DNA from: Tridacna crocea
Lineage: Eukaryota; Mollusca; Bivalvia; Cardiida; Cardiidae
Assembly (NCBI GenBank): GCA_943736015.1
Contig: OX031061.1
Coordinates: forward strand, 59,154,192-59,218,191
Reading direction: 5' to 3'
DNA: 64,000 nucleotides
Shown: positions 1 through 64,000 of the stretch, piece after piece
Position numbering within the stretch: the stretch's first letter is position 1
Layout: every line of letters begins with the position of its first letter
The notes under the pieces: model-generated
What the model was told of the DNA's origin: nothing
Databases searched by the model: none
Seen by the model: the letters and a program-made list of their open reading frames with translations, nothing else
Program-made: the position numbers and the translations under genes

Positions 1-310
1 TGGGAAAAGGAAAAAATGCTGGTAACCAGCATTTTCTCCTTTTCTCACAATGTTTTCTAACCTATCTGATATCATCAATTCACTAATTTGTCGTCTGCAA
101 ATGCTTTGAATTTGGTGGAGTACAAAGCATTGTCGTTTGGTGAAGAGTGACACGTCATCACAAGGATGTTTCAAAGTCGTCTGGTGTAAGTAAACCCATT
201 AACATACAATCACGACTGAAAATGAAAGCTTTTGAAAATATTGTGAGAAAAGGAAAAAAAAAAAAATCTTGGTAGCCAGTATTTTCTACCTTTCCAACAA
301 TGTTTTCTCC
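1..310. mobile_element. two partial palindromic MITE copies at the window edge
   Basis: The GGTTACC/GGTAACC-centred hairpin at 1-56 is cut by the window start; a second, diverged copy lies at about 171-310 in the opposite arrangement. Other partial relatives are near 2870-2935, 7190-7250, 10680-10760, 10965-11020, 19310-19390, 30780-30860, 31080-31135, 39055-39125, 44090-44160 and 54330-54400. Confidence 0.65.
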
Positions 311-693
311 CCTTCCAGAATCAAATTTAAATATTTGAATCACGATTATTTTCTTGCATTCAAGCAGGACTAGTCTAAAATTTTGTCTTTTTTTTTAAAG
401 AGGTCAGGGAGTAACAATTAAACAATCGCTTGTACTTTGCACGTTTGCTGTCGAAATAAGAACAAATGTGGAAAAATGCAATGAATAAAAACAAAGGCGA
501 CAAAATACAATGGATAAAAACAAAGTAAGTCATTTGAAACAATGGGCAGCTTTGTACTTGCTTTTCCGGTTATTATAACTTCCTGGTTTTAGTGGAGCGG
601 TTACAACGCAGCTTTCCTTGTTTGAATGTGTTTGAATATTCACCCGACGACATTATTTGAGCCCTGTTATTTTAACTAGGTGAACTCTCCTAG

Positions 694-1198
694 TTAAAGG
701 TGGCCCTGCAGATTATGGGACACAAATAAAAAAAAAAATCATCCTTACACTCCCACAGCCTTTAATTTTCATTCATAAAACCGCAGTAGTTGAAAATTAT
801 CCAACAACAAGAGAAATTAAAGATTTGCTACGGGCTAGGTCGACACCAACGGGGAACACGGACCATTTTTACATGAGCAACTCGCTCATTTACATACCGG
901 AAATACATAGACGAAGCTTCAAACATAGCGTCCGAAGAAGACATTATGGAAAATAATACATGTTTGTTATGTCATGGAATTTAAGCGTCATCAGTCACGT
1001 GCCTTTCACTTGACATTCCCAAAATGCTTTTTAGATTTCTGCAGCGAAATCTAAAAATACCTTAAGAAGCCACGTAGCCCATCAGTTTTGTATGATTCTT
1101 AATTATTGATGATTTGTATTTTTTTTTATATAAATTTCAGTGATATGTATATATCTTTAATTTGGTGAAATGTGAAAAATCTAAATACCCACCTTTAA
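694..1198. mobile_element. TTAA-ended ~0.5-kb MITE, family 2
   Basis: TTAAAGGTGG at the left and its inverse CCACCTTTAA at the right. Full relatives lie at 11049-11580, 31176-31709 and 42600-43149. No coding capacity. Confidence 0.75.
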
Positions 1199-1217
1199 AG
1201 GCGCATTTAGACCTGCA

Positions 1218-1395
1218 AGCCACTGCCTACTTTCCCACATAACCATCGTCGAAACAATGGTCAGCGATGGGAGAGGAATGAATCCTGTCGCAATGACTAT
1301 CATCAATCCTCGGGGAGAAATTGGCCGTGCCAGGGATCGAACCCACGACCCCTTGTTCTCAAGTCCTACACGCTACCAACTGAGCTTACGGGACA
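1218..1395 (-). repeat. tRNA-derived SINE
   Basis: Minus strand begins GTCCCGTAAGCTCAGTTGG (A box region) with B box GGGTTCGATCCC, then a body of about 110 bp. A diverged relative lies at 45258-45438 in the same orientation. The shared non-tRNA body supports a SINE rather than a tRNA gene. Confidence 0.72.
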
Positions 1396-2049
1396 CTGAT
1401 TACTGACGAAGGAACATCTAATTACCATGCAGTGTGTAATAAATATATGAACCATACTTTGTGAGAAAGTGACTTAATGCATTTGCGAAAAGTATCGACT
1501 CAGGTCAGCCTGCGCAGGCTGACCTGAGCCGAAACTTTTCGCTATTGGTTAATTTTCTGTATGTCCAAGGACCAGTTTGCCGCATGATTCAGTGGGTTTT
1601 AATACAACACGGATTTTAGGGGTTTTAAATACAGTGAGGTACATGCATCATGGAGATGCATTAAGCCACCTTTTGCAAGAGCATGGGTCATATTTAGGCT
1701 GCGATGTGGAAATAAAGAGTACAAAATTTTGTAGTCTGACATAGAGTAATTGCTATGGCTTCCATTTAAATAATTCCTTCAGATTTTCTTCAAGGTTTTT
1801 TGAAATGCAATAAACTGCAATTGTACAGCGTATGGACAGGCGATTGAAGCGAACGATGTAGGTCCTGAATAGGCTGATTTTGATCTATGCTGGGGTGCAA
1901 AAGCCTTTTTTATTATACTGCAAAGAAATTTCGCGTGATCTGATTGGTTAACATGCCGGGAACATAATATCATGTTCCCTGGCAAAAACCACGTAAAACC
2001 AGATTCCCTTTTGAGTGCCCCGTAAACATCACTACACGTGCAATACATC

Positions 2050-3535
2050 ATCCAAAATGGCCATCAGTCTGCATATTTATGCGCCAAACTGCACGTTTTA
2101 GTGACGTCAGTTTCCAGTGACGTCAGTTTTCATTGGATTGCGGCACACAGAAGGGAATTTCTATTTCATCAGCATACTCGATTCGTGAAATTATAAAACA
2201 GGAAAATTTCGCTTAACGCGCTTTGAAAGGGTAAAACTTTGCAGTATAATAAATTCGTTGTACGGTCAGGTGGCAGGGGACTTGGAAACTTGTTCACGGC
2301 TGTGGTTAATCATGTCGCCACCTCGCCTTCGGCTCGGGGCGACATGATTAACCACAGCCGTGAACAAGTTTCCAAGTCCCCTGCCACCTGACCGTACAAC
2401 TAATAATGTCCCCCTTAGAGTTGGCGAAAGGGTTCAAATGAAACAGTTTAACGTCACGGGTTCATCAACATCCTCTCCTGTATAAACTAGTCTAGTCAAG
2501 GATGTGATTTACGATAACATTGTAGTGAACATACTCAGTTACGTATAACTAAATAGGCTCATACAGTAATCAACAAAGGATATTTTGCTTTCGGAATAAG
2601 ATCAAAACGTGATTTCATCGATTGAAAACCATAAGATTGGATTATTGTGTTCACGAATGAAATGATATTTTACAGTTCTGCATGTATACATCAAAACAAT
2701 CAGTTTTTTCCTTTTCATATAAAATTAAAAACAGAATAAAATAAATAATTTAAATGTTGTACATAAAGTAATGTTAACGTGTGGGACAACCGCTTCCATG
2801 AGGACGTTTTTGCGATATCGTCAGCATCGTTTTTTAATCCTTTAACAAAAATACCGTGTTTAAAAGAGCATGAAGGCGACAGCATTTGGAAATATTGTGG
2901 GAAGAAAATAATGGTGACCAGCATTTTCTAAATTTAAAGAAATTTCAACAAATAGTGTTTTCAATTTTTGGCCTGAAAAAAAGTTGGACAGACCTTAATT
3001 TTGTCTTTTAATTCACAGACTAGCATGTAAGAAACCAAATAAAAATGAGCAATGCTATGGCAAAAGGGGTTTAATGATTTCCATGATACATTCTCCCAAT
3101 TCAATCATCACATAATTATTGACCTATTCAAGTCTAGTTTATCCAACAATTGACTGAAACTGAAGGTGAAATATTAATTGTACGGTAAGATGGCAGGGAC
3201 TTGGAAACTTGCTTACGGCTGTGTTGAATCATGTCGCCCTGAGCCGAAAGGCAAGGTGGCGACATGTTTCACCACATTTGTGAAAAAGTTTCTAAGTCCC
3301 CTGCCACCTGACCGTACAAAAAGTTTATTACACTGCAAAAGTATTACCATTTCAACGTTTGTTAAGCGAATTTTGACAGTTTTTTTATTTAAAAGTAGAA
3401 TTTCCGTTCTGAGTGCCACAGGTCAATGAAAACTGATGTCACTGGAAACTGTCGTCAATGAAACCTTGGTAATACGTGCTTGGCGCATAATCTTTATGTT
3501 AATCTTGATCGAAGCCGCCATATTGGATGTTATAT
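2050..3535. repeat. inverted pair of CRE-bearing palindromic elements upstream of exon 1
   Basis: About 350 bp at 2050-2400 recurs in reverse at about 3180-3535; a third relative is at about 62396-62745. The left unit contains two TGACGTCA sites (2101-2108 and 2117-2124); the right unit has mutated versions. The span ends about 330 bp upstream of the receptor ATG. The material between (2400-3180) includes a partial MITE and no gene. Confidence 0.65.
2257..2400. repeat. perfect 63-bp inverted repeat with 18-nt loop
   Basis: The arms 2257-2319 and 2338-2400 are exact reverse complements by eye, from GTTGTACGGTCAGGTGGCAG to TAATCATGTCGCC. The loop is 2320-2337. Diverged relatives lie at 3179-3320 and 62610-62745. 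It sits in the CRE-bearing element described next. Confidence 0.9.
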
Positions 3536-3860
3536 TCATAGCGTAGTCAAGTAAACGGGGCTCCCGAAAAGGAAACTGCTTTTACGCTAGTTTTGCTAGT
3601 GTAAATGATAGATATGTTCGGGGTATAATATCCAATCAGAAGATGAGAAATTTCTATGCAGTATTACAATGATCATCTTTTGACATGCAGAAAAATTCAC
3701 CAGTAGCAAAAGTGTTTCGACCAATGTCAACGTTCCCGCATGGACCGCGCGCGCTGACCTGGTCGATACTTTTTGTAGATGTATTAAACCTCCTTGTCAC
3801 AGGGCATGACTCATATATTTTATCTGAAGTAAAGTGGATAGTCTATAAATCGGTGTGACA

Positions 3861-3924
3861 ATGATAACTAGAATAATTCTTTATATTATTGTACTTTGTG
3901 CTGAATCTTCAAATGGGCTTCTAG
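3861..3924 (+). CDS. exon 1: signal peptide
   Basis: ATG at 3861 opens MITRIILYIIVLCAESSNGL, a short basic start followed by a hydrophobic core and a small-residue region, typical of a cleaved signal peptide. An in-frame TAA at 3846 lies just upstream, so no longer N-terminus exists in this frame. The exon ends after 21 codons plus one base at a GTAAAT donor (3925), giving phase 1, which matches the next exon. Only 450 bp of intron separate it from the first ectodomain exon. No convincing TATA box or initiator was identified; the upstream kilobase is filled by palindromic repeats, and a non-coding 5' exon is possible. Confidence 0.75.
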
Positions 3925-6416
3925 GTAAATATATATTTTCTTCGTGATAAAAGTTTATACAATAAATGTTATTATACTTTCAATTTCGACCCTTTTTCGT
4001 TATAAACGATCAAACTAGCATCCTCCAAAAGTGAGTGAACTGTTTATGATGTCACACTAGCAACTGATATCAAAGAAAATTAGCTAAACATTCTTTTCTT
4101 CCCATTTTTTGTCTGTTTCTAAAGTTCAGCCTGCACATTCCACACAGGCTGGCCTGAGAAGACACTATTTTGGTTTTTTTTTTGTGTGCGTCAGCATACA
4201 GTACAACCCAAAAATATATTTTGGACGTTTATTTGGCAAGATGGATCCATATTATGTAATGGCTTGCTCGGTATATTCTATCAGGCCACTAAGAGGCGTG
4301 AAACTCACCTTTTCCAGAGTGCCATTCATATGTATTGTCCTGAGTCAAATTGTCTATTTTACCTCCTGTTTCAGTATACAAGAACGACTGTGGTACACTA
4401 ACAGTTTCCGAGCCCGCTATCGACAGTAAGCGTGTACTGTTAACATTTATTCCACATGGCACAGTGAACCAAGAAACAGAGGTGGAATGGAAGTTACATG
4501 CTACATGGACGATCAACAATTCGTCGAAATACATCCTGTCGTCTCAACAATATATCTACACGATGGATCTCTACTACGAGAAAAGCGATAAGGGACCGTA
4601 TTCAGCCAAACTTATCACGCCAGCTGAAGAATGTTCAAGTGGGTGGGTGAGCTTAGATATCCGTAATGGTGTGTTTAACGTCACTGCCAAGGACACAGTT
4701 TTACAAGGTAAATTGTTAAAAGTAGGAATGCATCCTGGCACAAATTCAGCAGGTTCTTTGCTTCTCGTCTCTATTATCGTATCGCCAAGTAGCCATCGCC
4801 TGGTCCATATTCTCCGATCTTCCTTCAGCACACTCTGTATCTTTATATCAGAGGAGAATGTCTAAATTTGAAGAAACACAACTACTAATTGGCCAAACCA
4901 TTTGGGTTAGGCATTCAGAAGTTGTGTTACTTTCCCATTAAAAAAATCATGAAAGTAATACCAAGAATATTCTTAATAATGGTTATTGATCACGGTTCCA
5001 GTCCGCCCAGGAAAAGTATTACAAAACCAATGTACCGAGGCTACAATAAATCAAAGTACTGAAAGTACTGACAGACTAGCGAATTTGAAACTGTTAAGTA
5101 GCTATGGTAGATGTAAATCTTTTAAGATTTATACCAGACTGAAGAAATATTGTCAGATTTGGTTTCTGAGTCCGTTCCAGGTCCATCGGTTCATTCTGGT
5201 TATTAAATCCAATCCGGTTCTCTTCAAATGCTGTTCAATCCATTGACTTTATCCTGCCCTCTTGACTATTTTCTTCTCTAAACAAGAAATACTACGAAAA
5301 ACTTCAGTTTGTTAACGTTTAATTTAAACAGGTTATTTTGTTGAGATTAAATCCCTGTCTAAAAACACATCTTTAGATAGAAACAAATGAGAGGTAAATT
5401 GTGTTTTGCATATACAGCTGGGCTTTTAGTTATTTCCATAGCATAGCATTTGAAAAGATAAAACAAATACGATTGTCTGTGGCCTATAACAAACAAAATG
5501 AATACGAAGTTTCATAAAATTTTGTCCAATAGTTAAAGAGATATCAATCCATAATGGAAATATACATCAAGCCCCCTTTTCCGATGACACGGCATCAAAT
5601 GAAAAAAAAAAAAAATCTTTATCGGTGGACTGTCATAAGGAATACATGAATGATGTTTCACCAGTTTTCATCAAGAATTTTAAAAGACGTCTATCTGAAC
5701 AGAGGAGCGGACAGACAGTGCGGCACAAGATCAGTCTGTACAATCTGTTCTTGGATCTATACTGGTCGATAATGGGATTTTTTTTAAACTTTGAAATAAC
5801 AATATTCAGGTTTTCACCATCCGCCAGAAAGTTTTATATAACCTTTTTTAGCAGGTTGAGAATTAACTTGGATTATACAGTGAAAATTAATCCGTTACCA
5901 CACAGCAAAATTTTATACCTATCCAAATTGAAAGCATTTGCAGATGGCAATTTCAAAGTGGCTCAAAGGGTGCAATTTTGCTTTGACAGATTAGAACACG
6001 TTGTGGGAAAAGGAGAAAATGCTGGTTACCAGCATTTTCTCCTTTTCCCACGATGTTTTCAAAAGGCTTCTTCCTCGGGGGCGTTAAAAGTTGTCATTGT
6101 GTGGTAAAGGGTTAACAGCACAGGATGCAATAGTTAACTATTTGAGCTCATAGCTTCCCCTCCTACAGGAAGAGAAAGTTCTAAGAAGTAAAATTTTCTC
6201 TTGTCTGAAGATATAAATTTACATGAAATACATATACGAACACCTTTAAAAGGTAGTTTTTAGAAGTCGAAATTTTCATTCTCACCTTCATATGTCAACG
6301 CTCGGCAGCTTGCTGCAAATGCCGCTGAACAGCAATATCAAAACGCCTTTTAAATAGTTCGATACTTCTCAAGTACATAAGAACAAAATAATGTCGAGAT
6401 CATTGTAAATTTAATC

Positions 6417-6447
<31 letters not shown>

Positions 6448-9400
6448 AAAAAGAATGTTTCTTAAAGGAATGAAATCGAATTCGTAAAAAGTATCCTTTT
6501 TGACAAATGCAAAATACTTTTGATCAGTTTATTGATACAATGGTGTTGCTACAGCAACAAATAAACCGTAGCTATTATAAGCCAATCGAAAAATGACGTC
6601 ATTCGGACCTACTTCCACATCACAACGCATAAAGAACTAACCAGTGGGATCGTACATGTAAATTTACGATCCCTGAACTAACCAATCGGATAGTTTCTTT
6701 GAATGACGTATCGCTGATAGACGTCTTTCCTCTGTTGACAACGTTATTCTGTCTTTGTGAGAAGTAAAATTTCAACGAAATAAATTCCTTTGAATCAGCA
6801 AGTGTTTATACAAAATGTTCTCTTTCAAAAAAATATCATTTTTCTTCTATCAATGTTGTATTTGACTTTATGATTAAGGACTAGGTTATTGTTACGCATC
6901 GGCGTGGCCCAGTTTTGATTTCGGAGACCCGTGGAAAGAAAAAAGGTAAATCAGTTGAAATCAAAATATGTGTCACTCTGGCCAGCATAATGTACCGATG
7001 TATAGCCTAGGTTCCAGTCTGATCGCTTCTTTCCGTATATACGAGTATGAACGTTTTAACACGCAGAAAGTTTTAACTTTTTCTTTTGATCGTCACGGTG
7101 CTTAAGGTTCAGCAAGAATTTATAGATAATTAACCCTTAACCGCTCACTTGAAACGACTCTGAAAAGCAAGCTTTTAAAAATATCGAGGGGAGAGGGAAA
7201 ACTGCAATTGGAAACCGGCAGTCTTTTTATTTTACCACAATGTTTCTACCCTATCAAGAACAAATTCCGTCGCTAATTTGGGTCACCCTGAATTTGTCGT
7301 CTACGTTTGAAATTTCTTCGTCAGGTCAAGAATAAACACTTATCGGAATGAATTGTTATCATAATCACTTACTTCCATCATTATTAGAACTGTAATCTTT
7401 ACGTAAAATCACCCATTTATTTTCCTCGAAAGAATTTCCTTCAACTATACATTTTTTCCAAAACTGAACAACACAATGATAAAATTATCTTGACACGAAG
7501 AATCCCACTCTCCTAGAGTGCATCGGAGGTGTTCATAGTTTTTATAAGAACACAGACCAAAGGCCTGAATCTCTGTAACTGTACACGATATATTTACGTT
7601 GAAGTTATCCATAATAAATTGTGTAGAAAAGTTATCTATGTAAAAAAGTCAACAAATTTATCAAGCGTCTAGGGAGAACTCGGAAGAGTCCCTCTAAGCG
7701 TTATTAGAAAATGCGATAAGATACGCTACTGGTTAAAATTTTTACAGTTGCCCCAAAACAGTGTTGTTAGACTAGTGTACAAAATGTTAAAAAAAAGACG
7801 CTGACTCTAATTTCTCGTTTAATAAACTTAATTGGGCCCATCATGTTAAAAAACTTCTTCAATCACTCGGATTCAATAACTTGTGGATAAATCAAGAAAT
7901 TGAATCAATAAACTTTCAGCTTATCAAACAACGCATATATGATCAATATTATCAATCTTGGTACTCAAATATAAACAGCTCTCCACTTCTTCATTATTAC
8001 AGTATTTCCAAGCACTCATTTACACAAGAAAAATATCTCAATTTTATCTCGGACAAAAATCTAAGAATCGCCCTATGATGTAAATTCCGAACTGCGTCTC
8101 ATAACTTAGAAATAGAAACGGGCAGATATCAGAATATTCCTCGAGCAGAAAGAATTTGTAAAGTCTGTACAATGAACGTAACTGAAAGTGACTATCATTT
8201 CTTGTCAGCGTGTCCATTCTATCGAGCTTTACGAAGGCAATTTCTAAAACCATTTTTCTGTCGGTGGCCAACATTGAACAAGTCTGAAATTTTGATGTCT
8301 TCTTCAAATAAAAAGGTTGTATATAACCTGGCAAGGTATATCAACCATGCTATTATGTTAAGACAGGCTTCACTCTCATAATGATAAATCATTGAAATAC
8401 TGATGAAAATGCCGTAAAACCATTATGTTTTCAAAGGTTTTAAATTGTATCAAATATCAATGTTATTCTATATCATTGTGTCTCTCTCTAAGTTTTAAGA
8501 AAACCCTATATAAGTTATAGAGGCATAAGCTGTACATTGTATTCAAATATTTGTGTGCTTGTAAGCAAACAAGTAAATTACGTTATTGCATTTCAAAAGA
8601 TATTTAAATAGATGTATATTGTATAACGTATATATGTTAACTTTGCTGAGTTACGCCGCCTTCTACTTTTCCGTTTTCAGTGGTCATTTGTTGGAGAATA
8701 TTAATTACCATCTCTACTCTACACCTACCTTCGCATGACATATCACCTTTGCCACACTGTTTTTATAAAGAAGCTCCAAAAATCGCATGTTTTCAAAGGC
8801 TTTAATTCGAAAAAATCATAAGATTTTGACTTCTGGATGATTTGTCTCCTTTTGCTGCAATGTTTTCAAAAGCTTAACACAAAAATAGCTCAAAATATAG
8901 TAACCTTTATGTCATCTATTTCCACAATGTTTCCAATAGCTTTTCCTCTGAAAACGCGCACATAGAGATGTTTTCAAAAGTGCTGCTCTAAAGAAAAATA
9001 AAACTATTCCAATCCTGAAACACCTTTTACCACAATGTTTTCAATAGCCTTCCTCTTTAATGAGCGCGAAAAGCACAATATTTTCAAAAGCATTACTCTA
9101 AGAAAGTATAAAAAATCGTTTGTACATACTATTATACAGGCTTTACAAAGTCTCATACTAGATAAGAGAATTTCAAATCTTCCTTATAATGTTAAGTATA
9201 CAGATAAAGTGTTACGGGAGACCACTCCTTCCTGCATGGCATTCTCCCGATTTAAATACAATACCTGGCTACTGCGTCAGGGAGATATCTCTTTGGCTCA
9301 GTGGTTAAGGTATTGGCCTTGCGTCCGGGAGTTCCGGGGTTCGAATCCCGCTTGGTACCTTATTTCTGCCATGCATTTATTCATTTGTTTCTTTGTTACG

Positions 9401-11253
9401 GACTTTGTTCGTAAGATGGGGGCTCGTCCGGGATTGGCCATTGAGCCATTAATCCCATTTGTTGTCCAAAATCGGACTTCCTGCCTAAAAAAAAAAAAAG
9501 GCTTTGAGTCATCAATAAATGATGACTTTAAGAGGGGGTGTGTTACGGGAGACCACTCCTTCCTGCATGGCATTCTCCCGGTTTAAATAAAATACCTGGC
9601 TACTGCGTCAGGGAGATATCTCTTTGGCTCAGTGGTTAAGGTATTGGCCTTGCGTCCGGGAGTTCCGGGGTTCGAATCCCGCTCGGTACCTTATTTCTGC
9701 CATGCATTTATTCATTTGTTTCTTTGTTACGGACTTTGTGCGTAAGAAAAGTTGTATATGCATCTTCTAATTTTCGTTTAAAACAAAAAATCTTAATATA
9801 AAATGAGCAATATTTTTTTTTTCCACAATATGTATATACATACTTGAAAAGCAGCCAGTTTCTAATAAAGATTATTTACAGTGAAGCGTAAGTGTAAAGG
9901 AAATCAAGAGAGCACGAATAAGTACACTTGTCAATTGGATATGGAGTAATATTGAATACCATATAAACACCAGAAAAATAATTCAAACTATTCTCTCAGC
10001 GATAGAATCATCCCAATTTCGCTAAAAAATGGACAAGATCTTCAATCATAACAGGTCACCTGTAATTTTCACTTACAGAATAGCTTCTTTACTCTCTTTC
10101 CCGCTTAATAGTTTTAAGTAAATAAAAAAATCACGTTGACTACTCTGTTGTTTTATCATTGATATTTTGCAAAATGTACATTGTTTACATTGAAGCAAAT
10201 AAAATGTATTATATTATATTGTATTGTATTGTATTGTATTGTGTATTTACGTCGAACAAAGGAATAGGGTGTATCTCAATATTAAGGCAATCATTTTGCT
10301 TTCATGTTTGCCGACAAGCTGAACGTACATTCCGGTTACGCGGGATTAATGAAAGACAAGCGTTAATGTAAATGAACCCTTAAACCGCTTATTACGCCTG
10401 TCTCTTTTGCAGACAAGGCAGATGATTCTATGATTTGCACAGAATATGCAATCTTATGTCGGTCGGACCTGCAGTGTGAGCTATATTGTAATAACCCGAT
10501 TAAAACAGCCCTAGGTGGCGTTGCACTAATTAAGCACTTTTCCCGAAATGTAAAATGTCAATTTCATCAATCCAGCGCTCTAGTATAAGGGTTAACAGAG
10601 TCATAGATTACAAGAATCTTGTAAACGTTCCTTATAGGACTTATGACGTCAACCATCAATTGGTTATCCTTAATAGGATGGTAAACATTGTGAATAACGG
10701 AGAAAATGTTCGTTGCCACTATTTTCTCATGTTCCTACATGGTTTCAAAATACCCTTCCCTTTCTTAAAGGTCATTAAAACTCAGCATTGTAATCTAAAA
10801 GTTACATCTCCGTTTTGAACATTGAAAGTCGTTTGTTTGAGACTCTTTATCAGTCTAGTTATAGTATATTTCAAATAAAATGGTAAACAAATAAAAAAGC
10901 CTTTTAACTGAACGACAAAACTTTGACAACTTCAAGAAGAATGTATATTTACTTTTGAAAAATGAGAAAGCGCTAGTAACCAGTATTTTTTCCCTTTACC
11001 ACTGTGTTTAGTATTTTTCCCAGCCAAACGGCACATTTTCAGCTTCACTTAAATGTGGGTATTTAGGTTTTTCGCATCACACCAAATTAGAAAATATGTA
11101 TATTATTGAAATTCATATGAAAAAAAAAAAAAAAAAACATGAATCATTAATAATTAAGAATGATGATATTACACTCACAAAAAACTTTTTGGGGATGGTA
11201 TTCCCGTAAAAGGCTACGTAGCCCCTTAAGCTATTTTAGATTTCGCGCCAAAA

Positions 11254-11284
<31 letters not shown>

Positions 11285-14200
11285 CATTGTTGGCATCATA
11301 ACATATCAAAAATGTAATTATTTTCCATAATGTCTTCTTAGGACGCTTTGTTTGAAGCTTCGTCTGTGTATTTCCAGTATGTGAATAAGCAAGTTGCATA
11401 GACCTTGTTTCGCGTCGGCGTCGACCTTGGCTGTAGTAAATCTCTAATTTGTCTTGTTGTTGGATGATTTTCGACTACTGGAGTTTTATGAATGAAAATT
11501 ATACGGCTTTGAGAGTATAAAGATTATTTTTTTGTATTTATGTAACATTTTTGGCCCAAAATCTGAAGGGCCACTTCTAACTTATTATCTGCTAATTGCT
11601 TTAATGTAGGGTTTTGTATAGCGTTACTAAGATGGAAAACATTGTGGGGAAGTCAAACAAAATGTTGATTATCATTATTTGCTACTTTTCCTACAATGCT
11701 TTCAAAAGCCTCTTCTTCAACATTATTAGTATCACAGTATTGTGATCTATTGTGATCTAAAAGGCTGAATCTCAGTTTCTATACTCTAAAAGGCACCTTT
11801 CTAGAAACTCCTTGGTCTCTCAATAAAATTATCTCTGGTATAAAACGGTAAAGCCTTTCAAGAAATTAGTCGTCCCGTCACAAAATTACAGTTTTAGACC
11901 TATTAAAACTGATTGTATTTTCAAGCAAAAACTATTCCTTAATCCTTTACCATACCCTATCAAGTATTGTTTTAACAACCCTGAGAAAGATGCCATTTGA
12001 GAACTTTATTTTGAAAAGGAGAAATTTTCTTGACTCTTTACACGAAGTAAAAAAAAAAAAAAAAAAAAAAAAAACAGGCTTTCCGAAATTGAATGCATTT
12101 TAAGGTAGCAACTTTTTGATCTGGCACCATTGATGGAACCTGTCTGAAATAGGATGGAAGAGATTTAAGGAGAAGGAAATAAATGTCTGTTAGCACCGTA
12201 TTCTACTCTTCCGACCAAAATTTAACAAGCCTTCTTCCTAAAGACCTTTTAAACTCATTATTGGGGTAATAAAGGGGTAGATCTAAGTTTCTATACAAAG
12301 ATAAATCGTATACGGGTAACGGTAAATCGAAACCCTTTGCTGTCACATAAATCTTTTCCAATTTTTCCTTCAAATGAATTGGACAGGAGTTTCAGAAAAG
12401 TCCTTTCGTTTTAATCTTTTTTTTTCAACATATTTTCACAAGCCTTCTTCAGGTTTGTTAAAACTCAGGATTGTGAACTGGTCTTCATTGCACAGGATCA
12501 CTGCACAACTCTATAGACTTTGCTGTATCAGGAGAGGCGATTTAAGTACAGGAAAATGTATCGCTTTATATTATGACTATATTCGTAACTCGCCTTCTAA
12601 CAATACTTTCAGAACTTTGATTTTCATAATCCCAACAGTAACTGGACCATTAATTACGTCTGAAGACAATTAATGTTATGAAGCGGAACGTTAACAAATC
12701 CACATTCTACACACCGAATAAGGACACTTGTGCTAGAAGAACTTTTCCTTGAAAAAACGCAGAACATCTGCTAAAATAAGAAATTGAGATGCTCCAGTAT
12801 CACGTAAAATTTTCATAGGGGTAGATTGGGCAAAATAACAAATCGCCTAGTAAGTCACACCTATTTATATCAGCTTGATCGATAAACAGCTATACAAACT
12901 GTTTCTAAGAATAATCACAATGGGAAAAACCAATAAATATTCCTTATGCTTGCAGAATATTCTACAAACTGCAGGTCTCTGTAAATCCTATCTACATAAC
13001 AGTATACATGTAATGGTTTGTACATAGACAAAGCCTTAAATAACTGATGTAAACTTCCGTTTGATTAGCACTTCTCCCTCTGAAATTTTGTCGAATGTTA
13101 AGGTTTTATGACCATGTTTTAAAAATACACTAAGACAAAGCGGTATTTTAGTTTAAACATATTTTATTCATCAATTACATATAAATACAAAGATCTAAAG
13201 AGAAATCAACAAATTAACAAACAATAACTGACGAAATGGATCAGAACGAAAGCTAGGCTTATATTGTTCTTCTCCAAAATTTCAGGTACACAGTTACAGG
13301 TTGATAACGTAATAAAAAATCATAATGGTATTTTGATTGCTATTGAAAGAAAACCGTGGGAAAGAAAAACAGAACAGGAAAATAAGCTAAAAAATAAGCT
13401 GAATTATAAGCTGAATTGGTGTGGAGTGTTTCACTGTGGGAACGGGGAGGAAATTTTCGCAAACAATTGACCTCCTCCATGACCATCACATATCAAGCGG
13501 TATTTTGATTTTATTCAAACGTATATATACGTTCAAATCACATAAAAGATGTTTCGTCTTCATTCGAATATGTTACTTGTACTCTAATTTGATTTGTAAG
13601 ATATGATCTTTAATGGTACAAACACTATCTATTTTTATCATATTTGTTTTTCTTGCCAGCTCCAACCGGCTGTGGTATTCTTTACAAGGGACCTAAAAGG
13701 ATAAAACCTGGTGACGAAGTAGTGCTGAAATATCACCGAACACAAAGAGACGAATATATTCGACAACTTAGAGTTAAAACCGACGATTGTGCGGAGCAAT
13801 TTGGCTGTCCAGTTAACGAAGCGTGGTACGAGGAAGAGTCTACAGAGTACAGTTCCATGTACTTATATAAATTCAGGAACTTTTCGTCCGAAATGGAAGG
13901 GAACTATCTCATCCAATGTACAAATAGGTCAAGTCATAACAATGCCACCAACGATGTCAAGCTTATTATACCAGGTTTGAGTGAAATCTATACGCTCATT
14001 AAGCGAATATTAATCAATGAAAATTAATTTCATTTTATATTACTATGTACTATTACTCTATATCCACTTATTCGACCAGCCTTGTCTCTACTCTCTTTTC
14101 TCAGACAGTTTTACCATTTCTCGATCAAAACAAATATCTTAATAACTAAAAACGAAAAAAAGAATGGCAGAAATAGTGACTAGAATATCCTTTCGTATAT

Positions 14201-17200
14201 GACGCCAAGCAGAACTAATATTTATACCACCTTTTTACAGAAAAAAAGCGTGGTACAAAAATTATTCACCTATAACCCATCGACATACCTCTTACATGTG
14301 CATGTAGGTATTTACCATGTAAGCCATCTTCGCCAGCCAAGTTTACAATCACTACGTGGATCTTACCTTGGCGGATTGAGCTTGATTTTTACAACCCCCC
14401 CGATACGCCTTTTCATTGGATGCAGCCAGCTCTAGCTGCATCGAATAAAATCGCTTGTAGCATTTCATCTTTGAAAAAAATAGAACACGGTCTCTTCCTT
14501 TCGAATAATAGGTAAAACATTGAAACCCACGTGGATGTCTGCTTATCGCTTCATGTGTATTCGTAGGCGGTTTGTAAAACGATATTTCATTTGCTTTTAA
14601 AAACATTATGTAAAGGGGAGTAATAACCAGCATCCAATAGAGGGCGCATCACAGGAATCTCGAAATCGGGCTCAATCAGCCAAGGTAAGATCCACGTAGT
14701 GATCGTAAACTTGGCTCGCGAAGATGCATGTAAGCATACACACAGTTCTTAGTCCCATTCTTTTAATAGATTACACAACTACAAGGGCATATGCCTGCGT
14801 GAAAAGGATTGGCTTAGTAGCGTTTAAATTCTACATGACAAGAGAATTAAACTATCATATATCACTGTACCTTATGAACATAATCCTAACGAGAAAGTTC
14901 CATAAACTGTATTACGACCTAACAAGTACAAGTATGTTGACTCCTTGTTGATAGCTCTGATCAGCTACTTAAATTTTTAAACAATGTCTGCAAAAATGGG
15001 GTCTAGGTCAACTACGCGATTAATGATACCTGAAAAGTCATTAAATACATATAAAATCTTAAAATCCGTTTTGTTTGGCAATTGGCATTACCGTGAGATA
15101 GAATGGTCTCTGGACAAGCGGAAAACTTCCAAAGAGCGAAAAGTTCCAATCCATGTCAACCTGTGCGGACTGCACAGGCTGGTATGGTCGATACTTTGTG
15201 CAGCTTAAATCTCTTTTTATAGAAAGAACGACTCTGAGACATATGTTTTTAACTCTTTATAAGACGACAGAGAGTTTTGCTGTTCCATTTTGAAATTACT
15301 GAAGACAGCAGATTACAAAGGCTCAAACGAAAGAACGAAGAAGATGACTGGTTACATGTCTGTTCATCTTTTCAGGCAGCGTTTTCTATCTAATAAAACA
15401 CAAATTTCATTATTTGAGCCAAACTTAAATTGTCCTTTAGTTTCGACAAGTCCAAAATACAGTCGTGTTTAAAACAGTTTATGAATTTCGTAGTCCTCAG
15501 CGTATTTTTTTTTTTAAATTAGGATTTCACAAATTTTTGAGGAAAATTAATGTCAAGTGACAATAAAATAAACGGCGTCGGCTATGTGAGGGTCTTATAC
15601 AAATAATGCAATATTCTATCTCATAAAAAAAAGCCAGAGTTACTAATAACAACGAAAATAACCCTTATTTGCATCTCGCATGGCTTGAAGCCGACCAGTT
15701 CATTTCCTTTGCAGGAAAATGTATAATTTGTATCTTTTATAAGTCTATAGCAGCAATAAAATTAGGTCGTGGCATACATAAACCAAAAAAGGCCACTTTA
15801 AATACAATTACATGTATCACCTTTCGGGTTACAAATCCACAGTTTTAGTACTTTGCCTTAGTCGTAATGAAATTCAAATTATAATAACCCTTATAACTCG
15901 TTAGCTAATTATAAACTTCTTTTTCAGTTCCACCAAGTTCGCCGACCTTCCTTAATACTGTGGACGTAGGAAATTGTACAAGTTGTTTACTTGTAAGAAG
16001 CGGAAAAACCGCCATTCAATGCCAAGTCATAGGAGGAACACCTCCCGTTACAGTGAAAATTGTTATTGATGGCAAAGATGAGGTCCTTTGTGATTTAGAT
16101 CAGCCCTTCAATAACACTTATAATGCGACAATATATCTCAATAGCAGCTTACATCTAAAGGATATTCGTTGCGAGGCAAAAAATGAAGCCCTCGACCAGC
16201 CACTTACTACATCGACCAAATTATATGTCGTTCGTGAGTATTTAAAATGATTTTTGATATTTACAGATCGAATCTTCAAATAACGAAATCCTACAAAGGT
16301 AAAAAATGAGGGTAAAATGTTTATTTTTCAAAACATGTTATAACGCAAATGTGTATAAACGAAAAAAAAAAAAAAGTGGCACTAACGTGACAAATCTCGT
16401 TATAACATGTTTTCAAGCCGTGGTCACACATTCCACACTTGACCGTAATAGGAACTGTCCGTAGTTGGACGCATTAAACATAGTTGAAAGTAGTTATACG
16501 TAGAAAACGGTTATTCAACAGAGTAAAGCTATGGTCACATTTACGGTCATGCACGTAGTTGTCCGTAGCTAATTTTCAAACGCAGTTTGCCGTACCGCTA
16601 CTACGTTCAACTATATACGTTGAAAACCGTTCAAAGAAGGTTCAAACTTGGGGATATAGAAAGTCTAAGTAGGTTGAACTACTTGTAAGTACGGTTGACT
16701 TCATTCAACTACGTGCAAATAAGCTAGGGTAAACTAGGATATTACTACTTCTAACAACGATTAACTACGCTAAACTGCGCCTAAATACATCTTAACAACG
16801 CACAGCTACTTGAATTCAGGTCAACTACGAAAAGCTACGGTAAAACGTTGTGCTTGTGTTGTTCAATACGGGTAGGCCACAGTTATGGTACTTTTAACCA
16901 CTGTCACATCCAAACCTTGGTCAATTTACAGTTATAATTTAATTAATTGTAATAAATTATAGCCTTTCTGTTATTTTAAATCAATTGGTAATTGATGTTA
17001 GAATGAATTTCTTTAATAGAAATTAATTATTGAAAGAAATTAATAGGTAAATAATTAACAATGTTAAATTAAATTACTTTTCAATTACATGTAACAAACA
17101 ATGCAACAAATAAACCCTTGGCAAAAGGCAGGGTTTTATGCAGTAATTATTTTTACTTGGAGTATAAAATTCACCCTTGGTCATCAAAACAGTGTTGCCA

Positions 17201-20200
17201 GACCATTCATGAATAAATAATCAACAGTTGAAATGGAAGAAACCCTGTACCAAAACTGTCCAAATTATAAGACCTTTCTATAAAAGTAATACCAAATAAT
17301 GGAACTTGGCCTTAAAGGGGTAGAAAAAATCGTTGAAAAAAGAAGAAAAAGCCAATATTTTCTCTTTTTTATGCTCCCCGAAGGGCGTGCATATAGTCGC
17401 CGCTTCGTCTGTCTGTCCGTCCGTCCGACCGTCTGTCCGTCCGTCGTCCGTCCGAAGCGATTTCTCCACAACCCCTGGACCAAATTGGATAAAACTTCAT
17501 ATATAAACTCCTTAGGGTAAGGCCCCGATGTATCTTTCCCGGATTTTCAATTTGACGCCGTGTCATGGAAAAAAGGGGCTTAATGAAAAATTGCATTTTT
17601 TACCAATATATCATTCAGTTTTTGTCAGAATATCATGAAACTTGATGGTTATATTGTTTATGGAAAGTTTTAACATGTGACCTTGCTATTTTTAATCTGA
17701 GCATTTTTTAAGTTGACGTTCTGTCATGGAAAAAGGGGGTTTCTTGCAAAATTCCTATTTTTACTAATATTTCATTCAGTTTTGGTCAAAATTTCATTAA
17801 ACTTCATGGTTATATTGTTTTTTTTTTAAAGTTTCACCATGTGCTCTTGTTTCTTTATCTATGTGTTATGAACTCCTTAGGGTAAGGCGCCGACGCCTGT
17901 CCCGGATTTTTAATTTGACCCCGTGTCATGGAAAAAAGGGGCTTAATGCAAAATTGCAATTTTTACCAATATATCATTCAGTTTTTGTCAGAATATCATG
18001 AAACTTCATGGTTATATTATTTATGGAAAGTTTTAGCATGTGCCTTTGCTATTTTTAATCTGGGCATTTTTTAAGTTGACGTTCTGTCATGGAAAAAGGG
18101 GGTTTCTTGCAAAATTCCAATTTTTACTAATATTTTATTCAATTTTGGTCAAAATTTCATTCAACTTCATGGTTATATTGTTTCAAAATTTCACCATGTG
18201 CTCTTGTTTCTTTATCTACATGTTTTTTTAATTTGACCCTCTGTCATGGAAAAAGGGGGTTTGTTGTAAAATGACAAGGAAAAAGGAGCCCTAATGCAAA
18301 ATTGCAATTTTTACTAACATGTTGTTCAGTTTTTGTCAAAATTTCATGAAATTTCATTGTTATATCTTGTTTTACAAGTTTCAACATGTGCCCTTTGTTT
18401 TTTTCAATCTATTAATTATTAAAGCGCAAATACGTCTTTCCTGGTTTCTCAAATTGAGGCTGCATCACGGAAAAAGGCGACTTCATGGACAAAATTGTTT
18501 TTCATTAGTATCTCTTTTATCGGTGCTCAAAACTTTGTGAAATTTTAAATCTGAACTTGTTGGAACGTTGCCTAGGTACCTCTCTTCCTGTTTCTCAATT
18601 TCAGGCTGCGTCTCAGAAAAAAGGGGGCTTCATGTAAAAAATTGTTTTATGTAATATTTACTGCATGACTAGTCAAAATTTTATGAAATTTCACATTTTG
18701 AATTATTATTCAAAAATGCCACAAACCACACAGCCGTTGTATTTATTTCAATGATCAAATATTGTCTTATGGGAAAAGGTTGAATTATTATTCAAAAATG
18801 CCACAAACCACACACCCGTTGTATTTATTTAAATGATCCAATATTGTCTTATGGGAAAAGGGGGCTTAAAGGGGGCTTATTGAGCTTATTGTCCTCTACA
18901 AGTTTGTGTTGGCTATCTCTAAGATAGTAATTGCCTTTTCACTTCAAATTTTGGGTGGCAAAATCTTTTAGGATAAAAGAAGTGAATTTATATCAATTTC
19001 ATATATTTTATGACAAGCACTTGTTCGGGGAGCATAACCCGTCTCTGACGGCTCTTGTTCCACAATGTTTTCAATAACTGTGTTTCAGGGTCGATGAAAG
19101 TCAGGATTGTATAGAAAAAGACTGTATGGTAAAGAACTTATCTATGGCACATTCTTCATATCTAAGTTTTATTTTTTTTTACATTTTATCGAATAAAAAG
19201 ATCTACTTCGTTCTTTAGTTATTTACCAAACTAACAAAATTTGGAATGTAACAAATTAAAGGTAAATGCAGATGATAGATCTAATGGAGCTCGAATGAAA
19301 ATGTTTCTTTGATAAAATAGAAAACATTGCAAGGAAAGGGGAAAATGCCGGTGACCAGCGTTTTCTCGTTACATTGCAATGTTCTCTGACCATTATCTTT
19401 CAGGATCATCAAAGCTTGCATGGTACCTAGCAGGTTTAAGTTTCATACTCTGTTTATAAATATAATGCCAAATGATATAAAAAAATAACAATTATGTATT
19501 GGATTCCATTACTTTTATAGAAAGCAAGCAATTATAATCATAATTTTATTGAAACATCTCTATTTCAATGGTAATTTATTAATTACTTTTCAAAATAATT
19601 GAATCCAAGCCTGGTTACATTTTATGTAGTTGACCGTATTAGTATATTACTGTACTTGACCGCAGCTGAACGTATTAAATACACTACGGTTAGGTAAGGT
19701 CAATTACGGTTAACTACCGTCAATTACGTATAAACTACGGTCACAGTACGGTCACAACAGTCCGTCTTTCTATAAAAAAGAGGTTTAAGCTGCACAAAGT
19801 ATCGACCATACCAGCCTGTGCAGTCCGCACAGGTCGACATGGATTGAAACTTTTTCTCTATTTGGAAAATTTCCACGTTTCCTAGGACCATACTATCTCA
19901 TTGTACTGTCAATTGCAAGACAAAACGGATTATAAGGGTTCTTATGTACATGTATGTGATATGACTTGTTCGAAGGATCAATCGAAGTTTGCCGAATGAT
20001 ATAATCTGAGACCTGACCAGCTGTATTCAATTTTTTTCAATCCGTCAGGTAGAAAAATTTAATTGGTACCAAGTGATAGTACAGCTATATAGAAGTCAAA
20101 TTAGGGTGGATGCCAGTAACAAAAGTGGTGCAAGTTTTTTTCAGACGAAATTTTGTTACCCTACCAACTGAAAATGCATTGAATTAAGCTTATGTGTACA

Positions 20201-23200
20201 AACAGAATGTAGGTAAAAATGTCACAGGTAAAACTGTCATAGGAAAAAATGTCATAGGTAAAAATGTCATAGTTAAAAATGTCAAAGTCAAAGTGGTAAA
20301 TATGCCATAGGTAATAATGTCATAGGTAAAAATGTCAGATGTATTTATTATGGTTTAAATAAGTGGGGTTAGGTCAGTTGATCAAGGCTTAGCAAGTTCG
20401 AAATCTTGTCAGGGTTCACCTATTTCTGGCCTCTAAATCATCTGAGATAGCAGTCAGTCAAAATCAAGATTGGTATATGGACTAACAGAAGAACTAATAT
20501 CACATACTATTGTCAAAGATACTTTTTCCCAAATGTTTTTACCAAGTTTTGCAATTAACTCAAAAATTGAAATTTGTTTCCAACAGGGCAGAAACAGTTC
20601 GGGTAAAGGAGACAATGCTGGTTACCAGCAGTTTCTCATTTTTCCACAGCATTTTTTTAGGCTCCTATCTCAGGGTCGCTAAAACCAGGGGTTGTTTGGT
20701 AAAGAATTAAATCAGCAACATGTAATGTTATAATTGCTAAATGAAACAGAAAATTATTTCACAGTATAGCATGGATACAATGAAGATAAGTAAATAAATA
20801 ATAAATAAATGTATTGGACAACTGGTATATTATCAAATCTACAAAGAATAGCTTTACTTCAATGGATCTGGTGAGAGGCCAGAGCCACATTGTGTTTTCA
20901 TATCATGTACTTAGTATCTCTGACATTTTTACCTATGACATTATTACCTATGGCATATTTACCACTTTGACTCTGACATTTTTACCTATGGCATTTTGAC
21001 CTCTGACATTTTTACCGCACACCGTACAAATCACAAAATTTTAATATATCCTGTAATATATTGATTGCAAATAGGTCTAATTGACAGTGAAGCACACAAG
21101 CAATGGTAAAATTCAGTTACGGGAGAAGATAAAATACATTGGGTGCCCTGGTATTACCCCACCTACCCAATCTGCATACATTTATTGAAAATCATTGACA
21201 CTTAATATCATTTAAGACTTTTGTGTTCCAGCTTTTTGTTAAAGTGTTTGATGAGAACTAAATGCTTACTATTGTACCAAATTGCTGCATTGTATATATG
21301 TTATGGTCTTGCTTATCCTTTACTCCCCGACTAATGTATGTATACACAGTCATCTATAAGCTAATATATAGTTATGGGAAATTTTAGGTGACATGATTTT
21401 TGAAAAAGTGGTTGGATTTTTTTTTGTTTAATAAGGTTTCTTATCTGTACATACAGAATGTACTACATACTGAAAATGCATATTCCACACTGGAATATTG
21501 TCTACGGTGATGCAATACCAATCATAAACATGCTGTCATCGACTTGTCCTTCATGTAAAGTAAAAGAAATCCCATTCTAATTTAGAAAAATAAATATTTT
21601 TTTGGTTCAGATTGCAATAGTTCGCTTCGAATCATCTGTATAACATGCACCTATTTTATTTGAATTGAGTATTTTTTAACAAAATTTTGGCACGTTATAT
21701 GTCAGAAAAAATCAGTCGTTTGCAACTATTCTAATTTCTTGAAAATGTTATATAGTAAATGATTCATAGCTGTTTGTACAAAAAATATAACTGTATTTTC
21801 CTTTTTATTCTCAGAAAGTTTTTTGCTAAATTAAACGGTATGGCTTCCTTTTCTGATCATTCTTATATAAACGACACATGTGTTACAGCAATGACACAAA
21901 ATGTTGCAGCGTAGACACATAGAAGTATTTGGAATAGTTCCATAAAAAGTTTTGTACTTAGTGCCTTTATTTCAGAAAAATCAAATGAAAAAATAATTGA
22001 ATAGTTACGCATGGAATGAAAAAGAAAAGTCATTTGCTCCAAAAATACTGTCTCGTTGGCTAGTTAAGACTTTAAATATTACTGCAAGTACATTTAAATT
22101 ATTACAGATACTCTTCTGTACTCACTGTTAACTATATGCATGCTACATGCATTAAAAATGTCATTGCTATGTAGGAAATAAATCCGTAACTTCATGACGT
22201 AGTTACACGTAGAAAACAGTTGTTAAACAGAGTAAAGCTATGGCCATCTACATGTATGAGCTAATATCTAGTTATGGCAAATTTTAGGAGACATGATTTT
22301 TGAAACAGTTGTTGAATTTTTTTTGTTTAATAAGGTTTCTTATCTGTACAAACAGAATGTAATGCATACTGAAAATGCATATTCCAAACTGGAATATTGT
22401 CTACGGTGATGCAATACCAGTCATAACACAGATGCTGCCATCGACTTGTCCTTCATGTTACAAAATTGTAAAGTAAAAGAAATCCCATTCTAATTTAGAA
22501 AAATAGATATTTTTTGTTCAGATTGCAATAGTTCAATTCGAATCATCTGAATAACATCCACTTGTTTTATTTGAATTGAGTATTTGAAAAAAAAAAAAAA
22601 AAAAAAAATGCACGTTATATATCAGAAAAAATCAGTCGATTGCAACTATTCTAATTTCATGAAAATGTTATATAGTAAATGATTCATAGCTGTTTGTACT
22701 AATAATGTAACTGTATTTTTCCTTTTTATTCCCAGAGAGTTATTTTTGCTAAATTAAACGGTATGGCTTCCTTTTCTGAGCAATTTTTTTTCATCATTGT
22801 TATATAAACGACACATGTGTTACAGCAATGACACAAAATGCTGCAGCGTAGACACATATAAGTATTTGGAATAATTCCATAAAACGTTTTGTACTTAGTA
22901 CCCTTATTTCGGAAAAATCAATTGAAACAATAATTGAATAGTTACATATGGAATGAAGAAAAGTCATTTGCTCCAAAAATACTGTCTCGTTGGCTACGTC
23001 TGAAATTTCTTCGTCAGGTCAAGAATAAACACTTATCGGAATGAATTGTTATCTTAATCACTTACTTCTATCATCATTAGAACTGTAATCTTTACGTAAT
23101 ACAACCTATTTATTTTTCTCGAAAGAATTTCCTTCAACTATACATTTTTTTCCAAAACTGAATAACACAATGATAAAATTATCTTGACACGAAGAATCCA

Positions 23201-26200
23201 ACTGTCCTAGAGTGCATCGGACGTGTTCATGGTTTTTATAAGAACACAGACCAAGGGCCTGTAGAAAATGCGATATGATATGCTACTGGTTAAAAGTTTT
23301 AAAGTTGCCCCAAAACAGTGTTGTTAGACTCGTCTACAATATGTTTAAAAAAAAAAAAGAAAAAAAAAAAAAAAAAAAAAAAAAGACGCTGACTATAATT
23401 TTTCGTTTAATAAACTTAATTGGGCCTATCATGTTACAAAACTTCTTCAATCACTGGGATTCAATAACTTGTGGATAAATCAAGAAATTGAATCAATAAA
23501 CTTTCAGCTTATCAAACAACACATATATGATCAATATTATCAATCTTGGTACTCAAATATAAACAGCTCTCCACTTCTTCATTATTACAGTATTTTTAAG
23601 CACTCATTTACACATGAAAAATATCTCAATTTTATCTCGGACAAAAATCTAAGAATCGGCCTATGCAAATAGACGATTTGCCAATTGAATTTGATATAAG
23701 CGATATTTCCATTTTATCGTAAGCGGAGCACCGGAAGTATCACGTGACACCGGACAACCAAATCACTATTTCAATAACAAATGCCGTATGTCTCGTTCAC
23801 AAATCCTTTAAATTTGGACAAATTCATCATTGAAAAAAAGTGACATAATAAGAAATCTATATGAAATCAATTCTAACACAATTTATTTGTATTTCATGAC
23901 CTTGCTTTTGAAAAAAAGAAAAAATAGGAACAGACAAAGTACGCATTTTATGAGATCGTATTGAAATAAAGAGCATGTAGAAAGTAAGGATGAACTTACC
24001 CTCTGTAACCTGTATAAAATCCATAATCCCTTCCACTAATGATCACCAAACGAGTAAGTAAATATGAAACAAAAGAAAAGAAGGGTCAATTTAATGTGAC
24101 ACGTGTGTGTTAATCTGAAAGAAGTAAGTACATTACAGGGGTTCTAAAGGTCTTCCGCCCTGCCCAGCACAGTGCGATACCGAGATCAAAGGAACACCGA
24201 GTTAACCCTTCACACATTATTTTTTTTGTATAAAACTTCATTAGACGCATATTTTTAAAGAATGTAGGTAAAAATGTCAGAGGTAAAAATGCCATAGGAA
24301 AAAATGTCATAGGTAAAAATGTCATAGGTAAAAATGTCAGAGTCAAAGTGGTAAATATGCCATAGGTAATAATGTCATTGGTAAAAATGTCTGATATATT
24401 GATCATGGTATAAATATGTGGGGTTAGCTCAGTTGATCAAGGCTTAGCAAGTTTGAAATCTTGTCAGGGTTCACTTATTTCTGGCCTCTGAATCATCTGA
24501 GATAGCAGTCAGAAAAAATCAAGATTGGTATATGGACTAACAGAAGAACTAATATCACATACTATTGTCAAAGATACTTTTTCACACATTATTTTACCAA
24601 GGTTTGCAATTAACTAAAAAACTGAAATTTGTTTCCAGCAGGGCAGAAACAGTGCGGGAAAAGGAGAGAATGCTGGTTACCAGCAGTTTCTCATTTTCCA
24701 ACAATGATTTTTTTAGGCTCCTATCTCACGGTCGTTAAAACCAGGGGTTGTTTGGTAAAGGGTTAAATCAACAACATATAATGTTATCATTGCTAAATGA
24801 AACAGGAAATTGTTCCACAGTATAGCATGGATACAATGAAGATAAGTAAATAAATAATAAATAAATGTATAGGACAACTGGTATATTATCAAATCTACAA
24901 AGAATGGCTTTACTTTAATGGATCTGGTGAGAGGCCAGAGCCACATGTTTTTTCATATCATGTACTTAGTATCTCTGACATTTTTACCTATGACATTATT
25001 ACCTATGGCATATTTACCGCTTTGACTCTGACATTTTTATCTATGACATTTTTACCTCTGACATTTTTACCACACACTATTTTTAAATGCATATACTCAA
25101 AATGAAGCTTGAATAATTATTTTGTGAAGAAGGTATGGAAGGTTTGAAATTTGAAGCCACGTTTCTATCGTTCATGATCTATAATATGAAGTTATTCGTC
25201 AATAGGAACATGCCTGAAAGTGCAAGAAAGACGTTTGATAATAGTGCTATAATATCAGTGAATGGACTGTCCCTGTCTTTCTGAAGATAATAGACAGCTA
25301 TTTAACCTTTTTACCAAAGTATTTCGAGTTATGGGGATCCGGAAAAAAAAGGGGGCAGACGTACTGATTTTGCCCATTGTATGTTATTTGTCTCACTTTC
25401 TCAACCTTAACACATCCCCCCACCCCCCAAAAAAAGTAATCAATATACAGTTCAGAGACATCTGAGAAAAATTAATTTTCAAAGTGTGAGAGAAAATATT
25501 GTGGGAAAAAAGGAAGGGATTGCAACAAGCACTTTCTACTGTCCCAACAATATTCTTTTACTTTTTCAAGGACAAATACAACCATTTGGAATTTTTTTTT
25601 TTCGATCGTCTCCATATGCTAAGTATCTGGACGAGTCCAAGGTGTTGACGTCGTGTGAAAACATTCACGGTAACTATTTAATCTTTTACCAGACGACAAA
25701 ATTTTAGACTGGACAAAATTGAAAGCACTTGCAGATGACAAAATACGTAACTAAAAAATTGACATTCGATTCCAGCAGGGTATGAAATATTGTAGGAAAA
25801 GGAGAAAAAATGCTTGTTACCAGCATTTTCTCCTTTTCCCACAATGTTTTCAAAAGGCTTCTATCTCACGGTCATAAAAACCAGGAAATGTTTGGTAAAA
25901 GGTTAAAACCCTATACCACATAACCCAAGCCTTTTACGACCCTGGGAAATATTGCTTTTGAAAATGTTGTTAAATAGGGATAAAGTTCTGTAACCAACAT
26001 TTTCTCCTTTTTCTTTGCTATCCAAAATAGCGAAAAAAGGGGAAAGATAATATTTATATAACTGCAATAGACCTTCCCTATTTCTATGTTTGATTGATCA
26101 ACTAATGTTTGCCGAATTCCGTAGCTCAGTTTGTAACGTACAGGCTCGAAATACAGGGGTTGGTGGTTTGAATTATTTAAAGTATTAAAGTGATAGTAAT

Positions 26201-29200
26201 TCTTTTTTTCTAAAAAAAATCGTTCCAGTATATGCAAATAGGCAGACACAGTCTATTTACCAAAAACTGGGACATTATACAGTTTGAATTTACGGGATTC
26301 ATTTTCAGGGGGCAAATACGTGCTATACTTGTTTTCATTGAAAAGTTAGTAAAGGGTTAGCTGGGTGTTCTTTTGATCTCGATATTTCACCGTCAACGTG
26401 GGTGCATCTATTTGAAAAGCTGTTATGCTCTTCTTAGGCACCGACTAACACACACGTGTCATAATTGTTTATTACGTTCAGTCCGACGTTGATCACTTGT
26501 AAAGGTTTGGAATTGTTTAAATCTGTTACAGGAGGTAAGTCTGTTCTAATCATTGTCCCTTCAATTTCTTATTTTCAAATGCATTATTATGTAACCTGAT
26601 TTAACTGGTCTCAGTTTAATTGTATATTTGCACTCATTTCTTTCGGAATGGGAGGGGGATTTGATTTTCAAGTTATTAAACCTTATCCTACTAAATAATA
26701 ATATGACACAAATTTTAAAATCGATAGTAAAATCCCAAGTATTATTTCAAAGGAATATCTCCAGGTAAAATATCTCCGTTTCGGACAGTGTAGATCTACG
26801 ATCAGACTGCACATTTTTCGTAGTCTGATCTTGATCTAAATTATCTGCAAAAAGTCGTTGAGTCGCGCTTCGCAGCATAAGGGTTAATGCAGTCTGCATA
26901 CAAAAAGTTCTATCAACACGCCCGTCAGGAGACAGCGCTGCTTATGATCTCTGAAGTTTACCGAAAGATTGACAAAACGACAGTTCTTTTTTTTGTGTGT
27001 GTCTTCAAAGAAGATAATTGATAAAACTACTGGCATGGCCGATTTAGGGTTTTTGTTGTCTTATGTATCATGTTTAGGGTAAATTCCATTAAAAAAAATA
27101 TGACCTTTTCACTATTCGGTATATTCAAGATTGGGAAAGATTGGCCGGTGGAGAGTACTCGCAAGGGAAGTAACTCGTGGTGACGCGTCAGTAATGGAAT
27201 TTGGCAAATGGTCTATTCCGAACCGCGTCTCATAACTTAGAAATAGAAACGGGCAGATATCAGAATATTCCTCGAGCAGAAAGAATTTGTAAAGTTTGTA
27301 ACATGAACGTAACTGAGAGTGAATATCATTTCTTGTCAGCGTGTCCATTCTATCGAACTTTACGAAGACAATTTCTGAAACCATTTTTCTGTCGGTGGCC
27401 AACATTGAACAACTTTGAAATTTTGATGTCTTCTACAAGTAAACAAGTTGTATATAAACTGGCAAGATATATCAACCATGCTTTTATGTTAAGTCATTGT
27501 GTTTGTCTCTAAGTTTTAAGAAAGCCCTCTATAAGTTATAGAGGCATAAGCTGTACATAGTATTCTAATATTTGTGTGCTCGTAAGCAAACAAGTAAATA
27601 ACGTTATTGCATTTAAAAAGATATTTAAATAGATGCATATTGTGTAACTATATATGTTAACTTAGCTGAGTTACGCCGCCTTCTAATTTTCCGTTTTCAG
27701 TAGTCAATTGTTCGAGAACATTACTTACCATCTATACTCTATACCTACCTTCGCATGACATATCACCTTTGCCACACTGTTTTTATAAATTATTTACAAA
27801 AGAAGCTCCAAAAACTCGCATGTTTTCAAAGGCTTTAATTCGAAAAAATCATAAGATATTGACTTCTGGATGATTTGTCTCCTTTTGCTACAATGTTTTC
27901 AAAAGCTTAACACGAAAGTAGCTCAAAATATAGTAACCTTTATGTCATCTTTTACCACAATGTTTTCAATAGCTTTTCCTTTGAAAACGCGTACATAGCG
28001 ATGTTTTCAAAAGCACTGTTCTAAAGAAAGATAAAACTATACCAATCCTGAAACACCTCTTACAACAATGTTTTCAGTAGCCTTCCTCTTTAATGAGCGC
28101 GAAAATTACAATGTTTTCAAAAGCATTACTCTAAGAAAGTATAAAAAAATCGTTTGTACATACTATTATACAGGCTTTACAAAGTCTCATACTAGATAAG
28201 ATAGATAGATTCTTTATTGACAAGTACGATGTACATAGTCACAAACTTCACATGTCATATATAATACAATATCAAGGTCATTTTAAACAAGCCATGAAAC
28301 ATAAATGTAGCTGTGGATTACATCAGTAAAAAGAATAATTTCTGGAAATCTTGAAAGGGGAAGAAGAAGAAGAAAAGAAGGTTATTTCTATAAAATGGCA
28401 ATTGTAGTTTCCTAGAGGTGTAGATGAACTAACTATCAACTGCATTCTCTTAGTGAAAAAAGTTTGTTCTCTCTATTAATGCTAACTTTAAGTATAACGC
28501 TAATTTAAATAACTCACATTTTTTATTGGAATTCAATAGTTCGACCAATTTAAACATATTTGGTCGTACATAATATATTTTTTTCAAGTACTTTCTACGA
28601 AGAAAATCATAGTATAAATAAAATAAAGTGATACTCATCTTCTATTTCTCCTATCTTATATACTCTGCAAATTCTCTCATTTCTTGGAATTCTAATTCGG
28701 CTAAATCGATCAGTCTGAATTCGCAACGAGTGCGAAGATGTCCTAAATCTGTAGACATATATTCTTAAGTATTAGGGAAAAACATCAAGATAGTTTTTAT
28801 AGTTACAAGTTTCATTTAACTGATGGTACAAAACTAGAGATTGTGATTTTTCAATTGTGGACATATTCGTTTGAATGAAGTTGTCTAATATCTGCTGTCT
28901 GAAAATAGGTATAAAAGATTTGATATTAACAGAAAATAGATTCTCCCATACATAGGAGAACCCATTTTCGTTTAATAATCTACATACATTAGATACCCAG
29001 GTATTTAAACCTTTCAAACAATCTTGTTTAGCAAAGTCATATACCCTTTTCAGCAAAATATTGTTTGCATTAATCAATTTAAACCAATACTTAATGATTT
29101 GTACATAGCGCGTGATATATAGTGGGTAACATCCAAGCTCTGTATAAACAGTGGCATTACTAGTGCTCTTCCTTACGTTTAGAATACTCTTACAAAATTT

Positions 29201-32200
29201 AAGGTGAATTCTTTCTATATCTTTTGATTTAGAAAATCCGGATATTTCTGCTGCATAGTTCAATATACTACCAACGAAAGAATCAAACAAGTGACATAAA
29301 GTTTTAGGTTTTAACTTCTATTTATGACAATTCATTAATAACACATTCGATGCTTTTAGCGCTTTGCCAACGATTTGTTCGTTATTATGTTCAAACTTGC
29401 CTGTATATGAAAAGACAGTACCCAAGTATGAAAAGTTACATGTATCAACAATTTCAAGTTCCTCATTTCCATAATAAAACTTTTCATGCAGAAATGTTTT
29501 TCCTTTTTTTCGAAATATCATAACTTTGGTTTTTGAAGCATTTACTTCTAAACTCCCGTTTTTACAATAATCCTTTAATCTGTTCAGGTTGATTTGCAAG
29601 TCCTCTGGGGAATTTCCAAAAATGATCATATCGTCTGCAAATAGTAATAGAATAATGATTATATCGTCAATACTTATACCCGAATTGATAAGAGAATTTC
29701 AAATCTCCATTATGATGTTAAGTATATAGATGAAGCTGTATCAAAATTTTATGCTGATGTCAAATATACGAGTATATAGTACAAAAGGAAAGGTCTATAT
29801 TTAACAGTAATTTTTATATATTGTATGAATTTTAGATCACTAGGCGGGATAAAATCTCATCTCATATCAGTCTTTTTATACAAAGTCTCTTTATATGCAT
29901 CTTCTACCTTTTTTTTTTTTGACAATATGTATATACATACTTGAAAAGCAGCCAGTCTCTTAAAAAGATTATTTACAGTGAAGCGAAGTGTAAAGGAAAT
30001 CAAGAGAGCATGAATAAGTGCACTTGTCAATTTGATATGGAGTAATGTTGAATACCATATAAACACCAGATAAATAATTCAAGCTATTCTCTCAGCAATA
30101 GAATCATCCCAATTTCGCTAAAAATGGACAAGATCTTCAATCAAAACAAGTCACGTATAATTTTCACTTACAGAATAGCTTCTTCACTCTCTTTCCCGCT
30201 TAATAGTTTTAACTAAATAAAAAATCACGTTGACTACTCTGTTGTTTTATCATTGATATTTTGCAAAATGTACATTTTTTACATTGCAGCAAATAAAATG
30301 TATCGTATTGTATTGTATTGTATTGTATATCTTTGTCGAACAAAGGAATAGGGTGTATATCAATATTGATGGGTAGGCAATCATTTTGCTTTCATGTTTG
30401 CCGACAAGCTGAACGTACATTCCGGTTTGGCGGGATTAATGAGAGACAAGCGTTAATGTAAATGAAGCCTTAAATCGCTTATTACGCCTGTCTCTTTTGC
30501 AGACAAGCAGATGATTCTATGATTTGCACAGAATATGCAATCTTATGTCGGTCGGATCTGCAGTGTGAGCTATATTTTAATAACCCGATCAAAACAGCCC
30601 TAGGTGGCGTTGCAATAATTAAGCATTTTTCTCGAAATGTAAAATGTCAATTTCATCAGTCACGCTCTCTAGTATAAGGGTTAACAGAGTCATAGATTAC
30701 AAGAATCGTATAAACGAAGAACACCTTCGGACTTTCTTTATAGGACCTACATGTATGACGTCAACCATCAATTGGTTATCCTTAATAGAATGGTAAACAT
30801 TGTGAGAAACGGAGAAAATGTTCGTTGCCACTATTTTCTTATGTTCCTACATGGTTTCAAAAGACCCTTCCCTTTCTTAAAGGTCATTAAAACTCAGCAC
30901 ATGTATTGTAATCTAAAACTTACATCTCCGTTTTGAACATTGAAAGTCGTTTGTTTTGAAACTCTTTATCAGTCTAGTTATAGTATATTTCAAATAAAAT
31001 GGTAAACAAATAAAGAAAGCCTTTTAACTGAACGACAAAACTTTGACAACCTCAAGGAAAAAAAAATATGTATATATACTTTTGAAAAAGGAGAAAACGC
31101 TAGTGACCAGTATTTTCTCCCTTTACCATTATGTTTTGTACTTTTTACCAGCCAAACGGCACATTTTCAGGTCCTCTTAAATGTGGGTATTTATTTTTTT
31201 TCGCATCACACCAAATTAGGAAAATATGTATATCACTGAAATTTATATGAAAAAAGAAAAAAATAGAAAAAAAAAAAAAAATCTTCAATAATTAAGAATC
31301 ATGACATTACAAAAAAAACAAACTTTTTTGGGGTGGTATCCCCTTAAAAGACTACATAGCCCCTTAAGCTATATTTTGATTTCGCGCGAAAAATCCAAAA
31401 AAGCATTGTGGGAATGTTAAGTGACTGGCATCATATCAAACATATAATTATTTTCCATAATGTGTTCTTCGGACGCTTTGTTTTAAGCGTCGTCTGTGTA
31501 TTTCCAGTTTGTGAATGAACAAGTTGCATAGATCTTGTTTCCCGTCGGCGTCGACCTTGGCTGTAGTAAATCTCTAATTTCTCTTGTTGTTGGATGATTT
31601 TCGACTACTGGAGTCTTATGAATGAAAATTATAAGGCTTTGAGAGTATAAAGATTATTATTTGTATTTATGTAAAATTTTTGTCCAAGAATCTGAAGGGC
31701 CATCTTTAACTTATTATCTGCTAATTGCTTTAATGTAGGGTTTTGTAAAGGGTTGCTAAGATGGAAAACATTGTGGGAAAGTCAAACAAAATGTTGATTA
31801 TCATTATTTGCTGCTTTTCCTACGATGCTTTCAAAAGCCTCTTCTTCAACATTGTTAAAAGTCAGCATTGTGATCTAAAAGGCTGAATCTCAGTTTCTAT
31901 ACTCTAAAATGCACCTTTACTAGAAACTCCTTGGTCTCTCAATAAAATTGTCTATGGTATAATGATATAAAACGGTAAAGCCTTTCAAGAAATTAGTCAT
32001 CCCATTACAAAGTTACAGTTTTAGACCTATTTAAAACTGATTGCATTTTCAAGCAAAAACTATTCTTTAATCCTTTACCATACCCTATCTAGTACTGTTT
32101 TAACAACACTGAGAAAGATGCCGTTTGAGAACTTTATTTTGAAAAGGAAAAACTTTCTTGACTCTTTATACGAAGAAAAAAAAATCAGGCTTTCCAAAAT

Positions 32201-35200
32201 TGAATGCATTTTAAGGTATAAACTTTTTGATCTGGCACCATTGATGGAACCTGTCTGAAATAGGATGGAAGACATTTAAGGAGAAAGAAAAACATGTCAG
32301 TTAGCACCGTATTCTCCTCTTCAGACCAAAGGTTAACAAGTCTTCTTCCTAAAGACATTTTAAACTCATTATTGGGGTAATAAAGGGGTAGATCTAAGTT
32401 TCTATACAAAGATAAATCGTATACGGGTAACGGTAAATCAAAACCCTTTGCTGTCACATAATTTTTTTCCAATTTTTCCTTCAATTGAATTGGACAAGAG
32501 TTTCAGAAAAGTCCTTTCGTTTTAATCTTTTTTTTCGACCTATTTTGACAAGCCTTCTTCAAGTTTGTTGAAACTCAGGATGGTGAACTGGCCTTCATTG
32601 CACAGGATCATTGCACAACTCTATAGACTTTGCTGTATCAGGAGAGGCGATTTAAGTACAGGAAAATGTATCGCAATATGTTATGACTATATTCTAAACT
32701 CGCCTTCTAACAGTACTTTCAGAACTTTGATTTTCCTAATCACAACAGTCACTGGACCATTAATTAAGTCTGAAGACAAATAAACGTTATGAAGCGGAAC
32801 CTTAACAATTCCACATTCTACACACCGAATAAGGACACTTGTGCTAGAAGAACTCTTCCTTGAAAAAAACGCAGAACATCTGCTAAAATAAGAGATTGAG
32901 AAGCTCCAGTATCACGTAAATTTTTCATAGGGGTAGACTGGGCGAAATAACAAATCACTTAGTAAGTCACTTCTATATATAACAGCTTGGAAAATTCTAG
33001 ACAAGAAAATATTGATGCAGAACATCAATGGCGCCGCAAACCAGTTATTTCTGTAACAGGGCAAAAAGCATTGGGCCGCGTTAAACCGTTTATAGAAATA
33101 ACGTGATCGTTTGACAGCTCAGTAGGAATCACATTTTTGATCGTGTGACTCATTTTGTCACGTTTAACATCCAATAATAGCATATGTGGAGAAAATCGTC
33201 GCCCTTGTAAGATTTTGTCTACACAAACAAACATTTGTCGCCAATGAATTATCATACATTAACGAAAGATAAAGTCTGTTATCGGATGTACTAAATCTGA
33301 TACTCTAACACATATGTCTGGTATCATACAACCCCTCTTTATAGATATTTTAAAGACTTGAATGAAGTTCTTATTATATCTATAAAGACAAGAGGAGTTG
33401 TATGATACCAGTCATGTCAGGCGCTCCAGCACTGACCTAGTTACAGTTAGCTGGTCTTAAAAGCTCGATCGCGAAAGGAAAACAATATTTCTACAATCCA
33501 TACAATACTAGAACAAAAATATAATTGGGGTCACAAGTACCTCATAGGGTGCTCTAGGGTCAAAGAGCTTGAAAATACCTCTTAACCTTTTCCAGCGTAG
33601 GATATTTAAAATGGTGACTTAGAAAATTTCAAACAGATAATTTTTTATCACGTGACTTCTCGAAATGCATCTTTATTATTTTTCGAAGGGAAAATGTTGA
33701 TATGCCTACGATCCCGGTTTTTATCCATCTAACAATGAAAGTACAATATATTACAAATGAAAAAAAAAATCCCACAAATAAATAAAAAAGTTAATATGGA
33801 TCCCGATCTGGTAATCAAAGTACAGTAGATATAGATGGATGTCAAAACAAAGCATGGAACCAGTTCAATATGGCTACACCCATAGGCACTTTACAAAACC
33901 GAATAAAAATATAGTGCCGCCGCTCAAGCGGCGCCACAATTAGTAAACAGCTATACAAACTGTTTCTAAAAATAACCACAATGGGAAAAACCAATAAATA
34001 TTCCTTATGCTTGCAGAATATTCTACAAACTGCAGGTCTCTGTAAATCCTATCTACATAACAGTATACATGTAATGGGTTGTACATAGACAAAACCTTAA
34101 ATAACTGATGTAAACTCCCGTTTGATTAGCAATTCTACGTCAGAAATTCTGCTGAATTTTAAGATTTTATGAGCATGTTTTAAAAATACACAAAGACAAA
34201 GCGGTATTTTGATTTTATTCAAAAGTATATGTACGTCCTAAAAAAGGATGTTTCGTCTTCATTCGAATATGTTACTTGTACTCTAATTTGATTTGTAAGA
34301 TATGATCTTTAAGGGTACAAAAACTACCTATTGTTATCATATTTGTTTTTCTTGGCAGCTCCAACCGGCTGTGGTATTCTTTACAAGGGACCAGAAAGGA
34401 TAAGACCTGGTGGCGAAGTGGTACTGAAATATCACCAAACAAAAGGAGACGAAAATAATCGACAACTTAGAGTTAAAACTGACGATTGTGCGGGGCAATT
34501 TGGCTGTCCAGTTAACGAAGCTTGGTACGAGGAAGAGTCTGCAGAGTACAATTCCATGTACTTGTATAAATTCAAGAACTTTTCGTCCAAAATGGAAGGG
34601 AACTATCTCATCCAGTGTACAAATAGGTCAAGTCATAACAATGCCACCAACGATGTCAAGCTTATTATACCAGGTTTGAGTGAAATCTACACGCTCATTA
34701 AGCGAATAGTTTAGTTTAGTTTAAACATATTTTGTTGCCAAGCACTTTACAAGAATAAAATTTACAACACAGAACAATAAACATAATGAAAGGACAAGGC
34801 AAAAGGGTCTGAATACAAATTCTCTCAACTTAGATTCGGTCATTCCCTTTATGAAATTACCTTTTTTTTGAGTCGCCCATATTTACTTTTGACTTTCTAA
34901 TATGCACTAAGTTTTCATTTCATTTTTGACGACAAATTTGTTCCAGTTACGCACTAACATCGAAATGGCAATTGATAAATTGATAAATCGAGTTGGAGTT
35001 GAAAATAGGAATTTCTTCTATTCAAATAAAAGAAAATGAAGGATTTTACATTTTAACTAAATGATTACTGTAGATTAATCGTAGGTCGGTGGGGTTCCAA
35101 GATCCGGGCGAATTGGTCAAATAATTATTGTTTGCTGCTTCAGGATTACTTGCATCGTCCTGTATCTTTTATATAAGTTTGTACAGTCCTTAATATCAAT

Positions 35201-38200
35201 GAGTTGTCTTCGAAACTGAGATTATCAAATCCATACAATAGAATGTTGATATTTAATGGATGAAATCGACGTAAAGTTTGAAAGAGATTATTTCTCTGTA
35301 TTGGAAATTGTGTACATCTGAAGAAATAATGTTCAGCATCTTCTTGATCATAACCGCACTTACATCTTGCATTTTGAGATATATAATTCGAGAAAAGGTC
35401 AAAGTTCAGATTGCTGCATCTGTTACGAATTCTTGTATGTACAACAGAGAGATGGCGTTTACCGACGAAAAAGTGTTTAGGAACATCCGAAACATGAAAG
35501 GTCTGTAGGATACGAGATTTAAATTGCGACAAAGATTGCAGGGATTTAATATCGTCGGAGAGTTTGTTCCATAGAATAACCGCCGATGGAATAAATGACT
35601 TTGTCATCAATTCGGTTCGACAAAGCAACTAAATCGATATCGTTAGCGTTGCGGAGTAAATAATTTGTTCTTGCGTTAACATCTAAAGGAAAGATATCGT
35701 TTAAGTATTGCGGAGTCTGACCGTTGACTATTTTATAAATAAGTACAAGTTTCTGATATTTGCGCCTTAACGTTAACCAACCGATTTCTTTGTACAAGTC
35801 AAGAGTAGAAGCTGATCTTGTAATACCTGTTACTGTTCTTGCGGCCTCAATTTAAATTTTTTCCAAACGATCCTTTTCCGACATAGTACAGTTATCCCAG
35901 ACTACTGAGGAGTATTCGAGAAGTGGTCGCAAAAAGATATATGTATTTGGTTGAGAGAATCTCTCTTTAGCCTAAATTTTAAAGATCTCATAATTCCCAG
36001 GATCTTGTTTGCAGACTGGGTTATATTAATATGTTCACGCCATTCACCATTACTACTTAGAGTTAGTCCAAGGTGCTTATGATTCGTAACAAACTGAATC
36101 GGAACATTGTTAGATAATAAATCTGGTGGCTGAACATTTGTATTTGTGAAGTGCATCGCTACTGTTTTTGAGGGATTAAATGATACCAGCCATTGTTTTG
36201 CCCATTGGTGTTTTGCCCATTAAGCGAATGTTAAAAAATGAAAATTAATTTCATTTTATATTACTATGTACTATTACTCTATTTCCACTTATTCGACCAG
36301 CCTTGTCTCTACTCTCTTTTCCCAAACAGTTTTACCATTTCCCGATCAAAACAAATATCTTAATAACTAAAAACGAAAAATAAATGGCAGAAATAATGAC
36401 TAGAATATCCTTTCGTATATGACGCCAAGCAGAACTAATATTTATACCACCTTTTTACAGGAAAAAAGCGTGGTATAAAAATTATTCACCTATAACCCAT
36501 CGACGTACCTCTTAAATGTACATGTAGGTATCTTTTATCAGTTTATAGTAGCAATAAAAATTAGGTCGTAGCATACATAAACCAAAAAAGGCCCCTTTAA
36601 ATACAGGTACTTGTATGACCTTTCGGGTTACAAATCCACAGTTTTAGTACTTCGCCTCAGTAGTAATGAAATTCAAATTATAATAACCCTTATAACTCGT
36701 TAGCTAATTATAAACTTCTTCTTTTTCAGTTCCACCAAGTTCGCCGACCTTCCTTAACACTGTGGACGTAGAAAATTGTACAAGTTGTTTACTTGTAAGA
36801 AGCGGAAAAACCGACATTCAATGCCAAGTCATAGAAGGAACACCTCCCGTTACAGTAAAAATTGTTATTGATGGTAAAGATGAGGTCCTTTGTGATTTAG
36901 ATCAGCCCTTCAATAAAACTTATAATGCGACAATATATGTCAATAGCGGCTTACATCTAAAGGACATTCGTTGCGAGGCAGAAAATGAAGCCCTCGATCA
37001 GCCACTTACTACATCGACCAAATTATATGTCCTTCGTGAGTATTTAAAATGATTTTTGATATTTACAGATCGAATCTTCAGATTACGAAATCCTACAAAG
37101 GTAAAAAATGAGGATAAAATATTTTTTTCAACGTGTATAAACGAAAAAAATGTTGCACTAACGTGAAAAATCTTGTAATAGCATGTTTTCGAGCCGTGGT
37201 CACACATTCCACACTTGACCGTAGTAGGAACTGTCCGTAGTTGGACGCATTAAACATAGTTGAAAGTAGTTACACGTAGAAAACCGTTGTTCAACATAGT
37301 AAAGCTATGGTCACATTTACGGTCATGCACGTAATTGTCCGTAGGTAATTTTCAAACCCAGTTTGCCGTACCGCTACTACGTTCAACTACGATGGAGTAC
37401 GTTCAAAGAAAGTTCAAACTTGGCGATATAGAAAGTCTAAGTAGGTTGAACTACTTGTAAGTACGGTTGACTTCATTCAACTACGTGCAAATTAGCTAGG
37501 GTAAACTAGGATATTACTACTTCTAACAACGATTAACTACGCTAAACTGCGCCTAAATACATCTTAACAACGCACAGCTACGTGAATTCAGGTCAACTAC
37601 GTAAAGCTACGGTAAAACGTTGTGGTTGTGTTGTTCCAATACGGGTAGGCCACAGTTATGGTACTTTTAACCACTGTCACATCCAAACCTTGGTCAATTT
37701 ACAGTTATAATTTAATTAATTGTAATAAATCATAGCCTTTCTGAAAAAGCGTGCAGCATGCGAATGACCCGGATGAGCCTAAAATATCACGGTACCTGGC
37801 CCAATGAAAGATTTAATAGTTACGGTATCCGTTATATACGGATCACACGAGTTGTGTATTTCAGAAATTTATTGTTGTAATTAGCTTAGTAATTTTTTTT
37901 TAAGTTGTGACTGGCTGTACACCTGTACGCACTACATACGTTATAGTTAGCAAATTTGTTGTAACTGTACTTCTTTCCATGATTATTTTTGCTATTTTTA
38001 GCTCTATTCCAGATCAGAATGCACTTTATTCATTTATTTATATATCATATGCAGTGCAGCCTGATTTCAAGTTGTGATTCACATTTATTTTGTCGTCTGC
38101 AAATGCCTTCAGTTTGGACTAGTTGAAAATTGTGACGTTTGGTAAACAGTTATGTACCTGTTACAAGCTTAAAATTACTGATTTTCCCAATTTAGACAAT

Positions 38201-41200
38201 TTATGTTAATCTTTCTCTAAACTTTCTACTCTTTCTCTTTTTTTAAACTCTCAAGGTCCAATCACATTATTATTTCTATGTCATTTATTTATTTATTACA
38301 TTTCCATACTGTATGTTGTACATACGTGGATAAAATAAAGCTTATTGAATTGATTTGAATTGTTATTTTAAATCAATTGGTAATTGATGTTAGAATGAAT
38401 TTCTTTAATAGAAATTAATTATTGAAAGAAATTAATAGGTAAATGATTAACAATGTTAAATTAAATTATTTTTCAATTACATGTAGCAAACAATGCAACA
38501 AATAAACCCTTGGCAAAAGGCAGGGTTTTATGCAGTAATTATTTTTACTTGGAGTATAAAATTCACCCTTGGTCATCAAAACGGTGTTGTCAGACCATTC
38601 ATGAATAAATAATCAACTGTTGAAATGGAAGAAACCCTGTACCAAAACTGTCCAAATTGTAAGACCTTTCTATAAAAGTAATGAATCCAATACCTGTCAA
38701 ATAAAATGTAGCCCAAATAATGGAACTTGGCCTTAAAGGGGTAGAAAAAATCGTTGAAAAAAGAAGAAAAAGCCAATATTTTGTCTTTTTCCCCCACAAT
38801 GTTTTCAATAACTGTGTTTCAGGGTCGATGAAAGTCAGGATTGTATAGAAAAAGACTGTTTGGTGAAGAACTTATCTATGGCACATTCTTCATATCTAAG
38901 TTTTCTTTTTTTAACATTTTATCAAAAAAAAAAAAAAAAAATCCACTTCGTTCTTTAGTTATTTACCAAACTAACAAATTTTGGAATGTAACAAATTAAA
39001 GGTAAATGCAGATGATAGATCTAATGGAGCTTGAATGAAAATGTGTCTTTGATAAAGTAGAAAACATTGCAAGGAAAGGGGAAAAAAGGTGACCAGCGTT
39101 TTCTCCTTAAATTGCAATGTTCTCTGACCATTATCTTTCAGGATCATCAAAGCTTGCATGGTACCTAGCAGGTTTAAGTTTCATACTCTGTTTATAAATA
39201 TAATGCCAAATGATATAAAAAAAATAACAATTATGTATTGGATTCCATTACTTTTATAGAAAGCAAGTACTTATAATCATAATTTAATTGAAACATCTCT
39301 ATTTCAATTGTAATTTATTAATTGCTTTTCAAAATAACTGAATCCAAGCCTGGTTACATTTTATCTAGTTGATTGTATTAGTATATTACTGTACTTGACC
39401 GCAGCTGAACGTATTAAACACACTACGGTTAGGTAAGGTCAATTACGGTTAACTACCGTCAATTACGTATAAACTACGGTCACAGTACGGTCACAACATT
39501 CCGTCTTTCTATAAAAAAGAGGTTTAAGCTGCATAATGTATCGACCATACCAGCCTGTGCAGTCCGCACAGGTCGACATGGATTGAAACTTTTCGCTATT
39601 TGGAAATTTTCCACGTTTCCTAGAACCATACTATCTCATTGTACTGTCAATTGTAAGACAACACGGATTATAAGGGCTCTTATGTACATGTATGTGATAT
39701 GACTTGTTCGAAGGATCAATCGAAGTTTGCCGAATGATATGATCTGAGGCCTGACCAGCTGCAATCAATTTTTTTCAATCCGTCAGGTCGAAAAATTTAA
39801 TTGGTACCAAGTGGTAGTACAGCTATATAGAAGTCGAATTAGGGTGGATGCCAGTAACAAAAGTGGTGCAGGTTTTTTTCAGACGACATTTTGTTACCCC
39901 ACCAACTGAAAATGCATTGAATTAAGCTTATGTGTATAAACCACAAATTTTTAATATATCTAGGAGTAAATTGATTGAAAATATGTCTAATTGACATTGA
40001 AGCACATAGGCAACGGTGAAATGCAGTTACAGGAGAAAATAATATACATTGGGTGCCCTGGTGTTACCCCACCCACCAAATCTGCATACATTTATTTAAA
40101 AATCATGGACAACTTAATATAATTTAAGACTTTTGTGTTTCAGCTTTTTGTTAAAGGGTTTGATGAGAACTAAATGCTTACTATTGTACCAAATTGCTGC
40201 ATTGTATATATGTTATGGCCTTGCTTATCCTTTACTCGACCCACTAATATAATATACACAGTCATCTATGAGCTAATATATAGATATGGCAAATTTTAGG
40301 AGACATGATTTTTGAAAAAGTAGTTGGATTTTTTTTTTTTTGTTTAATAAGGTTTCTTATCTGTGCAAACAGAATGTTCTGCTTACTGAAAATGCATATT
40401 CCACATTGGAATATTGTCTACGGTGATGCAATACCAGTCATAACACAGATGCTGCAATCGACTTGTCCTTCATGTAACGAAATTGTAAAGTAGAAGAAAT
40501 CCCATTCTAATTCAGAAAAATAAATATTTTTTTAGTTCAGATTCCAATGGTTCACTTCGAATCATCTGTATAACATGCACCTGTTTTATTTGAAGTGAGT
40601 TTTTTAAACAAAATTTTGGCACGTTATATGTCAGAAAAAATCAGTTGTTCTCAACTATTCTAATTTCTTCAAAATGTTATATAGTAAATGATTCATAGCT
40701 GTTTGTACTAAAAATGTAACTGTATTTTCCTTTTTATTCTCAGAAAGTTTTTTTTGCTAAATTCAACGGTATGGCTTCATTTTCTGAGCAATTTTTTATC
40801 ATAGTTATATAAATGACACATGTGTTACAGCAATGACACAAAATGTTGCAGCGTAGACACATGGAAGTAATTGGAATAATTCCATAAAAAGTTTTGTACT
40901 TAGTGCCTTTATTTCAGAAAAATCAAATGAAACAATAATTGAATAGTTACACATGGAATGAAGAAAAGTCATTTGCTCCAAAAATACTGTCTTGTTGGCT
41001 AGTTAAGACTTTGAATATTACTGCAAGTACATTAAAGTTATTACAAATACTCTTTTGTTAATTACATGCATGCTATATGCATTGTAATGTCATTGCTATG
41101 TAGGAAATAAATCCGTAACATCATGACATTAAAAAAAAAACAGACACACCCTATCCACACACACACACACACATACACCCTACACAAATATATATACAAA

Positions 41201-44200
41201 CAAAACAGCTCTACTGTTAATGTAGCAAATAAAGAAACTAATAATTGGTCATACATCACCATTACGCTGAATAACCTACGCATTTGATGATTTTAAGACA
41301 TCAATAGGTTTTCAGCTTCCCTGTTCGAAGGCCAGCGGGCTTAATATGCCATGGCCCGATGTCCATCGTATGTCTGTCCTTGCGTTAGCTTATATTTCAA
41401 ACATATTCTGAACCTACCCATCCAATTTTTTATGAAACTTAACAGAAATGATCCTTCCATGGTCTTCTTCAGAATGTCTTGAAAGAATTTGATTCCTTCA
41501 AAAACTCTGGTTGCGATGGCAACAAAACTGAAAAATATTGAACATCTTTGAAAATCTTCTTGTCTGAAACCAGAAGACCTAAGGCTACCAAATTTGGCAT
41601 GTAGCTTTATGTAGTGAACCTCTACCAAGTTCCTTCAAAAATAGCTCTGGGGTCAAAATTGGCCCCGCCCTGGGGGGTCACAATTTTTATATGGGATTAT
41701 TTGGCATGTAGCTTTATCTAGTGAACCTCTACCAAGTTCCTTCAAATAATAGCCCTGAGGTCAAAACTGACCCAGCCTCGGGGGTCACAGGTTTTATATG
41801 GGATTAAATACGGAAAACTTTAAAATCCTTCTGGTACCTAGCCATGGGACCTTGGGCTACCAGATTTGGCATTTGTCTTTATCAAGTGGGCATCTACCAA
41901 GAGTGCCAAACATATAGCCCAGGGGTCTTTGGCCTGGCCCCGGGGATCACAAGTTTTACATGGGCTTATATTGGGGAAAAACTTTAAAAAATCTATTTAT
42001 ACATAGTCATGAGGTCTGGGACTACCAAATTTTGCATGTAGCTTTATCTAGTGGGCCTTTACCACGAGGGCCAAAATTATAGCCTTTGGGTAAAGTTTGT
42101 CACTACACCAGGGGTCACAAGTTTTACATGAGTTTTTGTGGTGAAAACTTTATAAAGTATCTTTTTAGTACCATAATAAGGCCTAGGGTTACTAAATTTA
42201 GCCCCGTTTCATGGGTCGCATGTTTTACAGGGCCTTTTATTGAGGAGACTTTGAAAATCTTGTTTATAAACAAACGTTCTAGACCTTTATTATTTGGTAT
42301 GGGGCTTTATCTTGTGGACCTCCACCAGGACTCAAGTGGTTATAGCTTTGTGGTCAAAATGGCTTTGCCATGGGGACATACCTTTCTTGTAGGATTTTAT
42401 AGAAAAAAAATGTATGTCCTCAAGTTTGAAACCGATTGGCCAGAGTTGTAATATTTGGCTTGTAGTGTTTTCACTTATTAGCCAGTGAAGCGATACAGAG
42501 CCATCATGGCCCTCTTGTTTCAAGTTATATCCCCTATTGTATCACTGAAATAGAGTAACAGGGTAGAAGAGTAAGAACAACAAAAAGAAATAAAGCAGCT
42601 TAATGGTGGCCCTTCAGATTTTGGGTCTAAAATTTTACAAAAGTGCAAACTAATCATCCTTATACTCCCAAAGCCTTTTAATTTTCATTCATAAAACCCC
42701 AGTAGTCGAAAACCGTCCGACAACACGAGAAATTAGAGATTTACTACGGCCCAGGTTAACACCTACGGGAGACACATTCTATTTTTAGATGATCAATTCG
42801 CTCATTTACTTACAGGAATACACAGAAGAAGCTTCAACATAGCATCCGAAGAAGACATTATGGAAAATAATTATTACATGTTTGTTATGAGAGGGGAATT
42901 TGAGTGTTATGAGTCATGTGCCAGTCACTTGACATTCCCACAATGCTTTATTGATTTTTGGCGCTAAATCTAAAAATAGCTTAAGAGGCTACGTAGCCTT
43001 TTAAGGGAATACCATCAAAAAAAATGTTTTTTTTGTAATTTTATGAATCTTAATTATTGACGATTTGTATTATTTTTTTATATGAATTTCAGTGATATAT
43101 ATATTTTTTAATTTGGTGAGATGTAAAAATTCTAAATACCCACCATTAAGTAAGGAAACTACCGAATTCTCAGTGTTGGCATACTTATGGTTACAGTCGT
43201 GAATATATAATGAAATAACGAAATCAAAGATTAGTGTGCAACAATAAATTATACTGTTGCACTCATACATAGATCATTTTTGAGGTGCTAAATGCTAAAA
43301 CTCAATAATTGCTCTTAATTCTGGTCTTGTACGTCTGTCATAGTAGCTCTAGTCAAAATTGTGAATAAATTTAGCCAGAAATATAAGCACATTTAATGAG
43401 AAGACTAAAAATTCAGAGATTGGTTTCAACTCATTCTGCTAAGAACATTTATTAGGTGTTTTATGGCATGTGAAATTGGTCAGACTTGATTTAGAATAAG
43501 TCTTACATAAATGTGGATTTTAATGAGCACCTTAAATTTGAAAAAAAAAAAATGTTAAAAAGAATGCATTGTTTCATTGTTTGTTTCATTATTGTGCACA
43601 TGGGAAAAGTTTAATTTATATTATAGGCAGATTTCGGGTAGGCACGTTTATTAGCATATATAATAAAAATCTCCACCACTTTCAGATCTGACATCCATGC
43701 TTAAAATGACTCTAATAGGCTATCCTAACTCACTGTACCATTAGAAATTTTCTACCTGATGGATTGATAAACAGAAAAAATAGGGCCCTTTTTTGACCTG
43801 GGCCTTAACTTAATATGGACAGCAAGTGACTATAAGATGTGTTTACATGTAAATAACCCGATACACTTGGTTTGCTCTTGAATCATTCATAAAGTGTTGC
43901 TTTATCAATGTCCCCCTTTCTTACAGCCGTGTTGACAGTTAAGAGGTTTCCGAAATTTGTGCTCTCTCTAATTATCCAGCTACCAGCGACCAATTAAAAA
44001 CACGAGGGCTATGATGGCCCTGTATTGCTTCACTGGCTTTTAATCCTTAGCCACCTTATTGTGAGATTTAATGACCCTGAAAGAAAACACTTTAAGAAAA
44101 CTGTGGGAAAAGGAAAGCATCTTGTTAACCCGCGTTTGCTCCTTTTCCTGAAAAGTTTCATAGTCTGTTTAAGACAGGAACAATCATTTAAGCTACATTC

Positions 44201-47200
44201 AATTTGTCTGCATTGGCTTATGATAATGGCCGAGTCAAAAAAGTTAAGAAAAAATGCAGTTTCATACAGAGTAAGATAAATGTATCGTGAGACACAGCTT
44301 ATATAACAGTGAGTACATGCAAGTTCGTTTTCAATGAAATGAACTTTAAAGTTCTGGAACAAAAAATTAAATTGTAAAATCCTTATTTCATCCTAAATAT
44401 TCCACTAATCCGAGGAAAACCATAAGCATCAAAATAAAGCACTGTCCTTGAAAACTGAAAGTCGAAAATCCTGAATACCCAACATCAACAACATGTTACA
44501 AGAAGATTTTGTACGAAAATGCGACCTTTTCTGCGTTATTACGTGTTTTGGATTCACCTTATAACAAGATTTACTGCGACTTATATATGTGCCATGCCGT
44601 GCTCTTAAATCATGTTATTACGAGATTTTTGCATTTGTGCGATTTTTTCAGCGTTATTACCTGTCTTAAATTGATGTTGTAACGAGATTTTAAGCGTTAT
44701 TACGATCAATAAAGGCTTTATTGACTGTTTTAAAAACACGTCATTACATGTAAAAACACGTTATTACTAATTTTTTGGCGACTTTGCGTTATTACTTGTT
44801 TTAAATTCATGTTATTTCGTGCTTCTGGAAAAAAAACAAACAAACAAAAAAAAAAAGAAAGAAAAAAAAAAAAAAAAAACCAGATTGCTTCATTTTGGAA
44901 CTTATATGCTTTCGTAGTAGACCTAGATTGATAAATGAAGTTTCAGTTTTTGTACATGATTGAAAGACCCAAGTAAAATAAAAACTATGGTAGATCAAGA
45001 ACACTGTAGATCGAATGGTAATGATGTGCGTTAATCTGTTGAAGTAGTTAGATCCTCGTAATTGTAGCAAACTACGCATTTCGTTTTTATCAAAACTATC
45101 TACAACATTTACTAAGAAGTTTGAGGGTAATTGATTTTATATTTATATGGTGTTTTAAGCCGTTTCAATATTGTTCCAGTTATATCGCGGTAGCCTTTGC
45201 TACTGATAACACTTTCTTAGATATTTATTAACAGCACATCGCACGACAATGTTTCAAAGGCACTGGCTTCTTTCCCATTTATCCACCACCGAAACAATGA
45301 TCGGTGGCGAAAGAGGAATCAATCTTGTCAGTAAGACCACTATCAATCATCGGAAAGAAATTGGCCGAGCTTGGGTTTCAATCCAGTGCCCACCTGCTTC
45401 CAACTTCTGTACGCTACCAGCTCTGCTTCCGGGCTCGGTGTTATAGTTTTGAAGAAGGCATCGGCGGAACAAAACTAATTAAGTCATCATTTCAGCCAAA
45501 ACATGTAAAACAACGACATAAATTTTGTAATCTCATATCATATGTTCACATATACTCTGGGTGGGTTTTTCTATATTATACATATAATCTAAGTACAGAT
45601 TTCATGTTTTGACGTTCGGCTCTCTCTGTCCAATGCCGAAAATGAACTTAGATATTTGGTAACTATCTTTTTTTAAAAAAATTATCAGCAGTAAGTCCCA
45701 AACGAACCTTTTAACACACAAACTCGACCTGATCCGACCACGGAAAAAATGTAGACTGTCATAATGTTCCAATTTAGCCATACATCGTGAAAAGGGGGCT
45801 TTATACATTTGCAAAGTAGTATCGACCCGAGTCAGCCTTTGCAGTAAGCACAGGCTTACATGGGTAAAAAAATGCTGCATGTAAATCTTCTACACGATTT
45901 ATTGTAGGACCAAAAATATTTTACGGCTCCATCATCTTGTAACGACTCGCTAGGAAAGATACATCATGGAGATACATGAAGCCCCCTTTGCTCCCGCATC
46001 GCTCAATTTTATCTGTCAGTAGCCACATCATGTTAACTGTTTAAAACTCTTTACCACACGAGAAAATTTTAGACTGGTCCAAATTGAAAGCATTTGCAGA
46101 TGACAAAATAAAGGTGACTGAAAATTTGAAATTTGTTTTGTGAAGGGTAGAAAACATTGTGGGAAAAGGAGAAAATGCTGGTTACCAGCATTTTCTCCTT
46201 TTCCCACAATGTTTTCTAAAGACTTCTTTCTCAGGGGCGTCAAAAGTAGGGATTGTGTGGTAATGGGTTAAAAGCCATATTTCTGATATATACTGTTGCG
46301 CATGTTCTATCTCCTTTTCAAAGAAATACGTACGTTCGTCGGAAGCCTGGTGGCTCAGACATGAATCTATAACATAAAGCACAATTCTTAAACCTGGTTG
46401 TGAAAACACTATTCGATGACGAGACACTTTCTTTAGCTTTGTAATGGTAGATGATCATAGAAGAATGGGCAAGGGATGTAGGACTGAAAGGGACTCTCTG
46501 CATGTGTATTATTGTTTCACGTAAAGTTCGCAAAAAGTACATGATACGCATTTACCATTTCTTGACTGGGACTGGAAATGTTGACAGAAGGATGAATAGG
46601 TAAAACATTCTTAATCTCGTAATGGTCAAAGTTATTATTTTTTTCATAGAGTACCCAGTAGGTCCAGAATTGTACAGCCCGCAACAAACTGAGGGAAAAG
46701 TAAATATTTCCTGTAAAAGCTGGTTCGGACGGCCGGCACCACATCTGAGCTTGCTAATTGATGGAAACCTAATAAATACTACTGTCGTGCCAACAAAGGA
46801 CCCGGACAAACATATAAAGCTAACGTATCTCAAGAAAGATTGGAATGGTGCTAAAATAGAATGTTGTATGACACATCTGTGCTATGAAAAGCCAAAGTGT
46901 TCTGCCGAAAATATTGATTACCTATGTAAGTATTTCATGTTTATAGATTTATCGGAATGCAAATGAATGAAATTGACACTTGAAGTTCGAAAAATGAATA
47001 CGTTGCGTCTTCACGGCTATCTTGGCGAGAAAAATGTAGATGCAATTCTCAAGAGTGTACAGACCTGTACAGCTTGACATTGGGCAGACCTATCCACATT
47101 AAAGGTGTTTAACTTCTTGCAAGTTTTCATTGTAGTAATCGTATTTATTACACTATGCATCAAAAGCCTTCTTCCTCAAGGTCATTAAGACTCGTGATTG

Positions 47201-50200
47201 TGTGGTAAAGGTTTAATTGATATCCTCAAACGCAGCATATTGGATCATAGCAGAATGATAACTTCAGGGACCGTATTGACAATTCAGCCAAGACACCAAG
47301 ACCTGTATTTACCAACCGTTCTCATTTGCAATGTTTATTCTTCTTCCAGAAAATGACACAATACATGTATCTAAACCATTTGGTTAAGCCAATCAGAAAA
47401 TATGTTACTTACTTTGAAATTTAGAAAATTCTCGAGAATTAGACTAAAGATGCAATAAAGAAAGATTGTTTTGTACGGATCTTTTTGATAAGTGTTGATG
47501 ATATATTGTCCCAGCTATTGAGAAAGCTAGTCCTGGGTCCGTATTCACCAACCATTCTTAAGAACGTTCTTTGTCTAAATCTTCAAGATTTTCTGACTTT
47601 GAAAGTAACAGGACTTCTGATTGGCTAAACCAATTGGTTTAGCCAATCAGAAGTCCTATTACTTTCACATTGACAAAATTCTGAAGAATAAGCCTAAGAA
47701 TGTTCTTGAGAACGGTTGGTGAATCCGGACCCTGGATTCCAAAATTACAGCAAGCTTTAGAATGGTTGGTAGTCAGTGGCCCTGTAGTACATCAAGAGCA
47801 GAAATTTCTATCTAAGACAAGGGTATGAAGGGAATGGAGAACAGGAAGAGCGCAAAAGATTGTGGATCTATTTCCATAAAACGCTCTTTACAGCTGTCGT
47901 CTGTGGAAAAGAAAACGGTCATCTTTATATGTTTCGGGTCTTAAAAACCATAGCTGAAGTCTTAATGGTTTAGATTTGTCCATTTTGTCCAAGCAATTAG
48001 ATAAACGCCATTGTTTTGATCAGTTTCCCCAGCGTCAGTGATTCTGACTTCGTCTAAACCAGAACCGTCTGGCATAGGAGGTTTTCGACAAAAGTTGCAA
48101 TGTACCACCGTTAACGCAAATCCAGCATGCGGAGTAAAATGGAATCATCCCAACGGAGCTGAGGTAACCTTTAAAAACATAACAAGACCAACAGGCCAAG
48201 GAGGGTACACCACAGTGTCAGAATTACTACTAAATGGAAAAATGGAGATGGATGGAAGCGAAATAGATTGTCGACCGAACTGCGACAAATTCAAAACAAA
48301 GGATATAGCCACATATACGATACGTATCCCATGTTAGTGAGAAATACATTTTTATGAATGTAAATAGAATCAGTGCTTTCTTCCATTCTGGGTCAAATAC
48401 TCTTCTTAAAACTCACTTACCGCGAAAATTGAACCTTTTGGTTTTGTATTTCGTAGAAATAACGTTATTATAGCTGTTTATCTATGCATATATTTGTATA
48501 AAAGACCAATTATCTACAAAATATCATACAAAAAGGATTGCAACAAGAGAAGTTTCCTTTGGAAATAATGTCTCCTACGATAACAATATCTCCTACTATG
48601 TAAATGAAAAAAAAAAGCCTTTCTATTTTTATTTCGAATTAGACATCTGCAGGTGCTTGCTTGTGGTAAGAGTCTGACATTTGTCGCCTGATATGGGTAA
48701 TATGCGCCTTCCTGCAACATACATTCCGACCTTTGATCTGCAGTACCAGCTGATAAATTCTACATTAAAAAAAACTTGATATTGTAATATCGGGGTGTTA
48801 TTTCTAGGCCAACTATGAATGTCCAAATTATTCATTTGGCGATGTAAGTGTTAATCTTTATGGGCATTTGAATTATTATAAAAGTAAAGTACTAGTATAT
48901 ATACTTATTGAAAGTAAATTTTATCTTAAATATCACCGTAACCATTGTTTTTGTGCTCAAGCAACTTTTTTAGTGTCCTTGAGCAAGGCAACGCGTCATG
49001 CAAGAACGGGTTATACCAAAGGAACACATGAGTATGTTAACTGCCAGCTCGAAATGACTGAAACACTGACAAAAGCAGCGTACTATCTATCACCTTATTT
49101 CACAAATTTTATTTTACCAGCCGCAGATAAAACAATCTCTGAGAGCAGGGAAAAGACTCTACCGTGGGAATATATTGGTATCGGTGCTGCAGCGGGAGTT
49201 GTCGTTCTTGTAATTGTGACCGTTTTGGTGATAAAGAAGAGAATAAATACGGAAAGATGTAAAACAGGTAGGCTATAGTTTAAAAAGTTAGGAAGTTAGG
49301 TCTTCGCAGTCGGTAGTGACACAGCTTTACAACAGGGGGTCCTTGGTTTGAATCCCCAATTTGACAGATTTCTTTCCGCGGATTGGTGAGGGTCATCAGA
49401 GCTCCAGATAGAGGAAGTGATTTTGATTTCATAATTGAAAATGTAAGTTATTCTCCACTAAACCCTATGTTATGGGTACTCATTAGAATCGTCTCATCTA
49501 GACGATTCTAATGAGTACCCACAACATAGGGTTTAGAAGAAAAATAACAGATTTAGAATGTCATCGCTCCCTCTTATCTGGAGCTCTGGGTCATCATGAT
49601 ATCGCTGATCATTGTCCGCATTGTAACTGAAATACGCGTTAATCTTCATACAATGAAATGACGAACGTACTTTCTTACGTTACACACGCTTGGGATAATA
49701 GTTTTGTGACGTCATTTTGTACTTTTTAAAGGAAGTGGGTCAGGCTTTTATTTTCTTTTTATAAAATGTCATCTCAAATGCCAGCTTATGTCAGATTCTA
49801 GATATCTGCTAATGTTTCAGCCCATGAAGATATTCCTATGAATGGTCAAGCCATAGTAAACGGACCGAGACTGGAACAGAACGGGTGAGTTAATAGATAC
49901 GATTCAACGGTGATATTCATTAAATATTGAACCCTTTCAGTGCCATGGGCGAAAAATAGAGGCTTAAAACGTAGACGGCATAGATCAAGATCAGACTAAA
50001 CAGAGTCTACAATTTGGGTCCCTATTCACGAATCATTCTTACAAAAAGTATGTTTTATTTGCAAGGATTTCATAGATTTGAGAGAAATACAACTTCTGAA
50101 TGGCTAAACTGAATGGTTTAGCCAATCAGAATTTGTCCGAAAAAGTTACGGTAATCCATCCATCACTGATTTATGACGATGGTCCTTGGGATAGTCAATA

Positions 50201-53181
50201 AAAATCTTGAGAGTAAATGAAAGCATTAAATGGCCATATGTTCAGATCAATGAATGGTTGAGTCTCCACTGAAACTTTAAGGAAACTATGAAAGATGATG
50301 CCAAAGTGTGCATTTTCAAATGTACTCAATTTATGTAAATAGCAGTGCAAAAAACTATAAACGGATAGATAAAGACACTGGCTGTTTAACCCATTACCAC
50401 ACAATCCCTACTTTTGACGACCCTGAGAAAGAAACCTTTAGAAAACATTGTGCAAAAAGGAGAAAATGCTGGTAACCAGCATTTTCTCCTTTTCCCACAA
50501 TATTTTCTACCCTTCACAAAACAAATTTCAAATTTTCAGTCACTTTTATTTTGTCGTCTGCAAATGCTTTCAATTTGGACAAACCTATGAATTTGTCATG
50601 TGGCAATGAGCTAAGGTTACGGTTTTACATTTTTTCTATGTTGCTACGTCATATTTCTTTAACTTTTTGTTTAAGTTCATCATCTATTTTTCAGGGCCGA
50701 TGACTCCATAAATGGTATGTACTTCAATGGCTATTGATTCTTGTTCTTAAGAATAAAAGAACATCATCTTTTTATTCTAGTCTCAACTAAGCTGCAACGT
50801 TTGATACAATTTTGCATATGACATAGATCAATATCAGGCTGCAGAGAACTTGCTTTCTGATCTAAGATCTATACCCTTGTTTAAAATGAAACTAAACAGC
50901 TTGGATGTAGCTTTGATACGCATAGAAGAAAAATAGCTTACTTTCCATGTTAACAACTTAAATATGCTTTTAACACGACGATTTGTTGAAGAAAAGCAGT
51001 AAGACCTTTAAATAAAACTTTTTGTTTTGTTTCTTACAAAAAGAAAAAAAAAGAAGAAATAGCTAGATGACTATAAATTCCACAGGAACAAATAACACAT
51101 GATAAATTTATTAAGCTTACAGTCAAAATTTTCGGCTATTATCTTTTTACAAGAGTTGTCGAAAAGTCTTGAAAAAAGTAATAGCCGATATTTAAAAATT
51201 TAGAGTAAATTCATAGTATTGAATAGCTACTTTTACATAGAAATACTTTTATTCATAGAGGCTACCTATGTAAATACAGGCGATATTGCGGGACGTTGCT
51301 CTCTGAAAGCCGAAGCAAATATTTTTAAGCCGGTGCCCTCACCAGACAAACAACCTGCTGATCCAAGGGACACTGAACATGTAAGAACAAGTTTAATTGT
51401 CTTTTTATTGGTTTGAAAAAAAAGACATCAAATGCAACAATCAGCTGCTTCAAACTATACATACGTTTGAAAAATTCACGGATCATATTCTTTTATCATT
51501 CTTAATGGCAGTCAAGCTCTAAGTTTTGAAACAGTTCTTAAGTTCAAAGCAATTTAGTGGGTTCACTTACTGAGAAAGGTTATTTTTTTTCTAACAAAAA
51601 AGAAAATGAAAGATGCTCGTTCCCATATTCAATTAATGGAGTAAGTTGTACTTTTCCATGTTTACCCAGTAGTGTAAAATGTTGGTTTATATAACCTAGC
51701 AACAGTGTTAAATGCTTGTTTCATGTTTACACAATAGTGTAAGATGTTGATTCCTATAACCTACTAACAGTGTTAAATGCTTGTTTTCATGTTTACACAA
51801 TAGTGTAAGATTTTGTTTTGTATAACCTACAAACTGTGTTAACTGCTTGTTTCCATGTTTACAAAATTGTGTAAGATGTTGGTTTATAAAACTACCAACA
51901 GTGTTAAATGTTTGTTTCCATGTTTACACAATAGTGTAAAATGTTGGTCTATATAACCTACCAACAGTGTAACGTGCTCGTTTCCACGTTTACCCAGTTG
52001 TGTAAGATGTATAAAACCTACCAACAGTGTTAAATGCTCGTTTCCACGTTTACACAATAGTGTAAGATGTTGGTTCCTATAACCTACCAACAGTGTTAAA
52101 TGCTTGTTTTCATGTTTACACAATAGTGTAAGATGTTGGTCCATATAGCCTATTAACAGTGTAACGTGCTCGTTTCTATGTTTACACAATAGTGTAAGAT
52201 GTTGATTTGTAAAATTTACCAACAGTGTTAAATGCTTGTTTCTATGTTTACACAATAATGTAAGATGTTGGTTTAAAAAAACCTATCAACAGTGTAACAT
52301 GCTTTTTTCCATATTTACAGAAAAGTGTAAGATGCTGGTTCATAAAACCTACCAACAGTGTTAAATGCTCTTTTCCATATTTACAGAAAAGTGTAAGATG
52401 TTGGTTTATAAAACCTACCAATAGTGTAACGTGCTCGTTCCCAAGTTTACAGAAAAGTGTAAGATGATGGTTACCAACAACCTACCAACAGTGTTAAATG
52501 CTTGTTTCCATTTTTACACAATAGTGTAAAATGTTGGTTTCTATGGCCTACTAACAGTGTAAAACGCCGGAATCTATTTCTGATCTACAGAGTGAGATGC
52601 TTGTATCCTTATCCTATCAAATGTGGGATACTTTCTTTGTACTGATTTGCTATAAATATGTAGTTCATAAAGAATGATTATAATACGAAAATGCTCTCTG
52701 CTATTAGGTTGCAAAGCGTCATGTGATGTGTTCTGGAAAATAGTGAAAGTAAGATTTGGATTCCACAGAATCTGCAATCCAGTGTTGGATATATATTGGT
52801 ATTTTCTAATACAACAAGATTGCTCCATTTGAATGATATTTGAAATTGCATGAATGTCCGTTTGCAAATTTGGATGGCAAATTATCTCACCTATTAAAAT
52901 AAAGCTTTAATTCTACATGATACTAAATAAATCTGAGTAAGTAAAGAATAACAAACAGTCAGTCCTTTCTATTTCTACAGAACGCTGTCGCACAACCCGG
53001 ACCCTCGAATCTTGTTTATGCTGAGCTGAATCTCCCAACAGAAGGAGCGACTTCTATAAACCCTAAAACAGCTTCCGCTGAGCGACAAACTGAATATGTG
53101 TCAATAGATTTTAACAAAGTTGGTGAACAGCTGCCTGAACCGCTAGATACTGAACCAAAGTATATTTACTCCAATCAGTGA
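3861..53181 (+). CDS. IgSF transmembrane receptor with ITIM and ITSM tail (13-exon gene model)
   Basis: Hand-built model joining 3861-3924, 4375-4707, 13660-13974, 15928-16233, 34359-34673, 36730-37035, 46650-46925, 48033-48332, 49121-49267, 49821-49884, 50695-50714, 51259-51380 and 52981-53181. The joined length is 2769 nt, giving 922 residues and a TGA stop. Every junction keeps frame: all introns up to the first cytoplasmic exon are phase 1, then 2, 1 and 0. The protein reads signal peptide, seven Ig-like domains, one transmembrane helix (about residues 756-776) and a tail of about 145 residues with ITIM LVYAEL (Y869), ITSM TEYVSI (Y895) and YxN sites at Y819 and Y919. Many NxS/T sequons fit a secreted ectodomain. 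Known families with this tail recruit SHP-1/SHP-2 or SAP-like SH2 proteins; that role here is inferred. Ligand and orthologue are unknown. Extra or alternative exons, and 5' or 3' UTRs, cannot be excluded. Confidence 0.8.
4375..4707 (+). CDS. exon 2: Ig-like domain D1 (non-canonical, V-like)
   Basis: A 333-nt phase 1-1 cassette between a TTTCAG acceptor and a GTAAAT donor. It encodes about 111 residues beginning VYKNDCGTLTVSEP. Ig-like features are a C-strand-type tryptophan (VEWKL) and an F-strand-like DKGPYSA, where the usual cysteine is replaced by alanine. The only cysteines are near the start (DCG) and in EECSS, so any disulfide is not the usual B-F pair. The opening CGxL and the layout resemble D2 and D4, suggesting all three descend from one cassette. 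Sequons at NNSS and FNVT. The Ig assignment is an inference from motif layout; a profile or structure search would decide it. Confidence 0.72.
5887..6115. mobile_element. palindromic TTAA-flanked MITE
   Basis: TTAATCCGTTACCACACAG at the left and GTGTGGTAAAGGGTTAA at the right, with the central GGTTACC hairpin at about 6000-6062. Located in intron 2. Confidence 0.8.
6116..7300. other. intron 2 stretch without gene
   Basis: No coding signal. It holds a CAA microsatellite (6417-6448), a small hairpin GGATCGTACATG/ATTTACGATCC at 6647-6672 and a TGACGTCA at about 6594. Confidence 0.6.
7705..8385 (+). pseudogene. LINE ORF2 C-terminal fragment (copy 1)
   Basis: Broken frames read as the C-terminal end of a non-LTR retrotransposon polyprotein. 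QNSVVRLVYKMLKK comes first, then WINQEIESINFQLIKQRIYD, and finally FRTASHNLEIETGRYQNIPR followed by a zinc-knuckle-like CKVC...H...C. A frameshift lies in the A-run near 7795, and an in-frame TGA follows LRIAL at about 8078 where copy 2 reads cysteine (TGC). Upstream RT and endonuclease regions are absent. It predates the segmental duplication, since copy 2 has it too. The 300-500 bp on either side hold only duplicated non-coding sequence. Confidence 0.75.
9210..9747 (+). mobile_element. LTR mini-retrotransposon (TRIM-like), copy A
   Basis: Two 207-bp direct repeats (9210-9416 and 9541-9747; 4 differences by eye) flank a 124-bp interior. TGGGGGCTCGTCCGGGAT (9417-9434) follows the 5' LTR directly and equals the tRNA-Pro primer-binding site known from murine leukemia virus-type elements. 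A purine tract ending AAGAGGGGGTG abuts the 3' LTR. AAAG flanks both ends (9206-9209 and 9748-9751), a 4-bp target duplication. There is no gag, pol or other coding capacity, so it must move with enzymes from elsewhere. Each LTR begins TGTTACGGGAG and contains tRNA-like A and B boxes (9294-9304 and 9338-9348 in the first LTR). It is absent from segmental copy 2. Confidence 0.88.
9294..9348 (+). promoter_or_regulatory. tRNA-like Pol III A/B boxes inside the LTR
   Basis: TGGCTCAGTGG (A box, 9294-9304) and GGTTCGAATCC (B box, 9338-9348), 33 nt apart, match type-2 Pol III internal promoters. The same pair recurs in the 3' LTR (about 9624-9678). Acceptor and T stems do not pair properly, so it is not a working tRNA. 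No TTTT terminator occurs from here to the end of the element; the first is at 9771-9774. Confidence 0.7.
10196..10246. repeat. TATTG/ATATT microsatellite
   Basis: Runs of TATTATAT then TATTG units; the segmental duplicate at 30299-30330 is shorter. The flanking 9750-11040 and 29750-31170 show only duplicated non-coding sequence and partial MITEs. Confidence 0.8.
11049..11580. mobile_element. TTAA-ended MITE, family 2 (copy 1)
   Basis: Inverted relative of 694-1198, starting TTAAATGTGGGTATTTAG and ending GGGCCACTTCTAA. It is shared with segmental copy 2, so it predates the duplication. It contains an A-run of about 25 bp near 11255-11284. Confidence 0.72.
11600..13650. other. intron 2, repeat-derived, no gene
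   Basis: Duplicated at about 31730-34350. Contains an A-run (12051-12074) and MITE-like hairpin halves. Short open frames are not conserved between copies. Confidence 0.6.
13660..13974 (+). CDS. exon 3: Ig-like domain D2 (non-canonical, four cysteines)
   Basis: A 315-nt phase 1-1 cassette (acceptor TTGCCAG, donor GTTTGA) encoding 105 residues starting APTGCGILYKGP. The B-strand-like EVVLKYH and F-strand-like MEGNYLIQC place Tyr and Ile where Ig cysteines normally sit. Four other cysteines (TGC, DDC, FGC, IQC) could form two alternative disulfides. Sequons: NFSS, NRSS and NNAT. It differs from its paralogue at 34359-34673 at 13 residues by eye (about 88% identity), nearly all in the first two thirds; the last 30 or so residues are identical. 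It is followed about 2 kb later by its partner domain D3. Translation past the donor gives VIYTLIKRI then stop, which supports splicing at 13974. Confidence 0.8.
14311..15730. mobile_element. 1.4-kb copy-1-specific block in intron 3, with inverted-repeat element
   Basis: Absent from copy 2, where ATGTAGGTATCTTTTAT is continuous near 36530. At its left, 14318-14385 and 14672-14735 are inverted copies of about 60 bp (AAGCCATCTTCGC... and ...GCGAAGATGCATG), an IR element of about 420 bp. The rest holds a short palindromic repeat near 15155-15190 and no gene. Confidence 0.6.
15928..16233 (+). CDS. exon 4: Ig domain D3 (canonical C2/I-like)
   Basis: A 306-nt phase 1-1 cassette with a pyrimidine-rich TTTTTCAG acceptor and a consensus GTGAGT donor. 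It encodes about 102 residues from VPPSSPTFLNTVDVGNC. Canonical Ig cysteines are visible: B-strand AIQCQV and F-strand KDIRCEAKN. The motif GGTPPVTVKIVIDG is typical of the B-C turn in C2/I-set domains. An extra cysteine pair (NCTSC) lies near the N-terminus and another cysteine in EVLCDL. Sequons: NCTS, NNTY, NATI and NSSL. It pairs with D2 as a two-domain unit that is duplicated at 34-37 kb. Confidence 0.82.
16425..16860. repeat. dispersed GTAGTTGNNCGTA-type motif array
   Basis: Many degenerate copies of GTAGTTG/CAACTACG-like decamers in both orientations. A shorter array lies at about 19613-19755, and both recur in copy 2 (about 37196-37630 and 39355-39495). They may be sub-terminal repeats of one large element. 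No coding sequence. Confidence 0.5.
17371..19035. mobile_element. 1.67-kb element bounded by TGCTCCCCGAA inverted ends
   Basis: ATGCTCCCCGAAGGG at the left and TTCGGGGAGCAT at the right form terminal inverted repeats. Inside are a GTCC/GTCCG microsatellite (about 17403-17456), a degenerate tandem array with the recurring phrase TCATGGAAAAAGGGGG (about 17520-18700) and a two-unit repeat of roughly 80 bp near 18710-18860. Copy 2 has an uninterrupted palindromic MITE at the equivalent place (38780-38800). Open frames in it are fragmentary and not credible as genes. Confidence 0.7.
17403..17456. repeat. GTCC-rich microsatellite
   Basis: Imperfect GTCTGTCC/GTCCGTCC run inside the TGCTCCCCGAA element. 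It generates spurious TDGRTDGRTD-type frames on the minus strand. Confidence 0.85.
20203..21023. mobile_element. foldback element with AGGTAAAAATGTCAT arrays (copy-1 insertion)
   Basis: Both ends carry arrays of the 15-mer AGGTAAAAATGTCAT, inverted relative to each other (about 20206-20340 and 20908-21020). GTACAAA flanks the element at 20196-20202 and 21024-21030. Copy 2 has the empty site near 39935-39945. The interior holds a palindromic MITE fragment (about 20580-20705) and a tRNA-like stretch near 20364-20420. No coding capacity. Confidence 0.75.
21345..22195. repeat. ~0.8-kb repeat present three times
   Basis: This stretch recurs at about 22240-22995 and about 40255-41125 with small differences; the second copy ends exactly at the segmental-duplication junction. 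Function unknown, no open frame. Confidence 0.75.
23265..23665 (+). pseudogene. LINE ORF2 fragment (copy 2, first part)
   Basis: Duplicate of 7705-8078, with a longer A-run (about 23341-23384) at the frameshift. It is cut after LRIGLCK by a 3.5-kb insertion; the remainder resumes at 27214. Confidence 0.75.
24260..25077. mobile_element. foldback element with AGGTAAAAATGTCAT arrays (nested)
   Basis: A sister of 20203-21023 with the same inverted arrays and interior, flanked by TATTTTTAAA at 24250-24259 and 25078-25087. It is nested in the 3.5-kb insertion of segmental copy 2. The different flanks show an independent insertion rather than a copy made by the segmental duplication. Confidence 0.75.
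25678..25906. mobile_element. palindromic TTAA-flanked MITE
   Basis: TTAATCTTTTACC at the left and GGTAAAAGGTTAA at the right, hairpin at about 25793-25850. Nested in the 3.5-kb insertion. Confidence 0.75.
27214..27520 (+). pseudogene. LINE ORF2 fragment (copy 2, second part)
   Basis: Continues the interrupted LINE with FRTASHNLEIETGRYQNIPR and the CKVC knuckle, followed by ESEYHFLSACPFYRTLRRQF. Duplicate of 8086-8380, separated from its first half by the insertion at 23667-27212. Confidence 0.75.
28202..29686 (-). mobile_element. 5'-truncated LINE with RT active-site region
   Basis: Minus-strand open frames encode the C-terminal half of a non-LTR retrotransposon reverse transcriptase. The catalytic FADD box reads LLFADDMIIFGNSPEDLQI near 29640, then LEVNASKTKVMIFRKKGK, and after a frame break a long C-terminal region (28772-29290). 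The 3' end, at the low coordinate, carries ATCT repeats. GATAAGA flanks the insert (28195-28201 and 29687-29693), and copy 1 has the empty site at about 9170. Truncated just upstream of FADD, so dead on arrival. Clade uncertain (CR1/L2/Jockey-like). Confidence 0.82.
31176..31709. mobile_element. TTAA-ended MITE, family 2 (copy 2)
   Basis: Segmental duplicate of 11049-11580, bounded by TTAAATGTGGG and CATCTTTAA. Confidence 0.75.
32990..33940. mobile_element. 0.95-kb copy-2-specific block with hairpin
   Basis: Not present at the matching site in copy 1 (about 12878-12888). It contains inverted arms at 33320-33409 (GGTATCATACAACCCCTC against its complement) and a GCCGCC/GGCGGC-type palindrome at about 33918. 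The open frames in it are short and not recognisable. Confidence 0.5.
34359..34673 (+). CDS. exon 5: Ig-like domain D4 (duplicate of D2)
   Basis: Same 315-nt length, splice sites and phase as exon 3, within the second segmental-duplication copy. All four cysteines and the sequons are kept. Replacements relative to D2 cluster around residues 12-34 of the domain, where a charged stretch changes (TQRDEYIRQ becomes TKGDENNRQ). The open frame and conserved splice signals indicate a functional exon rather than a relic. A LINE inserted 34 bp downstream of the donor, flanked by a 12-bp target duplication, leaves the splice site intact. Confidence 0.8.
34708..36217 (-). mobile_element. 5'-truncated LINE in the D4-D5 intron, 12-bp TSD
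   Basis: Three minus-strand frames (35902-36156, 35546-35797, 35146-35628) belong to the post-RT region of a CR1/L2-like LINE: KHLGLTLSSNGEWREHI, then YKEIGWLTLRRKYQKLVLIY and GQTPQYLNDIFP, then a CKCGYDQEDAEHYFFRC zinc-knuckle. A TTTAG-type simple tail marks the 3' end. CATTAAGCGAAT is duplicated at 34696-34707 and 36218-36229; copy 1 shows the uninterrupted site at 13996-14007. The insertion therefore postdates the segmental duplication. Frame breaks make it inactive. Confidence 0.88.
36730..37035 (+). CDS. exon 6: Ig domain D5 (duplicate of D3)
   Basis: Same 306-nt length, phase and splice sites as exon 4. Eight residue differences by eye out of 102 (about 92% identity), several of which change charge (G to E twice, A to D, N to K, K to E). 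Canonical cysteines and most sequons are retained; the NNT sequon of D3 becomes NKT, losing one site. It sits about 2 kb after D4, as D3 sits after D2, so the pair was copied as a unit. Confidence 0.82.
37196..37630. repeat. GTAGTTG/CAACTACG array, copy 2
   Basis: Segmental duplicate of the array at 16425-16860, followed by a block of about 0.6 kb present only in copy 2 (about 37744-38360). That block ends in AATAAAGC and ATTG-type repeats like the tail of a non-LTR element. Confidence 0.5.
41330..42530. repeat. degenerate ~150-bp tandem repeat element
   Basis: Phrases such as GGGGTCACAAGTTTTACATG and ACCAAATTTGGCATGTAGC recur several times with drift. The right end, CCAGTGAAGCGATACAGAGC (42482-42501), has an inverted partner near 43999-44040. 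The open frames here are by-products. Confidence 0.6.
42600..43149. mobile_element. TTAA-ended MITE, family 2
   Basis: TTAATGGTGGCCCTTCAG at the left and CCCACCATTAA at the right; same orientation as 694-1198. Confidence 0.78.
45258..45438 (-). repeat. tRNA-derived SINE (diverged copy)
   Basis: Same body and orientation as 1218-1395, with a damaged B box (GGTTTCAATCC on the plus strand side). Lies in intron 6. Confidence 0.65.
46041..46271. mobile_element. palindromic TTAA-flanked MITE (best copy)
   Basis: Ends read TTAA...CTTTACCACAC and GTGTGGTAATGGGTTAA. The centre is a perfect inverted repeat of 34-bp arms (46149-46182 and 46184-46217) around a single T. TTAA ends suggest a piggyBac-type origin (inference). 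Many relatives occur across the window. Confidence 0.8.
46650..46925 (+). CDS. exon 7: Ig domain D6 (C2-like)
   Basis: A 276-nt phase 1-1 exon (acceptor TTTCATAG, donor GTAAGT) encoding about 92 residues starting EYPVGPELYSPQ. B-strand VNISCKSW and F-strand DWNGAKIECCMTH give the canonical Ig cysteine pair; three further cysteines (ECC, LCY, KCS) lie around the F-G region. The RPAPHLSLLIDG stretch resembles the D3/D5 B-C region. Sequons: NISC and NTTV. It follows an intron of about 9.6 kb filled with repeats. It has no tandem duplicate in the window. Confidence 0.8.
47534..47732. mobile_element. CCAAT-box hairpin MITE (intron 7)
   Basis: GGGTCCGTATTCACCAACC at the left mirrors GGTTGGTGAATCCGGACCC at the right. 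The centre reads GATTGGCTAAACC/GGTTTAGCCAATC, putting two CCAAT boxes head to head. Half copies lie near 4870-4985, 47370-47400, 50030-50130 and 54700-54860. Confidence 0.82.
48033..48332 (+). CDS. exon 8: Ig domain D7 (membrane-proximal)
   Basis: A 300-nt phase 1-1 exon ending at GTTAGT. It encodes about 100 residues beginning SSVILTSSKPEPSG. B-strand KLQCTTV, C-strand tryptophan GVKWNHP and F-strand DGSEIDC are canonical, with an additional cysteine pair (PAC, PNC) that could form a second disulfide. Two AG acceptors six bases apart (48031-48032 and 48037-48038) both keep frame, so a two-residue length variant at the domain start is possible. Sequon: KNIT. The next exon carries the transmembrane helix, so this is the membrane-proximal domain. 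Confidence 0.8.
49121..49267 (+). CDS. exon 9: stalk and transmembrane helix
   Basis: A 147-nt phase 1-1 exon (acceptor TTTTACCAG, donor GTAGGC). A polar linker (SADKTISESREKTLPWE) leads into a clear single membrane segment starting YIGIGAAAGVVVLVIVTV, stopped by the basic KKRIN. The charge pattern gives type I topology, with the following exons in the cytoplasm. No charged residue lies inside the helix, so there is no sign of pairing with an ITAM adaptor. An alternative AG at 49125-49126 would shorten the stalk by two residues in frame. The open frame upstream of 49121 has no splice support and is treated as intron. Confidence 0.82.
49303..49380 (+). repeat. tRNA-like SINE fragment in intron 9
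   Basis: TCGCAGTCGGTAGTGAC (A-box-like) and TTGGTTTGAATCCCC (B-box-like). The first base lies about 35 bp after the transmembrane exon donor. Degenerate. Confidence 0.4.
49399..49589. repeat. inverted-repeat element in intron 9
   Basis: Outer arms start with AGAGCTCCAGATA and end with TATCTGGAGCTCT. Inner arms include AAACCCTATGTTATGGGTAC and its near-complement, meeting at CATCTAGACG near 49497. A foldback MITE between the transmembrane exon and the first cytoplasmic exon. Confidence 0.75.
49821..49884 (+). CDS. exon 10: juxtamembrane cytoplasmic segment
   Basis: A 64-nt exon (acceptor ATGTTTCAG, donor GTGAGT), entering in phase 1 and leaving in phase 2. It encodes AHEDIPMNGQAIVNGPRLEQ and then N plus two bases. 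No tyrosine, so no phosphotyrosine signalling site. Its exit phase requires the 20-nt microexon that follows: joining directly to exon 12 would shift the frame and end translation before the ITIM. Confidence 0.7.
50386..50614. mobile_element. palindromic TTAA-flanked MITE
   Basis: TTAACCCATTACCACAC at the left, central hairpin at about 50439-50505, right end near CTAAGG. Located in the intron just upstream of the microexon. Confidence 0.78.
50695..50714 (+). CDS. exon 11: 20-nt microexon
   Basis: TTTTCAG acceptor and a strong GTATGT donor frame 20 bases that complete a glycine codon and encode ADDSIN plus one base. Phase 2 in and phase 1 out is exactly what is needed to connect exons 10 and 12 in frame. 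Calling so small an exon is an inference from the splice signals and from the frame requirement on both sides. Confidence 0.6.
51259..51380 (+). CDS. exon 12: cytoplasmic exon with YVNT motif
   Basis: A 122-nt exon (acceptor TATTCATAG, donor GTAAGA), phase 1 in and 0 out. It encodes about 41 residues beginning EATYVNTGDIAGRCSLKAEA and including the proline-rich KPVPSPDKQPADP. Tyr819 in YVNT fits the pYxN preference of Grb2-type SH2 domains; calling it a docking site is an inference. The donor is followed by a ~65-bp minisatellite that fills much of the intron before the ITIM exon. Confidence 0.72.
51640..52570. repeat. 65-bp minisatellite in the intron before the ITIM exon
   Basis: About 14 units averaging 65 bp, each with a CCAACAGTGTTAAATGC half and a CACAATAGTGTAAGATG half, suggesting an older ~33-bp dimer. 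Units vary by a few bases and small indels. It occupies most of intron 12. The minus-strand frame at 51884-52255 is a by-product of units divisible by three. Confidence 0.9.
52981..53181 (+). CDS. exon 13: terminal exon with ITIM and ITSM
   Basis: Acceptor TTTCTACAG at 52980, phase 0, 66 codons then TGA at 53179-53181. SNLVYAELNL (53011-53028) matches the ITIM consensus [ILVS]xYxx[ILV]. QTEYVSIDF (53089-53106) matches the ITSM consensus TxYxx[VI]. The two tyrosines are 26 residues apart, in the spacing range of vertebrate paired ITIM/ITSM tails. The C-terminus KYIYSNQ adds a YSN site for a Grb2-type SH2 domain. No polyadenylation signal stands out within the next few hundred bases; an AATAAA occurs at 54908 but is too far away to assign. 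Confidence 0.83.
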   Translation, partial: NAVAQPGPSNLVYAELNLPTEGATSINPKTASAERQTEYVSIDFNKVGEQLPEPLDTEPKYIYSNQ

Positions 53182-53422
53182 TATGTATGACGTATATGAT
53201 AAATGTTCGCTTGCATCCTACTGCGCACTTATTTTCGTGATGGCTATTGATTCAACAGTGCACCTACAGTGTATTTACTTTTGCACATAATGGTAATACT
53301 AATACATGTATATAGTAAAACAAGTAGCACTTTCTTCGAGTAGTATAAATGAAGAGAAAAAATGGATAAAATAGATCTTTGAACTGTCACTGTGAAATGA
53401 TTAAAATGCTGCTGACACGGAG

Positions 53423-53645
53423 TTAACCCTTTCCCAAACTTTATGGCCAAGACCAAATTAAAAGCATTTGCAGACAACAATTCAACTCTTGCTGAAAAGA
53501 TGATTTCTGTCTATGATGGGGTAGAAAACATTGTGGAAAAAGGAGAAAATGCTGGTTACCAGCATTTTCTCTTTTTCCCACAATGTTTTCAAAAGGCTAC
53601 TATTCCAGACCCATAAAAACCAGGGATTGTTTGGGAAAGGATTAA
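53423..53645. mobile_element. palindromic TTAA-flanked MITE
   Basis: TTAACCCTTTCCC at the left and GGGAAAGGATTAA at the right, central hairpin at about 53525-53590. It lies 240 bp after the receptor stop codon and may fall in the 3' UTR. Confidence 0.8.
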
Positions 53646-56394
53646 ACATCAAACAAAGGCAGTAAATTTAAAGCTGTGGAAGTATAGTTGTTTCTATTTA
53701 AAAGATTATTGTTGGAAAAGGACTATTGAGCAATTTTGCCTTTTTATACCATGTCTGTCGAGCTTTTTACCATATTTTTTCCCAGAAAAAATAATTTCCA
53801 CAGTGATTTTTTAACCTTGTTTTCAGACAAAATAAGCACAGATAGGTGCCATTTTCCTCTTATTGTTTAGAATTATAAATACGCTATATTTGTGGAAAAT
53901 TCTGTCCGTGAAAAAATATGTATTTATTTAAGATTAACCCTTAATTCGATCAAAATATTTCCGTTCTTAACTAATGGTCAATATATAACATGCGTATTTG
54001 TGCATTAGTCATGCTTAAAACCAGGCTTTTATATATATTTTCGTGCAAAAATATGTGAATGTTCATTTAAATGATATATAATTGTATATTTTCCCCGCAA
54101 TTTCCTTGTTTAATTGACTACATGTATTTAAAGAAAGGCGCTTTTAAACTCCTTTAAATCCAATAGAATATGAATCTTGAAACTAAATATGCCTTTACAG
54201 AGGCAAATTTCTCAGAAACGAGCAGTGACTCACATCTGTTCTGACTGTAATCTCCTAGAGATAAAAAAATCTGTCCTTTAGAAAAAAATGTCATAAGTTT
54301 ACGTCGTTTATTATAAGGTTTCACGACCCTGACGAAGAAAGTTTTGGAGAACATTTTGCGGAAAGGAGAAAAATATCTCTTTTTCTCACATTTGTTCTTC
54401 TCTAGTCTTGCACAGGTAAGACCAAAAATTAAACCTTAAGCCACATTAAATGTGTTGTTTGCAAATGCATTCAATAATAGCGAGTTTAAAGTTGCGTTCT
54501 CTTGTAAAGGGTTAATTCCTACGGCTCCTAATATATATTGTCAACCACTTTTGATGGCTAAATTCACTATGCACGATGATAAATTTTCATAATTGGCTCA
54601 ACAAGTTGAAGGTCAAGATCTACGGCCAGACTGCACGTTCTTTGTCTTCTAGGTGCTTATCTACATGTACCAACAACTTCTTAGAAGAAATTTCTCAGTC
54701 TTATAGCTTCTAATATTTTTCTAAATTTTCAAGTAACACAACCTTTGCCTGGCTATACAAAATGGTTTAGCCAATCAGAAGTTTGATACTTTCAAAGGTA
54801 AGAAGATCTGGAGAATGAGATTAAGAATAGTCTTAAGAATGGTTTGTGGGTACAGAAACTGATCGTGATCTATGTTGTTGGCACATGTCCCTGTTTTTTC
54901 CCATAGCAATAAAAAGCATAAATTTCTTTCGGGCGACAAGAAACAGACTTATTTCAATAACTCCGTATGTTAACTAAATTTGTTTCAACGAAATAACCCA
55001 TTGAATGTGTCTAAAATGAAGAAGATTGTGTTTTGGTAGGAGAAATTTTTGACATTTTGACATCAGCTCTACCATTTCACAATCAATTACCGTATTATGT
55101 AACGCACTTAATCTGGCTTCTGTAAGTATATCAATGTAGACGGTTCGTTAAATTTTGTCGTCTACTGAAAGGTACCATAAAGATAACGGTAGTTTGAAGT
55201 TTATAGGAACCTAGTGAATGTTGAAATATCTTGAAAAATCCTGCATTAATTGGTTTTTTGAAAGTCTATCTAAATAACCCTAGTAACTCTCACAGTGCAA
55301 GTTAGAAAAACTTTTTTTTAGTGAGAAAGAGCTTTGCCCATTCCAGTATGTTATTTTTTGTTTTGTTTTGAAACTTACTTGTTACTTTCGCTGTTTCACA
55401 CAGTGACCAGAATAGAAAACATAGCTGGACAAGTGCATGACTTCAGTACCCCACTTCCGTTAAATATGAGGCCCTGATTGCTTTTGTACAAAAAAACCTA
55501 GTTCTATACCTCACCTTAGATATTGCATTCGTCATTTCATGAATACAAATCTTCGAAGTCTAAAACGATTTGTCAAACGTTCTCTTACATGGTGTTTGTT
55601 CCCCGACATTGCTTCATTTTTTTATATCACTTAACGAAACCACATGACATTTAGACTTAGTTATTTCATGTATATTTTGGTTTTTTTTTTCACTGATTTT
55701 TCGAAAATTAGCTGAATTATATTTTGGTCACACTCATAGGGTGATACTCTTTTAGACACTGTGCCCCTTTGACCGTAAAGAACCATCTAATAATATATTT
55801 TCGATTTTGTTTTTGGAACTTAACAACTTCATTTAATTTACCCTTCTTCATTTTATTATCGTATGCTTTACAATGGAGCAAACGATCACAGTCACGTTTA
55901 ACTTGGTATCTAAAAGCGATTTTGTTTTGAAATATTACTCTGGAATGCTTGAATAACAACAACCGTCAGTGCTAATTTATCTGCCCGAGACCGTCATGTG
56001 ACAGACACATAACTGATATTAAATCGTTTCGTACTAACGAATTGTAGATAGTTTTAAACAAAGACATCTAGATCTACCAGAAGTTATCTTAAGAGAAACT
56101 TATTTGATACAAAATAAATAACCGTTTTTCTTCAATATGAAAACAATGGCAGGAAAAGGGATAAACAATTCAAATGATGAAAATTATCTTTGATATGGTG
56201 GTGAATATTGTGTAATTTTAAATCTCTAATTTTGAAGACAGAAAAAGAAAAACGTTTCTTTTGAAACTCTTTTTCATTTTTGATAAGAATAGAATGGTAA
56301 AGAATTATAAAAAAGTCTTTCACCAAAAGATAGAATTTAGACAACCTCAAGGCAAAAAATCACTAAACTGTTGGAAAAGAAAAATACGCTAGTA
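53646..56394. other. downstream region without gene
   Basis: AT-rich, with half copies of the palindromic MITE (about 54330-54400) and of the CCAAT hairpin (about 54700-54860). No recognisable protein; the 3' UTR of the receptor may extend into its start. Confidence 0.55.
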
Positions 56395-59300
56395 AATAGG
56401 GCTATCAACTATGGATAGTAACGTGTTATTGCAGGAAAGATATTCTTTGCATTCTGTGTCAGTGAGAAGGTCGTGTATTTCTCACGGTAATGCATTTTTT
56501 CAACAAAACGTTTTTCAACTTTTGCACAAGTGAGTAAGCAATTTGAGACCAAATTAATCTTAATCTACTTCCTTTTTAAATTTTATGACCTATAAATCTA
56601 GCATTGTCGGAAGTCTTTCACGTTAGTCCGATGTCTTACTTTGTCCTTTTTCGTGACAATTGTTTTTATTCTACGACAAGGCCGGATATTCCCACTGCTT
56701 ATAAATTAAAATGGGTAGGGTACGCTTGAGTTCCGCAGGGTATTCTGTCAATTTGGTGATTATTTGTTACCTTATGATGGTCGATTGCTATCTAATTGCG
56801 TTTTGCAAGGATTTCTATTGTTGTTTATGTTTCTTCTCATGAATTTTCATCACTACATTGACAATCTTTGCCAATGAACAATGACGAGAAAAAGACGGAA
56901 TACCATTACAACAAACGGTCAGAGCAAAGGTGTTGATGATCAATTGGACCAAATTGCCCCATTCCCCGAATTTTGGCTTCCTTAAGGGATCATATTAATT
57001 CGGCAACGAAGAGCAAAATGATAAATGGTGATTATGTTGACTAGTTAAAATTTAGATATTGAATTTGCATGCAGAGCAGGAAAAATACACTTGTTTACTT
57101 GAGTGCCCCGGGGCAGCTTATTTTGCAGCAAAAACCAAAAACCAAAATCAAACGAGGTAACAATTGAAATATGGATAGACCTGTTTCTAATATATATATA
57201 TGCAAGCATCTATCTTTCAGCTCATGAGGAAAAGACCAAAACTATTTTGAAGTATATGAACATAATTCGTACTGGTCAAAGCTGTTCTGGAGGAAATGAC
57301 TGGCGCCTGTATGATGGTTATCTTGTAATCCCGCTAGACAATGGGATGTAATAGACAAAGAATTATTGCTACTTTTCATGACGGATCCTATGAAAAAAAA
57401 CTTGTATGCGCAATATGGATCCATATTGGCAAAGATTTAAATGAGGGCTTCCGGTTACGTTTCACAGGTTTCAGAATAGGTTTGCATAGTCATAATTTGA
57501 AAATCAGTCACTGGAAATTCTGAAGTAGTGAGAAATTCCAGAAAGAAGTATGGCTAGGTTGAATGATATAAAGAACCCCCGATTTCAAATTTACGAGTGT
57601 CCGCTATTGAGATGGTACCGAAATCAGATGGTGGATGGCGCCTTATCACACATTTATTCTACCCTTGTGGGAACAGTATCAATAAATGGCTTCCCTGATG
57701 AGCTAGGTTCGGTGAAAATTCAAAATTTGATAAGGTCGCGGATATTATATTTTCTTTAGGAAAATGACTTGCGTCAAAGAGAGACATAAAATCAGCTTTT
57801 CGTCGTCTTCTCATGCACTCGGTGGATCTCCGTTTGCTGTGCTTATAAATTGAGGGTCAGTATTTGATTGACAAAGCCTTGCCATTGGGTCTAAGGATCA
57901 GTTGTAGGTCGTTCGAAATGTTTTCAATATTTTTACACTGTTCGGTCAAACTAGGCTACCCTTGATCATTATCTAGATGATGTCATTTTTGCAGGCCCTG
58001 CTTCTTCAGAGCAATATATTAATTTAGTAAAAAGATTTGAGACTATTTGTAGTAATACAGGTGTCCCCCTAGCAGAGGAAAAGTCTATAGGGCCATATAC
58101 ACCAATGCTATTTTTGGGCTTTGAAATAGGTTCTTTGAAAAGGCCAATTCAAATTCCTAAGCACAAATTGACATGTTGTTATGGGCCCTCTTGGCTTTGG
58201 TTAAAACAAGTAAAATTACTGCAAAAGTGTTTGAGTTATTGATAGGAATGTTCATTTTCTTATGCATAGCCATACATAGCAGTCGGCCTTTTTCAAGAAG
58301 ATCTTATAGCAAGTTAAAGACTGCAAAGTGACCTCATCGTAAGATAAGGCGACCTGTTAACCCGCTACTTCCTTTACAGGTTATCAGCTTACATTGTCGT
58401 TGTTTAATTGTAAACCCTTCAGAAAATCATAAATAACTAAAGAAGATCATAAGTGTGAGTCTTCTGCTGTTTCCCAAGGAAGTCTTTACTACGTTTTTTG
58501 TTACCTGTGATTTGAATTATGTTAATGAATAATCTATGGCCCTGATGGGGCTTTTTTAGCTAGCTATTGACATTTGAATAGCCTTTTATGACTGACATTG
58601 ACTCACATTCATTTACTGGTTGAATATGTTTTGTGTATATGTGAATATAATGTGTTGCTGACTGCAAGCCGTAGCCATTCTAAGGGAAAATCTCATTAAA
58701 TAGTGTTTTATCTTTAAAGATCCTCTTGTCTTGACTAACTCTGCGATAAGTATGGCTATCCAAAATGAATAGTAACGTGTTATTGCGGGGAAGGATATCA
58801 GTTACGTTCTGTTGCAGTGAGGAGGGCTTGTGTATTTCTCACGGATATATGTTTTCTTTACACAACGTGTTTCAACGTATGACCAAGCAAGCAAATTGAA
58901 GCTAATTTTGCAAACCGCCTACCCACCCTGGTACAAAATAACTAATGGCTTAACACCTGATACTGCTTGAGAAATGTTTTGTTTTTCAGATCATTATGGA
59001 AAAATTCTCATGTAAAATGTTAGCTACAAAGGTACTTAGGTGTCCCAAGCTGCACAGACTTTAACTACAATCGGCGTGGCCATGAAATTACAGATGTGGG
59101 TAGACTTTTTGTTAAATTACACCTTTAGAGACTTGATGTTCGGCCAGCATTTTGGAGACCTGATGTCGTTTAACTGGTTGAAACCATTCAGTAAAATCGT
59201 AGATAACATTAGAAAAGTCCATAAGTTTTAGCCTCCTTCTGTTTCTCAGGAGAGTCGTACCACGTTTTTTGTTACTTGTTATTTTAATTATGTTGGTGAA

Positions 59301-59500
59301 TAATTTGCAGCTTGATTTGGGCTTTTTGGGCTAGCTATCGACATCTGAGAAGCCTGACATTCATTTGCTGGTTATATATGTTTTGTGTATATGTGACCAT
59401 GTATGTGTTGCTGATTACAAACCGCAGCCATTCTAAGGACAAATCTCATTAAATTGTATTCTACTTTAAAGATTTTCTTGTCTCGTCTTACTCCACAAAA
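56395..59500 (+). mobile_element. degenerate Ngaro/PAT-like retroelement with split direct repeats
   Basis: Reading fragments between 57430 and 58260 resemble the reverse transcriptase of tyrosine-recombinase retroelements: SINGFPDELGSVK, then DIKSAFRRL, then HYLDDVIFAGPASSEQ with the YxDD box, and finally LFLGFEIGSLKRPIQIPKHK. Stops and frameshifts break the frame. Direct repeats are arranged A1 (56401-56560), coding region, B1 (about 58437-58750), A2 (58752-58905), B2 (about 59212-59490). That is the split-direct-repeat order A1-ORF-B1-A2-B2 of PAT/Ngaro elements. It sits inside an older repeat like that at 10965-11020. I did not identify the recombinase domain. Confidence 0.65.
57430..58260 (+). 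pseudogene. DIRS/Ngaro-type reverse transcriptase relic
   Basis: The coding core of the element above, too broken to translate as one frame. Order seen: FRLRFTGFRIGLHSHNLK, VSINGFPDELGS, CVKERDIKSAFRRLLMHS, a palm segment DKALPLGLRISCRSFEMF, the catalytic LDDVIFAG and the thumb-proximal LAEEKSIGPYTPMLFLGFEI. Family placement rests on these motifs and the surrounding split repeats. Confidence 0.65.
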
Positions 59501-60130
59501 ACCAATATTTTCTATCCCTATCAGTATGTTAAGTACACTTTCCCAGACAAACGGTACATTTCAGGCGCTCTTAATTTGTCATCTGACAATGGTTTTAATG
59601 TACACGACCACCCTAAATTATAATTTTCTTTTAAGAAATAGACACTTCATAGTAAAATAACAGTTGTACATCTATAACAATTGAATGTATTTTCAAGCAA
59701 GAACTATTTATTTGGCTCAAATGTTGACCCCTATCTTTAACCACATCCAAATGCTGTTTTAACACAGCCTGGGAAAGAGGCCATCTAAAAAACTTTTTTT
59801 CGAAAAGGAGAAATTATCTTGACACAAAGAACAAAATCAGATCTGCCAAAATTGAATGCATTTTCAGGCAACGACTTTGGGCTGGCTCCATTGATGGAAC
59901 CTACTTGAAGTAGAATGAGAGACATTTTAGGAAAAGGAGAAAATTTCATCACAAAATTCATCTTTTTGACCAAAAGTTCACAAGCCTTCTTTCTAAAGGC
60001 TTTAAAATTTCATTTTTGAGTTCTAAAGGGGTCAATCTAAGTTTCTGCACAATGAAAAAACATGTACTGGTAAGTCAATACTCTGCCATCATTTAAAAAC
60101 TGCACTTACAAAACTGCTCCAAATTGCACA
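59501..60130. other. repeat-derived sequence without gene
   Basis: Resembles the region around 11880-12300 (phrases such as CACCATTGATGGAACCT), so it is part of a repeat shared with the segmental unit. No coding signal. Confidence 0.5.
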
Positions 60131-60131
60131 T

Positions 60132-60579
60132 TCTTACGAACAATTTCCGAAAGGCCAATACCTTAACCACTGAGCCAAAGAGATATCTCCTTGACGCAGT
60201 AGTCAGGTATTGTATTTAAATGCATGAAGGAGTGATCTCCCGTAACACACCCCCTCTTAAAGTTATCATTTATTGATGACTCAAAACCTTATTAGGCAGA
60301 AAGTCAATTTTTGGACAACAAACTGGATTAACGGCTCACTGGCCAATCCCGGACGAGCCCCCATCTTACGAACATTGACCGTAAGAGAGAAACAAATGAA
60401 TAAATGCATGGCAAAAATAAGGGACCGAGCACGATTCGAACCCCAGAACTCCTGGACGAGTGGCCAATACCTTAACCACTGAGCCAAAGAGATATTTCCT
60501 AGTGGCAGTAGTCAGGTACATGTATTGTATTTAAATCGGGACAAAGCCATGCATGAAGGAGTGGTCTCCCGTGATAACA
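60132..60579 (-). mobile_element. LTR mini-retrotransposon, copy C (degenerate)
   Basis: Third copy, minus strand. The 5' LTR at 60364-60579 has small insertions; the primer-binding-site complement at 60346-60363 is intact; the 3' LTR (60132-60247) has lost about 90 bp including the B-box region. No matching target duplication was found, so it is older or was rearranged after insertion. Confidence 0.75.
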
Positions 60580-60615
60580 TATAGATTGCACAACCCTATA
60601 CACTTTGCTGTATCA

Positions 60616-60813
60616 GGGCCCGTATTCACCAACCATTCTCAAGAACGTTCTTGGTCTTATTCTTCAAGATTTCCTGACTGTGAAAGTAACAGAACGTCTG
60701 ATTGGCTAAACCATCCGGTTTAGCCAATCAGACGTTCTGTTACTTTCACATTGGCAAAATTCTGAAGAATAAGCCTAAGAATATTCTCAAGAATGGTTGG
60801 TGAATACGGGCCC
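60616..60813. mobile_element. CCAAT-box hairpin MITE (downstream)
   Basis: Bounded by GGGCCCGTATTCACCAACC and GGTTGGTGAATACGGGCCC, with central GATTGGCTAAACC/GGTTTAGCCAATC. Close relative of 47534-47732. Confidence 0.85.
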
Positions 60814-61038
60814 AGGAGAGGCAATTAAACTACACGAAAATGTATTGCAATAATTTAAGACTATTCCAAACTCCAACAGTACTCTCAGTACTTTGAGTCC
60901 ATTACGCAGTTATGGATACTACTCCTTAGTGTTTTCTATTACGAGTATTTCAGTCAAAAATGGTAAAAGCACAAATCGTGCAATGTCAGAGTTCTTTCTG
61001 CACTTGCGTAAAGTGCGTTATAGGTGATATGTTCACTG

Positions 61039-62355
61039 TAAATTATTGCAAAACTCGTTGCGATGACAGGAACTTTATTACATTTGACTTCACAACCAGT
61101 TTTGCAATAAAATCGAGAATTGCAACAAACTCATTATATGGACCATATTTGATCGTTTTCTAGTCAAACCAAATTCAAATACAATTTAATGTTAAATGGG
61201 ACTATGTAAGACCTTAATTAAGTTACAGAAAGTGCGCTTCAAAGATCAGTAGGAACATTTCACGGTAAACACTATTAAGGCAAATAGATGGAGAGAAAAA
61301 GAAGAAAAAAATGCACTCCGTGGGATTCGAACCCATGAGCTCGAGCGCAGATATTAAGGAACTGGCGCTCTACCGACTGCGCTTCAGGACAGTCACGACC
61401 GTAACGGTACCAGTAATATATAAAGTCTTACAGATGTCTCCGAAAGTTTGTAAAATGCCCCTTTGGCGTAAGATCATGCGATAACGTGCACAGCAGGTGA
61501 AAGTAGACACAAAGACAAATTTGTAAAATGCCACTTAGGCGTAAGACAATGCGATAACGTGCACAGGAGGTGAATTAGACACAAAGACAAGAAAAAATAT
61601 CAGTCATTGATCAATAACACGATCAGTGATAAATAATTTGATTTTTGTATGATAGATAAACAGCTGTAGGTAGTGTTTGCTTCGTTTGGGTATTTATTGA
61701 GGAACTATACTACTCAACTTTTGCTAAGCATCAGAAGTTTTTTTTTATATTATTACAAGTATAAAACAGATTTCTTTCCAATTTTTGAAAATTATGATTC
61801 AGCAATGTTTTGAGAAAGTCCCCCGACATGAATCCGTGTAGACTAATCCGTTACAACTCGTCCAGGTAGCATGGGAAGCATGCACCCGTACATTTTCATG
61901 TTTTTTATGGTCCATATAATGAGTTTGTTGCAATTCGCGTTTTTATTGCAAAACTGGTTGTGAAGTCAAAAGTAATAAAGTTCCTGTCATCGCAACGAGT
62001 CTTGCAATAATTTACTGCAATACTGGTTTCAAACATATTGTTTCTTGAACGATCCAAATTTCATGCTGTTTACCTCGTCTAATAGACTTTATGACAGTTT
62101 CCAATGATTTCAGCGTTAATAGTGTTTAGCCTGAAATGTTCCTACTGGTCTTTGAAGCGCACTTTCTGTAACTTAATTTACGTCTTACATAGTCCCATTT
62201 AACATTAAATTGTATTTAATTTGGTTTTGACTAGAAAACGATCAAATATGGTCCATATAAAGAGGTTGTTGCAATTCTCGTTTTTATTGCAAAACTGGTT
62301 GTGAAGTCAAATGTAATAAAGTTCCTGTCATCGCAACGAGTTTTGCAATAATTTA
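61039..62355. mobile_element. foldback element with 239-nt inverted arms
   Basis: Arms 61039-61277 and 62117-62355 are reverse complements with few mismatches, running from AAATTATTGCAAAACTCGTT to AGTGTTTA. A third partial arm lies at about 61908-62030. The loop contains a tRNA-like stretch (61317-61393) and a two-unit repeat of about 73 bp (61446-61590). No transposase frame. Confidence 0.78.
61317..61393 (-). repeat. tRNA-like sequence (SINE head or tRNA relic)
   Basis: On the minus strand a D-arm-like GCGCAGTCGGTAGAGCGC and a B box GGGTTCGAATCCC are clear, but the acceptor ends (CTGTCCTG against GGAGTGC) do not pair. It is most likely a tRNA-derived SINE head or a decayed tRNA gene. Confidence 0.55.
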
Positions 62356-62609
62356 TTGCAATTCTCGTTTTTATTGCAAAACTGGTTGCTATATAGCTGC
62401 ACTTTTTAGCACGTATTACCAAGGCCTCAGTGACGTCAGTTTCAGTGAATTGGGGCACTCAGACGAGAAATTCTATTTTTTGAAACAAAGAGCAGGTAAA
62501 ATTCGCTGAAAAAAAATCGAATGGTAAAACTTCGCAGTATAATAAAATCGTTGTACGGTCAGGTAGCAGGGAATTGGTTGGGATGGCAAAACTTTGTAGT
62601 ACAATAAAT

Positions 62610-62745
62610 TCGTTGTACGGTTAGGTGGTAGGCGACTTGGAAACTTGTTCACGACTGTAGTGAACCATGCCGTCTGCTCGCCATCGGTATGAATCACCAC
62701 ATCCTTGAACAAGTTTCCAAGTCCCCTGCCACCTGACAATACAAC
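62610..62745. repeat. third relative of the 63-bp-arm palindrome
   Basis: Arms from TTGTACGGTTAGGTGG to CCACCTGACAATACAAC with a diverged loop; a half copy of the left arm precedes it at about 62550. Preceded by TGACGTCA at 62412 as in the unit at 2050-2400. Confidence 0.75.
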
Positions 62746-62827
62746 TAATAATGTAAACCAAACTGAGTTTGCTGTCTTTAAATGCCTTTGAAATGGTCCG
62801 ATCTAAAATTTCTTCATGTGATAAAGG

Positions 62828-62920
62828 GATTTCATGGCTGAGTGGTAAACTGCAGGGAATCTTAAAGTAGAGGTTCTAGGTTCGAGCCTCAGTGTACGCA
62901 TTGAATTTTTTAAGGGAATT
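62828..62920 (+). repeat. tRNA-like SINE head
   Basis: ATGGCTGAGTGGTAAA (A box) and AGGTTCGAGCCTC (B box) lie about 40 nt apart. Leu/Ser-like in style, but stems are imperfect and no second copy is present in the window. Confidence 0.5.
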
Positions 62921-63438
62921 TCACTTCAGACACTTCAGAGCCTTTCGTTACTGGCGAAACCCAGAATAAACATGATTATGTAATGTGTTGCCTTAATATG
63001 CTTGAAGTAAAGTTAAAAGTAAAGTCACGACATCCCATTTCACTTTTTACTAGAAAAACTAAACGCCTTTGGAAGAGAGGAATACATTTTTGGCGTAGAA
63101 GAAAATGCTGCTTGAAACATTATGGACAAAGGAAGAAAAAATGCTGGCCCCGTCATAGACAAACTGCTTCCTTGAACCATATGCATTTTGTCCTGTGCGA
63201 ATATTTTAGTTTTGACAAGTCTGTAACTTTGTCCTGTGGTAAAGAGTTAACAATATTTAACAGCTGCTGTTCATTTCTACTATTTTAGCGTTTGTATGAT
63301 TCCAGTCTTCTATTATAGTAGTGTTATACAACTGATGTCTCCATTTCGCTATTTTAACATTTTTTTTGCATATGCACTCAAGATGCTTTTATTAGATTAT
63401 TTGGTCTTAGAAGGGACACGTATGAAACTTGTTGTTAT

Positions 63439-63966
63439 TCTTACGAACGAAGTCCGTAACAAAGAAACAAATGAATAAATGCATGGCAGAAATAAGGATC
63501 GGAGCGGGATTCGAACTCCGAACTCCCGGACGCAAAGCCAATACCCTAACCACTGAGCCAAAGAGATATCTCCCTGACGCAGTAGCCAGGTATTGTATTT
63601 AAATCGGGAGTATGCCATGCAGGAAGGAGTGGTCTCCCATAACACACCCCCTCTTAAAGTCATCATTTATTGATGACTCAAAGCCTTATTAGGCAGGAAG
63701 TCCGATTTTGGACAACAAATGGGATTAATGGCTCAATGGCCAATCCCGGACGAGCCCCCATCTTACGAACGAAGTCCGTAACAAAGAAACAAATGAATAA
63801 ATGCATGGCAGAAATAAGGATCGGAGCGGGATTCGAACTCCGAACTCCCGGACGCAAAGCCAATACCCGAACCACTGAGCCAAAGAGATATCTCCCTGAC
63901 GCAGTAGCCAGGTATTGTATTTAAATCGGGAGTATGCCATGCAGGAAGGAGTGGTCTCCCATAACA
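63439..63966 (-). mobile_element. LTR mini-retrotransposon, copy B (young)
   Basis: Same family on the minus strand. LTRs at 63439-63644 and 63761-63966 (206 bp each) show one difference by eye, so insertion was recent. The primer-binding site complement is at 63743-63760 and the polypurine tract is next to the 3' LTR at about 63645-63656. A perfect 4-bp TTAT duplication lies at 63435-63438 and 63967-63970. The A/B boxes are intact in both LTRs, and no AAAA (a minus-strand terminator) occurs inside the element. Confidence 0.9.
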
Positions 63967-64000
63967 TTATACAAATAGTGGCTCTTTGAAGAAAAGAAGA

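Follow-up and report, generated by a model that had tools for sequence, protein, structure and literature searches.

A Helenus-type TRIM of Tridacna crocea with tRNA-like promoter boxes in its LTRs, and a gypsy family as its candidate helper

The element described here, present in three copies in the window (the whole 64,000-nt stretch of Tridacna crocea DNA that was analysed), is quite likely a Helenus-type TRIM whose RNA would be driven by tRNA-like A and B boxes, presumably through Pol III, and which would be mobilised in trans by a gypsy family with the domain order of Gmr1. This reading draws on the structure of the element, its 4-bp target duplications, its young copies, the primer-binding site (PBS) and LTR tips that it has in common with those gypsy elements, head-to-head joints between R-U5 pieces (R-R joints) and two copies that are chimeric with that family.

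Copy A, 538 bp long and devoid of coding sequence, consists of two 207-bp LTRs with 4 mismatches between them and a 124-bp interior (Table 1), which confirms the mini LTR element that the initial annotation had proposed at 9210..9747. The three copies that it counted were all retrieved by BLAST in the window; the LTRs of copy B (206 bp) differ by 1 mismatch, and copy C is broken: a T5 lies downstream of the 5' B box, and the 3' LTR lacks a B box altogether. Likewise, the duplications flanking two of the copies, the PBS, the polypurine tract (PPT) and both promoter boxes were found where that annotation had placed them. The PBS, which we take to be of the tRNA-Pro type, and the PPT stand at the two ends of the interior, as in Helenus, and GAGGGGGTG serves as the PPT in 27 of 30 loci. 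A 30-nt stretch around the A box occurs 6 times in the window and was never found in 100 shuffles.

Table 1. Coordinates of the element copies and their features in the window.
Feature	Position	Strand	Remarks
Left target duplication AAAG	9206..9209	+	copy A
5' LTR, TGTTACG...CGTAAGA	9210..9416	+	copy A
TATA-like motif TTTAAATA, LTR 42-49	9251..9258	+	in 26/30 loci
Palindrome GAGATATCTC, LTR 73-82	9282..9291	+	centre of R-R joints; suggested RNA 5' end
A box TGGCTCAGTGG, LTR 85-95	9294..9304	+	copy A, 5' LTR
B box GGTTCGAATCC, LTR 129-139	9338..9348	+	copy A, 5' LTR
PBS, 18 nt, start of interior	9417..9434	+	copy A
AATAAA ahead of 3' LTR	9514..9519	+	interior; in 30/30 loci
PPT AAGAGGGGGTG, end of interior	9530..9540	+	copy A
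3' LTR	9541..9747	+	copy A; A box 9625-9635, B box 9669-9679
Right target duplication AAAG	9748..9751	+	copy A
Copy B, complete	63439..63966	-	93.7% identity to copy A; duplication ATAA/ATAA
Copy C, older and broken	60148..60572	-	85% identity to copy A

Elsewhere in the window two further tRNA-like stretches were noticed by eye, at about 61310-61410 (minus strand; followed by a T-run and possibly the head of a tRNA-derived SINE) and about 62850-62910 (plus strand). Two near-identical open frames some 20 kb apart (13644-14027 and 34331-34714) are likely duplicated exons, for which one protein search returned no relatives.

The element has been active recently. Searching the genome (1.049 Gb in 31 contigs) with a 48-nt probe made of PBS and leader gave 2414 matches at no more than 3 mismatches and 0 with the reversed control, and the 59-nt tRNA-like core of copy A gave 418, part of them within a larger repeat. 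The extracted loci included 50 LTR-interior-LTR units, flanks being present for 49; tandem arrays hold 9 of these, and an exact 4-bp target duplication borders 34 of the 40 non-tandem units, two of which derive from one duplicated locus with identical flanks. The LTR pair is identical in 15 of the 49 flanked units; since a locus entered the set through its best match, a perfect core or a perfect primer site, the set is biased to young copies. Tandem arrays of LTR and interior were seen at L004/L005, L011, L018, L052/L053, L054 and L064.

Two leads to other partners were abandoned. A long element bearing the same tRNA-containing LTR had been suspected at 14 of the 30 loci whose tRNA-like core is perfect, and was ruled out when the upstream sequence proved common to all 14, these loci belonging to a larger repeat with a frozen piece of Helenus. 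This repeat (L013, L015, L016, L019, L023-L028, L030, L033, L034, L038 and L069-L076) exceeds 3.3 kb and ends ...GGGGCTTTAA; the frozen piece comprises an LTR, the primer site and the leader, and the shared block of the repeat stops at one point about 1.9 kb downstream in 8/8 loci followed, two of which share the flank as well. The second lead, a partner that would combine this PPT and LTR start with a different LTR, yielded 184 matches, the 100 listed being one variant, and 11 of the 14 listed on C1 adjoin a listed Helenus primer site in a by-eye comparison.

The promoter boxes were compared in 60 full LTRs from loci selected by primer site. Of these, 58 have an exact A box and 59 the B-box core GTTCGAATCC; position 1 of the B box is mostly A, and GGTTCGAATCC itself occurs in 10 of the 60. 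The box conservation anticipated by the initial annotation is borne out in this set; as the copies are so alike, it is weak evidence. Mean minor-allele frequencies in these 60 LTRs were 0.003 for the A box, 0.008 for the palindrome GAGATATCTC, 0.013 for the TATA-like motif, 0.018 for the B box and 0.023 for the whole LTR; the A box is among the least variable parts, while the whole B box varies about as much as the LTR. The claim that no T4 follows the 5' B box up to the end of copy A also stood, as it did for one B-to-B turn of both copies A and B. In copy A this turn spans 331 nt and contains 11 T-runs of at least three, none of them a T4; dinucleotide shuffles of the turn were T4-free in 46/10000 cases for copy A and 125/10000 for copy B. 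Across the family, T4 follows the B box inside the LTR in 0 of 59 cases, and of the 28 loci (from 30 chosen by primer site) in which both a B box and the end of the 3' LTR could be located, 27 meet their first T4 only past the 3' LTR. The R-U5 region is free of AATAAA and ATTAAA in 30/30 loci, whereas the interior carries AATAAA in every one of them, 27 nt ahead of the 3' LTR in 29; another AATAAA, a point against the Pol III reading, is found in the U3 of copy A's own 3' LTR. A Pol II transcript would meet the interior signal before reaching the second R. The missing T4, the R-U5 without poly(A) signals and the interior AATAAA together favour Pol III.

A Pol II-driven TRIM, with TTTAAATA starting the RNA at about LTR 73 and the tRNA-like part carried along as an old SINE passenger, is the alternative to be weighed here, and we regard it as unlikely. 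It can invoke the TATA-like motif, which lies about 31 nt upstream of the suggested start in 26/30 loci and fits either polymerase, the whole B box being no better conserved than the LTR, and an element RNA whose folding gave no tRNA shape. These points have to be set against the lack of T4, the distribution of poly(A) signals just described and the low variability of the A box, all of which argue against this alternative. The tools used for tRNA detection called no functional tRNA in the element.

An autonomous partner that has this PBS and similar LTR ends had been proposed as something to look for, and a candidate family of gypsy elements was found. The primer site followed by a different leader occurs at 14 places in the genome; of the five that were read, three are Helenus copies carrying one inserted nucleotide, and the other two (L080 and L081) run into a reading frame that begins MSFDLDKFTAEPSVELLNLGKKTDL. 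This coding start has 819 genome matches. Four ordinary copies were read upstream: in 4/4 the LTR ends CGTAACA and is followed by a 5-nt spacer, and the primer region is identical to that of Helenus at 21/21 bases. The LTR begins TGTTATG, after AAAGGGGGAAG, and the tips of both elements are near-identical (TGTTAYG...CGTAASA). It measures 562 bp in the one copy measured, with TATAAA at 201 and AATAAA at 495, and its body is unrelated to the Helenus LTR; the PPTs differ too. Profile searches scored 150 of 1968 candidates for the integrase zinc finger (PF17921) and 150 of 2048 for RT_RNaseH_2 (PF17919). At least 60 of the 100 listed coding starts have PF17921 in the same orientation 2.05-2.36 kb downstream, and at least 36 of the 100 have PF17919 4.0-5.5 kb downstream; the first 56 residues gave no Pfam match. 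Open frames of at least 1500 aa are found in 31 of 60 copies with a PF17921 match, and L081 has an integrase match of its own 2.1 kb downstream. Integrase upstream of RT/RNase H is the order described for Gmr1-like gypsy elements (PMC8220671, PMC6238403, PMC3587641, in the parts available).

This abundant gypsy family is a likely candidate for the helper of the Helenus-type TRIM. That the true helper is some other family, with L080 and L081 formed by chance between elements that have no more than their primer tRNA in common, seems rather improbable. The unrelated LTR bodies and different PPTs would be in keeping with it, just two chimeras were read, and a related family could have the same features; against it stand the matching primer region and LTR tips, the abundance of the candidate together with its long open frames, and the consideration that a cDNA chimera in itself requires a shared space.

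L039, L080 and L081 start with an inverted R-U5 fused to a direct R-U5 at GAGATATCTC. We searched the genome for such joints with exact 14-nt arms and 0-30 nt between them, a design that covers about 12 nt upstream of LTR 73 through LTR 82, and found head-to-head R-U5 joints at LTR 73-82 in 48 loci. The arms are 6 nt apart in 42, 4 nt in 4 and 2 nt in 2; the palindrome is perfect at 37, and none of the 48 shows U3 sequence, of which up to 12 nt per arm was detectable. The opposite U3-U3 joint, sought with the same design, was found at 2 loci, at the same palindrome (G000:C1:32118570 and G000:C14:41426301); the asymmetry of 48 versus 2 has P ~7e-9 after correction for the arms, of which one is exact in 57 and the other in 46 of 60 LTRs. 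Sequence past the joint was read for 6 of the 48, namely L039, L080 and four or five small-window loci. C1:22590558 is a bare R-U5 dimer with the tips TTCGTAAGA at both ends and AGAC/AGAC flanks, and at C6:12892217 the primer site and Helenus leader continue on both sides. Two clean tips are absent at 3/5 small-window loci (C2:24630022, C7:7042177 and C1:66173143); at G000:C7:7042177 one host repeat stands in inverted orientation on both joint flanks. L039 continues into Helenus, with TTTT on both sides only if the last LTR base is counted as mutated. The joints of L080 and L081, chimeras read from their left ends, lead into helper sequence; ACTA stands at the left of L081, and its guessed right end held unrelated sequence. 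The helper match of L080 sets in at position 231 of the helper LTR, 30 nt past the start of TATAAA and hence near where the helper RNA would be expected to start. At L080 600-646 the helper LTR is fused to the coding start without U5, primer site or leader, and the letters that follow the PBS in L080 recur at a second place, C17:2739510.

That these joints are DNA rearrangements at the palindrome, through replication slippage or hairpin repair, and not cDNA products is very unlikely, for although they sit on a 10-bp palindrome, two U3-U3 joints do occur and clean tips are missing at some, such events would produce both kinds of joint alike, and neither the bare dimer with U5 tips and duplicated flanks, nor the TTTT on both sides of L039 (with its last LTR base taken as mutated), nor the joints on helper sequence speak for them.

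Read as cDNA products, the joints point to LTR 73-77, 8-12 nt before the A box, as the likely 5' end of the RNA, with the proviso that trimming of the cDNA 3' end could mask a start further upstream than LTR 73. Such a 5' end would suit Pol III, and also Pol II acting from the TATA-like motif. The two joints that enter helper sequence further suggest that Helenus and helper cDNAs shared a particle.

A mechanism that accommodates these observations can be proposed. Transcription from the tRNA-like A and B boxes, presumably carried out by Pol III, would probably start at LTR 73-77, would read through the whole element because T4 is absent, and would end at the first T-run in the flank. A tRNA bound at the PBS would prime cDNA synthesis, and gypsy enzymes would copy and insert the element in trans. 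Minus-strand strong-stop cDNA would stop at the RNA 5' end; with a start at LTR 73-77 its 3' end would be self-complementary, and two strong-stop cDNAs could anneal at GAGATATCTC and extend each other into a duplex with a U5 tip at each end, the putative source of the joints. Copying of the tRNA as well would leave a primer site at the end of the product, as in plus-strand strong-stop DNA, and the product could then be transferred to whichever cDNA in the particle carries the same site. All three kinds of dimer, those standing alone, those on Helenus and those on the helper, would follow from this single route. We give an even chance to this full version, in which Helenus would be a Pol III-transcribed satellite of a Gmr1-like gypsy element, and its palindrome dimers, with integrase-competent U5 tips at both ends, would insert alone, cap other Helenus cDNAs and replace the 5' ends of helper cDNAs.

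TRIMs with tRNA-like sequence in their LTRs were named Helenus in 2024 and recorded in six animal phyla, fungi and a plant (Kojima 2024, PMC10886601). According to the main text of that paper, they have two LTRs, no coding sequence and a length under about 1000 bp (the longest 1263), and their use of Pol III is called unproven. Therefore, the Tridacna element belongs to a known kind and not to a new one: of the initial interpretation, the TRIM with a tRNA-type LTR promoter, no internal T4 and a partner stands, whereas its novelty in an animal does not. It resembles the animal Helenus of that text in its tRNA-like LTR, A and B boxes, PBS, PPT and 4-bp duplications, and tRNA-Pro is among the primers named there for bivalve families; tandem arrays are described in one family. 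The Tridacna family may be an additional one or one that Kojima already listed. A gypsy partner was presumed there, animal families being tied to gypsy solely through the primer site, and for TRIMp3 partners it was argued that tips and primer site are common and the promoter is not, which our candidate helper fits on all three points. Unlike the Helenus described in the main text of PMC10886601, the present family offers a tip-matched helper, helper chimeras and R-R joints. Cassandra shares a Pol III-type LTR promoter, the TRIM format and tandem arrays, but is a plant element with a 5S rRNA-derived promoter and conserved LTR terminators in the texts available, whereas the present one is tRNA-like and T4-free (PMC10886601, PMC7215508). 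In the window no Rfam match reached the gathering score, and 5S was absent from the weak-match list. The biv-TRIM is likewise a short TRIM in molluscs, but the accessible text does not identify a canonical PBS or name a Pol III promoter (PMC6934838). A 2026 meeting report, in its available part, restates Helenus and adds nothing further. Our literature search, with subscription journals mostly outside its scope, found no such gypsy helper, helper chimeras, R-R joints or integrated strong-stop dimers.

This genome thus provides, from DNA alone, a tip-matched helper candidate, chimeric copies and a suggested RNA 5' end. For the question of how an LTR element of Pol II type mobilises an RNA of Pol III type, named loci and simple tests now exist. 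If the proposed route is true, the dimers would form a distinct class of insertions, through which genomic DNA keeps a record of where RNAs start and of their co-packaging.
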